A stretch of 49,721 bases of DNA from a bacterium (lineage in GTDB: Bacteria; Hinthialibacterota; Hinthialibacteria; Hinthialibacterales; Hinthialibacteraceae), in NCBI GenBank assembly GCA_016125385.1, contig WGLV01000034.1, positions 1 through 49,721 on the forward strand, read 5' to 3'. This document shows positions 1 to 49,721 of the stretch, piece after piece. A program made the position numbers and the translations under genes. Position 1 is the stretch's first letter. Every line of letters starts with the position of its first letter. The notes under the pieces were generated by a model. It was not told the origin of the DNA. It was given only the letters and a program-made list of their open reading frames with translations, and ran no database searches.

Positions 1-126
1 CACCTTTGGGGACTCGCGATTCAACCCAAGAATTTCTCCCGCTTCGTGCACCTCGCGTCCCAAAAGCAAACCATGCAAAAAATCAAAAACTCATTGCATC
101 ACGCTGTTTTCTATGCCCACGGATAG
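1..126 (+). CDS. 3' end of an unidentified gene (partial)
   Basis: Frame 1 is open from the first base of the window to a TAG at 124-126, giving 41 codons. A strong intrinsic terminator begins 17 nt after that stop, which is what a real gene end looks like. The visible peptide is basic and mixed (Lys, His and Gln rich, ending AVFYAHG) with no motif I recognise. On the minus strand about 30 codons are also open here, so the assignment rests mainly on the terminator position. No function is assigned. Confidence 0.35.
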   Translation, partial: HLWGLAIQPKNFSRFVHLASQKQTMQKIKNSLHHAVFYAHG

Positions 127-142
127 CCAAACTAAAGAAAAA

Positions 143-171
143 GGCGCGATTGATCGCGCCTTTTTTCTTTT
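143..171 (+). terminator. Rho-independent terminator
   Basis: GGCGCGAT and ATCGCGCC form a perfect 8 bp stem with a 2-nt centre, followed by TTTTTTCTTTT. An A-rich run precedes the stem, so it could also work in the other direction. It ends whatever gene enters the window from the left. Confidence 0.8.
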
Positions 172-179
172 CACCGCTA

Positions 180-188
180 TGCTAGAAT
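180..188 (+). promoter_or_regulatory. Candidate extended -10 promoter element for the first pseudopilin
   Basis: TGCTAGAAT fits the extended -10 pattern TGnTAnnnT and lies between the terminator at 143-171 and the pseudopilin start at 270. No good -35 is visible at the usual spacing, which is tolerated by extended -10 promoters. A near-identical element (TGCTAGAGT) precedes the third pseudopilin at 36409-36417. Confidence 0.35.
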
Positions 189-269
189 TCGTATTCCTCT
201 TGATTTGTTGTGATTCGATCTTCAACCCTGCGCAACCCAACCAACCTCATCCCATCCGGGAGAATGGTC

Positions 270-908
270 ATGAAGCGAAACGCCTTCACGCTCATCGAGC
301 TGTTGATCGTCGTGGCGATCATCGGCATTCTGGCGGCGATCGCCGTACCCAACTTTCTCAACGCTCAGGTCCGCGCCAAGGCGGCGCGCTGTTTTTCAGA
401 AATCAGAAACCTGTATCAACAGAACCTCATCCGGCAGAGCGATACCAACCTGTGGATGGTCGATGGCAACGACGCCGGCACGGGCGACGACGACAAATGC
501 AACATCAATAACTGGGGCCCTTCTTTCTGGGGGATGAGCTGCGAACAAGCCAACCTGACCTGCTATTCGCCCAACAAAGACGGCCGCATCTACTCTCAGT
601 TGACCACGCCGGTCGCCTATATCACCAACATCCCCATCGACCCCTTCACCAAGGGGGTGTTTTATACCTACGGAACCAGCCATTGCCCCAATTCGCCGCT
701 GGGCGCGTACTGGTGTTTTATCGGCGCGGGCCCCGATCAGGATGAAGACGACGTCAGCTGGCTCATCAGCCAGGGCCGTTCAAGACCCTACGCTCCCAGC
801 AACGGCGTGGTTTCGGACGGCGACATCTGGATGTCGTTCAAATTGAAAAACCAGTCGGACCGAAGTTACGACGCGGCGTTCGGCCAGTATCAGAACTCGT
901 TTTTCTGA
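270..908 (+). CDS. Type II secretion/type IV pilus-like pseudopilin, cysteine-rich
   Basis: The protein is a prepilin-like exported subunit of 212 residues. It has a very short basic leader, MKRNA, then the class III cleavage/methylation motif FTLIELLIVVAI with the conserved Glu five residues after the mature Phe, and a hydrophobic helix to about residue 30 ending in VPNFLNAQ. The globular part is unusual in carrying at least six cysteines (around residues 41, 75, 90, 97, 132 and 143), which suggests disulphides outside the inner membrane. The start at 270 is preferred over ATG 264 because GGGAG at 258-262 is correctly spaced only for 270. A second pseudopilin follows 91 nt downstream in the same direction. 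No assembly ATPase, secretin or prepilin peptidase is nearby, so it is an orphan subunit. Such paralogues are often annotated as GspG/H-like or DUF1559-like proteins, and I cannot say whether it is a pilus or a T2SS component. Confidence 0.85.
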   Translation: MKRNAFTLIELLIVVAIIGILAAIAVPNFLNAQVRAKAARCFSEIRNLYQQNLIRQSDTNLWMVDGNDAGTGDDDKCNINNWGPSFWGMSCEQANLTCYSPNKDGRIYSQLTTPVAYITNIPIDPFTKGVFYTYGTSHCPNSPLGAYWCFIGAGPDQDEDDVSWLISQGRSRPYAPSNGVVSDGDIWMSFKLKNQSDRSYDAAFGQYQNSFF

Positions 909-999
909 TTCGATCACCGCTGTTGGCGAAATGGAAAACATCGTGGATAATAAAGCGATCCGTTCAAAATCACATTCGGGAAAAGGTCTGAATCAAAGC

Positions 1000-1560
1000 A
1001 TGAAAACCAAAGCATTCACCCTGATCGAACTCCTCATCGTCGTAGCCATCATCGGGATTCTGGCCGCCATCGCCGTACCCAACTTTCTGAACGCGCAGAT
1101 GCGCGCCCGTATCGCCCGCGTTTCGGCGGACTTCAAGACCATCAGCACGGCGTTCGCCATGTACCAGATGGACCGCAACTCGTATCCGCCCGATCCGGGC
1201 GGCCCCTGCGTCGACGTGCAGGCGTATTACCGCCTGACCACGCCCACCGCCTACGTCTCGGGCGTCAGCATGTTTGAAGACTTCTTCACCAATGAAACCG
1301 CGACGGGCGCGGTCGGCGCGGCGTGCATGTTCAACTATTACGATTACGGCATGGTGCCGTACATCACGAAATCGGGCGTGGGATACGTGGTGATCAGCTT
1401 CGGCCCCGACCTCGATCTCGACATGGGCTGGAACGAAACCTCGATGAAAGCGCTGAAAAGCGGCCAGGGCAGTCAGCTCACCTTTCTGTACAACGCCACA
1501 AACGGGCTGGTTTCATCCGGCGACCTGATTCTTACCGGGCTGGGGCTCGCCAATAAATAA
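1000..1560 (+). CDS. Type II secretion/type IV pilus-like pseudopilin
   Basis: This 186-residue protein starts MKTKAFTLIELLIVVAIIGI, so it has a five-residue basic leader before the Phe of the mature N-terminus and the conserved Glu+5. The hydrophobic alpha1 helix ends in AVPNFLNAQMRARIARV. An upstream ATG at 931 would place 23 hydrophilic residues before the leader, which does not fit a prepilin, so 1000 is chosen even though only a weak AAAGG lies upstream. The globular domain contains YRLTTPTAYVSG, a segment also seen as a variant in the other two pseudopilins of the window (LTTPVAYITN, LTTPTPYLTG), so all three are one paralogous family. It is followed by a strong terminator, so this gene probably forms a two-gene unit with its neighbour at 270. 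Confidence 0.88.
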   Translation: MKTKAFTLIELLIVVAIIGILAAIAVPNFLNAQMRARIARVSADFKTISTAFAMYQMDRNSYPPDPGGPCVDVQAYYRLTTPTAYVSGVSMFEDFFTNETATGAVGAACMFNYYDYGMVPYITKSGVGYVVISFGPDLDLDMGWNETSMKALKSGQGSQLTFLYNATNGLVSSGDLILTGLGLANK

Positions 1561-1594
1561 GCGGGGCCTGATTTTAACGATCGCGAACATTCGG

Positions 1595-1626
1595 CGGGCG
1601 GGACGTGTTCCCGCCCGTTTTGTTTT
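1595..1626 (+). terminator. Rho-independent terminator after the pseudopilin pair
   Basis: CGGGCGGGA and TCCCGCCCG pair perfectly over 9 bp with loop CGTGT, followed by TTTTGTTTT. Confidence 0.85.
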
Positions 1627-1702
1627 ATCCGGCTAGACCGGCGCGCATCGCTTCGATACATTGATGGGCATGAACAGACGGGTCTTCAGGAGGGCTTTTG
1701 CC

Positions 1703-2665
1703 ATGCACGACAACAAGGGAATCACACGACGGGCGTTTACTCAATCCGCCCTGGCCGCCGCTGCGCTGGCCGCGGCGAAACCGGCGCTGAGCGCCGCGCC
1801 CTCGGGCGTGAAGATGTATAAAAACCTGGGCGTGGGACATCTCCGCGTCAAAGCCGACCTTCAGCAGGCGATGAAATACGCCGCCCAATATGGCTTCGGC
1901 GGAATCAACGCCGACCTGGGCGGTCTGGCGAAGATGAGCGAGTTTGAGCGAAAAGACTTCGCCTCCATGCTGAAAGCGCACGGTCTTCAGTGGGGCTCCA
2001 GCGGCCTGCCGGTCGAGTTCCGCAAAGATGAAGACACGTTCAAAAAGGGGATGGCCGACCTCGAAAAGAACGCGGCGATTCTGCAGAGCGCCGGCGTCAC
2101 GCGCGTCGACACCTGGATCATGCCCAGCCACGCCGAACTGACCTACCGTGAAAATTTCCGTCAGCACCGCAACCGGCTGCGCGAGGCCGCGCGGATTCTG
2201 AAAGACCACGGCCTTCGCTTCGGTCTGGAATTCGTCGGACCGCAAACGCTGCTGGTGGCGGAGCGGTATCCATTCATCCATACGCAGAAAGAAATGCTGC
2301 AACTCTGCGACGCCATTGGCACGGATAACATGGGCCTGTTGTACGACAGCTACCATTGGCACTGCTCGGGCGGAACGGTGGACGAAACCCTCTCGCTGAC
2401 CAACGATCTCATCGTCGAGGTACACGTCAACGACGCCAAACAGGGCGTGCCGCGCGCCGAACTGCTCGACGGCCAGCGCGAACTGCCCTGCGCCACCGGC
2501 GTCATCGACATGAAAGGCTTTCTCAACGCGCTCAACAAGATCGGCTACGACGGCCCCGTTACCGTGGAGCCCTTCAATCAGCCGCTGTGGGACATGAACG
2601 CCGACGACGCACTGAAGGCGACCATCGCTTCGCTCGACAAGGCGTTTAACCTGATCGAGGCGTGA
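1703..2665 (+). CDS. Tat-exported sugar phosphate isomerase/epimerase-like TIM-barrel protein
   Basis: The product (320 residues) belongs to the xylose isomerase-like TIM barrel family (AP endonuclease 2 superfamily), whose members isomerise or epimerise sugars and cyclitols using a divalent metal. The N-terminus has a twin-arginine signal, ITRRAFTQSALAAAALAAA, ending near AALSAAP, so it is folded in the cytoplasm and exported. Metal-ligand-type segments expected for the fold are visible: LEFVGPQ, LLYDSYHWH, VEVHVNDA and VTVEPFNQ supply Glu, Asp/His, His and Glu at the ends of successive strands. ATG 1703 is chosen because AGGAGG at 1688-1693 is 9 nt upstream. An in-frame ATG at 1661 would bury the Tat signal. 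It precedes a secreted arabinofuranosidase in the same direction, consistent with periplasmic sugar processing, but substrate cannot be deduced. Confidence 0.85.
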   Translation: MHDNKGITRRAFTQSALAAAALAAAKPALSAAPSGVKMYKNLGVGHLRVKADLQQAMKYAAQYGFGGINADLGGLAKMSEFERKDFASMLKAHGLQWGSSGLPVEFRKDEDTFKKGMADLEKNAAILQSAGVTRVDTWIMPSHAELTYRENFRQHRNRLREAARILKDHGLRFGLEFVGPQTLLVAERYPFIHTQKEMLQLCDAIGTDNMGLLYDSYHWHCSGGTVDETLSLTNDLIVEVHVNDAKQGVPRAELLDGQRELPCATGVIDMKGFLNALNKIGYDGPVTVEPFNQPLWDMNADDALKATIASLDKAFNLIEA

Positions 2666-2746
2666 ATTACGGCGTAATTTTTTTCATTGCATTGATCCGG
2701 AGCTTACGCCCTCCCTGCGCGATATCAATCCATACAAAACGAACCG

Positions 2747-2773
2747 CCGGAGCGGGACTCATTCCCGCTCCGG
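2747..2773. other. Perfect intergenic hairpin without a T-tract
   Basis: CCGGAGCGGGA and TCCCGCTCCGG form an 11 bp perfect stem around loop CTCAT. No run of T follows on either strand, so it is not a canonical terminator. It lies between the isomerase-like gene and the GH51 gene, about 90 nt before the latter's start. Confidence 0.55.
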
Positions 2774-2863
2774 ACAGGTTGCATTCGCTTCGCGAGAACG
2801 TATCAGCCGCTCGCGAGACGGATGGCATTCTGAAGTCCACGAATTGCAAAGGAGAATGGCTCA

Positions 2864-4405
2864 ATGAAGTCAACCTGGTTTCGAACGCTGATCCTGTTCG
2901 CGATGTTCGCCGTCTGCGCGCCGTCATGGGCCGCGGACAAACTGGTCATCAAAGCCGATGAAGACGAGGCCGTCATCTCGAAATATCTGTACGGCCAGTT
3001 CGCCGAACATCTCGGCCACTGCATCTACGGCGGTTTGTGGGTGGGTGAAGACAGCTCCATCCCCAACACGCGCGGCATCCGCGACGACGTCGTCACCGCG
3101 CTGAAAAAGCTGAACATCCCGGTATTACGCTGGCCCGGCGGGTGTTTCGCCGATGAGTATCACTGGCGCGACGGCATCGGGCCGCGCGATCAGCGCCCGC
3201 CGATGGTGAACAGCCATTGGGGCATGGTGACCGAAGACAATTCATTCGGTACGCACGAGTTTCTCGACCTGTGCGAGATGCTGGGTTGCGATCCCTACAT
3301 CAGCGGAAACGTCGGCAGCGGCACGGTGCGGGAGATGCAGCAGTGGGTGGAATACATCACCCATGAGGCGGGCGGCCCGATGTCGAACCTGCGCAAAGAG
3401 AACGGGCGCGAAAAACCGTGGAAACTGCCCTTCTTTGGCGTGGGGAATGAGAACTGGGGCTGCGGCGGCAACATGACGCCCGAGTTTTACGCGGACCAGT
3501 ACAAACGCTTCGCCACGTACGTGCGCAATTACTCAGGCAATCGAGTGTACAAAATCGCCTGCGGCGCCAACAGCTTCGATTACAACTGGACGGAAGTGCT
3601 GATGCGCGAGGCGCGCCGCCAGATGAACGGCCTCAGCCTCCACTACTACTGCGGCTCTGGAAACGACAGCCGCTCGGCCACACAATTTGAAGAAGACGAC
3701 TGGTTCGCGCAACTGAAGCGCGCGCTTGATCTCGACACGCTGATCACCCATCAGTCAGCCATCATGGACAAGTACGACCGTGAAAAGCGCGTGGGCCTGA
3801 TTCTCGACGAATGGGGCGCGTGGCACGCGGTCGAACCCGGAACCAACCCCGGCTTTCTCTTCCAACAGAACTCGCTCCGCGACGCGCTGGTCGCCGGCCT
3901 GTCGCTGAATATCATCAACCAGCACGCCGAGCGCGTCCGCATGGCCAACATCGCCCAGATGGTCAACGTGTTGCAGGCGATGGTGTTGACCCAGGACGAG
4001 AAGATGCTGGTCACGCCCACCTATCACGTATACGAAATGTACAAAGTCCATCAGGACGCCGTGCTGGTTCCGGCCGAGTTGATCTGCCGCAAGTACCAGT
4101 ACAAAGACGACTCCATCCCCGCCGCCAACGTCTCCGCCTCCAAGGCGAAAGACGGCTCGCTCAATATCACGCTCTGCAACCTCGACCCGAACCAGCCGAT
4201 CGAGATGGAATGCGAAGTACGCGGCTTCAAAACCGGAAGCGTCTCAGCACGAGTGCTGACCGCCGGCGATATCACCGCGCACAACACATTCGACCAACCG
4301 CAAGCCGTCGAACCGGCGCCTTTCAAGGATTTCAAGAAAACGAATGATGGACTGACGCTGACGCTGCCCTCCAAGAGCGTGGTGGCGATTCACATCACGC
4401 GGTAA
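2864..4405 (+). CDS. Secreted GH51 family alpha-L-arabinofuranosidase
   Basis: The 513-residue protein is a glycoside hydrolase of family GH51, which removes terminal alpha-L-arabinofuranosyl residues from arabinoxylan or arabinan by a retaining mechanism. A Sec signal peptide occupies about residues 1-23 (ending PSWAA). Family hallmarks run in order: YGQFAEHLG near residue 43, [20 protein letters not shown] near 88, [11 protein letters not shown] with the acid/base Glu at 196, and [10 protein letters not shown] with the nucleophile Glu at 316. The C-terminal beta-sandwich typical of GH51 follows. The length matches the family (about 500) plus a signal. AAAGGAG at 2848-2854 sets the start. 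Many GH51 enzymes are intracellular; the signal peptide makes this one extracytoplasmic. It sits downstream of an exported sugar isomerase-like gene and ends at a shared bidirectional terminator. Confidence 0.94.
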
Positions 4406-4433
4406 ATCCGGCAACCGTTACAACCTCCGCGAC

Positions 4434-4470
4434 AAAAAAAGGGATGAGCCTCACGGTTCATCCCTTTTTG
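4434..4470. terminator. Bidirectional terminator between convergent genes
   Basis: AAAAAAAGGGATGA and TCATCCCTTTTT form a stem with A-tract on one side and T-tract on the other, so it can stop transcription from the GH51 gene on the plus strand and from the signalling operon on the minus strand. Confidence 0.85.
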
Positions 4471-4491
4471 CTTTTCATGTGAGTTGTTGAA

Positions 4492-4956
4492 TCAGGCGGC
4501 GGCGTCTTCGCAAAATTGCAGCACCACCGGCTCGTCATCGACGAGAAACAGCATCGACGCTTCGTCGCTCGCGGCGCGGGACCACAACAGATGATCGCAG
4601 TCTTCGCATTCGGGCAGCCCCAGATCGACTCGGGCGGCGCCATACAGGTCGGTCAGAACATGCCCGCCGGTGACGTTCAACAGTTCCATCAGCGCCGCCT
4701 GTTTGAATTTGTGCGTTTCATCGTCATCGAGATCGGTCCCGAGAATCGACGCCGCCATACCCAGCGCCAACGCTTCCGAGATCATCAGACGCAGCCGCCC
4801 CTGTCTGTCGCCGCGAAAACCGATCGATCCCGCCAGGCACGCCGGGGGAGGTGGTGGAAACATCGGCGCTTCCACCCGTTCGCCAAAAGCGAACGCGAAG
4901 GGTTGCAGTATGCGGCAAAACACCGCTTCCACCGTGGGCTTCCACTCGGCGCTCAT
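4492..4956 (-). CDS. CheX-like chemotaxis phosphatase domain protein
   Basis: The 154-residue protein resembles CheX/CheC-type phosphatases that dephosphorylate CheY-P. The signature ExxN is visible in ALMELLNVTGGHVL (Glu91, Asn94), followed by a Gly-rich helix start, as in CheX. A second ExxN helix, present in CheC but not in CheX, is not evident. A proline run (PPPPP, about 34-38) lies in the N-terminal half. It is the last gene of the four-gene minus-strand operon, and its ATG overlaps the stop of the CheY-like gene by 4 nt (ATGA, 4953-4956), so translation is coupled. The natural substrate would be that adjacent response regulator. The family assignment is by motif and context. Confidence 0.72.
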   Translation of the reverse strand: MSAEWKPTVEAVFCRILQPFAFAFGERVEAPMFPPPPPACLAGSIGFRGDRQGRLRLMISEALALGMAASILGTDLDDDETHKFKQAALMELLNVTGGHVLTDLYGAARVDLGLPECEDCDHLLWSRAASDEASMLFLVDDEPVVLQFCEDAAA

Positions 4957-5327
4957 GCTCCTTCGCCTTTCGCTTCATTCACCGCTTCCGCGATCATCTC
5001 CGGCGTAAACGGTTTTCGGATAAAGGCGCGAACACCCAGCGCCTTGAGTTGCTCGATTTTGTCCTGATTGCCTTCGGTCGAGACCACGATCACCGGCGTG
5101 CGGTCGCCCTTCTCCTGGCGAAGTTTGCGTATCATTTCCACGCCGTCCAGAACGGGCATGTGAATATCGCTGAAAATCAGGTCGACCGGATGCTGGCGCA
5201 ATCGTTCGATTCCTTCGGCGCCGTTGGACGCTTCGAAAAATTCTTCGACCGGAATCTCCGCCAATTCCAGCGTCTTGCGGACCACCGCCGGAACCAGTTT
5301 GGAATCATCCACCACCAATACTCTCAT
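4953..5327 (-). CDS. CheY-like single-domain response regulator
   Basis: This is a 124-residue receiver domain with no output domain. All receiver residues are visible: acidic pair Asp7-Asp8 in VLVVDDSK, phospho-acceptor Asp54 in LIFSDIHMP, Thr84 in VVSTEGN and Lys105 in AFIRKPFTP. MRVLVVDD at 5327 is taken as the start because AAGGGG precedes it at good spacing; an upstream in-frame start at 5363 would add a non-family extension overlapping the HDOD gene. It begins 14 nt after the HDOD stop and overlaps the CheX-like gene by 4 nt. The phospho-donor kinase is not encoded in the window. An adjacent putative phosphatase suggests that the level of phosphorylated regulator is actively reset. Confidence 0.92.
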   Translation of the reverse strand: MRVLVVDDSKLVPAVVRKTLELAEIPVEEFFEASNGAEGIERLRQHPVDLIFSDIHMPVLDGVEMIRKLRQEKGDRTPVIVVSTEGNQDKIEQLKALGVRAFIRKPFTPEMIAEAVNEAKGEGA

Positions 5328-5341
5328 AAAACACCCCTTCA

Positions 5342-6199
5342 TCAGGCGTTGGCGTTTAGCCACCCGCTCAGTTTTTCCAGCCCGTCGTGCATACGAAACA
5401 CCGCCATTTCGGCGTGATGGGTGGTAAAACCAAGCCGTTTTTCCGAATCGCTTGAGGTATGAAAACTCAGCCCTTCCCGCCCCGACCCGATCCCCGCCAT
5501 GCGGGATAACGCGTCGGCGACGTGAACCAGATCGGCCAGCGTTTTGAGATTTTCAGGCGCCAGACCGGGCTGATGATGAGCCCTCGCCGCCTCGCACACC
5601 GCGACAGGAAATCCCCATCGCGACAGAGCGCGGGCGCCCGTCTGACTGTGATCGAATCCCCAGACGAAACGCTCCGCTTCATCCACCGCGATTCCCTGTT
5701 TGTGAATCAGATCGAAAACCGGCGTGAAATCGAGATGCATGACGAACTCGCCAATCCACAATCCAACGTCGTGAGTGAATCCACTCAAGAACGCCAGGGG
5801 AGGCCGGGGCAATCCGCATTCACGCGCGACGTATTCCACACCAAGCCCGGTGGCGAGCGAATGAACCAGAAGATCGTTTTTCGCCATGCCGAAACCGCGC
5901 AACGGCTGAGCCAGCCAGTCTCGCATGGCGCCCGCCGCGGCCCATTCCAGACAAACGGAGGGAGAGAATTGATTCATCAGATTCAGAATCGATTCCGACT
6001 CGACTCGCGGATCATCGGCGTGGATCGCGCGCGCCAGATGGAACATCGAATCCGCCAGTTCGGGGTGTCCCGCAAGCAGGCTCGCCGCTTCGCCCGCCTC
6101 CATGTCGTCGTCGCATAATACTTCGATCAGCCCGGCGGCGGCTTCAGACAGAGGGGGCGCGTCATCGATGCGATTGAAGAGTTCCGGCGACTGATTCAT
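5342..6199 (-). CDS. HDOD domain signalling protein
   Basis: The 285-residue protein matches the HDOD domain, a HD-related, usually non-catalytic signalling domain. The N-terminal part (about 10-65) has the helical pattern of HDOD starts (APPLSEAAAGLIEVL, then LLAGHPELADSM). The central HD-like segment is LSGFTHDVGLWIGEF, and the later WGFDHSQTGARALSRWGFP and HHQPG segments match conserved HDOD blocks. ATG 6199 follows GGAGGAAT about 10 nt upstream and overlaps the cheD stop by 4 nt, so the genes are translationally coupled. HDOD proteins often sit with two-component or chemotaxis genes and influence motility or c-di-GMP pathways; its role here is inferred only from neighbours. Confidence 0.88.
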   Translation of the reverse strand: MNQSPELFNRIDDAPPLSEAAAGLIEVLCDDDMEAGEAASLLAGHPELADSMFHLARAIHADDPRVESESILNLMNQFSPSVCLEWAAAGAMRDWLAQPLRGFGMAKNDLLVHSLATGLGVEYVARECGLPRPPLAFLSGFTHDVGLWIGEFVMHLDFTPVFDLIHKQGIAVDEAERFVWGFDHSQTGARALSRWGFPVAVCEAARAHHQPGLAPENLKTLADLVHVADALSRMAGIGSGREGLSFHTSSDSEKRLGFTTHHAEMAVFRMHDGLEKLSGWLNANA

Positions 6200-6708
6200 A
6201 TCGAGTATTCCTCCGACATGGATCGTATCCAAGTTTCACCCGTGGCCATAAAGAGATACATCGTCCGAGGCTTGGAGCCGCCGCAATCTTCACCGCGAAT
6301 GAGCAGGTTGCTCTTCCACAGGCTTTTTCGCGCGGCGGCGTAGTTTTTGTCTCCGATACGAAAATGGCCCTGTTTATCCAGAAATTGACCGGCGCCCGCC
6401 AGTTTGATGACGATCCGCCGGCGTTGGGCGCCCTGTTCGTACATCGCGTTCAACAGCGCTTCGATTCCGGTATCGACGAACATCGCCGGGCGTTGCCGCG
6501 CACGGTCGGGGCTGGTTTTGGAATCAGGCAGGAGGCAGTGAAGCATCCCCCCGACCATCGCTTCGGCGTCGAACGCGGTCACCCCAAGGCAGGATCCCAA
6601 AGAATGCGTCGCCAGAATCGCGCCCGGCTGATTCACGACTTTAAAATCGGATATCCCAACCGATACCGGCGCGCGGGAAGGATCGAGAAAATGAATGGTT
6701 GACATCAT
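6196..6708 (-). CDS. cheD: Chemoreceptor glutamine deamidase CheD
   Basis: CheD deamidates specific glutamines on chemoreceptors and in many species is controlled by binding the CheY phosphatase CheC. The 170-residue protein has the catalytic triad with family spacing: Thr34, Cys40 in ATHSLGSCLGV, and His57 in GGMLHCLLPDS. The conserved segments FVDTGIEALL, KLAGAGQFL and IGDKNYAAARK follow. The start is ATG 6708 or the adjacent ATG 6705; neither has a clear Shine-Dalgarno. It is the first gene of a minus-strand operon continuing into HDOD, CheY-like and CheX-like genes. No chemoreceptor, CheA, CheW, CheR or CheB gene is in the window, so its receptor substrate must be elsewhere. Confidence 0.93.
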   Translation of the reverse strand: MMSTIHFLDPSRAPVSVGISDFKVVNQPGAILATHSLGSCLGVTAFDAEAMVGGMLHCLLPDSKTSPDRARQRPAMFVDTGIEALLNAMYEQGAQRRRIVIKLAGAGQFLDKQGHFRIGDKNYAAARKSLWKSNLLIRGEDCGGSKPRTMYLFMATGETWIRSMSEEYSI

Positions 6709-6765
6709 CGCGGGCGCACACGCTTTCTAAACGCATAAATAAGCATCACGAAATACCATATACAA

Positions 6766-6793
6766 AACATACCTGTTTTCGCCCGGGAAACAA
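6766..6793 (-). promoter_or_regulatory. Candidate promoter of the cheD operon
   Basis: On the minus strand TTGTTT (6793-6788) and TATGTT (6771-6766) are separated by 16 nt, about 60 nt before the cheD start. Match quality is modest. No FliA-type motility promoter was seen. Confidence 0.3.
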
Positions 6794-6807
6794 TTCACTC
6801 AGTGAAT
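6793..6807. promoter_or_regulatory. 15-bp palindrome in the cheD-leuB divergent region
   Basis: ATTCACT-C-AGTGAAT is a perfect dyad touching the candidate cheD -35, so it could be an operator. The core CACTCAGTGAA recurs upstream of the porin gene (35032-35042). Confidence 0.35.
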
Positions 6808-6887
6808 AAAAGCAGGACGGATTTTCATCATGAAACCGATGTTCGGCGCATCTTGATTCCAGCGCCGTTTCAAGAGAGAGTACTCTT

Positions 6888-6917
6888 TTGAGTTGATTCG
6901 CGCACGGAACCTAAACT
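6888..6917 (+). promoter_or_regulatory. Candidate sigma-70 promoter of leuB
   Basis: TTGAGT and TAAACT are spaced by 18 nt, with the -10 about 30 nt before the leuB start. A 10-bp palindrome, AGAGTACTCT (6877-6886), abuts the -35. Confidence 0.35.
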
Positions 6918-6945
6918 CGACATCAAACCGTTTCTGGAGGATCAG

Positions 6946-8025
6946 ATGAAAACCTATAAGATCGGGATCATGGGCGGCGACGGCACCGGCCCCGAGGTCA
7001 TTCGTGAAGGCGTCAAAGTGCTTGACGTGCTTCAGCAAAAGGCTGGCTTTAAATGCGAATACGTGGATTTCGACTTCGGCGGCGACCGTTACATCCGTAC
7101 CGGCGAAGTGCTGCCCGCCAGCGCCATTGACGATCTGCGCAAGGTCGACTCCATTTATCTGGGCGCCATCGGCCATCCCGACGTCAAACCCGGCATCCTC
7201 GAAAAGGGCATTCTGCTGCGCGTCCGCTTTGAACTCGATCAGTATATCAACCTGCGCCCCGTCAAACTGTACCCCGGCGTCTGGACGCCCGTCAAAGACA
7301 AGGGGCCGGATGAAATCGATTTCGTCGTCGTGCGTGAAAACAGCGCCGGCATCTACACCGGCGGCGGCGGCATCATCAAAAAAGACACGCCCAACGAAGT
7401 CGCCATTCAGGAAATGGTCTACACCCGCTTCGAGGTCGACCGCTGTCTGAAGTACGCCTTTGAATACACTCAAAAGCGCAACAAGCGCAACACCCTCACT
7501 CTGTGCGGAAAAACGAATGTGCTGACCTATGTCTTCGACCTGTGGGAACGCGCGTTTCACGCGATGGGTGAGAAAGACTTCCCCGGAATCAAACGCGATT
7601 ACGCCCACATCGACGCCACCACCATGTGGATGGTGAAGAATCCCGAATGGTTCGACGTCATCGTCACCGGCAACATGTTCGGCGACATCATCACCGACCT
7701 GGGCGCAATGGTTCAGGGCGGCATGGGCGTCGCGGCGGGCGGCAACATCAACCCCGAGGGGACCTCGATGTTCGAACCCATCGGCGGCTCGGCCCCCAAG
7801 TACACCGGTCAAAACGTCATCAATCCCATCGCCTGCATCGCGGCGGGCCAGATGATGCTCGACCACCTTGGCGAGACCAAGGCGGCGGCCATGCTCGATC
7901 AGGCGATCAGCGACTTTCTCGGCAGCGGCACGCTGCCCGGGCTCAGCGTCAGCGACATCAAAAAGGCGGGCATGTCGACCAGCAAGATCGGCGACGCCAT
8001 CGCCCAGCGCGTTCAGGATATGTAA
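6946..8025 (+). CDS. leuB: Isocitrate/isopropylmalate dehydrogenase family protein, probable 3-isopropylmalate dehydrogenase
   Basis: The 359-residue enzyme belongs to the beta-decarboxylating dehydrogenase family, which oxidises and decarboxylates (2R,3S)-3-isopropylmalate with NAD+ in leucine synthesis, or related hydroxyacids. The N-terminal [13 protein letters not shown] and the arginine-rich substrate segment [20 protein letters not shown] are family hallmarks. The catalytic region includes [14 protein letters not shown], and the metal site is in [16 protein letters not shown] with the Asp residues that hold Mg2+. [11 protein letters not shown] near the C-terminus is part of the cofactor site. 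GGAGG at 6936-6940 sets the start. No other leu genes are adjacent, and family members such as tartrate/D-malate or isocitrate dehydrogenase cannot be excluded. The gene stands alone, ending at a strong terminator. Confidence 0.85.
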
Positions 8026-8048
8026 GACCGATCATCATCGGAAGCACG

Positions 8049-8077
8049 AAGGGGACGGCGTTCGCCGTCCCCTTTTT
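8049..8077. terminator. Rho-independent terminator after leuB
   Basis: GGGGACGGC and GCCGTCCCC form a 9 bp stem with loop GTTC, followed by TTTTT. The convergent thioesterase gene ends just beyond it. Confidence 0.85.
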
Positions 8078-8108
8078 CATTCGAATCAGAATATGCGCTC
8101 TACACGCT

Positions 8109-8528
8109 TCACAGAAACGGCAGCGGGTCGCCCTTGCGGTACGCCAGCGCGAGGCAGGTAGCGACGAGAACGCCCTCCTGCGTGGAGACGGTAATGTTGT
8201 AGTTGCCCGTCTTACGGGTCTGTGAGATCAGCCGAGCCTCCGCGCTCAGCCGCGAGCCCACCGGCGGCGCGGAATGATAATTCATCGTCACGCTGAGCGC
8301 GACCGTGACCGTGCCCGACGTATTGCACGCCAGTTGAAACGCCTCATCCGCCAGAGAAAAAATGGCCCCGCCGTGAACCATCCCGAAGATGTTCTCCATC
8401 TCCGGCGTGCAGGTCATCTCGACCCTGGCGTACCCCTCCGCCAGATCGATCAGGCTGACACCGCAGCGTTGCGCGAACGGCTCCTGCTCGAATCTTGCGC
8501 CGATGGCCGACTTGATTTGCTCGTCCAT
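8109..8528 (-). CDS. PaaI-family hotdog-fold thioesterase
   Basis: The 139-residue protein has the size and pattern of single hotdog PaaI-like acyl-CoA thioesterases. The helix segment IFGMVHGGAIFSLADEAF carries the HGG motif and downstream acidic residue used for catalysis in the family. The later strand region MNYHSAPPVGSRLSAEARLISQTRKTG is also typical. ATG 8528 follows a GGGGGG run 5 nt upstream and is preferred over the ATG seven codons earlier. It is convergent with leuB and divergent from the unknown gene at 8742. Substrate is unknown; PaaI-type enzymes act on phenylacetyl-CoA derivatives, others on general acyl-CoAs. Confidence 0.88.
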   Translation of the reverse strand: MDEQIKSAIGARFEQEPFAQRCGVSLIDLAEGYARVEMTCTPEMENIFGMVHGGAIFSLADEAFQLACNTSGTVTVALSVTMNYHSAPPVGSRLSAEARLISQTRKTGNYNITVSTQEGVLVATCLALAYRKGDPLPFL

Positions 8529-8681
8529 GATGCCCCCCTTATGAATCATCCGAGTTGAGTGATAACGACTTTCAGACTTCTGATTCTGAATAAACTCTGG
8601 TCTTGTCGCGGAAAATCACAACAAATCCTCATCTTCGCCACGATTGATCCGGACATAACTTTGGCGACAAGATATATGAAA

Positions 8682-8697
8682 TGGCACAAATTCTGCA
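8682..8697 (+). promoter_or_regulatory. Candidate sigma-54 (-24/-12) promoter
   Basis: TGGCAC at 8682-8687 and TGC at 8694-8696 have the invariant GG and GC dinucleotides separated by exactly 10 nt, as in sigma-54 promoters. The predicted start of transcription (about 8708) lies before AGGAG at 8727-8731 and the ATG at 8742. No enhancer-binding regulator is nearby. Confidence 0.4.
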
Positions 8698-8741
8698 AAA
8701 ATGATAGCCCGACAGCGTTTTTATGCAGGAGTCAGGGTAAA

Positions 8742-9689
8742 ATGGGCGATCAGTACATTCCAATTGGGCAAAATTTGCCGGTCAATGAGGGTTATCCCAC
8801 GCAAACCGCGTCACCCGCTCAGCCGCAGGACGCGAGCGGCGTCTCGTTTCAGGATATCCTCAGCCGTCAGCAGAATCGCGCCACCGGCGGGATCACCCCC
8901 TACAGCCCCGTCCGATCAGAACCCCTGCCGCCGCAGTATCAGGACCTGATCCGCAAGCAGATGGAAAACATGCCAGCCAACGTCCCTCAGGGTGATGACC
9001 TTTCGCAGATGATTTTGCGTAATCAGATGGAATACAACCAGTCGAAGATGGCGCATGACGCCGCGCGCGCCTCGGAGGCCGCCGCTCCCCAGCTACAGCA
9101 GCCGGTTCAGCCTCAGACCTACTCTCAAGCGGCGGCGCAGGGCGTCGGTGGAGGTGGCGCGTTTGGCGCGGCGCTGGCGAAACCGTATGAGCCCAGCCAG
9201 AGCGCGGAGACGGCGCCCGCCACCGATCAGGCCACGGAAACCAATGCGCAAACCGCGATGACCACAGGCGCGGCGGAAGAAAAACCAACCACCACATTAC
9301 GCTACCGCTGGACGGAAGAGGCCAGACCGGCGGCAAACGCAAAGGCGCGTACTTCCGCGTCACAGACAGTTATCACCGGCGATGATCAAGGCCCCACCGA
9401 TGCGTTTTTAGGATTCTTCAAAAACGTGGGGAGTTTTCTGACGATGGGCTTTTACCGTCCTGACGGCGAAGCCGAGCCGGAAGGAGTCGAGCGGGTGGTG
9501 TATCCGTTCAAGAAACTGCTCTGGGACGCGCCCAAGTCGCTGGTCTACGACACGCCGGCGAGTTTGATCCACGCCGCGTCGAGCGACGAAAGCCCGGCGA
9601 TTGAAAATCCCGCGCCCAGCCAACCGGAACGAAGCTACGTTTCACTGCGCCGAGGTGCGGGCTCGAAACCCTGGCTCAACCGGGGATGA
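8742..9689 (+). CDS. Uncharacterised low-complexity Pro/Gln/Ala-rich protein
   Basis: This 315-residue protein is not recognised. It has no signal peptide or membrane segment. Residues about 1-100 are hydrophilic and Gln/Pro rich, and about 100-240 are an Ala/Gln/Thr-rich low-complexity stretch with a GVGGGG linker. The C-terminal part (about 225-295) looks folded, with aromatic residues in FKNVGSFLTMGFYRP, YPFKKLLWDAPKSL and YDTPASLIHA. The start MGDQYIPIG at 8742 is preferred because AGGAG lies 10 nt upstream; an earlier in-frame start at 8559 would include the promoter region. It may be a scaffold or regulatory protein with a disordered N-terminus, but nothing in the sequence assigns a function. 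Confidence 0.65.
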   Translation: MGDQYIPIGQNLPVNEGYPTQTASPAQPQDASGVSFQDILSRQQNRATGGITPYSPVRSEPLPPQYQDLIRKQMENMPANVPQGDDLSQMILRNQMEYNQSKMAHDAARASEAAAPQLQQPVQPQTYSQAAAQGVGGGGAFGAALAKPYEPSQSAETAPATDQATETNAQTAMTTGAAEEKPTTTLRYRWTEEARPAANAKARTSASQTVITGDDQGPTDAFLGFFKNVGSFLTMGFYRPDGEAEPEGVERVVYPFKKLLWDAPKSLVYDTPASLIHAASSDESPAIENPAPSQPERSYVSLRRGAGSKPWLNRG

Positions 9690-9747
9690 CTGCTTGTTGA
9701 ATGGTAGTTTGTTCTCTCGTATCTCAATACTTTTCCAAAATATTCAG

Positions 9748-10998
9748 CTAATATTGAAACGAATCGTCGATTTTCGAATCGGTGATGATTTGTGAGTTTT
9801 CGTCCATATAAATAACACGTCCATTCATTCCTGCTGCTTCCTGCAATGCCGGGTCCATTCCTGTAGTCAGCATATATCGCCCTCGACCCCCGCGGCCAGA
9901 GTAAAAATTCACGAGAAAAGGCGTATAAATATGAACAGTGGAGTCGTAGAGAGCCAATCCATCTCCTCCTTTTCCCGCATGTCCTGGACCTAATAATATG
10001 CCAACGGAGGCATCTCCACCATCCCCTCCCTATACATTATTCGCCGCATACCAGCCCGGCTCGATTGTACAAAAATAAACGGAAGAACGGTTTATTTGTA
10101 TTCCATCCCCACCCGATCCAGCATTTAACCCATTCCCGGGAACGTTGGGAGCGGGACCGCCGTTTCCGCCTCGAACTGCAATGCGGTTAATCCAAATTGT
10201 GAATTCTCGGCAATCTGAAAGAAGCATGCCGGGGCTCGCAACCTTTATCGGATTTCCGCGAGTAAACGGTAGAAAATCAAAATCACCGCCAATCACTTCG
10301 GCGTCAAACAGTTCCAACGTTGAATCGACAACCTGATTGGCGACGAACGAGACGAATCCATAATTCCCCTCCGCCGTAATTACGGAATTCATGATTCTTA
10401 CTTGAATTCCCTCCGCGGGGCCAATCGTCAGGCAAGGATTGCTGTTTGAAAAGTAGTAGTATGGATAACTTGAAGTTTGCATCGAGTTGCCCTGGATCGT
10501 CGAGTTTTGAAGCGCTAGATTCGCTTGCGTCACCACGGGGCAATTAAGATAACTATCATTGATCGCCACGATGCCCGATTGAATAAGAACTCCCGCCGCT
10601 CCCTGGCTGAATAAAGACGTATTCGCTCGCGCGGGTTGAGTAACATGAATTCGGTCAAAATCAATAGTGGAATCAATAATACATATCATGTAAGTTGAAG
10701 ACCAAATATCCATCGCGGAGACGAGTTGCGCGGGTTGATCGCCACCGCTTCGGATCATCAAATCCTTATCCGAAATCACAAGTGTATCCGCGTACCCGGA
10801 ATGATCGGGATTCTTTGAATAATTTAAAATTTGCACTATTTCCGTCCCCAGCACGATTTCATCCCCGCTGGCGGCGAGGTTGACGGCGTCTTGCAGCGTG
10901 GCGGCGTCAGCGGGAATCGTGATCGTTTTGGCGAAAGCGGTTGAAACAATTGCGCACACGAACAGCCAGACGGCGAGCGAAAAAAACAAACCGCGCAT
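9748..10998 (-). pseudogene. Secreted right-handed beta-helix protein interrupted by an in-frame amber codon
   Basis: Reading from ATG 10998 (GGAGG 5 nt upstream) gives a Sec signal peptide (about 1-24, ending VSTAFA) and then a parallel beta-helix-like protein of pectin lyase fold type, with recurring short strands such as TLVISDKDLMIRSG, SVITAEGNYGF and LELFDAEVIGG. Translation stops at TAG (10032-10030) after 322 residues. The same frame continues without another stop for 94 codons to 9748, starting GGDGGDASVG and keeping the same Gly-rich turns (GKGGDG, GRGGRGR) and strands seen just before the stop. The full-length product would be about 416 residues. A recent nonsense mutation, a sequencing error or readthrough would all fit. 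TAG is a normal stop elsewhere here (atpG, the GH2 gene). The truncated form may still be made. Confidence 0.7.
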
Positions 10999-11068
10999 GG
11001 GAGCCTCCAGCGTGAATTTATCAGTACAATATCGCAACTTCCGCGAGTTGTCTTTATTTTTTCTGCGC

Positions 11069-11098
11069 TTGAAAGTTCCTGTTTGCGCGCGGTAGGCT
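11069..11098 (+). promoter_or_regulatory. Candidate sigma-70 promoter of the YjbQ-family gene
   Basis: TTGAAA and TAGGCT are spaced by 18 nt, 33 nt before the start codon. It lies in the short divergent region shared with the beta-helix gene. Confidence 0.4.
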
Positions 11099-11130
11099 TG
11101 AAGCATCCCATTCCAAGGAGAACAAACGGC

Positions 11131-11544
11131 ATGAAATCAGCCACCGAGTATCTCTGGTTCAACACGCCTCACCGGCGCGATTACATCAACATCACTCAAA
11201 CCGTGGCGGATATCGTGAGAAAAAGCGGGATTCAGGAGGGATTCGTCATGGTCTCGGCGATGCACATCACCGCCTCGATCTACGTCAACGACGCGGAAGA
11301 CGGCTTGATCGAGGACATCGACGAATGGCTGGAGACGCTGGCGCCGTTTCGCGAAAACTACCGCCATCACCGCACCGGCGAAGACAACGGCGACGCCCAT
11401 CTCAAAAACCTGCTGATGCACCATCAGGTGCTGGTTCCGATCACCGGTGGGAACATGGACCTCGGCCCGTGGCAGCAAATCTATTACGCGGAGTTCGATG
11501 GAAGGCGCAAAAAGCGGGTGATCGTTAAAGCGATTGGCGAGTAA
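11131..11544 (+). CDS. YjbQ family (UPF0047) protein
   Basis: The 137-residue protein belongs to the widespread YjbQ/UPF0047 family, small beta-rich oligomers annotated as secondary thiamine-phosphate synthases. Conserved features are visible: the early [11 protein letters not shown] segment, [14 protein letters not shown], the histidine-containing [18 protein letters not shown], and the C-terminal [19 protein letters not shown] at 11115-11120 precedes ATG 11131 by 10 nt; an upstream ATG at 11083 lies in the promoter region. It is monocistronic between a divergent beta-helix gene and a convergent YdcF-like gene. The thiamine assignment comes from family annotation, and no thiamine genes are adjacent. 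Confidence 0.92.
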
Positions 11545-11585
11545 AGCGCTTTCAATAAGAGCCCCCGGTTTCCGCCGCCCGGATA

Positions 11586-11680
11586 AATTCATTTTCTTTC
11601 TTATTATTCGGGTTGGCGAGGCCGAAGGCCGAGGAAACCCAACCATAAACCGGGACGGGGCGGGCGGGTGAAAATGAATT
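11586..11680. repeat. Imperfect long inverted repeat between convergent genes
   Basis: AATTCATTTTC (11586-11596) is the exact reverse complement of GAAAATGAATT (11670-11680). Inside are nested arms GGGTTGG/CCAACC around a GGCC-GAA-GGCC hairpin, and GC-rich flanks also partly complement. It may be a bidirectional terminator or a small non-autonomous repeat element. Confidence 0.5.
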
Positions 11681-11737
11681 CACTGGCGAACCGGCCGAAT
11701 TCCTGAATGAGTTCCCGGGCATATTCCTAAAAATACG

Positions 11738-12496
11738 TCAGTATTGCCCGATCAAGCCGCGCAGGCGGTAATACGTATACTTGATGTATTCGTTCTGCAC
11801 GTCGAGCACGCCGTCGATGCGGCCCCACCAGTCGGTGACGTCATAGGCCGGCGCGGGAGCGGCGACGACGATCACTTCGATGCCTGTCCCGGCGAAGACG
11901 CGATCCATCGCCCATTGTGCGCGGCTCGATTGAAAATAGCCCGCCACCACCAGCGCCGAATCGGCGCCGCGATGGGTGAGCCAGTCCTTGAGGTACTGGG
12001 CTTCCTCCCACGTGCTGAACAGGGTTTTGGTGCTCCAGGCGACGTCGCGGTCTGATATTTTGCGTAATTGCAGAACCGCTTCGCAGAGCCGCCCTTCCAT
12101 TTCAATCAGATCGCCGTAGGGCGCGTCATCGGGCGGGGTTCGGGGATTAAGCATCAGGATGAGCGGGGCATAGCCTTTTTCAAACAGCTCCGCGCCCTTT
12201 TCCAGGCGGAAGGTTCCGCCGCCGCCCAACACGGCGATGACGGAGCATTTTTTCGGCGGCGGGTCATGAACCAGCGCGCCGCCGATCGCCCGCAAAACCG
12301 GCTCATGAAAATACCACGAGGAAACTCCAACCACCGCCGCAATCAGGACGAACCCGACCAGCAGACGTCTCCACGACAGGCGGCGAACGCCGGCCGCGTC
12401 TTTCTTGTACAGCGAGAAAGGAGGCAGCTCAACACGAGGCCGCCCGCCGCGATTGACGACGGTTCCAGACCGGGGGAGTTGAAGTTTTCCACTCAT
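11738..12496 (-). CDS. YdcF-like (DUF218) membrane-anchored protein
   Basis: The 252-residue protein has a cytoplasmic basic N-terminus, one membrane helix at about 44-62 (LLVGFVLIAAVVGVSSW) and an extracytoplasmic DUF218 domain of the YdcF/SanA/ElyC type. Family features include the strand VIAVLGGGGTFRLEKGAELF, LILMLNPRTPP, STWEEAQYLKDWL and ALVVAGYFQSSRAQWAMDRVF. Known relatives act in envelope integrity or lipid-carrier and peptidoglycan-related processes, but the biochemical reaction is not firmly established. Its ATG lies 7 nt after the stop of the aldo-keto reductase gene, so the two form an operon. Confidence 0.83.
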   Translation of the reverse strand: MSGKLQLPRSGTVVNRGGRPRVELPPFSLYKKDAAGVRRLSWRRLLVGFVLIAAVVGVSSWYFHEPVLRAIGGALVHDPPPKKCSVIAVLGGGGTFRLEKGAELFEKGYAPLILMLNPRTPPDDAPYGDLIEMEGRLCEAVLQLRKISDRDVAWSTKTLFSTWEEAQYLKDWLTHRGADSALVVAGYFQSSRAQWAMDRVFAGTGIEVIVVAAPAPAYDVTDWWGRIDGVLDVQNEYIKYTYYRLRGLIGQY

Positions 12497-12503
12497 AAGC
12501 CCG

Positions 12504-13400
12504 TCAGGCGGAGTTCAGATGCGTATCGATGCGTTCGATGGCCTCATCGATTTCATCCGTGGTTTTAAATCCAATGATGAAAGCATCGACGCAATCGAGT
12601 TGAGTGACGAACTTTATGGATCGATCGCGGCGTTCGGCGTCGGTGAACTCGCCGTTGCCAATCAGTTTCATCCCGATGACGCCGCTGCCCTGCGCGTGAA
12701 TCTTGCGGATATGGCCCAGCGCTTCATCGCGCCGCCCGGCTTCCGTCCATTCACCAGTGGGGCCGTCCATGTGGGTTCCGTCATGATTGACGCGCACCAG
12801 CGCCACATCGAGCCACGGGCAGCCGTGCATATCCGCCAGCGGATTCAAACCGTGGGCGGAGGCCCCGTGCGAGCGGATCGCTTCGCGCGCCTTGGCTTCT
12901 TCAAGACCGTCCATCATGGGCCGCAGCTCGTCGGTCCACTTTCCACTGGTGGTGCAGTGCAGCAGAAAACTGTCGAAATAATCGGTATTGAGTTCCTTAC
13001 GGAAACGATCGATCTCTTTTTGCGGCACATAATCGCCGTGCCATTTCATTTTGGTTTGAATGACATAGGTGTCACGATCGACGCCTTTGAGCGCTTCGGC
13101 GAGCATCTCGTGCATCCCATCGTAGTTGTCGGCGGTATCGAAAAAGCGGATGCCGCGATCGTAGGCATGCCGAACCAGTCTGGTGAAACCGGCCTGTCCC
13201 AATTCACGCTGAATCGCGCCGCTGTTGGTTCCCGTACCCATACCCAACCGGGTTACTTTCACGCCGGATTTCCCCAGCGTCACCCAGTCCACGGCGGATC
13301 GTCTGGCAACGGTTTCGGCTGCGAATGAACGGGAGCCGGCGGCGGCGCCCAGCGCAATAGCGGATTGATGAATAAACGCGCGTCTGGTCAGTTTTGACAT
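12504..13400 (-). CDS. Tat-exported aldo-keto reductase family protein
   Basis: The 298-residue protein is an aldo-keto reductase, normally an NADPH-dependent carbonyl reductase with a TIM barrel. A twin-arginine signal (SKLTRRAFIHQSAIALGAAAG) directs export in folded form, probably with cofactor bound. The catalytic tetrad is recognisable: Asp88 and Tyr93 in RFFDTADNYDG, a Lys in VIQTKMKW (117 or 119) and His148 in FLLHCTTS. The barrel length is shorter than the usual 320. ATG 13400 follows GGGAGAG; the upstream GTG 13406 is less well placed. The next gene, YdcF-like, begins 7 nt downstream. Tat-exported members of this family are common in saccharolytic PVC-type genomes, but substrate is unknown. 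Confidence 0.88.
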   Translation of the reverse strand: MSKLTRRAFIHQSAIALGAAAGSRSFAAETVARRSAVDWVTLGKSGVKVTRLGMGTGTNSGAIQRELGQAGFTRLVRHAYDRGIRFFDTADNYDGMHEMLAEALKGVDRDTYVIQTKMKWHGDYVPQKEIDRFRKELNTDYFDSFLLHCTTSGKWTDELRPMMDGLEEAKAREAIRSHGASAHGLNPLADMHGCPWLDVALVRVNHDGTHMDGPTGEWTEAGRRDEALGHIRKIHAQGSGVIGMKLIGNGEFTDAERRDRSIKFVTQLDCVDAFIIGFKTTDEIDEAIERIDTHLNSA

Positions 13401-13608
13401 GAACACTCTCCCTGTGGATTAAGGCTTTCGGATAACGATCGGCGCCTTGCCGTTCGTGATGATTCGATTTAGTCTGAGCGGTCCGGCGCCGGTTTCACCA
13501 CGTATGTTTTCAGAATCGCATCCGCTCCGCGAGCGGCGCGCTCAACGAGTGACGATTCAATCCCATCATGAACCCGAATAAAATCAACAGGCAAGGCGTA
13601 GCGTAATA

Positions 13609-13630
13609 AATCGGTACATTATAACCGATT
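13609..13630. promoter_or_regulatory. Inverted repeat just upstream of the glycosyltransferase gene
   Basis: AATCGGT and ACCGATT are separated by ACATTATA, ending 9 nt before the ATG at 13640. The A/T centre could be a -10 element, which would make the dyad an operator, or it could be a hairpin over the ribosome binding region, where no good Shine-Dalgarno is visible. Confidence 0.35.
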
Positions 13631-13639
13631 CATTTCAAG

Positions 13640-15325
13640 ATGAACATGCGTTTTTTCTCTTCTCACATCCAGAGTGAACCAGGCGAGGGCGCGTTTTCAC
13701 AAGCGATCGGCCGCTTGAGCGAGGCTCGTCCCTTTCTGACGCTTTGCCTGATCGGCGGGGTGTTGTATCTCACATGGCTGACCGCTGAACCGCTCCGCAC
13801 GCACATTGAAGGCTATCGTGTTGAAGCCGCGTGGGAGATGCTGCATTCCGGCGATATGGCGGTTCCAACGCTGAATGGGCGGCCCTACCTGGCGAAACCT
13901 CCCTTTCAATACTGGCTGATCGCGCTGGTTTCGCTTCCATTCGGCGAAGTTACTTTACTCACCGCGCGCATGGTATCTGGCGCGTCGGTCATCACGGTGA
14001 TGTGTATGCTGTTCGCATGGGGCCGCCGGATCGCGGGTTCGCGCGCGGCGTTTTATGCGGCGATGGTTTACGCGCTGGCGCCGCTCATTATTGAAAAAGG
14101 GCCGCGCGCCGAGCTGGAATCGCTGCTGGCGGCGCTGACCACCGCCTCAATTCTTTTGTTATGGCGCGCTTGTGAAAACGAACGCGGCTGGGTAATCACG
14201 CTGAGTTCTGGAATCGCGCTTGGCGCGGCCAATTTGACGAAAGGGCCCGTGCCCTGGCTGATTTTCATCTGCGCGTGGCTGGGTTTGATCGCCGCCAGCC
14301 GGGGGACGCGAAAGCGGATCGCCGTTCGCGGGCTCGCCGCGCTTGGCGTCTCTCTGTTATGCGTCACGCCGTGGGTCATCGCGCTGCTGGCGCGCTTCGG
14401 CCCCGGCGATCTCTACCGCATTGTGTACGACGAGGTGCTCGAACGCACCGTTTCAGAACGAGAGATCATCCACGAGCCGTTCTGGTATTACGCGCATTCG
14501 CTGTTGAAAGGCTTCGCGCCGTGGAGCCTGCTCATGCCCGCACTGTCCGCCTGGCGCGGCGTAACCAAAGCATTGAACGACGAACAACGCCGAGCGGCGG
14601 GAATGATGATCGGCTGGTCTCTGGGCGCCGCGCTGTTATTCAGCCTGTTTTCAGGAAAAGAGACGCGCTACCTGATTTCGACTTATCCCGCCTGGGCGAT
14701 GTGGATGGCGTGGGCGTGGACCGAAGCCACACAAAGGGGCTGGCTGGCCGCATACCGGCGTTTTCTCACCATCGCCGTATATTGGGGAGCGCCCGTATTA
14801 TTGCTCGCCGCCTGTTTCATCCTGCCTGGTTTCTTTCAGCCCTTCGAAACGTACTGGCTCGGTTACGCCGGTTTCGTCCTGCTGATAAACGCGGTTGGAT
14901 TGATGTACGCCGCGCAAAGGTTCAATCTCAAGACGACGATGATCGCCGCGCTGGCGCTGTTGGTGATCGCGTTTCGAATGAGCTTCGTGGGAACTTACCT
15001 CACGGAACGATCCGTGAGTTATCCTTTTGCGTCAATCGGCGAACAGATTCAACAGCAGCTCGAAGCCGACGAGCCGATGGCGCTTGTCGGTATCTATCGC
15101 GCCTATCTGCAATTCGCGGTGAAGCATCCATTTCTCTATTATGAAACCGGCGATGAATTTCAACGCGCGCTTCAGGATGGCGAACTCGACGGGCGTCTGG
15201 CGCTGTTACAACCGAAGCACGTTGAATCGCTGCACGTGAACGCCCCCGAATTACTGGCTCGCATGAGTTTCATCCAGCAATGGAAAACCGCTCGCGATGA
15301 ATTCGAGTTATATCGAATCAATTAA
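13640..15325 (+). CDS. ArnT/PMT-like polyprenyl-phosphate-sugar glycosyltransferase
   Basis: The 561-residue integral membrane protein fits the GT-C glycosyltransferases of the ArnT/PMT type (dolichyl- or undecaprenyl-phosphate-sugar dependent). After a first helix, the periplasmic loop has the family pattern HIEGYRVEAAWEMLHSGD followed by VPTLNGRPYLAKPPFQYW, including the KPP motif; the usual acidic pair is represented by Glu-Gly. About ten further hydrophobic helices follow, with PRAELESLLAALTTAS and LTKGPVPW in the expected region and a non-membrane C-terminal domain after about residue 445. Relatives transfer aminoarabinose or other sugars to lipid A, or mannose to proteins. Acceptor and donor cannot be told from sequence. 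ATG 13640 or 13646 both fit. Confidence 0.83.
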   Translation: MNMRFFSSHIQSEPGEGAFSQAIGRLSEARPFLTLCLIGGVLYLTWLTAEPLRTHIEGYRVEAAWEMLHSGDMAVPTLNGRPYLAKPPFQYWLIALVSLPFGEVTLLTARMVSGASVITVMCMLFAWGRRIAGSRAAFYAAMVYALAPLIIEKGPRAELESLLAALTTASILLLWRACENERGWVITLSSGIALGAANLTKGPVPWLIFICAWLGLIAASRGTRKRIAVRGLAALGVSLLCVTPWVIALLARFGPGDLYRIVYDEVLERTVSEREIIHEPFWYYAHSLLKGFAPWSLLMPALSAWRGVTKALNDEQRRAAGMMIGWSLGAALLFSLFSGKETRYLISTYPAWAMWMAWAWTEATQRGWLAAYRRFLTIAVYWGAPVLLLAACFILPGFFQPFETYWLGYAGFVLLINAVGLMYAAQRFNLKTTMIAALALLVIAFRMSFVGTYLTERSVSYPFASIGEQIQQQLEADEPMALVGIYRAYLQFAVKHPFLYYETGDEFQRALQDGELDGRLALLQPKHVESLHVNAPELLARMSFIQQWKTARDEFELYRIN

Positions 15326-15442
15326 CTTTTCCGCATAATAGTTAACTCCCGCTTGCCTACGATAAGCATTCCGTTTGCGCTTCATCCATGCGTTCACCTC
15401 ATCCGCTCGCACAAATCAAATCAACAATCTGGAGGTTTTTGA

Positions 15443-16147
15443 ATGAAACGATTGCTTATTTTGAGCGCCGCGGCGTTATTGACCGCGGCGGGATCCGCTC
15501 ACGCTTTTGAATTCAAGGACGGTCTTGAAGGTCCGTGGGTCCAGCCCGAAAAAGTGTTTAATTTCGCTTTTGAAGGCGATGGCTTCGATGAAGACTGGTT
15601 CGTCAGCAACGTCAACTGGATGGGCGACAACCAGTTCGACATGATTGCTGAAGAAGTCATCAAAACCGAGGGTGATTATTCGCAGGCGGCCAACGCCTAC
15701 TGGGCCAACAACGCGCCGCGCGATCTCTATCTGGCGCGTAAGGTCGACGGCCTCGAACCGGGCAAAACCTACAAGGTGACGCTCGACTGGCGTTTTGATG
15801 ATGGGGTCAGCGCTGAAACCACCAATCACATCATGTACGACGTGCGCGACGGAGATCAACAAAGCCAGGCCGCCATCGCCGACATTGAAATTTACGGCGG
15901 ACACGATCGGCCCAATACCACTCGGATCGATGAAGCGGAGGGGACCATCGGTGATGGTCAGTTCCATACGATGGAACGCATTCATACGGCATCGGAATCG
16001 TCAATCACTTTCATGATGATCGTCCGCTTCTGCCATGACGATCCCAGCAAGGGATTCGCCGAGCCGTTCGACGCCAACTGGCTTTATCTCGATAATTTCG
16101 TCGTGACCGACGCCGCCACGCCGGTCAGAGACTGGGCTCTGTATTAA
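15443..16147 (+). CDS. Secreted protein with TPVxDWxL-aromatic C-terminal motif, function unknown
   Basis: The 234-residue protein starts with a Sec signal peptide (about 1-21, ending GSAHA) and is otherwise acidic and beta-rich, resembling a carbohydrate-binding or jelly-roll domain (KVFNFAFEGDGFDEDWF, LEPGKTYKVTLDWRFDDGV, NWLYLDNFVV). I do not recognise a named family. It ends TPVRDWALY, which closely matches the ends of the two 1017-residue proteins encoded downstream (TPVTDWSLF and TPVSDWSLF), although the rest of the protein is not obviously related. GGAGG at 15432-15436 sets the start. It is followed by a strong terminator and is convergent with the first of those large genes. Confidence 0.8.
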   Translation: MKRLLILSAAALLTAAGSAHAFEFKDGLEGPWVQPEKVFNFAFEGDGFDEDWFVSNVNWMGDNQFDMIAEEVIKTEGDYSQAANAYWANNAPRDLYLARKVDGLEPGKTYKVTLDWRFDDGVSAETTNHIMYDVRDGDQQSQAAIADIEIYGGHDRPNTTRIDEAEGTIGDGQFHTMERIHTASESSITFMMIVRFCHDDPSKGFAEPFDANWLYLDNFVVTDAATPVRDWALY

Positions 16148-16172
16148 ACCGGTTGTTTTCTCACCTGAGATG

Positions 16173-16211
16173 AAAGCCCCGTCCATTATACAAAGGGACG
16201 GGGCTTTTTTT
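16173..16211 (+). terminator. Rho-independent terminator
   Basis: GCCCCGTCC and GGACGGGGC pair over 9 bp across an 11-nt loop, followed by TTTTTTT. Confidence 0.85.
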
Positions 16212-16246
16212 GTTAAATTGGCCGGCGCGGGTCCATGCCTGTGCAT

Positions 16247-16278
16247 AAAAAAAATCCCCCGGACTTTCGTCCGGGGGA
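16247..16278 (-). terminator. Rho-independent terminator of the first 1017-residue protein gene
   Basis: On the minus strand TCCCCCGGAC and GTCCGGGGGA form a 10 bp stem with a GAAA loop, then eight T. It is separate from the plus-strand terminator 35 nt away. Confidence 0.85.
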
Positions 16279-16314
16279 AGCGGATATCACTACGATAATC
16301 GGAATTCGAATCGA

Positions 16315-19300
16315 TCAGAACAGCGACCAGTCCGTGACGGGAGTACCGCCGCCCGCAGGGACGCCCCAGATGTCATACAGGTTGTAGCCGGGGTTGGTGC
16401 TGTACTTCGTGTTCAATTGCAGCGTCACCGAGACCAGAGTCTTGTTGGGATTAACCGGAGTGATGCACTCGAAGATCGCCGGGTCGCGCGACTGCGCATA
16501 GGTGCTGGCGCCGCCTTCCAGCCGGTCCATACCATTGACCAGCTGACGGGTGTTGGCGAACTGAATTTCGCCGCCGTCGTTGAACCAGTCATCCGCATGG
16601 AACGTACCGATTTCCGTGGTGCCGTCGTCGTACTTGAAGGTCGCATCCAGTTCGCCATCGCCGTTGCCGACGGTCTGAGCCGAACGCAGTTCCTTGTACT
16701 TGCCGGGCGGAACCATGTCGAAGGTGAAGGGCCCCATCTGTTGAGCGTTGTTCATGAACTTGATCGAGTTCTTCAAGCCCAGTTCCAGGCTCGTGTTGTT
16801 GTAGGGTCCGAGAATGTGACCGTTGAGACCGCTCATGTGGTCGACGGGAAGACCGTAAGCGACTACCTGACCGCTGAGGTTGGCGACATCAGTAAAGTAG
16901 ATGTTACCCGTTACGATCAGATAGTAGTTGTTGCCATTGTCGTGGCCGAACCCGGGCACGCCAGTGACGGCGTCATCGACCTGATCGATAGAGATGACGT
17001 CCCACGCCGGCAACGTGGCCGGACGGTTCGGGTCGTCGATCCGCAGATTGACGCGGCCCGCGCCAGCCGGAGGAATCGCCGGAACCGAACTGATCCACAG
17101 GTTATCGAAATAGGCGTTGCCCGTGGCGCCGCCGCGGCGGAACCGGAACGAAGCGACGTCGCTGATGTTGTCGGCGCCCTTGGCGTCCGCCGTATCCCAA
17201 CGATCCGTTTTGTCCGGGTCAACCCACATTGAAACCTGGCTGTTCGCTCCGTTAATCTGGATTCGAGCCAGGATGTGATGCGCGACGGTGTAATCCGCAT
17301 TCGTCAACGCATCGGCGTTCGTCAGGTTGCCGATACCGAGCTTCGCGGCGTTATACGGCTTACCGATAAAACTCACTTCCTGACCGGCTTTGTTGTAGAA
17401 GGTAATGCCCGACCAGTGATTGGCGGCGGGGCCCCCTTCTTTATACGTAAACGAAACCCACACTTCACCACCGATGGGATTGACGGGCAAAGTACGGGCG
17501 ATGCCGTCCGTATTGTCGCCAGTCAGCTTCACCGAGTAGTTGCCGGGGTTGTATTCCGTCGGCTGCGATTCAACCAGCCCCGCGTCCAGCGTGGCGGTAT
17601 CGAGCACCGCGTTAGTCAGCGCGCCGGATTTCGTCCAGGCGGCGCCATTCCAGTTAAAGCCGCCGTTGCGGCCTTCCAGGGTTTTACCCGCCAGTTCGTT
17701 GCTGTTATTGGAGGGATAGGAGAAGGTTTCAGCCACGTTAAAGGTAATCGCGCTCAAAGTCGCCGGACCGCCGACGGGGAGATCGAGGTTGCCGCCGACC
17801 GCGTTGCTGGTTCCCCAGTTCAGCGCCGCGACATTGATGTCGCTCGTCGCCGTAACGGTGTAGCTGAGTTTCTGCGAACCGGTCACGTTGCTCAGGTTCC
17901 AGGTGATGACGCCGTTGGCGAGCGTACCGCCGCCAGTGATGCCGGTCACGCTGGTGGCTTGAGGCGGAACCGCTTCTTTAATCACCAGTGAGGAAATCGT
18001 CTGGCCTGTGCGGACGTTAACGTTCAGATCGACGTTAAACGTCTGCCCGGGAGCATATTCGCTGACCGGAAGCGCGCGGACGACTTCAAACGGATATTCG
18101 GTAATCTGAAGTTGGCTGACCTCGACGGTACCCAGCAGCGAGTTGTCATGCGAGGTGCAGGCGATGCCAAACAGATATTCCGAACCGATGTCTTTCAAAA
18201 AGACCGAGCCATGTTTAACCCAGGCGCCGCTTAAATTCTGATAATAACTTTCCACCAGAGGCCCGACTTTGCGGATTTTGAACATGCCGTTGGTTTCTGA
18301 ATACGCGATGATGCCAGATCCCGCGCTGTTGACCGCTTGCGAATCGCGGCTCTGCAGCTGGTGGCCGTTATCGGAACGCACCATGCAGAAACCATTGGCC
18401 GCGCCCGAACTGAGGCTGGAACGGACCATCAGACCACCCTTCGTCCAGGTGGGTTCACCCGGAGCGGTAACAAACAGATCGGCGGTCGCTTCAAAACTGC
18501 CGGTCATCTTCTTGTACAGATAGTGCATGCGATCGCTGGCTTCCCAGATATCGCCGCCGCCGCCGGTCACGGTGTAGGTTCCACTCGCGAACGCACCCGA
18601 ACCGGGACGGGTGAATCCGCCCAGATCCAACTGGTTGGTAAACACGCCCGCCGAGGCCAAAGACAGGAACGAAGGAGCGGTGGTGACCTGTTCGAGTTTG
18701 ACGTTGCTTACTTTGCCGGTGGCCAGAGCGGTATTATTCTCATGGTTGGTGACGGCAAAACCGATTGCGTAATTCGCGTTCGATTTCATGCCGGCGACCT
18801 GAGCGGTGGCGCAAAAATTCCAGGTCGTACCATCCTTTGAAAACTCGGCGTAGATCACGTCAAGCGGCGCCCAATACCCAATTCGCAGGTATACGGGGCC
18901 CGCCACTTCCGTCGCGGGATCGCTGGGCAAACGACCGCGCCCATCATGAGAACGCGCCGTGGATCGCTCGCGATACTGAGGCGAAACCAGGTCGTTCAGT
19001 CCGCGTAACGCGTTAACCATGTGCCCGGAAGATCCACTCGCACCGTTCGCGCGAATCATCGGCCCGATCTTCGCCCAATCGTTGGTTCCGTGGTCAATCC
19101 ACTCGACCAATCCCGATACACGCCAGCTTTCGCCGATCGGTTTTTCGGTATACAGATAAAATCCTTCGTCAGCGTTACCCCAGATGTCGGCGCCGTTGCC
19201 CTTCAGGGTATAGACGCCGCCCGCCTCCGACGCGGAGCCGGCGACTTTGGTCCCGTCGCCCAGATCCCAATCGGCGGTTTTGTTAAAAACACCGGCGCCT

Positions 19301-19368
19301 TGTGCGAATACCGGCAATGACGCCAGCGCGAACGCCAACGCCAAAAAACCTATTTTTTTGTACTTCAT
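16315..19368 (-). CDS. Large secreted multidomain beta-rich protein, paralogue A
   Basis: The 1017-residue protein has a Sec signal peptide (about 1-22, ending LPVFA). Two related segments follow at about 30-210 and 240-425. Each contains a G-x-YT..G.G.DIW motif, a Y-LY strand, and W.K.G.M.R, the pattern of DUF1349-like concanavalin-type modules. About 428-540 resembles a DUF11/CARDB-type Ig-like domain (APGQTFNVDLNV, GVITWNLSNV). About 540-770 looks like a LamG or carbohydrate-binding module (AETFSYPSNNS, GEVWVSFTYKEGGP, ARIQINGANSQVSMWVDPDK). A C-terminal region from about 785 begins WDVISIDQVDD. The protein ends TPVTDWSLF. GGGAGG 8 nt upstream sets the start. It is almost collinear with the next gene (same length), so the pair is a tandem duplication. 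It is probably a cell-surface or secreted carbohydrate-binding protein; no catalytic motif is seen. Confidence 0.85.
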   Translation of the reverse strand: MKYKKIGFLALAFALASLPVFAQGAGVFNKTADWDLGDGTKVAGSASEAGGVYTLKGNGADIWGNADEGFYLYTEKPIGESWRVSGLVEWIDHGTNDWAKIGPMIRANGASGSSGHMVNALRGLNDLVSPQYRERSTARSHDGRGRLPSDPATEVAGPVYLRIGYWAPLDVIYAEFSKDGTTWNFCATAQVAGMKSNANYAIGFAVTNHENNTALATGKVSNVKLEQVTTAPSFLSLASAGVFTNQLDLGGFTRPGSGAFASGTYTVTGGGGDIWEASDRMHYLYKKMTGSFEATADLFVTAPGEPTWTKGGLMVRSSLSSGAANGFCMVRSDNGHQLQSRDSQAVNSAGSGIIAYSETNGMFKIRKVGPLVESYYQNLSGAWVKHGSVFLKDIGSEYLFGIACTSHDNSLLGTVEVSQLQITEYPFEVVRALPVSEYAPGQTFNVDLNVNVRTGQTISSLVIKEAVPPQATSVTGITGGGTLANGVITWNLSNVTGSQKLSYTVTATSDINVAALNWGTSNAVGGNLDLPVGGPATLSAITFNVAETFSYPSNNSNELAGKTLEGRNGGFNWNGAAWTKSGALTNAVLDTATLDAGLVESQPTEYNPGNYSVKLTGDNTDGIARTLPVNPIGGEVWVSFTYKEGGPAANHWSGITFYNKAGQEVSFIGKPYNAAKLGIGNLTNADALTNADYTVAHHILARIQINGANSQVSMWVDPDKTDRWDTADAKGADNISDVASFRFRRGGATGNAYFDNLWISSVPAIPPAGAGRVNLRIDDPNRPATLPAWDVISIDQVDDAVTGVPGFGHDNGNNYYLIVTGNIYFTDVANLSGQVVAYGLPVDHMSGLNGHILGPYNNTSLELGLKNSIKFMNNAQQMGPFTFDMVPPGKYKELRSAQTVGNGDGELDATFKYDDGTTEIGTFHADDWFNDGGEIQFANTRQLVNGMDRLEGGASTYAQSRDPAIFECITPVNPNKTLVSVTLQLNTKYSTNPGYNLYDIWGVPAGGGTPVTDWSLF

Positions 19369-19605
19369 AGGTGATACCTCCCAGTAAGAGATTCATGAAT
19401 ATTTCGCGGAATTTGTTGGTAGGGATGATTGATCGTCCGCAGTGGATACCGCGCACAAACCATGAAGATTCAGACCCTTTGAAGCAAACTCACTCCACCC
19501 CAGCGAAAGAAAATGAAACCGTTGTCACAGGCTACTCGATACACATCACCTCCCATCCAGTCAACTCATCATCAGGTCATTCAATTTAATAGAAATACAA
19601 ACAAT
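19369..19605 (-). promoter_or_regulatory. Long 5' leader of paralogue A
   Basis: About 237 nt lie between the predicted transcription start and the start codon, with no supported gene. Minus-strand GGAGGTGATG (19553-19544), a 9-nt complement of the usual 16S anti-Shine-Dalgarno tail, sits 176 nt before the start and is also present in the leader of paralogue B. Just before the ATG, ATCACCT can pair with that upstream AGGTGAT. Confidence 0.4.
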
Positions 19606-19611
19606 CAAGGT

Positions 19612-19641
19612 ATATTGCATGAAAACCGATTCAATTGTCAA
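19612..19641 (-). promoter_or_regulatory. Sigma-70 promoter of paralogue A
   Basis: On the minus strand a consensus -35 TTGACA (19641-19636) is separated by 18 nt from CAATAT (19617-19612). It lies just downstream of the paralogue B terminator, so paralogue A has its own transcription unit. Confidence 0.55.
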
Positions 19642-19684
19642 CCTTAAAGATGCGATTAAATTAAACATCGAATCAAAATAGACA

Positions 19685-19714
19685 GAAAAAATTCCCGGGC
19701 CGAAGCCCGGGAAT
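19685..19714 (-). terminator. Rho-independent terminator of paralogue B
   Basis: On the minus strand ATTCCCGGGC and GCCCGGGAAT form a 10 bp stem with a TTCG loop, followed by a T-run. Confidence 0.88.
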
Positions 19715-19749
19715 CGTGATTCTATTGCAACAACAAAGCGTAAGTCTAA

Positions 19750-22700
19750 TTAAAACAGCGACCAATCTGATACCGGCGTACCGCTGTCGGCGGGAACAGC
19801 CCAGATGTCGAACAGGTTGTAACCAAAGTCAGGATCGACGTCCGCGTTGTATTCCAACGTAACCGAAACCAGCGTTTTGGCCGGATCGACCGGCTGAATG
19901 CACTCAAAGACAGCCGGGTCAAAACGGGCGTCAAATTCACTGGCGCCGCCCTGAAGACGGTTCATGCCATCCACCAGTTGACGGGTGTTGGCGAACTGAA
20001 TTTCGCCGCCATCGTTGTACCAGTCATCCGCGTGGAACGCGCCGGTGCTGGTCGTACCGTCGTCATAGGTGAACGTAGCGGTCAGCTCCCCATCGCCGTT
20101 GCCGACGGTCTGAGCCGAACGAAGTTCGCTGTACTTGCCGGGAGGAACCAGATCGAAGGTGAACGGTCCCGTCTGATCGGCGTTGTTCATGAACTTGATC
20201 GAGTTTTTCAAACCCAGATCGTCAATGTAGTTGTTGTACGGTCCAAGAATGTGGCCGTTCAATCCACTCATGTGGTCGACGGGCAAACCGAACGCGACCA
20301 CCTGACCGCTCAGGTTCGCGACGTCCGTGAAGTAGATGTTGCCCGTAACGATCAGATAATGGTCGTTGCCATTATCATGACCGAAGCCGGGGATGCCGGT
20401 GACGGCGTCATCGATCTGATCGATGGAGATGACGTCCCACGCGGGCAGATTGGCCGGACGATTGGGATCGTCGATCTCGAGATTGACGCGGCCCGCACCG
20501 GCCGGCGGAAGCGCCGGAACCGAACTGACCCACAGGTTGTCGAAGTACGCGGAGCCTGAGGCGCCGCCGCGGCGAAGCCGAATCGACGCTACGCTGTCAA
20601 CGCTGTCCGCGCCTTCGGCGTCAGGCGTGTTGATCCGGTCTTCCTTGTCGGGATCGACCCACAGAGAAACGCTGCTGTTCGCGCCGTTCACGTTGATGCG
20701 GGCGAGGATGTGATGGTTTTCATTGTACGGAACATCCGTCAACACGTCATCGCCAGGCAGATTGCCGATGCCAAGCGTTTCGGCGCCATACGGCTTACCG
20801 ATGAAGCTGACTTCGTTGCCGTCAGCGTTGTACAGGGTCATGCCCGACCAGTGATCCGCGGCCGGACCGGTTTCTTTGTACGTAAACGAAACCCAGACTT
20901 CACCGCCGATGGCGTTGACGGGAAGATTGCGGGAGATGCCGTCGGTGTTATCGCCGGAAAGTTCAGCCGAGTAGTTACCGGGGTTGTATTCCGTCGGCTG
21001 AGACTGAACCAGACCCGCATCGAGGGTATCCACGTTCAACACGGCGTTGGTCAGATCGCCTGATTTCGCCCAGGCGTTATCGGAGCCCCAGTTAAAGCCG
21101 CCATCGAGACCGACGATCGTGTCGCCTTCCAGTTCGTTGCTGTCGTTGGAAGGATAGGAGAATGTTTCAGCGACGTTGAAGGTAACCGCTTCAAGACGCT
21201 TGGCGCCCGCGACGGGCAGTTCAAGACCATCGCCCGTTGAGGTGCTGGCGCCCCAGTTCAAGGAGGCCACGTTCACGTCGGTGCTGGTGGTTACAGAATA
21301 GCTGAGCGTTTGAGGAGCGGACACACTGGACAGAGTCCAGGTGATCACGCCATCCGCCAGAACGCCGCCGCCTGAGATACCGGAGATGTCGACCGCCTCG
21401 GGCGGAACCGCTTCTTTAATCACCAGTGAAGAGATCGTCTGACCATCACGCGGATTCACCTGAACGTCCACGTTGAAGGTTTGACCAGGCGTGTAGTTGG
21501 TGACCGCCTGAGATCGAACGACTTCAAACGGATATTCTGTCACCTGCAAGTCGCTGACTTCAACGGTCCCCATCAGGGTGTCGTCGTGAGCCGTGATCGC
21601 GATACCGAAGTAATAATTCTCACCGATATCGGTCAGAATCGCTTCACCGTGCTTCACCCACGCGCCGGCGGTATCCTGATAGTAGTTTTCAACCAGGTTG
21701 CCGACTTTGCGGATTTTGAACTTTCCATTGGTCAGATCATACGCCAGAAGGTCTGATGCATCCGCGGAATCCGTGGACTGCGACGAACGCTGCTGCATAT
21801 GATGTTGTGCGTCGGAACGCAACATGGCGAATCCGTTGGATGAACCGGAGCTCAGGTTGGATCGCACCATAAGACCGCCTTTGGTCCAGGTGGGCTCGGC
21901 GACGCCGGTGATGAAAATATCGCCGGTCGCTTCAAAGCTGCCGGTCATCTCTTTGTAAAGGAAGTGCATGCGGTCGCTGCCGCCCCAGATATCGCCGCCG
22001 CTGCCTGAAACAGTATACGTACCGTTGTCGAACGAAGCGGAACCGGGTTGATTGTAGCCGCCAATGTCGAGCTGACTGGTGAAATCACCCACGCCGCCCT
22101 GATTGAGAAACGCGGGAGCGGTGGTGACTTGTTCCAGTTTCACATTACTCACCTTGCCGGTGGCCAGCTGATCGTTTCCTTCGTGATTGGTAATCGCAAA
22201 GCCGATGGAGTAAGACGAACCCATATCGGTAAGTTGAGTCGAAGCGACGTCATACCAGGTCGTGCCGTCAGTGGACACTTCCGAGTAAACCACGTTCAGA
22301 GGCGCCCAGTAGCCGGTACGCAGATAGACGGGACCGGTCAAATCCGTGGCGGGAGCGCTGGGCAGGCGGCCGCGGCCGTCGTTGGTTCCCAAACCAGCCG
22401 CATCGCGGAATTCGGGAGCCACCAGCGTATTCGCGCCCTGCAACACCGTGAACATGTGGCTCGAGGCGGTATCAGCCGCATCGTTACGAACCATCGGGCC
22501 GAATTTCGCCCAGTCGTTGGTACCGTGGTCGACCCATTCCACCAGGCCGGAGAGCTGCCAGCTTTCGCCCGCGGGCTTTTCGGTGTAAAGGAAAAATCCT
22601 TCATCGGCGTTGCCCCAGATGTCGTTACCGTTGCCCATCAGGGTATAGACGCCGCCATTTTCCGTGGCGGATCCAGCCACTTTGGTCCCGTCTCCCAGGT

Positions 22701-22803
22701 CCCAATCGGTTGTTTTGTCAAATACGCCGGCTCCTTGTGCGAAAACCGGCAATGACGCCAACGTCAGAGTCAGCGCCATAAATCCAATTCGTTTCAATTG
22801 CAT
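19750..22803 (-). CDS. Large secreted multidomain beta-rich protein, paralogue B
   Basis: This is a full-length paralogue of the downstream gene, also exactly 1017 residues, with the same order of parts: signal peptide ending LPVFA, two DUF1349-like modules, an Ig-like domain, a LamG/CBM-like module, and the WDVISIDQIDDAV C-terminal region, ending TPVSDWSLF. Most positions are visibly identical, with differences spread along the length (for example NKTADWDLG versus DKTTDWDLG at the start). ATG 22803 is chosen because AGGAGG lies 8 nt upstream and the signal peptide begins there; an in-frame ATG at 22947 would put 48 unrelated residues in front. It is acidic overall, consistent with an extracellular protein. 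Function is unknown; the modules suggest glycan or surface binding. Confidence 0.86.
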   Translation of the reverse strand: MQLKRIGFMALTLTLASLPVFAQGAGVFDKTTDWDLGDGTKVAGSATENGGVYTLMGNGNDIWGNADEGFFLYTEKPAGESWQLSGLVEWVDHGTNDWAKFGPMVRNDAADTASSHMFTVLQGANTLVAPEFRDAAGLGTNDGRGRLPSAPATDLTGPVYLRTGYWAPLNVVYSEVSTDGTTWYDVASTQLTDMGSSYSIGFAITNHEGNDQLATGKVSNVKLEQVTTAPAFLNQGGVGDFTSQLDIGGYNQPGSASFDNGTYTVSGSGGDIWGGSDRMHFLYKEMTGSFEATGDIFITGVAEPTWTKGGLMVRSNLSSGSSNGFAMLRSDAQHHMQQRSSQSTDSADASDLLAYDLTNGKFKIRKVGNLVENYYQDTAGAWVKHGEAILTDIGENYYFGIAITAHDDTLMGTVEVSDLQVTEYPFEVVRSQAVTNYTPGQTFNVDVQVNPRDGQTISSLVIKEAVPPEAVDISGISGGGVLADGVITWTLSSVSAPQTLSYSVTTSTDVNVASLNWGASTSTGDGLELPVAGAKRLEAVTFNVAETFSYPSNDSNELEGDTIVGLDGGFNWGSDNAWAKSGDLTNAVLNVDTLDAGLVQSQPTEYNPGNYSAELSGDNTDGISRNLPVNAIGGEVWVSFTYKETGPAADHWSGMTLYNADGNEVSFIGKPYGAETLGIGNLPGDDVLTDVPYNENHHILARINVNGANSSVSLWVDPDKEDRINTPDAEGADSVDSVASIRLRRGGASGSAYFDNLWVSSVPALPPAGAGRVNLEIDDPNRPANLPAWDVISIDQIDDAVTGIPGFGHDNGNDHYLIVTGNIYFTDVANLSGQVVAFGLPVDHMSGLNGHILGPYNNYIDDLGLKNSIKFMNNADQTGPFTFDLVPPGKYSELRSAQTVGNGDGELTATFTYDDGTTSTGAFHADDWYNDGGEIQFANTRQLVDGMNRLQGGASEFDARFDPAVFECIQPVDPAKTLVSVTLEYNADVDPDFGYNLFDIWAVPADSGTPVSDWSLF

Positions 22804-23034
22804 AGGTATTTCCTCCTGACAATTTGTCTGTCGCAGAGATGAGTTTACAGATTTGCGATAGGTGGGGATGAGTGAGAGCGTTGCAGGGAACCGCATTGGA
22901 AAAAGGAAGATTAAAAAAGAGAAAGAGTAGCCAGATACCATCCCCACAAAAGCAGCACGAAAATTTTTTCAGGGCGAGTATGTGCGAGTTACCTCTAAGG
23001 CATCACCTCCAATCATAATAATAGACATGACATA
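22804..23034 (-). promoter_or_regulatory. Long 5' leader of paralogue B
   Basis: About 230 nt of untranslated leader are predicted. Minus-strand GGAGGTGATG (23010-23001) lies 198 nt before the start, and GTGGGGATG (22947-22939) can pair with CATCCCCAC (22870-22862) to close a loop of about 70 nt. No gene is supported in 22804-23254. Confidence 0.4.
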
Positions 23035-23040
23035 TATATA

Positions 23041-23069
23041 ACTATACAACAATACTGCGTAATTGTCTA
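23041..23069 (-). promoter_or_regulatory. Candidate sigma-70 promoter of paralogue B
   Basis: On the minus strand TAGACA (23069-23064) and TATAGT (23046-23041) are spaced by 17 nt within an AT-rich stretch. Confidence 0.5.
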
Positions 23070-23141
23070 TTTTCTCACTCTTCCAAGGGGTTTGTCAACA
23101 CGAAAATCGTGAATCAAGGCAGATAATTGGAGAAATAAATG

Positions 23142-23172
23142 AAAAAAGTCTCCGTGAGACCACGGAGACTTT
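23142..23172 (-). terminator. Rho-independent terminator of the ATP synthase operon
   Basis: AAAGTCTCCGTG and CACGGAGACTTT form a 12 bp stem with a 4-nt loop; on the minus strand it is followed by a T-run. It lies about 80 nt after the atpC stop. Confidence 0.85.
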
Positions 23173-23254
23173 AAATTTCAACTAACTCATGTTTTTTGAG
23201 CAGGTAATAGATTCGATTAAACCCATGAATTATCGCTGAATACAGATCATTTAC

Positions 23255-23518
23255 TCATATTCTGGAAATGCTCTCCGTCAGAATAACAGCCTCGCCGCCC
23301 GAGACCTCCAACACCCCACCGTTGACCTTGAAAACATGTACCGAATCGCGATTTTCGGTTACGGTGAGCTCGCCCTCCTGTAGAAGCGAGAGATAGGGAG
23401 CATGATTCGCCATCACGCCGACGTACCCCTCCCAGGCAGGGGCGATGATGGATTCAACCCGCCCCTCAAAGAGCGTTTCTTCCTGTGAGATCACGCGGAA
23501 TGGATAGGTATTCGCCAT
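23255..23518 (-). CDS. atpC: F-type ATP synthase epsilon subunit, short form
   Basis: Epsilon is part of the central stalk and couples rotation to catalysis. The 87-residue protein covers only the N-terminal beta-sandwich: YPFRVISQEETLFEGRV, the conserved GYVGVMANHAPYLSLLQEGEL and the end VSGGEAVILTESISRI. The C-terminal helical hairpin of about 45 residues found in the usual 130-140 residue subunits, which gives ATP-dependent inhibition, is missing. No frame downstream restores it, and a terminator follows. Short epsilons are known in some lineages. GGGAG precedes the ATG by 7 nt. It is the last gene of the operon, 17 nt after atpD. Confidence 0.93.
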   Translation of the reverse strand: MANTYPFRVISQEETLFEGRVESIIAPAWEGYVGVMANHAPYLSLLQEGELTVTENRDSVHVFKVNGGVLEVSGGEAVILTESISRI

Positions 23519-23535
23519 AATGGGCTCCCGTCCGG

Positions 23536-24987
<1,452 letters not shown>

Positions 24988-25049
24988 TTATGCTTCCTAT
25001 TCTATTGACCCCGGTCAGACATCCATCGAGGCCGTGTCTCGCCGCCCCG

Positions 25050-25922
25050 CTATTCAAGGGCGTTGGCGCCGCCGACGATTTCAAGAATTTCCTTGGTAAT
25101 CGACGCCTGGCGGGCCTTGTTGATCTGCAACGTGAGCGAATCGATCAACTCGCGGCAGTTCAGATTCGCCGTGGTCATGGCCATCATGCGCGCCTGATGT
25201 TCGGTGGCGAACGCATCGACCACGGTGAAGAGCAACTTCGTTTCGAGATATTTCGGCAACAGCCCTTTCAACAGGGTCTGCGGATCCGGCTCGAAGATGT
25301 AATCCAGCGGCTGGCGTTCTTCTTCGCCCTCTGACTTCGGCGCGAGTTCATCGCTTTTGAGCGGCAGAAGCACTTCGCGCCGCGGCCGATACGTCATCGC
25401 GTTGATCGCCTGATTGTGGATCAACTCAATCGAGTCGAATTTCCCTGAAAGGAACAATTCGGTCAACTCGCGAGCGATCGCCAGTACGCGGGGCACATCG
25501 ACGTTTCCATTGAAATCGATATGAGCGTTAACGATGTTGACTCCACGCCGCACAAAAACGCTGTTGGCGCGTTTACCGATGATGTACAGCGAGTTCGGCT
25601 CGGCCAGCGATTTACGGTAATCGTCGGCGTATCGAATAATGGTGTTGTTAAACGCTCCGCACAAACCGCGATCGGATGAGATCACCACCAGCAGACGGCG
25701 TTTGATTTCGCGCTGCTGCAGAAGGGGCTGCCCTTCCGATCCGACTGAGCCGACCAGATTCGCGATCAGGCGCTGCAGGCGATCGACGTAAGGCTTCGCC
25801 TTGGTGCGCCGGTCCTGGGTGCGGCGCATCTTTGACGCCGCCACCGACCGCATGGCGCGGGTAATCATTTGCGTGTTTTTCACCGAGCGCAGCCGCCGGC
25901 GTAAATCTTTCAATGAAGGCAT
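25050..25922 (-). CDS. atpG: F-type ATP synthase gamma subunit
   Basis: Gamma is the rotating shaft of F1. The 290-residue protein has the conserved N-terminal helix start LRRRLRSVKNTQMITRAMRSVAASKM, the middle SDRGLCGAFNN, and the C-terminal EHQARMMAMTTANLNCRELIDSLTLQINKARQASITKEILEIVGGANAL. The stop is TAG. It lies 49 nt after atpA. Confidence 0.97.
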   Translation of the reverse strand: MPSLKDLRRRLRSVKNTQMITRAMRSVAASKMRRTQDRRTKAKPYVDRLQRLIANLVGSVGSEGQPLLQQREIKRRLLVVISSDRGLCGAFNNTIIRYADDYRKSLAEPNSLYIIGKRANSVFVRRGVNIVNAHIDFNGNVDVPRVLAIARELTELFLSGKFDSIELIHNQAINAMTYRPRREVLLPLKSDELAPKSEGEEERQPLDYIFEPDPQTLLKGLLPKYLETKLLFTVVDAFATEHQARMMAMTTANLNCRELIDSLTLQINKARQASITKEILEIVGGANALE

Positions 25923-25971
25923 ATCTCGATTCCCCGATTCAGGGTCGCCGTACTGGTATCATTCCGAGCGA

Positions 25972-27483
25972 TCAGGCTTTGGTGAATTCGGCTTTAAACT
26001 TCTCGATCGCTTCCTTCAATTTGGCTGCAACGCCTTCTTCGACGATCTTTTTCTGCGCGATCGATTCGACGACGTCGGCGTAGTTGGTTTCGATGTACGG
26101 ATACAGTTTCTTTTCAAGTTCATGAACTCGTTCAAGCGGGACGTCATCCAGAAAACCGTGCGCGCCCGCGAAGATGATCACGACCTGCTGAGCAAGCGTC
26201 ATGGGATTGTACTGATCCTGCTTGAGGATTTCAGTCATGCGCTGGCCGCGCGTCAACTGCTGCTGAGTCGCCTTGTCCAGATCGGAGCCGAACTGGGCGA
26301 AAGCGGCGAGTTCACGGTACTGGGCGAGGTCGAGACGCAGACGGCCGGCGACCGACTTCATCGCCTTGGTCTGGGCGTTGCCGCCGACGCGCGAGACCGA
26401 CAGACCGACGTTAATCGCCGGCTTGATGCCCGCGTAGAACAGATCGGGCTCCAGATAAATCTGACCGTCGGTGATGGAAATTACGTTGGTCGGAATGTAC
26501 GCGGAAACGTCGCCCGCCTGAGTTTCGATGATCGGCAGCGCGGTCAGCGACCCGCCGCTGTTTTCATCGCTCAGTTTCGCCGCGCGTTCAAGCAGGCGGC
26601 TGTGCAGATAAAAGACGTCGCCCGGGTACGCCTCGCGGCCCGGAGGACGGCGAAGCAGCAGCGACAACTGGCGATACGCGTTGGCGTGCTTGGAAAGATC
26701 ATCATACACAACCAGCACGTGCCGGCCGCTATAGAGAAAATACTCTCCCATCGCGCATCCCGCGTAGGGAGCGATGAACTGGAGCGAGGCGGATTGTTCG
26801 GCGGTCGCGGATACGACGGTGGTGTATTCCATCGCGCCGTTCTTGGCGAGGATGTCGACCACGGCGGCGACGCTGGAGGCTTTTTGCGCGACCGCGACGT
26901 AGATGCAATACACGTCGGTGTTTTTCTGGTTGATGATCGCGTCGATGGCGATGGCTGTCTTACCGGTTCCGCGGTCGCCGATGATCAACTCACGCTGGCC
27001 TCGGCCGATCGGAATCATGGAATCGACCGCCTTGAGGCCGGTCATGAGAGGCTCTTTCACCGGCTGGCGTTGAATTACGCCGGGCGCGGGCGATTCGATG
27101 TTACGGAACTCGCTGGTGGCGATGTCGCCCTTGCCGTCGATCGGCTGGCCCAGCGCGTTGACCACGCGGCCGACCATGGCTTCGCCGACGGGAACGGAGG
27201 CGATACGGCCGGTGCGCTTAACGACGTCGCCCTCTTTGATGTTCCGGTCGGAACCGAAAATCGCGGCGCCGACGGAATTTTCTTCGAGGTTGAGCACCAT
27301 GCCCATCATGCCGCCGGGGAATTCAAGCAGTTCGCCGGCCATCGCGTCTTCAAGGCCATAGATCACGGCGATCCCATCGCCGACCTTGAGGATGCTGCCG
27401 ACGCTTTCCATCTTCAGATCGGTTTCAAACGCCGACAGTTCTTTTTCAAGAACGGATGTAATTTCTTCCGGTCGCAGAGCCAT
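25972..27483 (-). CDS. atpA: F-type ATP synthase alpha subunit
   Basis: The non-catalytic nucleotide-binding subunit of F1 has 503 residues. The Walker A loop is GDRGTGKT near 169, with the conserved [16 protein letters not shown] context, [30 protein letters not shown], and the signature [17 protein letters not shown] near 365. ATG 27483 ([16 protein letters not shown]) is the family start. A longer in-frame start at 27504 would add seven residues and include the GAGAGG ribosome binding site. It is in normal order between atpH and atpG. Confidence 0.97.
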
Positions 27484-27520
27484 TTGTTTCCAGCCTCTCT
27501 CCATATAGTCGCCGGCGGGT

Positions 27521-28078
27521 TTACGACGCCAGGCGTGCGTGCGTCAGACGGCGCCGGAGCTGGGTCAGGCGCGTCTGAATGGTGTCATCAATCAGCGTGT
27601 CTTTAAACTGAACGCGAACCCCGCCCAGAATGGCGGGATCGACCGCGTAGGTCAGTTCAAACTTGCATCCGCAATAGTCATGCAGCCGACCGCGCAACTG
27701 GTCCTTTTCTTCATCGGACAATTCGACGGCGGTGATGACCTTGCCTTCGGTGAAGCCTTTCTCCTGCTCGATCAGGTTGTGGAACTCCTCAAGGATATCG
27801 ATGAGGTGATCCAGCCGTCCTCGCTTCAGCAGAAGAAGCAGAAACCGGTACATCAGTTCGGACGCGTTGCCCTCAAAGGCGTGTTTGATGACGCCTTCTT
27901 TTTCTTCCATATTAAACTGAGGGCCTTCAAGAAACACCTTGAACCGGGGCCGGCCGATCACGAGTTCACGCAGCTCCGCCGCTTCACGCTGCGCGTCGTC
28001 CAGCGATGTTCCGTGTTTCTTCACGGCCGCGAGCAGGGCCGATGCGTAATTTTTCGCGACTTCGGGTTCCCGCTCCAC
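27521..28078 (-). CDS. atpH: F-type ATP synthase delta subunit
   Basis: Delta (OSCP) links the peripheral stalk to the top of F1. The 185-residue protein has the N-terminal six-helix domain start [17 protein letters not shown] and the C-terminal family end SYAVDP-type segment [26 protein letters not shown] followed by LTQLRRRL. It starts with GTG (28078), 2 nt after the atpF stop; GAGGAA within the end of atpF is its ribosome binding site, so the two are coupled. Confidence 0.94.
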
Positions 28079-28080
28079 GG

Positions 28081-28653
28081 TCAGTTCCTCTCCAGACGAT
28101 TCAGAAAATCGCCTATCAGATCGCGGTGCTTTTGATCGTCGAGACGCTCACGGATGATCTGCTCGGTCGCGTGCAGCGTCAGGTTCACGATATCCTGCTT
28201 CAGCTCTTCACGAGCTTTCTGCGTCTCGTACTGAATATTTTCCCGGGCCTTGTCGAGCAGAGCTTCGGAGTCCTGACGGCCTTTTTCGCGAATTTCGTCG
28301 GCGGACTGCTTTCCATCGTTGAGAAGGTCCTGCATTTTTCTGCGAGCTTCCTCCTCGACGGTTTGCAGGCGCTGTTCGATTTCCGACCAGCCCTGTTCCG
28401 CCGCCAGACGGAGTTCTTCGGCCCGCTTGAGATCGGACTCGATCCGGTCACGGCGCTCGTCGATGGCGGAGAGGATGGGGCCGTAGGCGTACTTTTTCAG
28501 GATCCAGTAAACCAGGAAAAAGCACAGGATTACGGTGATGATATCGGGCAGCATCGCGATAAACTGCGATACCACCGATCCATCGCTTTCATGCCCGCCC
28601 TCGGCGGCGGCTGTCACCAGCGCCGGAAGAGCCTGAAGCAACTCGAAATTCAC
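28081..28653 (-). CDS. atpF: F-type ATP synthase subunit b
   Basis: Subunit b forms the peripheral stalk. The 190-residue protein has one N-terminal membrane helix (LPDIITVILCFFLVYWILKKYAYGPIL, about 35-60) and then a long charged coiled coil, with the family segment AIDERRDRIESDLKRAEELR. Residues 1-32 before the helix are longer than in E. coli b. The start codon is GTG, with GGAGG 9 nt upstream. Confidence 0.95.
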   Translation of the reverse strand: MNFELLQALPALVTAAAEGGHESDGSVVSQFIAMLPDIITVILCFFLVYWILKKYAYGPILSAIDERRDRIESDLKRAEELRLAAEQGWSEIEQRLQTVEEEARRKMQDLLNDGKQSADEIREKGRQDSEALLDKARENIQYETQKAREELKQDIVNLTLHATEQIIRERLDDQKHRDLIGDFLNRLERN

Positions 28654-28705
28654 GATGCCGCCTCCTCAAATCGCGCCGGCGATCCGCCGGCGCTCTCGTT
28701 TTCAA

Positions 28706-29002
<297 letters not shown>

Positions 29003-29049
29003 TCAAGCCGTCGACATTCGGCTTGGGTAATTCCGGTTTTTACCCGCGC

Positions 29050-29889
29050 TCAGTGCACGTGTTCGCCTTCGTCGTGATGCTCTTCATGCGGCAGAACCAG
29101 CGAGATATACACCGCGGAGAGCAGCATGAAGATCAACGCCTGAATCGCGCTGAGCAGGATCGCGAGAAACATAAAGGGCAGATGCAGCGGGATACCCACC
29201 GGCGCGGAAGACCACATGACGTGCATCAGCCCCACGCCCAAGAGCAACCCCACGCCCAGCAGGATTTCTTTTCCGTAGACATTTCCAAAAAGACGGCAAG
29301 CCAGCGAGATGGGCTTGATAAACTCCTCCATGACGTGGAGGGGCAGAAAAAGCGGAACCAGACACCAGCCGATCGCGTCTTTCGGCTCACCCATCAGGTG
29401 AAACAGGTATTTGGCCGGCCCGAGACGCGTGATCGCGGTGTATTGCACATAAAAGAATGTGCAGATGGCCAGCGCGGCTGTCACCTGAATATGCGCGGTG
29501 GGCGCCGCCATGAACGGAAACAATCCAAGCAGGTTCATGAACAGAATAAAAATGAACAGCGTGGCGAGAAACGGAAAGTAGCGCCGCGCTTCTTTCGGCC
29601 CCAATATCCCCTCGACGGTTTCATACAGCCCTTCGAGCAGAATCTCGGCCAGCGCCTGCATACGGCCGGGCCTCACACCCGCGTCTTTACTGGCTTTGCG
29701 GAAGAAATAGTAAATCACGCCGATGGCGATCAGGACGAAAATGACGATTTTCTCTCGTTCGAGGAAATGAAAAATCGCGTTGTTTTCGCCGAACAACTCG
29801 CCGAACATGCTGATAAACGTGGGCAGCTCGGGCGGATGACCGCCGCCTTCGGCGGCGCGGATCAACACGAGAGAGAGGAGATTATTCAT
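29050..29889 (-). CDS. atpB: F-type ATP synthase subunit a
   Basis: Subunit a provides the proton half-channels. The 279-residue membrane protein has five to six hydrophobic helices and the essential Arg in ISLACRLFGNVYGKEILLG. The second conserved helix is FLAILLSAIQALIFMLLSAVYISLVL. The C-terminus is a cytoplasmic or periplasmic tail unusually rich in His and Glu (HEEHHDEGEHVH). ATG 29889 gives a normal-length N-terminus; an open frame extends upstream through atpI but is not plausible protein. Confidence 0.95.
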   Translation of the reverse strand: MNNLLSLVLIRAAEGGGHPPELPTFISMFGELFGENNAIFHFLEREKIVIFVLIAIGVIYYFFRKASKDAGVRPGRMQALAEILLEGLYETVEGILGPKEARRYFPFLATLFIFILFMNLLGLFPFMAAPTAHIQVTAALAICTFFYVQYTAITRLGPAKYLFHLMGEPKDAIGWCLVPLFLPLHVMEEFIKPISLACRLFGNVYGKEILLGVGLLLGVGLMHVMWSSAPVGIPLHLPFMFLAILLSAIQALIFMLLSAVYISLVLPHEEHHDEGEHVH

Positions 29890-29942
29890 TCCTGTCCGTC
29901 CTTCACGGAATCGCAAACCGGAACCGTGCCCGGATTGTATTT

Positions 29943-30305
29943 CTATCGTTTGTGCTCCAGCCACGCGGCGCGTAACGCCCGCTGTAACAGGAGTACGAAG
30001 GGAATCTGAAAGCCAAGAATCGCGGCGAGGACTGAAAACCGGACCGTCAAAAATAATAATGCGCCCAACCCGTACACACCGATAATCTTGAGTTGAGCCA
30101 GCATCATGAGCCGCCACGCCCTGCGCGGGCCGAGCAACTCCACGAAAAAAATCTGCAACGCCCAGAGATTCAAGGCGGCTCCGCACCCGCCGATCGCGAC
30201 GCCGAGCGCGGCTTCCGTTCCCCAAATGAACCCGCTGAATAGGGCCAAGCCCAAGGCGGTGAGGAATGAAAGGCGAATTACTCGCCTGAGATCCTCAAGA
30301 TCCAC
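29943..30305 (-). CDS. atpI: ATP synthase subunit I (AtpI-like)
   Basis: The 120-residue protein has four predicted membrane helices, as in the ATP synthase I family, which assists c-ring assembly. It begins GTG at 30305, overlapping the 3' end of atpZ by 11 nt; GGAGAA inside atpZ serves as the ribosome binding site. Its position at the head of the operon before atpB is canonical. Sequence conservation of this family is low, so position and topology carry most of the assignment. Confidence 0.8.
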   Translation of the reverse strand: MDLEDLRRVIRLSFLTALGLALFSGFIWGTEAALGVAIGGCGAALNLWALQIFFVELLGPRRAWRLMMLAQLKIIGVYGLGALLFLTVRFSVLAAILGFQIPFVLLLQRALRAAWLEHKR

Positions 30306-30546
30306 CCATTTTCTCCAGTTGGTCCTGAATCTTTTTTATGACAAAGAACGATTGCCTGAAACCTGAAAACACGCCCAGAAGTAGAAACACAACCTTGAGC
30401 CAGGGAATCCCAAACTGCTCGCCCAGCCATTCGCCGATGAAAAAAAAGGCGATCGGATATAACGCGAGAAACACCGGGATGAATGAAGCCTGCCCGATGA
30501 TCCGCAACCAGCCGGGATCGGTTCTGCCAGGACGTTTCGTGGACAT
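30295..30546 (-). CDS. atpZ: AtpZ/AtpI-type small membrane protein
   Basis: The 83-residue protein has a short basic start and two membrane helices around about 18-40 and 49-66, with GEWLGEQFGIPWLKVVFLLLGVFSGFR. This is the pattern of the F0F1-ATPase gene1/AtpZ family, where G-x-W-L-G and the second helix are conserved. AtpZ-type proteins are thought to work with AtpI in assembly or Mg2+ handling. It is the first gene after the operon promoter. Confidence 0.8.
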   Translation of the reverse strand: MSTKRPGRTDPGWLRIIGQASFIPVFLALYPIAFFFIGEWLGEQFGIPWLKVVFLLLGVFSGFRQSFFVIKKIQDQLEKMGGS

Positions 30547-30606
30547 CGGTCCACCACAGGCGATGGGGGTATCGCTTACTTCCCCTCAGCCGAAAAATGT
30601 TGGAAC

Positions 30607-30635
30607 ATAGTAATGGCGCGCTCATGCGGTGTCAA
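30607..30635 (-). promoter_or_regulatory. Sigma-70 promoter of the ATP synthase operon
   Basis: On the minus strand a consensus TTGACA (30635-30630) and TACTAT (30612-30607) are spaced by the ideal 17 nt, about 60 nt before atpZ. This is the clearest promoter in the window. The rest of 30547-30913 is AT-rich and carries no supported gene. Confidence 0.7.
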
Positions 30636-30753
30636 CGGCCAAATCAAAAAACATGGATATTTTTTTTACTATATTGATTAGAAAAATCGAAATTACGGGA
30701 AACCCATGTAAAATTCACAACATCCGGCTCTTCCAATCATCCTATGTATTCCA

Positions 30754-30782
30754 TTCTGACGCGGCAAATGCGCGACTATAGT
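30754..30782 (+). promoter_or_regulatory. Candidate promoter of the radical SAM gene
   Basis: TTCTGA and TATAGT are spaced by 17 nt, leaving a leader of about 125 nt before the start at 30914. Confidence 0.4.
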
Positions 30783-30913
30783 ATACTGTCCGGGTCAGCG
30801 CCAGAGTCATTGGCATCGAATAATTCATAAAAAATGATCAAAATCACTTCTCATTCTGGCTGAAAAATCAACGATCTTGCATTTTTGTTAAACCGACTGG
30901 AAAAACTTAAGTT

Positions 30914-32479
30914 ATGAGCTTCACAGACCGTGTTTCACATGAAAAACACCTGCTTTCCTTCCCTGCTGCGCCTTATGGTCCGGTGGGGATGATGTATCCC
31001 AATCTGTACGGCGTGGGCATGGCGAGCCTGGGCTACCAGCAGATCTACCGCCTTTTTTCCGAATCGGGTTTCGCGGTAGAGCGGGTGTTCTGGGATAAAA
31101 AAGGCCGCGAGACGCGCAGTCTGGAGAACCGGATTCCGCTTTTTCGCTTTCCCGTACTGGCTTCTTCGTATACGTATGAACTCGATATCATTCACATTTT
31201 GCAGATGTTGATTCGAGGCGGCGTAGCCCCGTTGCGGGAAGATCGCGGGGAGGAATCCCCGATTCTGATCGTAGGCGGGCAGGCGGCGACGGCGAATGTC
31301 AGGCTGCTGACTCGTATCGCGGACGTGGTAGCGATGGGCGAAGGCGAAGCGCTTACACCGAACCTCGCGCAAGCGCTGGCTGAAACGCAGGGTCAGCCGC
31401 GCGAAACCGTATTGCGGCGCATCGCCGACACAGTGAGACACGTTTATGTCCCTTCACTTCACGGCGCCTATGACCCCATCCTTCACACCGCCCACACGCT
31501 CGACCCGCTTGACTCGGTCGACTGTCATTCGGTGATTCTCGCCGAGGCGGACGAGTTCAGCGGCGCGTTTCTTCTTGAAATGTCGCGCGGCTGCATGTAC
31601 CGCTGCAAGTTCTGCATCGTGCATTACATGAACGGTTCGGCGCGTTACCGCGACTACGACCGGCTGATCGGCGCGCTCGATCGGCATCAGGACCAATTCA
31701 GCAAGGTGGGGCTGCTGGGCGCGGCGGTCGCCGATCATCCCCGCGTCGAAGACGTGACCGAATGGCTTGTGCGGCGCGGCAAGCAGGTCGCGACCTCCTC
31801 GTTGCGCGCGGAACGCATCAGCGAGCGCTTTCTTGAACTGCTGCGGGAGGGCGGCCAGCATAACATCACGGTCGCCCCCGAAACGGGAGGAATCGAAAGC
31901 CGCAAACGCATGCGAAAGGGCGTCACTGATGAGAAATACTTTCGCCTCGCGGAAATGGCGGGCAAGCGCGGCTTCCCCAGCATGAAGTTGTATTTTGTGA
32001 TCGGAACGCCTGAGTCGGACGTGTTCGACGAAGCCACCGAGATCGTCCAGTTCGGCCGCGCGATGAACGAGGTGTTCACCAAAAGCGGCGGAGGCCGGCT
32101 GACCATCACCGTCTCGCCATTCGTTCCCAAACCAACGACGCCCTGGGCGGAGGGCTCGCTATGGGACGCGCGCGCGGTCAAGAAAGCCTCGCGCATCATC
32201 CGCAAGGAGCTGGCATTTCGCGAGAACGTCAAGGTTCCGCCAGTCAACGTGAAAGAAGCGCTGGCCGAGACGGCGTTATCATGGGCGGGTGAGGAGATCA
32301 CCGGCGAGTTGATCGATCTGGCGATGAAAGAAGACGGCCTGGAAAGCGCGTTTTCAAACTTCGATTTCAGTACGCTGGCGCGCGACGCCGGCGCCGCCGC
32401 CCTGCCCCACGAGACCGAACTCGCCTACATGGCGAAAGTCAATCAGTCACGTTCGACCGCTGAATCACACTCGGCATAA
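30914..32479 (+). CDS. Radical SAM protein with N-terminal cobalamin-binding-like domain
   Basis: The 521-residue protein holds the radical SAM cluster motif C227-x3-C231-x2-C234 (SRGCMYRCKFC), which binds a 4Fe-4S cluster and generates the 5'-deoxyadenosyl radical. Residues 1-180 resemble the Rossmann-like B12-binding domain common in the B12-radical SAM class (PNLYGVGMASLGYQQIYRLF, ILIVGGQAATANVRLL, VVAMGEGE), but the DxHxxG cobalamin ligand motif is not seen. VAPETGGIESRKRMRKG and MKLYFVIGTPES are typical barrel blocks. Overall it resembles the TIGR03960/YgiQ-like group, whose reactions are mostly unknown. No reliable Shine-Dalgarno is visible. The CPBP gene starts 42 nt downstream, so the pair may be cotranscribed. 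Confidence 0.85.
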   Translation: MSFTDRVSHEKHLLSFPAAPYGPVGMMYPNLYGVGMASLGYQQIYRLFSESGFAVERVFWDKKGRETRSLENRIPLFRFPVLASSYTYELDIIHILQMLIRGGVAPLREDRGEESPILIVGGQAATANVRLLTRIADVVAMGEGEALTPNLAQALAETQGQPRETVLRRIADTVRHVYVPSLHGAYDPILHTAHTLDPLDSVDCHSVILAEADEFSGAFLLEMSRGCMYRCKFCIVHYMNGSARYRDYDRLIGALDRHQDQFSKVGLLGAAVADHPRVEDVTEWLVRRGKQVATSSLRAERISERFLELLREGGQHNITVAPETGGIESRKRMRKGVTDEKYFRLAEMAGKRGFPSMKLYFVIGTPESDVFDEATEIVQFGRAMNEVFTKSGGGRLTITVSPFVPKPTTPWAEGSLWDARAVKKASRIIRKELAFRENVKVPPVNVKEALAETALSWAGEEITGELIDLAMKEDGLESAFSNFDFSTLARDAGAAALPHETELAYMAKVNQSRSTAESHSA

Positions 32480-32521
32480 CTCACGAATCGACCCAAAACG
32501 TGGTAGGATGTTCAACCACGT

Positions 32522-33418
32522 ATGAACAGAACCATCGTCCTTCGAATCATTGGCGTTATTCTCGCGGCGTCGCTGCTCGCGTGCGTTCTCTACTCCCCCG
32601 TCTTCGCAATGGTCGCGTCATGGGACTGGACCTATCCACCCGATCGCGTGTTTCGCCGCGTGTGGATGCTCAGCGTAATCGCCGGGCTGATTGGCGGCGG
32701 GCGCTGGCTGGGGTTTCGTCATCCCGCGCGGGTTGGATATCGCTTCAGCGCGGGCTGGGCGCGTAACGTCGCGTGGGGCGCAATCATCGCGTGGGGATTC
32801 CTTGGCGCGCTCACCGGCCTCTACCTGCTGGGGGGAGCGTGGAGGTTTCAACACGAATATAACCTGACCAAAGCGTTGATCGCCGGACTGATTCGCGGGG
32901 CGCTGGTGGCGGGGTTGGAGGAATACGTCTTTCGCGGGCTGATCTATTCATCGCTGCGCGTCCGCTGGAGCTGGTTCAGGGCGGCGGCATTCTGCAGCGC
33001 GATCTTCGCCTCGCTTCATTTTCTGACCGGCGCGGGACACGCCGCCGTGGAAGCGCCGGACGCGTGGTGGATGGGCTTTTATCTCTGTGGAACCATGACG
33101 CTCAATATGCTGTATCACTTCACCCCCTTCCCCGATGCGCTTTCACTCTTCTTCGTAGGGATGATTCTTTGTTATGCGGTCGAGAAAACACGAACGCTCT
33201 GGTATGGCGTGGGGCTGCATGGCGGCTGGGTGTGGTGCGCGGCGGTGTTGAGCGAGGTTTTCAGCCGCACGGGACGCATCGATACATATTACATTGGCGG
33301 CTCGCGCCTGTTCGACGGCGTCATCCCGATGGCGGGTATGGCGGTGGTGTTTCCCATCACCTGGTGGCTGATCCACCGGGGCTGGGCGGCGACGCAGCCC
33401 GATTTTGAATCAGAATGA
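32522..33418 (+). CDS. CPBP family intramembrane metalloprotease
   Basis: The 298-residue membrane protein has about seven hydrophobic helices and the motifs of the CAAX protease/bacteriocin-processing (Abi/CPBP) family: Glu133-Glu134-x3-Arg138 in GLEEYVFRGL, Phe162-x3-His166 in IFASLHFL, and a later His-containing helix LHGGWVW. Members are metal-dependent proteases in the membrane with diverse roles. The gene follows a radical SAM gene, and nothing around it indicates a peptide substrate. Confidence 0.88.
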   Translation: MNRTIVLRIIGVILAASLLACVLYSPVFAMVASWDWTYPPDRVFRRVWMLSVIAGLIGGGRWLGFRHPARVGYRFSAGWARNVAWGAIIAWGFLGALTGLYLLGGAWRFQHEYNLTKALIAGLIRGALVAGLEEYVFRGLIYSSLRVRWSWFRAAAFCSAIFASLHFLTGAGHAAVEAPDAWWMGFYLCGTMTLNMLYHFTPFPDALSLFFVGMILCYAVEKTRTLWYGVGLHGGWVWCAAVLSEVFSRTGRIDTYYIGGSRLFDGVIPMAGMAVVFPITWWLIHRGWAATQPDFESE

Positions 33419-33443
33419 AGCCGTCACGCATCCAAGACCTCGC

Positions 33444-33719
33444 TTATAAATTGAATCCTTTGATAAATTCCGCGAACTGAGACCACCCGGTGGCGGCTTT
33501 GATCACTGTCGGAACGGAGATCCCCGCGAACAGCCCCAGACAAATCGCCCATGTAATCAGGTAAGTCACCGTCTCTCCCCAGAAGACGTCGCGATGGTGT
33601 TCTTCGCTCTTCAATTCACGCAGACGGGCGATTTCCGTCGGCAGTTTGTTCAGCATGACGAAAAACCAGCCGACTCCTCCAATCGCGAACGCGTAATATA
33701 CGATTCCAGCCAGCATCAT
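33444..33719 (-). CDS. Small membrane protein, unknown function
   Basis: The 91-residue protein has two membrane helices (about 4-22 and 52-72) joined by a charged, helical loop (LPTEIARLRELKSEEHHRDVFW). No family is recognised. GGGAG lies 7 nt before the ATG at 33719. It lies between the convergent CPBP gene and the porin gene, whose terminator is upstream of it, so it appears to be transcribed on its own. Confidence 0.65.
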   Translation of the reverse strand: MMLAGIVYYAFAIGGVGWFFVMLNKLPTEIARLRELKSEEHHRDVFWGETVTYLITWAICLGLFAGISVPTVIKAATGWSQFAEFIKGFNL

Positions 33720-33795
33720 GAACGCTCCCGTGTTTGAATTACGCTATTCTTATAGATACGCGAATATTGTTCGATTTATTCCATAAAACTCCCAA

Positions 33796-33830
33796 ATAAA
33801 AACGGGCGGCTGTTTGAAGGCCGCCCGTTT
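33796..33830 (-). terminator. Rho-independent terminator of the porin gene
   Basis: ACGGGCGGC and GCCGCCCGT pair across a 9-nt loop; on the minus strand a TTTTTATTT tract follows. Confidence 0.8.
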
Positions 33831-33870
33831 CTGGTTCCCGAAGATGCACACGCCAGATAGCGCGTGACGA

Positions 33871-34992
33871 TTAGAAACTATAGATTACTTCCAATGAGAC
33901 CGTGTCCTGCGCATCGTCAAGACCGGAATCATCGACGAAGATATCTTCGCTGGCGTCATCATGCCGGTATTCGACGCGGGTCAGCAGACCGTCGACCACC
34001 TGATACCCCAGGGTCGCGGTGATTTCCCACAGATTGGTGTTGGTGTTGGGCGCCAGCGGCGCGAACAGACGAATGTTATCGTTGTCTTCAAACCATTCGC
34101 CGCGTAATGCCGCGTAAATCTTGTCGTTAACGTCGTAGCGGGCGTATCCACCCACGCCCCACCACTGCGCGTCGCCGCCATTGAGGTCGGCGTCTTCCGA
34201 GTCGCCATAGTCAAAATTCGCGCCGAGACGAAGCTGATCGGTCGCCTGATAGGTTCCAACCAGATCGTATAGCCAAGTGTAACTGCCGTTATCGCCCGGC
34301 ATTTCAGGGCCGTAGGAAAACGAATTCTGAATGAAAATCTTTTCTGTCGGCATGGCGCGAATCGCGACCGAGTGAGACAGGCTGTCGTTGGTGTCTTCCA
34401 CCGTGTCCCAGCCCTGGGTCAGAGCATAACTGACTTCCCACATTTCATTCACGGTGTAAGTGAATCGCGCGCCGGTGTTGGTGTGGGGAATCGCGTAACC
34501 GAACAGCAACGAACGACTGAATTGATCGTTCATTCCACTTTCGATCTCTTCATACCCGAAAAACGACTTGAAGCGTCCCACGTCAATCGTCAGACCGTTG
34601 CCTACGGGAGCGATGTAGGAGAGATAGGCCTGATAAATGTTCAGGTTGCCGTCGTCGAGCACGCCGTCGCCGCCGCCCAGAATGGGAGCGTCTTCCCCGT
34701 ACATCATGTCAACGCGGAAGCCGACTTCGTCCACATCTTCGGGGAGTTTATCAAACGAAAACTGCAACGCATGAAAGTCGACGAAGTCGCCTTCATCATT
34801 GTCGAAGTAGCGGTACGAATTCATATCCGTGGAGGGATCGCTCAAGTTGTAGTTAAAGCCCAAGTCGATATAGCCGCCGATCTCGATTCCCCACAGCATG
34901 TCTGATGTCGCGTCGGCCAACGGCCCCGCGGAAACAGGAATCGCCATTGCGCAAATCGCAACGGCGCATGCGAGAATGACTTTGTTTTTCAT
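33871..34992 (-). CDS. Outer membrane beta-barrel porin (OmpL/BBP2-like)
   Basis: The 373-residue precursor has a Sec signal peptide (about 1-22, ending IPVSA) and an acidic beta-barrel pattern of alternating residues. Features of the putative beta-barrel porin-2 family are visible: IEIGGYIDLGFNYN at the start of the mature chain, FRVDMMYGEDAP, the block YQAYLSYIAPVGNGLTIDVGRFKSFFGYEEIES, and RSLLFGYAIPHTNTGARFTY. The last strand LEVIYSF ends in Phe with alternating hydrophobics, the classical BAM recognition signal, which shows the cell has an outer membrane. AAGGAG lies 7 nt before the ATG. The gene is monocistronic with its own terminator. Solute specificity is unknown. Confidence 0.9.
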   Translation of the reverse strand: MKNKVILACAVAICAMAIPVSAGPLADATSDMLWGIEIGGYIDLGFNYNLSDPSTDMNSYRYFDNDEGDFVDFHALQFSFDKLPEDVDEVGFRVDMMYGEDAPILGGGDGVLDDGNLNIYQAYLSYIAPVGNGLTIDVGRFKSFFGYEEIESGMNDQFSRSLLFGYAIPHTNTGARFTYTVNEMWEVSYALTQGWDTVEDTNDSLSHSVAIRAMPTEKIFIQNSFSYGPEMPGDNGSYTWLYDLVGTYQATDQLRLGANFDYGDSEDADLNGGDAQWWGVGGYARYDVNDKIYAALRGEWFEDNDNIRLFAPLAPNTNTNLWEITATLGYQVVDGLLTRVEYRHDDASEDIFVDDSGLDDAQDTVSLEVIYSF

Positions 34993-35008
34993 CGTGAACT
35001 CCTTACCT

Positions 35009-35031
35009 CTTTCAACGAAAGATGTTGAAAG
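35009..35031. promoter_or_regulatory. Hairpin in the porin leader
   Basis: CTTTCAAC and GTTGAAAG form an 8 bp stem with a 7-nt loop, immediately upstream of the porin ribosome binding site (minus strand). A second dyad, CACTCAGTG, follows at 35032-35040. It could influence mRNA stability or translation. Confidence 0.4.
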
Positions 35032-35246
35032 CACTCAGTGAACTGCTCTGAAACAATCGGGAACCAGACATATATTGTAAGGTTCATCGTCTCAGTCTCA
35101 ATCATTTCCCCGGAAAAATCAGACTTGGGTGTAGCAATCGCACCACAGAAATAACAAAATTGTTGCGTTACCTCGCGCCAAATCCCATAATTTCATGCGA
35201 GGTCCGCTTGACAGGGCGCGTCTCGCCGAGTTTTAGATTAATCGGA

Positions 35247-36179
35247 TTATTGCTTTTCTTGCCGGGGCGGATTGCGGAAGATGGCATGGCAATCGTTACA
35301 GGTTTGGCCCAGCGATTTCCATGACTTCTGAATCAGGTCCGGCCCCTGTCGGCCCGTTTTGTACTTGCGCAGCGCGTCTTCGAGCATTTGCGCATTGACG
35401 ATCCCGGCGTTCAGCATGGGTCCAAACGGCAGCTTCATCGCTTTCGCTTCATCCAGACGGCCCAGTTCGACCAGATGTTCGCGGAGCATCAGCGCTTCAT
35501 GCGGCGGGTCTATGTCGGGATGATCGGCCGGAACGCCCCATTTCGCTTTTTCAGACAGCCCCAGATTTTCAAACGCGTGCGACACCCCCACCATGTGAGC
35601 CACCATCGGCGGCGTATCGGCGCTCGCGACATACGTATCGGGCAGCGCGTCCAGCGTCTTCTCCTCGGCGGGCTTCGATTCCAAAACGCATTGATACAAT
35701 CCGGTATATTGCGCGCCGGTCCCGGTCTCTCTCATCGCCGCGACCGCCTGTTCAGGACTCCACTCGCCGAGGACGGTCATCGCCATCGCTGCGGCAGTCG
35801 GCCCACGGTGCTCGCCATGATGGCAATGCAGATAAACCGGTCCGGTCGCGTCGCGCACCGCTTTGGCGATCATCAGCGCCTGGTGATGCGTCATGCCGTC
35901 ATAACCGATGGGGAAATGAATGTAGCGGATGCCTTCCTTGCGGGCGGCTTCCACATCAGGCCGGGCCCCGTCAACGCTGATGATCGTAACCACGCCCATC
36001 TCTTTTAATTCATGAAACGCGGCTTCGCCCGATGGCTCGGCGCCACTGAACACGTGATCGCTGTAATGGAACAGATTATGCAGGTCTTTGCTGGCGAGTT
36101 TTTTCGCGGTAGATTCGATCTCGGCGTGGACGCTGAGCGTCACGGTGAACAGGCCGAGTAAAACGCATGCAAATTTCAT
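35247..36179 (-). CDS. Secreted tyrosine phosphatase-like protein with C-terminal cytochrome c'-type haem site
   Basis: The 310-residue protein has a Sec signal peptide (about 1-19). Residues about 35-170 resemble a dual-specificity/tyrosine phosphatase: VTIISVDGARPDVEAARKEGI, then HCHHGEHRGPTAA, where Cys119-x5-Arg125 forms the P-loop. The general-acid aspartate is a candidate within HFPIGYDGMT. Residues about 190-300 are helical and end SWKSLGQTCNDCHAIFR, a CxxCH haem c site (Cys294, Cys297, His298) in the context typical of class II cytochromes (cytochrome c'). Export fits haem attachment outside the cytoplasm. GGGAGA lies 7 nt before ATG 36179. The gene is divergent from a pseudopilin. 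The fusion is the unusual feature; the phosphatase substrate is unknown. Confidence 0.82.
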   Translation of the reverse strand: MKFACVLLGLFTVTLSVHAEIESTAKKLASKDLHNLFHYSDHVFSGAEPSGEAAFHELKEMGVVTIISVDGARPDVEAARKEGIRYIHFPIGYDGMTHHQALMIAKAVRDATGPVYLHCHHGEHRGPTAAAMAMTVLGEWSPEQAVAAMRETGTGAQYTGLYQCVLESKPAEEKTLDALPDTYVASADTPPMVAHMVGVSHAFENLGLSEKAKWGVPADHPDIDPPHEALMLREHLVELGRLDEAKAMKLPFGPMLNAGIVNAQMLEDALRKYKTGRQGPDLIQKSWKSLGQTCNDCHAIFRNPPRQEKQ

Positions 36180-36408
36180 CCAGTTCTCCCTGATGACAAA
36201 AATGGGGTTGGTTTCACGGATGCGAGCGGCGATTGGATAGGGTATAAAGTAATAGATAACACATCTCACAGACACTGTAAATAAACGTGCGGCGATTTAA
36301 CAAAATGAATGCAACAGGCGGCGCCCGCTTCTGGATCGAATCAATTCAACAATTCAATCGAATATGAATTTCAAATTCACATTTTCCTATCAATCAACCG
36401 GTAAAAAA

Positions 36409-36417
36409 TGCTAGAGT
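36409..36417 (+). promoter_or_regulatory. Candidate extended -10 promoter of the third pseudopilin
   Basis: TGCTAGAGT fits TGnTAnnnT and lies 30 nt before the start. It shares ATGCTAGA with the element before the first pseudopilin (180-188). Confidence 0.35.
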
Positions 36418-36446
36418 GAACCAGTTATGAATTGGAGGTCATCTGA

Positions 36447-37007
36447 ATGAAACGGGAGAACGGGTTTACGTTAATCGAATTGCTGATCGTCGTCGCCATT
36501 ATCGGCATCCTGGCGGCCATCGCCGTGCCGAACTTTCTCAACGCCCAGTTGCGCGCCAAGATCGCCGGGACTCAGAGCGACCTGCGCATCATGGTTGACG
36601 CCATGCTGGAATACCATCTCGATAACAACTCCTACCACATGCATCGCGACGGGCTGGGGCAGCAGTTTCCCCTCACCACCCCCACGCCATATCTCACTGG
36701 TTTTCTGTACGATCGCTTTCAGGCCGCACCCAACATGAACCAGGCGGCGGGATTCGTTAATTCAAAAACCTATTACCACTGGATTCCCGCGCGCACCCAC
36801 CTCGACCTGTGGTCGGGCTCCGGCCCAAAGGGCCATCCCTCGCTGAAGCGCGCCACTTCGGTCAAAAACGGCGGCGTGGTGGATGGGTGGGGCCCAGCCG
36901 GCGTGCGCGGCGGCCCGCCCTACGACCCATCGAACGGCCTCATCAGCCTGGGCGGCTTCGTGCGCGAGGTTCCACCCGGCTCGGCGATTCAGGGGCAGGG
37001 TTATTAA
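36447..37007 (+). CDS. Type II secretion/type IV pilus-like pseudopilin
   Basis: This 186-residue pseudopilin begins MKRENGFTLIELLIVVAI, a short charged leader ending in Gly, the canonical -1 residue for prepilin peptidase (the first two pseudopilins have Ala there). The hydrophobic helix runs to AVPNFLNAQLRAKI. The globular part shares LTTPTPYLTG with its paralogues but has a Gly/Pro-rich C-terminus (GGPPYDPSNGLISLGGF) and no cysteine. GGAGG precedes the ATG by 8 nt. It is monocistronic, between a divergent phosphatase gene and a convergent mutarotase gene. Confidence 0.9.
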   Translation: MKRENGFTLIELLIVVAIIGILAAIAVPNFLNAQLRAKIAGTQSDLRIMVDAMLEYHLDNNSYHMHRDGLGQQFPLTTPTPYLTGFLYDRFQAAPNMNQAAGFVNSKTYYHWIPARTHLDLWSGSGPKGHPSLKRATSVKNGGVVDGWGPAGVRGGPPYDPSNGLISLGGFVREVPPGSAIQGQGY

Positions 37008-37034
37008 GCGCGGTTTTTGATTTGCTCCACGACT

Positions 37035-37068
37035 AAAGCGCCTCATCCGGAATGGATGAGGCGCTTTT
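37035..37068. terminator. Bidirectional terminator between convergent genes
   Basis: AAAGCGCCTCATCC and GGATGAGGCGCTTT pair perfectly over 14 bp with loop GGAAT, flanked by A and T tracts. A short tandem duplication of GACACGATA (37074-37091) follows. Confidence 0.88.
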
Positions 37069-37095
37069 GCATGACACGATAGACACGATAGACGA

Positions 37096-38274
37096 TCAGC
37101 GGGCGCTAAAGCGATACATCGTCACCTGATGGTAGTCTTCGTTCTTGTGAAGAATCGTTGACGGGAACTGCGACTTGTTGGGCGAATCAGGAAAGTGCTG
37201 CGTCTCCAGGCAGAAACCATAGCGGTACTGATACGCCACGCCGCCCTTACCGACGTTGCTGCCATCAAGGAAGTTGCCGCTATAGAACTGCACGCCGGGT
37301 TGAGTGGTGTAAAACTCCAGCACGCGGCCCGACTCCGGTTCATACACGCGGCCGCCGAAGGTCAGCGCGTCCGCCTCGATCTTGTTCAGCACGAAGTTGT
37401 GATCGTACCCCCCGCCGATTTTGATCTGCGGATCGTCTGAATTGATACGCTCACCGATGGGATGAGGCGAGGTGAAATCCATCGGAGTCCCCTTCACGGA
37501 AAGAATCTCGCCCGTGGGAATCAGCGTGTCATCGACCGGCGTATACCAGTTGGCGTTCAGCGTGAGTTCATGGCCGAGGATATCGCCGAGGCGTTGGTGG
37601 CCGCGCAGGTTGAAATAGGTGTGGTTGGTCAGATTGAGCGGCGTCGCCTCGTTGGTTTTGGCGCGGTATTCAATGGTCAACTCATTCTGATTGTTCAGGC
37701 TGTAAGTCACTTCGCACCGCAGCTTGCCGGGGTAGCCTTCTTCGCCGTCTTCGCTGACGTAGCTGAGTTCGAGCGCGGGCTGGCCATTATGCCGAACGAC
37801 TTTCGCGTCCCACACCCGCTTGTCAAAACCAGCCACGCCGCCATGCAGGGCGTTGGGGCCGTTGTTGCGCGCGAGAGTGTACGTTTCGCCGTCGAGCACG
37901 AATTTCGCGTCGCCGATGCGGTTGCCGTAACGCCCCACGATGGCGCCGAAATACGGGCTGTCTTTAAAATAACCGTCCAGCGTGTCGAAGCCCAACGTCA
38001 CGTCGTCAAAGTTACCATCGCGGTCGGGCGCCTGCAGCGACACGACGATGGCGCCGTAGGTCATAATACGGGCGCTCATGCCCGCCGCGTTGGTGAGGGT
38101 ATAGATGTCGATCGCTTCGCCCGACGGGGTTTCGCCGAAAGGAGCCTTCACGATGTCGAGTTGGGGCCGCGCGGGTTCGCCGGCCGCGTACATGCTTTCA
38201 ACGGTCATATTCAATACCACCAGTGTCATCACAGCCATGATGAAGATTGTACTGACAAGTTTTTTCGAATTCAT
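37096..38274 (-). CDS. Exported aldose 1-epimerase (galactose mutarotase)
   Basis: Mutarotases interconvert alpha and beta anomers of galactose, glucose and related sugars. The 392-residue protein has an N-terminal signal or anchor segment (about 6-31, ending SMYAAGEP), which places it outside the cytoplasm. Catalytic residues are visible with family spacing: His144 in NGPNALHGGV, His218 in NLTNHTYFNL, and Glu357 in GFCLETQHFPDSPN. The conserved GRYGNRIGDAKF is present. ATG 38274 follows GGAGGAAA by 7 nt and is 29 nt after the stop of the GH2 gene, so the two form an operon in which the hydrolase releases beta-anomers that the mutarotase equilibrates. Confidence 0.93.
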   Translation of the reverse strand: MNSKKLVSTIFIMAVMTLVVLNMTVESMYAAGEPARPQLDIVKAPFGETPSGEAIDIYTLTNAAGMSARIMTYGAIVVSLQAPDRDGNFDDVTLGFDTLDGYFKDSPYFGAIVGRYGNRIGDAKFVLDGETYTLARNNGPNALHGGVAGFDKRVWDAKVVRHNGQPALELSYVSEDGEEGYPGKLRCEVTYSLNNQNELTIEYRAKTNEATPLNLTNHTYFNLRGHQRLGDILGHELTLNANWYTPVDDTLIPTGEILSVKGTPMDFTSPHPIGERINSDDPQIKIGGGYDHNFVLNKIEADALTFGGRVYEPESGRVLEFYTTQPGVQFYSGNFLDGSNVGKGGVAYQYRYGFCLETQHFPDSPNKSQFPSTILHKNEDYHQVTMYRFSAR

Positions 38275-38303
38275 TCGATTTCCTCCACCGAATCGGTTAG
38301 CCG

Positions 38304-40559
38304 CTAGCGGATCAGGATGGCGGCGTCGATGAACTGACCGCCGTCGTCCTGATGGCAATGGACGGCGATGACATTGTCACCTTTTTTGAGGGCTTTTTTC
38401 AATGCGCCGGTGACGTCGAACAACTGATAGCGGTCGTTCCAGCGTTTCCGTTCCCAGATTAATTCGCCGTTGACGTACACCTCGGTCGCGTTGTCATAGT
38501 GAATGACCAGCCCGGCGCGGTCAAACTCTTCTCCGTCGTAAGGAAAATACCGGCGCAGCCAGATGTCGGGCGCCGCCCATTCCGTGCCGGTTCTGCTTTC
38601 CCAACCGTCCTTCTTCCCGAAACCCGCGGGGCCGCTCGGCCACGACGAATCATCGTAATCGGGATCAGCCCATTCATCGCCGGGTTTTTCGGTCACGTAT
38701 TTCCAGACGGGGCTTCCGTCAGGCGCTCCGCCCAGCAACACGTGCAGTTCCGCCGTGACCTGCTCGGCTTTCAAGGGTGGGTTCTGTTCATACGCGGCGG
38801 TCTGCGATTGAATGGCGCGCAGTTTTTCCGCGTCGAACTTGGGCGTGCGGTCGTAGTAATAGATGCCGTTCTTTTCCTGTTCGATGTCGGTCAACTGGGT
38901 GTAACAATAACCAAACAGATGGCGATTGGTGAGCAGCGCCTCGCATAATCCCTTAAAGCGCGCGTAAAACTCGTCGAGCGTTTTGGGCTGATTTCCGTAC
39001 CCCCACGAATCGCCGCTTGCGTTTTTATACCAGCCGATCCCGCCGAATTCGCTGATCATAAAGGGGATTCCACGCTTGTTGCCATCGCCGTAACGGGCGG
39101 GCATGGAACCGGAATCGAAATATGTGATCCAGCTCTGCTTGAAGGCTTCAGGATTCTGATTGTAATCATGCGCGTCCAGCACCTCGGGATCGGGCAGGCT
39201 GTGCGTCCAGCCGCTGGTGTCGATCACCGGCCGGGTTGGATCGAGCGAGCGGTTGAGGCGGGCGACGGTATTCTGCAGTTTGCCCGCCGAGCTCGGCGTC
39301 TCATTGAACGTACACCAGCCGATGATGCTGGGATGGTTGCGGTCTCGGCGCACGATTTGAATCCATTCATCGATCAGCGGGCGGTTCACGAACGGATTAT
39401 GGTAATCGGCGCCGTAGCTGGGGTACTCGCCCCAGACGAGGTAACCCAGTTTGTCGGCCCAATAGAGAAAACGGGGCTCAAAGACCTTCTGATGAAGCCG
39501 CGCGCCATTGAAACCAACCGCCTTGGAACGCTCGATGTCGCCGCGCAGGTCGTCATCGGTGGGGGCGGTCCAGATTCCATCGGGATAAAACCCCTGATCG
39601 AGTACGAGACGTTGAAAGACGGGTTCGCCGTTAATAAGAATCGCGCCGCCTTCAATGCGTACGTCGCGCAGACCGAAATAACTGTTGACTTCATCAACGA
39701 TTTCGCCGCCTTTTTTCAGCCGGACTTTGAGATCATACAGAAAGGGGTCATTGACCGACCACAGGCGTTTGGGCGAAAGATTGACGACCAGCTGATTGTC
39801 ACGCCACGCGGCGGGCGTTTCCGCCTCGCCGGCGAGTTTTCCATCCGCGAACGCCTGGACTGAAACCGTCAGCCCTTCGGAGGGGCCATCCACCTCGGCC
39901 TGAATCAGGATGCGCGAGGCGGCGGGATCGGGGGTGACGTGAAAGTCGCTGAGAAAACTTTCACCGACGCCTTCCAGCCAGACGGTCTGCCAGATCCCGG
40001 TGGTGCGGGTATAGAAGATGCCACCGCTCTTTTCTTCACGCGACTGCTTACCCAGCGGTTGCAACCCGCCGGCTGAATCGTCGTACGCGTGAATCAGCAC
40101 CGTATTTTCGCCCGGCTTCAACGCCCGGGTAACGTCGAATGAAAACGCCGAGTATCCGCCTTCATGATCGCCGATATAGACGCCATTGACCCATACTCCG
40201 GTCAGCCAGTCGCAGGCGCCGATGTGAAGACGAATTCGATCCGCTTTCCAGCCGGCGGGTACGCTGAACGTCCGCTTGTACCAGACGTTCTTCATAAACC
40301 CGGTTCGCTGAATGCCGGAAAGTTTGCTCTCGCGGCAGAAGGGAACGGTAATGGTTTCGGGCAACGTCTCCATGGTCAGAAACGACCCATCATCGACGTC
40401 ATTGGTTTCGGCGTATTGCCATTCGCCGTTAAGATTGAGCCACTGATCTCGCTGCATCTGCGGCATGGGGTGTTCGGGCCGCGGAATTTCCGCGCCGAAT
40501 GACGGCGCGATCAGGAGGAGAGTAAAACATGAGCAGAAAAACGCGTTACGGAAAGTCAT
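38304..40559 (-). CDS. Secreted glycoside hydrolase family 2 enzyme (beta-galactosidase/beta-glucuronidase-like)
   Basis: The 751-residue protein has a Sec signal peptide (about 1-23, ending PSFGA). An N-terminal sugar-binding jelly roll (about 35-200; LNLNGEWQYAET, WYKRTFSVP, HEGGYSAFSFDVT) and an Ig-like domain (about 205-298) precede the TIM barrel (about 300-560), the order typical of GH2. The acid/base is Glu420 in WCTFNETPS and the nucleophile Glu504 in FMISEFGGIGW. A C-terminal galactose-binding-like module (about 620-751; ATEVYVNGELIWE) follows. The conserved GH2 strand IEGGAILINGEPVF is changed after VF to QRLVLDQGFYPDG, seen in a subset of uncharacterised GH2 enzymes. The Shine-Dalgarno is poor for ATG 40559 (AAGGAAGG about 14 nt away). 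It is the first gene of an operon with the mutarotase. Confidence 0.92.
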   Translation of the reverse strand: MTFRNAFFCSCFTLLLIAPSFGAEIPRPEHPMPQMQRDQWLNLNGEWQYAETNDVDDGSFLTMETLPETITVPFCRESKLSGIQRTGFMKNVWYKRTFSVPAGWKADRIRLHIGACDWLTGVWVNGVYIGDHEGGYSAFSFDVTRALKPGENTVLIHAYDDSAGGLQPLGKQSREEKSGGIFYTRTTGIWQTVWLEGVGESFLSDFHVTPDPAASRILIQAEVDGPSEGLTVSVQAFADGKLAGEAETPAAWRDNQLVVNLSPKRLWSVNDPFLYDLKVRLKKGGEIVDEVNSYFGLRDVRIEGGAILINGEPVFQRLVLDQGFYPDGIWTAPTDDDLRGDIERSKAVGFNGARLHQKVFEPRFLYWADKLGYLVWGEYPSYGADYHNPFVNRPLIDEWIQIVRRDRNHPSIIGWCTFNETPSSAGKLQNTVARLNRSLDPTRPVIDTSGWTHSLPDPEVLDAHDYNQNPEAFKQSWITYFDSGSMPARYGDGNKRGIPFMISEFGGIGWYKNASGDSWGYGNQPKTLDEFYARFKGLCEALLTNRHLFGYCYTQLTDIEQEKNGIYYYDRTPKFDAEKLRAIQSQTAAYEQNPPLKAEQVTAELHVLLGGAPDGSPVWKYVTEKPGDEWADPDYDDSSWPSGPAGFGKKDGWESRTGTEWAAPDIWLRRYFPYDGEEFDRAGLVIHYDNATEVYVNGELIWERKRWNDRYQLFDVTGALKKALKKGDNVIAVHCHQDDGGQFIDAAILIR

Positions 40560-40659
40560 GGGATGAATGCATCCTTCCTTTGATGATGGCCCGCCGGCAA
40601 CATCGTCCAGCGGACAAGCCCAACCATAGTACACGATTCAAACCGCATCGAACAACCAG

Positions 40660-40690
40660 TTTGCGTCTTTTTTCATGACGCTTTGCGTCT
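40660..40690. promoter_or_regulatory. Direct repeat TTTGCGTCT x2 in a divergent promoter region
   Basis: Two exact 9-nt copies (40660-40668, 40682-40690) lie 22 bp apart, about two helical turns, between the divergent GH2 and DUF4838 genes. The spacing suits a dimeric regulator on one DNA face, but no -35/-10 pair is clear nearby. Confidence 0.35.
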
Positions 40691-40776
40691 CCCGATCGCG
40701 CATCAATGACTGGAAACCCGAGAGACGATGATTTAGCATCAGATAGTCACTTCACAAAGAGAGCGAGAACCAATCG

Positions 40777-42576
40777 ATGAATCGAATCATGACGGCAATG
40801 GGGATTTTGGGAGTTTCGTGCATCCTGATGCTCGCACGTCCAGCGGACGCGGCGCCGAGCGAACACGTGCTGTTCGAAGGCGGGCGAACGGCGTATTCCA
40901 TCGTGATCGGCGAACAGGCCAGCGATTCTGAACGCTGGGCCGCGTTCGAACTGAAGCGCTGGCTGGGCGAAGTAAGCGGCGCCGGCTTTAACATTGTCAG
41001 CGACGCTCTCGCCAAATCAGGACCCGAGATCGTGGTGGGGTTCAACCGCCGCGCACGCGATCTGTTCGCCGCGGCGAATGAATCCATCGAACCTCCCGCC
41101 AAGATGGACGAAGCGTTCCGGTACACCAACCTGGGCGAAGACCTCGTCCTGTACGGCGGCGCTCAGCGCGGAACGATGTACGCCGTGTTCGCGTTTCTGG
41201 AAAACGAACTCGGCTGCCGGTGGTACACGCCCACGGTCGAGTCGATCCCCGAGCGCGATCGCTACGCATTCACCTCTCTCGACCATTCCGAAAAACCGGG
41301 GCTGCGGGTGCGCAACGATTTTTATTACGAAGCCTTCGATCCGATCTGGGCGGCGCGCAACCGCGTAAACGGCTCAATGTCGTATCGCGAACAGCCCGGC
41401 GGCCTGGAATGCTACTGGGCGGTGCACACCTTTTATCCGCTCGTGCCGCCGGAAGAGTTTTTCGATTCTCATCCCGAATATTACAGCCTGATCGACGGCA
41501 AGCGCACTCACGACCACGCCCAACTCTGTCTCACCAATCCCGATGTTCTGGCGATCGTCATTGAACGCATCAAGAAAGTGATGCGCGAGAATCCGCAATA
41601 CCTGATTTATTCGGTTTCACAGAATGACTGGCGCAATCCCTGCCAGTGCGATGCCTGTCAGGCCATCGCCCAGCGCGAGGGAAGCGAATCGGGGCCGCTG
41701 CTGTGGTTCGTCAATCAAGTGGCGGCGGCGGTGGAAGACGAGTTTCCCGATAAATACATCGGCACGCTGGCCTATCAATACACCCGCAAACCGTGCAAGA
41801 CCATTCACCCGCGCGATAACGTGGTAATCCGGCTGTGCAGCATCGAATGTTGCTTCGCGCACGATTTTCTCTCATGCCCGCAAAACAAATCGTTCGTGGA
41901 AGACGTCGAGAACTGGGCCGCTATCGCGCCTCATCTTTACGTGTGGGATTACGTGGTGAACTTCTCTCACTACATCATGCCCTACCCCAATTTTAACGTC
42001 TTGCAGCCGAATCTTCAGTTTTTCCGCGATCATCACGCCATTGGCGTCATGGAGCAGGCGGCGTACCAGGGGCGGGGCGGCGAGTTCGCCGAGCTGCGGT
42101 CTTATCTCATCGCGAAACTGCTGTGGGATCCGGAATGCGACGTGCAGCGCGTCATCAACGATTTCATGTATGGGTACTACGGCCGTGCGGGGCAATACGT
42201 GCGCGCCTATTTCGACCTGCTTCACAATCAGCTGACGCCGGAGACCCATATCCATCTCGGACTGCGCCCCACCGACGCTCTATTCAGCGACGAGTTCGTC
42301 GACAAAGCGCTATCGTTATTCGATCGAGCCGAAACCGTCGCCGGCAACGACGACGTGCTTCATCGTGTTGAGGTCGCGAGCCTGCCGGTGTTGTATCTGA
42401 AATGCAAACGGACGCCGGACAAAGCGGTCGCCGACGGAACCTATCAGCGCTTTTGCGAAATCACCGAGCGCGAGGGAATTACCTATTACGCGGAGAGCGG
42501 CGAACGTCATCGCGCCGCGTTTCACGACCAGATGCAACAGGCGGAAGACAGAGTACGCCACAATCAATCGAACTGA
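40777..42576 (+). CDS. Secreted DUF4838 domain protein (glycosidase-like)
   Basis: The 599-residue protein has a Sec signal peptide (about 1-25, ending PADAA). Residues about 35-160 resemble the alpha-glucuronidase/hexosaminidase-type N-terminal domain (IVIGEQASDSERWAAFELKRWLGEVSG, GTMYAVFAFLENELGCRWYTPTVESIP). The rest matches DUF4838, a TIM-barrel-like domain related to families GH20 and GH67, with many aromatic residues and the Cys-rich QNDWRNPCQCDACQAI also seen in that family. Catalytic residues cannot be pinned down by eye. It is divergent from the GH2 operon and convergent with mprF. The role is probably hydrolysis or binding of uronic acid- or hexosamine-containing glycans. Confidence 0.85.
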   Translation: MNRIMTAMGILGVSCILMLARPADAAPSEHVLFEGGRTAYSIVIGEQASDSERWAAFELKRWLGEVSGAGFNIVSDALAKSGPEIVVGFNRRARDLFAAANESIEPPAKMDEAFRYTNLGEDLVLYGGAQRGTMYAVFAFLENELGCRWYTPTVESIPERDRYAFTSLDHSEKPGLRVRNDFYYEAFDPIWAARNRVNGSMSYREQPGGLECYWAVHTFYPLVPPEEFFDSHPEYYSLIDGKRTHDHAQLCLTNPDVLAIVIERIKKVMRENPQYLIYSVSQNDWRNPCQCDACQAIAQREGSESGPLLWFVNQVAAAVEDEFPDKYIGTLAYQYTRKPCKTIHPRDNVVIRLCSIECCFAHDFLSCPQNKSFVEDVENWAAIAPHLYVWDYVVNFSHYIMPYPNFNVLQPNLQFFRDHHAIGVMEQAAYQGRGGEFAELRSYLIAKLLWDPECDVQRVINDFMYGYYGRAGQYVRAYFDLLHNQLTPETHIHLGLRPTDALFSDEFVDKALSLFDRAETVAGNDDVLHRVEVASLPVLYLKCKRTPDKAVADGTYQRFCEITEREGITYYAESGERHRAAFHDQMQQAEDRVRHNQSN

Positions 42577-42602
42577 ATCACGGATCGGGCGCGGGGGCCG
42601 CG

Positions 42603-45155
42603 TCAGGGCCGCCTGCGCCCGATCAGCGCAACCAGTTCGCTTAACACGCGCGGTAACGCCATGCCACCGGGCGCGGCGACGTATTTCGACCTCCACACGG
42701 GCGCGAATTTGTTTTTGAAAGCGCGCAGCCCCTGAAACCCGTAAAACGCGTCGCCGTGGCGGAAGATCAGGTCCATCGCCTTGTTCCAGAGAGGCGACAG
42801 CGGGCGCGCCTCAATGCCTGACAGCGGCGCCATGCCCAGATTAAACCACTGATAGCCTTCTTCCCTCGCCCGGAGGATGAGTTCAATGAAAAGATATTCC
42901 ATCGCGCTGGGGGGCGCGCAGTTCGCGTGACGCATCAGATCGATGGAAAATTCCTGACGATCGGCGCTCATCCAGATGTTGGCGAACGCAATCACCTCTC
43001 CGTCCTGCTTTAACACGGCGCAGGGGAATTGTGAAAGATAGGATTCATCGAAGAAGCCCAGCGAAAAACCCTTTTCATGCGCGTTTTTCGCAACGAGCCA
43101 CTCATCCGAGATCGTCCGTAACCGGGGCGCCAGGCGGGTGACGTCTTCCTTCGCCGCGATCTCGAACTCGACTCCGGCGCGCGTCATGCGGCTGACCGTC
43201 TGCCGTAAACCTTTCCTCGCGCTGCCCTCCATCGAAAAGTCAGGCAGATAAATACGCGCTTCTTCGCCGATCTTGAGCAGGGTTAATCCCAGTTCGACGT
43301 AAAGCGGAGCATTTTCATGATCGACTTCATAAAATACCGGTCCGCCCCCGTAGCGATCGCTCTGTTCGAAAAACCGCCAGACAAGCTCAGCGAATTCTTC
43401 CGGCGCGCCCACCGGATCGCCCATCGAAACCCACGAACGCCCCTGCACGGCGTACATGATGAAAGCGTCGTGTTTTTTATTGAACAGAAATCGCTTATCG
43501 CCCAACAATGCCAGATTGGCGGGCGTGCGTGGCGACGAGGCGACGATAGCCCGGACGGCAACCAGATCGGCGGCGGTGGGTTCTCCCGGCGGCGGATCGG
43601 CGGGTTCAAGCATACGCCGGACCGCGTAGACCAACAGCACCACGCCCATTCCGACGCTGGCGCGCATAAAGCGGGGAGCGTCGCCGCGCAGAGTGAAGCG
43701 CCACCACAAATCGTTGGAATAATCGACGTGTTTATACGCGAATAGCCCCAATCCGATCGCGCTCACCACCGCCATCAAAACAGCCGCGATCCACCCCGGC
43801 GTCAGCCGCTGATGAATGAACGCTCCCTTGCGGTAAAAACGGCCGCGACAGGCGATCAGCGACGCCAGCACCAGAGAGAGGATGATCGCCTCTTCATAAT
43901 CGAATCCTTTTAACAGCGAAAAAATGACGCCCGCGTACAACAATCCCACCGTCAACCAGTATGCGGAATCAAGCCGCCGGCGAAGACCTTGCGACAACAG
44001 CAGCAGCCCCACCCCGGTCAGGCTGCTCAAGAAGTGCGAGGCTTCAACCAGGGGGAGAGGCACGACGCGGCGCAAGAGACGAAGCCGGTCGAGCATGGCG
44101 GGCGACGTGCTGGAAAACAGCAGGATCACTCCCGCGACGAATGTGGAAAACGACAGCAACGCGGGCGCGGCGGCGCCGCTCCAGCGCCCGGCGGTTTTCA
44201 TCACGCGCGTAAGCGGCTCTTTCCATGACCGTGTTTCATTCCACGCCAGCATCGCGGCGGCGGCCAGCAGCGGCGCCAGGTAGAAGATGACCCGGTACGC
44301 CAACAGCCCCGCCACAGCGGTTTGGAGCGAACTTACCGCCGCGAATTTGAGAACCACCAGTTCGAGCACGCCGGCGCCGCCCGGCGCCTGGGTGAATACA
44401 ATCGCGAAAATGGCGCAGAGATACGCAGTGAGAAAGGAAAAATACGACATCCGCAGCCCGGGCGCGATCAGCAGATACAACACGCCGGCGGCGATGCAGA
44501 GATCGAAAACGCCCAGCGCCGTCTGCAACAGAGACAGACGCGTCGACGGCAACTGGATCTCTTCATCGCGCCAATAAAAACGCCCTCGGTGAAGCCGGGT
44601 CATCAGAATATACCCCGCCACCAGGGCAAGCAGGACGAACCCGAGAACACGCGGCGCCAGCGAAAGCACGCCGCTGAGTGGTAGCGCATCCCCCGCCGAG
44701 ATGAAGGTCACTCCCGACAGGGTCAGCAACCCGAGCCAGAACGTGGCGCTGAGCAGAAACACCACCTGAACGATTTCGAGCCCACTCAATCCCCACGCTG
44801 AATAGAGGCGATATCGAACCGACGCGCCGCCCAAAAGCGGGCCGAAGTTATAACTCGCCACGAATCCGCAGAACGAGGTCATCGCCACCCGGGTATACGC
44901 CATCGGGCGCCCGATCGTCCGCACGGCGGTCAGGTCGTACATTGTCAGCAGGAGGTAGTTGAAAACCGTCAGGCCGATCGCGGCGAAAATACGCCACAAC
45001 GGGAGATTTAGCAGGCTGGTTTCTATCTCGTGGAAGTGATAGTCGTGTAATTCATGATGCAGCAACACAATCGCGCCAACGACCATGAAAAACGAAAATA
45101 TCGCGCTGGCCGCACGGCGGATCGATGAAACAGGAACCATCGAAGGCATCTTCAT
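42603..45155 (-). CDS. mprF: MprF-like bifunctional phosphatidylglycerol lysyltransferase/flippase
   Basis: The 850-residue protein has the MprF architecture. About 12-14 membrane helices in residues 1-515 include the flippase domain with NFGPLLGGASVRYRLYSAWGLS and FTQAPGGAGVLELVVLKF. A cytoplasmic C-terminal domain (about 530-850, DUF2156/GNAT-like) transfers an aminoacyl group from tRNA to phosphatidylglycerol, with GDKRFLFNKKHDAFIMYAVQGRSWVSMGDPVG and WFNLGMAPLSGIEARP near the active site. This lowers surface negative charge and protects against cationic peptides. The amino acid (Lys, Ala or other) is not predictable. Start ATG 45155 or 45149 are both possible and lack a good Shine-Dalgarno. 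Confidence 0.92.
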   Translation of the reverse strand: MKMPSMVPVSSIRRAASAIFSFFMVVGAIVLLHHELHDYHFHEIETSLLNLPLWRIFAAIGLTVFNYLLLTMYDLTAVRTIGRPMAYTRVAMTSFCGFVASYNFGPLLGGASVRYRLYSAWGLSGLEIVQVVFLLSATFWLGLLTLSGVTFISAGDALPLSGVLSLAPRVLGFVLLALVAGYILMTRLHRGRFYWRDEEIQLPSTRLSLLQTALGVFDLCIAAGVLYLLIAPGLRMSYFSFLTAYLCAIFAIVFTQAPGGAGVLELVVLKFAAVSSLQTAVAGLLAYRVIFYLAPLLAAAAMLAWNETRSWKEPLTRVMKTAGRWSGAAAPALLSFSTFVAGVILLFSSTSPAMLDRLRLLRRVVPLPLVEASHFLSSLTGVGLLLLSQGLRRRLDSAYWLTVGLLYAGVIFSLLKGFDYEEAIILSLVLASLIACRGRFYRKGAFIHQRLTPGWIAAVLMAVVSAIGLGLFAYKHVDYSNDLWWRFTLRGDAPRFMRASVGMGVVLLVYAVRRMLEPADPPPGEPTAADLVAVRAIVASSPRTPANLALLGDKRFLFNKKHDAFIMYAVQGRSWVSMGDPVGAPEEFAELVWRFFEQSDRYGGGPVFYEVDHENAPLYVELGLTLLKIGEEARIYLPDFSMEGSARKGLRQTVSRMTRAGVEFEIAAKEDVTRLAPRLRTISDEWLVAKNAHEKGFSLGFFDESYLSQFPCAVLKQDGEVIAFANIWMSADRQEFSIDLMRHANCAPPSAMEYLFIELILRAREEGYQWFNLGMAPLSGIEARPLSPLWNKAMDLIFRHGDAFYGFQGLRAFKNKFAPVWRSKYVAAPGGMALPRVLSELVALIGRRRP

Positions 45156-45304
45156 CAGCGGAGTCCGGAGATCCGCCGCAATCGCTCCATCCCCAGATCG
45201 GATTGGATCAAAACGCGATTCCAGCGCGATGCATCCATCATACCCGTATGCGCCTCAAAACTCGATACGCCTGAAGCGCATGCACCGCTCTATGCGATTC
45301 GGAT

Positions 45305-46429
45305 TCACCAGAGCATCTGTTGAGCCGCGAGGGCGCCTTCACGCCGGAAATGGTCCGCCGAAACAGCCGGATCGCCCAGCAGGCCGTATTTTTTCGCGGA
45401 GACGTGAAACAGATTTTCGATCTGCTTCGCGTAAGCGCCATGACCGCGAAAGCGTTCGCCGAACTGACTGACGTTCAGCGCGCCGCCGCGCACATCCTGT
45501 ACGTGATGGAGGATTTTGTCTTTCCGTGTGGGAAAGCGTTTTTCCAAAAACCTGACGAAAACATCTTTCACTGCATACGGCAGCCTCAACAATATGTAGC
45601 GGGTGAACGCCGCTCCCGCCTTCGCCGCTTCGGCGAGAATCGCGGGAATCTCCTGATCGTTCAACCCCGGCACAATCGGCGCGCACAAAACGCCGACCGG
45701 CGTACCCGCTTCTCGAAGAGTACGGATGGCCTCAAGCCGCCGGCGAGGCCGTGAAGCGCGAGGTTCCAGCGCGCCAGACAACTCGTCGCTCAGCGTTGAA
45801 AGAGAGATGAACACGCTGACCCCATCATAGGCGGCCATTTGTTTCAGCAGATCAACGTCACGTGTGATCAAGTGGTTTTTCGTCACGATATAACAGGGAT
45901 TCCGGTGTTCAAGCAGAACTTTAAGACAACGCCGTGTGAGTTGCATCGATCGCTCGACCGGCTGATAACAATCCGTAACACCGCTCAACGCTAGAGGTTG
46001 AGGTTTCCACGAACGCGAGCGCAATTCACGGCGCAATAACTCAGGCGCGTTTTCCTTGACGAAGATTTTGCTTTCAAAGTCGATTCCCGATCCCAGGCCA
46101 AAATATTCATGCGAGGGCCGCGCGTAACAATAAGGACAACCATGTTCACACCCACGATATGGGTTGATACTCGCGTCGAAGAGGATATCTGGACTGGTGT
46201 TATACGCGATGATCGAACGCGAAACGTCGCGCAGGTAGGCGGTACCAGGGGTAGCGGATTCCTCTCCGTCATCACGCCAGGGTTCGACATGGATACGGTC
46301 GAAGCGGTTGGCGGGGTTTCCCCCGGCGCCGCGTCCTCGCTGGGGCGGAAGCGCCGTCGAATCCGCGATGTACTCTTTGGATCGCCCGGGACGATCGCCG
46401 GCCGATTCGGATCGCTCAAATTCAATCAT
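45305..46429 (-). CDS. PA0069/SplB-like radical SAM protein
   Basis: The 374-residue protein carries the radical SAM motif C94-x3-C98-x2-C101 in NPYRGCEHGCPYCYARPSHEY, the exact context of the PA0069 family related to spore photoproduct lyase. Further blocks fit: ALSGVTDCYQPVER, VTKNHLITRD, and LRLPYAVKDVFVRFLEKRFP. The N-terminal 65 residues (RGRGAGGNPANRF...) are also family typical. ATG 46429 follows GGAAG by 6 nt; an ATG 25 codons upstream is disfavoured. The reaction is unknown; a DNA-repair-like role is inferred from SplB only. Confidence 0.92.
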   Translation of the reverse strand: MIEFERSESAGDRPGRSKEYIADSTALPPQRGRGAGGNPANRFDRIHVEPWRDDGEESATPGTAYLRDVSRSIIAYNTSPDILFDASINPYRGCEHGCPYCYARPSHEYFGLGSGIDFESKIFVKENAPELLRRELRSRSWKPQPLALSGVTDCYQPVERSMQLTRRCLKVLLEHRNPCYIVTKNHLITRDVDLLKQMAAYDGVSVFISLSTLSDELSGALEPRASRPRRRLEAIRTLREAGTPVGVLCAPIVPGLNDQEIPAILAEAAKAGAAFTRYILLRLPYAVKDVFVRFLEKRFPTRKDKILHHVQDVRGGALNVSQFGERFRGHGAYAKQIENLFHVSAKKYGLLGDPAVSADHFRREGALAAQQMLW

Positions 46430-46529
46430 TGATCTTCCGACACGTTCTTTTTTTATGGCTTGGCTTGGCGAATTCAATATAACTGAACTTTTGTTCACTT
46501 TCAAGTTAAAAAATCAATCCTCCCTCCGG

Positions 46530-46558
46530 TTGCCATTGATCAAGCCATACCGGTTATG
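46530..46558 (+). promoter_or_regulatory. Candidate sigma-70 promoter of the DUF1080 gene
   Basis: TTGCCA and GTTATG are spaced by 17 nt, about 48 nt before the start codon, in the divergent region with the SplB-like gene. Confidence 0.35.
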
Positions 46559-46605
46559 AAAAGATGAGAGGTTGCGAACATTCTGAAAACATGAGGTATT
46601 TCGTC

Positions 46606-48063
46606 ATGAATGAATTGTTGCGAAAATGGATGCCCCCGCTGCTCGCGCTCGCTCTGCTGGCCGCTTCTCTGCCTGGACTGGCCCAATCGATTAAAGCCGA
46701 CGACCTTCCCGCTCCAGTCAAACAGGCGATTCAGTCCGACCTGTCAAACGGAGCGAAACTGGGCAGCATTAACCGCTCGGCGCGCGGCGATGAAGTTTCG
46801 TTTTACATGCAGATCAATCGGCCCAAACAAAAACGCCTGCATCTGATTGTCGGCGCGGACGGCAAAGAGATCGACCGCTGGGAAGACGGACAGATCCGCG
46901 TACACAACGGCCGCCTGATGCGGAAAGACGATCCGTATTCGATCCACACAATCCTGACCGGACCGGCGGGCGATCCTGACGGCTCCAAGCACGATTTTTA
47001 TAACGCGTTTTTCGGCGTGTCGAACGTAGGAGGTTCGGCGCTGGCCTTCGATCTGTACGGCTTCGACGCGGAAGGCAACCTTTCAGAAAAGAGCGCGAAG
47101 TACGTCGCATGGATCGGCGGCGAAGTGGAAATCTTCTGGACCGGCGGCGTGTGCCGCGTACTCGGGCCGGACGCGCCCACCAGTAAGGAAGGCCGCATAA
47201 AGGCGGCGGTCAGCGCGGCGAAAGCGCTCGCCAACGTGAAACAGATGGTTTATTGGATCGACGGCCCGGACGCGGCGGAGATCGCGGCGGCGTTTAAAAA
47301 AGCCGCGCCCGGCCTGACCGTTGCGGCGCCGAACGGCGATCTCATCACCGAAGGAGAAGGCGCTCCCAAATTGATGGTTGGCGCCATGCCGGAAGCGAAA
47401 AACGGAAACTACATCCTTAACAACGAACCCGCCAGCTACGAAGCGCTTGAAAAAGCCAGCATGCTGCCCGATGAAAAACAGCCCTGGACGCCGGATAACT
47501 CGGTGTTGAGCAAAGAGGAGCGCGACGAAGGCTTTATCTCATTGTTCGACGGCAAAACGCTGAACGGCTGGGCTCCATTGGGCCGCAGGGACGGCTTCGC
47601 GGTTGAAGACGGGGCTATCGTCTGGAAACGCAGCGGCGGCGTCGCCCTGCAAAGCCGCAACCGCTACGCTGACTTTATCTTCCGCATGGAGTACAAGATC
47701 GGTAAAAACATCAACAGCGGCGCCCAATTCCGTACACCGCGCGCCAACCGCGCCTCGCGCACAGGCTTCGAGCTGCAACTCTTCGGCGACTACGGCATGG
47801 CACCCACCAAACACCTGACCGGTGCGGTTTATGACGTGCTGGCCCCCACCGAAAACGCCTCCAAACCGTCGGGCGAGTGGAACCAGGTGGAAGTCGATTT
47901 CCGCGGCCCCAAGCTGAAAGTCACTATCAACGGAAAGGTCGTGCAGGACATCAGCTTCGACGATTATGAAGAATTGAAATACCGCCTGCGCGATGGTTTC
48001 ATCCGCCTGCAGGATCACGGCGGCTTCGTGGCGTTCCGCAACATCCGGATTAAAGAGCTGTAA
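46606..48063 (+). CDS. Secreted DUF1080 (3-keto-disaccharide hydrolase type) protein with an extra N-terminal domain
   Basis: The 485-residue protein has a Sec signal peptide (about 1-22, ending GLAQ). The C-terminal part (about 305-485) is a DUF1080 concanavalin-like domain: EGFISLFDGKTLNGW, FIFRMEYKIGKNINSGAQFRTP, GEWNQVEVDFRGPKLKVTINGKVVQD and FIRLQDHGGFVAFRNIRIKEL. DUF1080 members are lectin-like or hydrolyse 3-keto-glycosides. Residues about 23-150 contain a PepSY-like helix-strand unit (LPAPVKQAIQSDLSNGAKLGSINRSARGDEVSFYMQI, LHLIVGADGKEID), and about 150-300 is unassigned. GAGGT 8 nt upstream supports ATG 46606. It is monocistronic. Confidence 0.85.
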   Translation: MNELLRKWMPPLLALALLAASLPGLAQSIKADDLPAPVKQAIQSDLSNGAKLGSINRSARGDEVSFYMQINRPKQKRLHLIVGADGKEIDRWEDGQIRVHNGRLMRKDDPYSIHTILTGPAGDPDGSKHDFYNAFFGVSNVGGSALAFDLYGFDAEGNLSEKSAKYVAWIGGEVEIFWTGGVCRVLGPDAPTSKEGRIKAAVSAAKALANVKQMVYWIDGPDAAEIAAAFKKAAPGLTVAAPNGDLITEGEGAPKLMVGAMPEAKNGNYILNNEPASYEALEKASMLPDEKQPWTPDNSVLSKEERDEGFISLFDGKTLNGWAPLGRRDGFAVEDGAIVWKRSGGVALQSRNRYADFIFRMEYKIGKNINSGAQFRTPRANRASRTGFELQLFGDYGMAPTKHLTGAVYDVLAPTENASKPSGEWNQVEVDFRGPKLKVTINGKVVQDISFDDYEELKYRLRDGFIRLQDHGGFVAFRNIRIKEL

Positions 48064-48101
48064 GCGAAGTCACGCCTCTGACATACTTTATTTCCTCTTT
48101 C

Positions 48102-48138
48102 ACGTCCCATCCGCGATCAAGTGGATGGGACGTTTTTT
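48102..48138 (+). terminator. Rho-independent terminator
   Basis: ACGTCCCATCC and GGATGGGACGT form an 11 bp stem across a 10-nt loop, followed by TTTTTT. Confidence 0.85.
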
Positions 48139-48198
48139 ATAAAAAAGCAAATATCCAATGCGATAAGTATTTAATAAAAATCTCCCCGATGCTCCCGC

Positions 48199-48226
48199 TT
48201 TGATTCGCACGGCGATCCGTTAGACT
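48199..48226 (+). promoter_or_regulatory. Candidate promoter of the methyltransferase gene
   Basis: TTTGAT and TAGACT are spaced by 16 nt, 60 nt before the start codon. Confidence 0.3.
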
Positions 48227-48285
48227 AGATGCGGCGCCGATCGAGCGCGTATCAACAGAACTCTGGAACAACGAGGGAAAACGGA

Positions 48286-49443
48286 ATGCTGGGATGGTTC
48301 ACCCGAAAAAAAGCGGCGGCGCCCGCGAGCCCCAAAGCCTCCTCGCTCATTTTGAATCCCGACCCGAAAGACTATTCGGTCTTCAGGGGGTATTTCGAAC
48401 GCGTGGCGATCGAAGACGGCGTGTTGCATGTGTCGGGCTGGATGCTGTCTCCGCACGGGCCGTATGAAAAAGCCATCCTGTACATCAACGGCGTCCGGCG
48501 CGCCACCGGGAAAAAAGTGATGCGTCCCGATGTGGTCGAGGCGCTGCCCCGCGTCGCCAATGCCGAGGGCTGCGGCTTCGAATTCGCGGTCAATCTCTCC
48601 CCCGATGAAACCGGCGAGATGATGTTGCTCTCCGCGCGCGGCGTGGCCCGCCAGATGGAACCCGGCCGCATGGAGTGCGCCTTTTTCAGCGACATGTACG
48701 ATCGCCTCCCCACCCCGCCCGTCAAACTGATCGAGCGGGTCGACGGTACCGGCCAGGCGCCGTTTTATCTCTTAAAAGGCGCGCAGAACTACTGGGAACT
48801 GCTATCGGTGTTACAACGCCACATCTCGCTCCCTGAAATGGAACGCATCCTCGATTGGGGATGCGGCCCCGGCCGGCTCACCGGCTTCTGGCTCCACTAC
48901 GCGCAGGTCGAACACGTCCACGGCTGCGACATCGATGAAGAGGCCATCGCCTGGAGCCGCGCCACGTTCCCCGGGGGCCGGTTCAAAACCGTCCCGCTCG
49001 AACCGCCGACCGATTATCCCGACGATTTCTTCGACGCGATCATTTCGATCTCCGTCCTGACTCATCTCGATCGCAATCTCCAGAAGGCCTGGCTCAAAGA
49101 AATGGAGCGCATCGTCAAACCGGGCGGCGTGGTGGCCGCCTCGTTACATGGATTGACGGCGGCGCAATCGGCGCTGAGCGAGGCCAGCCTTGAAAAACTG
49201 GTGGAGGAAGGCGTTTTCGACGCGCAACGCGACGATCATCTCGATGGCGTCGCGCCGCGGGGATACTACCGATCCACCTACCAGACCCGTGAGTACGCCG
49301 AGCGCGAGTGGGGCGAGTTTTTCACCATCGCCGAATACATTAATCAGGGGATCAGCAACTTTCAGGATTTGATCGTATTGAAAAAACGCAAGCGTACCGG
49401 CGCCGCGCCGTCTCCCGACGCCCTCGCCCGCCTGAAACGGTGA
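48286..49443 (+). CDS. SAM-dependent class I methyltransferase with an N-terminal beta-domain
   Basis: The 385-residue protein has a class I methyltransferase domain from about 165 to 300: motif I is ILDWGCGPGRLTG (about 188-200), the acidic end of strand 2 is GCDIDEEAIAW, and FFDAIISISVLTHLD plus MERIVKPGGVVAASLHG are motifs of the methyltransferase 11/12 families. Residues about 30-135 form a separate beta-rich region (FERVAIEDGVLHVSGWMLSPHGP, ILYINGVRRATG, GCGFEFAVNLSPDE), similar in style to accessory beta-sandwich modules seen in glycan-modifying proteins. No signal peptide is seen. GAGGG 8 nt upstream supports ATG 48286. The substrate is unknown; O-antigen or other glycan methylation is one possibility. 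Confidence 0.85.
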   Translation: MLGWFTRKKAAAPASPKASSLILNPDPKDYSVFRGYFERVAIEDGVLHVSGWMLSPHGPYEKAILYINGVRRATGKKVMRPDVVEALPRVANAEGCGFEFAVNLSPDETGEMMLLSARGVARQMEPGRMECAFFSDMYDRLPTPPVKLIERVDGTGQAPFYLLKGAQNYWELLSVLQRHISLPEMERILDWGCGPGRLTGFWLHYAQVEHVHGCDIDEEAIAWSRATFPGGRFKTVPLEPPTDYPDDFFDAIISISVLTHLDRNLQKAWLKEMERIVKPGGVVAASLHGLTAAQSALSEASLEKLVEEGVFDAQRDDHLDGVAPRGYYRSTYQTREYAEREWGEFFTIAEYINQGISNFQDLIVLKKRKRTGAAPSPDALARLKR

Positions 49444-49460
49444 AGATTCAGCCATACTCG

Positions 49461-49584
49461 CTATCGATAGCTTTCAGTAAAGCGAGCAGCCGAGGTCCTG
49501 CCGGTCAGGCGATCGACGTCCCAGAGTTGGACCGTGTAATCTTGATGAACGAAACATAGGCTTTCGCCATCTTTAGTCCATCTA
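49461..49584 (-). pseudogene. 3' remnant of a WD40-repeat protein gene
   Basis: On the minus strand, codons from 49580 down to a TAG at 49463-49461 encode WTKDGESLCFVHQDYTVQLW followed by DVDRLTGR, a clear final WD40 blade (W-x-x-DGExL...D-YTVxLWDV). The gene is convergent with the methyltransferase. Upstream (to the right) the frame runs into the left end of the IS-like element after only one or two more codons, so the gene appears disrupted, with the rest beyond the window or lost. Confidence 0.6.
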
Positions 49585-49585
49585 A

Positions 49586-49721
49586 GAGCCCGTTTGCATG
49601 AATATTCATCTTGAGCTATGCTGACTCATCTGTTTTGATTTTTTCGGTTGAGGCAAACGGAATGCGGTACGAAAGCGATCTGACGGATCGGGAATGGGAA
49701 ACGATTCGCCGCCATTTCGAA
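49586..49721 (+). mobile_element. Left end of an IS5-family-like insertion sequence (partial)
   Basis: GAGCCCGTTTGCATGAA at 49586-49602 resembles the terminal inverted repeats of IS5-family elements beginning GAGCCCG. It is followed by a palindrome, ATGAATATTCAT, and 53 nt later by the start of an IS5-like transposase. Only the left end is present, so the inverted repeat partner and target duplication cannot be checked. The exact boundary is approximate. Confidence 0.6.
49662..49721 (+). CDS. IS5-family transposase, N-terminal fragment
   Basis: Twenty codons are visible before the window ends. The start, MRYESDLTDREWETIRRHFE, matches the characteristic M-(K/R)-Y-x-S-D-L-T-D-x-x-W opening of IS5-type transposases. 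GAGG at 49650-49653 lies 8 nt upstream. Only the start is in the window, so the catalytic DDE residues cannot be assessed. Confidence 0.75.
   Translation, partial: MRYESDLTDREWETIRRHFE

Follow-up and report, generated by a model that had tools for sequence, protein, structure and literature searches.

Three exported proteins encoded in the window, by which we mean the whole analysed stretch of 49,721 nucleotides from a genome of Ca. Hinthialibacterota (OLB16 in the GTDB designation; PMC11382960), end in a shared nine-residue tail that is very probably a short C-terminal targeting signal. The tail is real, is not an ordinary feature of secreted proteins and is, to our knowledge, undescribed; it keeps a strict C-terminal place, is carried by unrelated exported proteins, is separable from the domain that it follows and is under selection at the peptide level. 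The gene at 15443..16147 (+) encodes a 234-residue protein consisting of a signal peptide (MKRLLILSAAALLTAAGSAHA), one beta-sandwich domain resembling carbohydrate-binding modules (CBM) and the tail TPVRDWALY (16118..16144, +; stop at 16145-16147). The genes at 16315..19368 and 19750..22803 are both on the minus strand (there are many stops on the plus strand of the two intervals) and encode exported proteins of 1017 residues each, the first a multidomain protein ending in TPVTDWSLF (16318..16344, -; stop at 16315-16317) and the second ending in TPVSDWSLF (19753..19779, -; stop at 19750-19752). The open frame of the latter gene runs from a GTG at 22947; its likely start is the ATG at 22803, ahead of the signal peptide. 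In all three translations the stop comes immediately after the tail, exactly as the preliminary description of this DNA had it. The same description had taken the two large proteins for paralogues, which is borne out by their 71% identity, and had seen no similarity between them and the 234-residue protein outside the tail: the sole meaningful alignment is indeed limited to the final 15 residues, and profile comparison of the 234-residue protein with the large ones gave no relationship (probability 0.1). Homology of the small protein to the large ones, which the description had named as refuting its idea, is thus not borne out. No match in Pfam or NCBIfam was obtained for the 16315..19368 product. 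Directly upstream of the 234-residue protein gene and on the same strand lies a PMT_2/ArnT-like glycosyltransferase gene (13640-15322, +), a proximity that suggests a possible link to surface glycosylation.

By searching the whole genome (5.53 Mb) for D-W-x-L-[FY]-stop as a DNA pattern, we found 23 matches versus 3 for the reversed control pattern, an excess that argues against a chance origin of the tail. In 18 cases the match closes an open frame in phase, and the encoded proteins have 234-1493 residues and begin with a signal peptide; the other five comprise one 92-residue frame resembling another tail protein and four short chance frames. With [VI] added at position -7, the counts were 19 versus 1 for the control. 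A search tolerating one mismatch (38 versus 8 matches) yielded 14 further C-terminal cases on exported-type proteins, in which D was replaced by E, G, N or V, L by V and, once, the last residue by H. The preliminary description had regarded absence of the motif from other exported proteins as fatal to its proposal; the genome has at least 32 exported proteins ending [T/V/S/A]-x-V-x-[D/E/G/N/V]-W-[S/A/x]-[L/V]-[Y/F]-stop. Most other signal-peptide proteins encoded in unselected stretches, among them parts of the type II secretion system (T2SS) and the window's porin-like protein, do not carry it, which indicates that the tail marks a subset of the secretome, as had been proposed. Two proteins of this genome (G000) have ends that deviate from the motif. 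A CotH-type protein (G000:C47:36143-36166, -) terminates in VNDWSLFEW, that is, the motif plus two residues (EW), the one case in which anything follows it, and its relatives in other genomes stop exactly at the motif. Another protein (G000:C30, L280:13202-15538, -) terminates in VSDWRAY, with Ala in place of Leu; it adjoins a tail protein ending VKGWMLY, and a Tad-type pilus cluster that includes secretin, CpaE- and CpaF-like genes begins shortly downstream.

The tail occurs on different folds: after removal of their last 14 residues, the 104 tail proteins collected fell into 42 clusters without a BLAST link. A signal peptide, called by custom rules rather than by SignalP, was recognized on nearly all of them. 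Pfam domains found on these proteins include LTD, CotH, LamG, FG-GAP, Lcl_C, CBM96, and SMP-30, and the enzyme-type members are subtilases with a PA domain, GH57 with CBM53, and M23 peptidases. Judged by their domains, such bodies (LTD+CotH, FG-GAP, subtilase+PA, GH57+CBM53, M23) are predicted to be typical secreted or surface cargo. The sole paralogue of the 234-residue protein in the genome (G000:C18), 43% identical across residues 40-222, lacks the tail and starts with the signal peptide of a lipoprotein (VTGC); it ends ...NWFYMDNFQVAAQ, about where the 234-residue protein continues into TPVRDWALY. The shared domain is therefore found in one protein with a lipid anchor but without the tail, and in the other with the reverse combination; because the lipoprotein ends at the domain boundary, the tail is a separable module. 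The two features can nevertheless coexist, since lipobox-like signals occur on two tail proteins elsewhere. These observations bear on the main rival of the T2SS reading developed below, in which the tail would be a surface-retention tag: the proteins would be exported by another route, and a surface receptor (PDZ-like or acting by beta-augmentation) would then hold them on the cell or matrix. In its favor are the lipid anchor that G000:C18 has in place of the tail and the adhesin-like or carbohydrate-binding nature of many tail proteins (LamG, CBM, FG-GAP); against it, the tail also occurs on subtilase, GH57, and M23 enzymes, kinds that cells often release, and no receptor was found; we consider this explanation rather unlikely.

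We used two structure models, both weak (pLDDT 55-56), solely to place the tail relative to the last strand. That of the 234-residue protein, weak given its mean pLDDT of 56, has carbohydrate-binding modules as best Foldseek matches (TmCBM61, E-value 5e-6); its last predicted strand spans residues 213-223, and residues 229-234 have a pLDDT below 50. In the modelled fragment of the 19750-22803 product, the tail likewise comes after the last predicted strand, and residues 469-479 have a pLDDT below 50. Both weak models thus place the tail in a low-confidence stretch past the last predicted strand. Five orthologues of the 19750-22803 product, all from relatives, keep V, D, W, and L of its tail although the preceding linker varies, and in the orthologues of the large proteins this linker differs in both length and sequence whereas V-x-D-W-x-L-[FY] is constant.

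The anatomy of the tail was examined in a set of 96 proteins, for which the search pattern itself dictated D, W, L, and Y/F. At positions free in the search, we found V at -7 in 81 proteins, T/V/S/A at -9 in 89 and S/A at -3 in 61; position -8 is occupied by P, S, A or G, and position -1, limited to Y/F by the search, by Y in 67 proteins and F in 29. In 705 kb of DNA, a set chosen around terminal matches, 93 occurrences of the motif are terminal and one is internal. All four Val and all six Leu codons occur in the tails, and Asp is encoded by GAC and GAT in nearly equal numbers (53/55); this free codon use indicates that selection acts on the tail peptide, and no conserved flank was found among tail genes in the DNA downstream of the stop. 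Since the window's three tail proteins include a pair of paralogues, the tail could have been the remnant of a shared C-terminal domain or, alternatively, a gene-end element at the level of DNA or RNA. Both ideas are already refuted by these data, namely the 42 unrelated clusters, a similarity confined to the tail, free codon use and the lack of a conserved flank.

The distribution of the motif was surveyed in 386 genomes from about 150 phylum-level lineages, the number of lineages being inferred from kinship ordering. Genomes of the window's family have 10-26 matches of D-W-x-L-[FY]-stop versus 0-3 for the control, and 7-19 matches of [VI]-x-D-W-x-L-[FY]-stop versus 0-1; a match was found in 13 of the 14 genomes of the phylum. 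The three genomes of a second family (f17) gave 7, 14, and 8 matches versus 0 for the control, and one genome of a third lineage (G279) gave 5 versus 0, one of these five being a short chance frame. About 368 other genomes are at background, with 0-2 matches of [VI]-x-D-W-x-L-[FY]-stop. Strong enrichment is thus restricted, among the 386 genomes, to the window's phylum, family f17 and G279, and the open frames inspected in the window's family, its class relatives, f17, and G279 encode the same type of protein.

The preliminary description had set the tail apart from PEP-CTERM, LPXTG and the C-terminal domain (CTD) of the type IX secretion system (T9SS), and these distinctions hold. Tripartite tags (LPXTG, PEP-, GlyGly-, and MYXO-CTERM) were ruled out, as the tail has neither a transmembrane helix nor an Arg cluster and the stop comes directly after the motif; NCBIfam sorting-domain models gave no match to the C-termini of 13 tail proteins at E-values up to 1. 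The PEP-CTERM/IPTL-CTERM core, P-x-x-[S]-[E/D/T]-W-x-L, does resemble V-x-D-W-x-L and provides a lead, but it is accompanied by a hydrophobic helix and an Arg cluster, and exosortase (PF09721) is missing in 10 of 14 tail genomes, among them the six from the window's family, and was therefore rejected as the machinery. In other phyla, the T9SS CTD (TIGR04183, or Por secretion tail) serves as the export mark of LTD/CotH, FG-GAP, and peptidase proteins, but it is a folded domain of 70-100 residues, unlike the short tail described here. SprA (TIGR04189) was above cut-off in none of 14 tail genomes and above it in two tail-less ones (G022 and G038); T9SS was rejected on this lack of SprA and of any sorting-domain match, including a Por_Secre_tail-type domain. 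An RTX-type C-terminal signal of type I secretion is disfavored too, because it requires the absence of a Sec signal peptide and nearly all tail proteins have one. As for the outer membrane, a signal of the insertion type, read by BamA or another Omp85 protein in the manner of the C-terminal aromatic residue of porins, would account for the terminal Tyr/Phe (itself imposed by the search), a known feature of outer-membrane barrels. However, the bodies are soluble multidomain proteins and, with Asp at -5 and Ser/Ala at -3, only the final residue fits the alternating pattern of the beta-signal, whose absence had been pointed out from the start. We therefore regard recognition by BamA as very unlikely.

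Closer counterparts are GlyGly-CTERM/rhombosortase and MYXO-CTERM/myxosortase, in which C-terminal tags of many-to-one type are also found on unrelated Sec-exported proteins, dozens per genome and in confined lineages, and in which the surface proteins depend on T2SS (PMC3237569, PMC11980579). These tags, however, combine a signature with a transmembrane helix and an Arg cluster and are cleaved by an intramembrane protease, whereas the stop comes right after the motif in the new tail. The general class of C-terminal sorting tags is thus known, and the form, short and with neither a membrane anchor nor a folded domain, is new. A literature search for the motif and for the tail-bearing phyla returned nothing on such a tail, and we found no described counterpart of an anchor-less C-terminal tag of seven to nine residues on dozens of unrelated exported proteins.

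Regarding the machinery that might read the tail, T2SS or its pseudopilus is the leading candidate, which we put forward tentatively: it handles folded unrelated proteins, three T2SS clusters are present in the window's own genome, with genes including GspF, pseudopilins, GspK, and a GspD-type secretin, and GspK was found in all 17 tail genomes tested (E-value 2e-36 or better). Co-occurrence with a particular protease or outer-membrane component had been suggested as a check; T2SS is also present in two tail-less genomes (G142 and G011) and is consequently not specific to tail genomes. The tail proteins have two attributes expected of T2SS substrates, a predicted Sec signal peptide and a T2SS in the genome. 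Moreover, where a pseudopilin gene adjoins a tail gene, the two share a strand in a ratio of 19:1, against 23:18 for pseudopilin genes next to other genes (P = 0.0025). An apparently strong adjacency of pseudopilins to tail genes (18/112 neighbor slots, P = 4e-10 against a genome-wide estimate) was not retained, as it drops to a mild 9% versus 5% of neighbor slots (P = 0.03) against other genes of the same loci; of the pseudopilin signals, strand bias alone holds up. Other recurrent neighbors, such as response regulators and ABC ATPases, belong to common families.

No linear sequence is shared among the T2SS substrates known so far (PMC7949064), unlike the tail proteins, which have one in common at the extreme C-terminus. 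On the other hand, a nine-residue exposed loop of PelI (loop 3) can control recruitment, some substrates rely on the PDZ domain of GspC, and the Ig-fold of VesB works with the PDZ domain of EpsC (PMC7949064, PMC12369372). A scan of ten proteins from the T2SS clusters revealed neither a PDZ nor any other peptide-binding domain. The prepilin motif has 64 exact matches in the genome, which may contain 117 genes for pseudopilins that resemble GspG and vary in their C-terminal domains; most are outside the T2SS clusters. In the window, such genes lie at 210-905, 931-1557, and 36447-37004. A GspH-type pseudopilin within a T2SS cluster (G000:C2, L284:2466-3149, +) ends GVTDWSYR, near the motif and not matching it. 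Also outside these clusters, two short secretin-like genes of about 380 residues each lie side by side (G000:C13:4879-6365), a pair conserved in three genomes (equivalents in G003:C14 and G005:C143).

The most plausible reading of a free C-terminal end conserved across many exported proteins is an address recognized in the envelope, which agrees with the resemblance to a sorting, anchoring or secretion signal first noted for the tail; occurrence on many folds supports such a role, as far as function may be deduced from sequence. We thus propose that the tail is probably a short linear targeting signal bound by an envelope receptor that sends the protein onward, likely across the outer membrane. 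The tail proteins would cross the inner membrane via Sec and fold in the periplasm, exposing a flexible C-terminus made of a variable linker and V-x-D-W-x-L-Y/F with its free carboxylate. A single receptor would bind this end and direct the protein to export or surface sorting; tentatively, the reader may be part of T2SS or of a pseudopilus, given the three clusters and the tens of orphan pseudopilins. A free hydrophobic C-terminus is also what PDZ proteases are known to bind, and the tail might then label proteins for a periplasmic protease, tail-specific or of HtrA type, in processing or quality control; yet a signal for degradation is hardly expected to persist on tens of unrelated proteins while most of the secretome lacks it, which makes this role highly improbable. 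Returning to T2SS, a more specific version, possible although doubtful, is that V-x-D-W-x-L-[Y/F]-COOH is a transferable linear T2SS signal: in two phyla or more, one short C-terminal peptide would recruit folded, unrelated cargo, perhaps together with orphan pseudopilins dedicated to particular substrates. The tail allows some of the proteins that these candidate phyla export or display on their surface to be predicted from sequence alone and, if its reader is T2SS, it would offer a linear handle on cargo choice by a system described as having no common linear sequence among its substrates.
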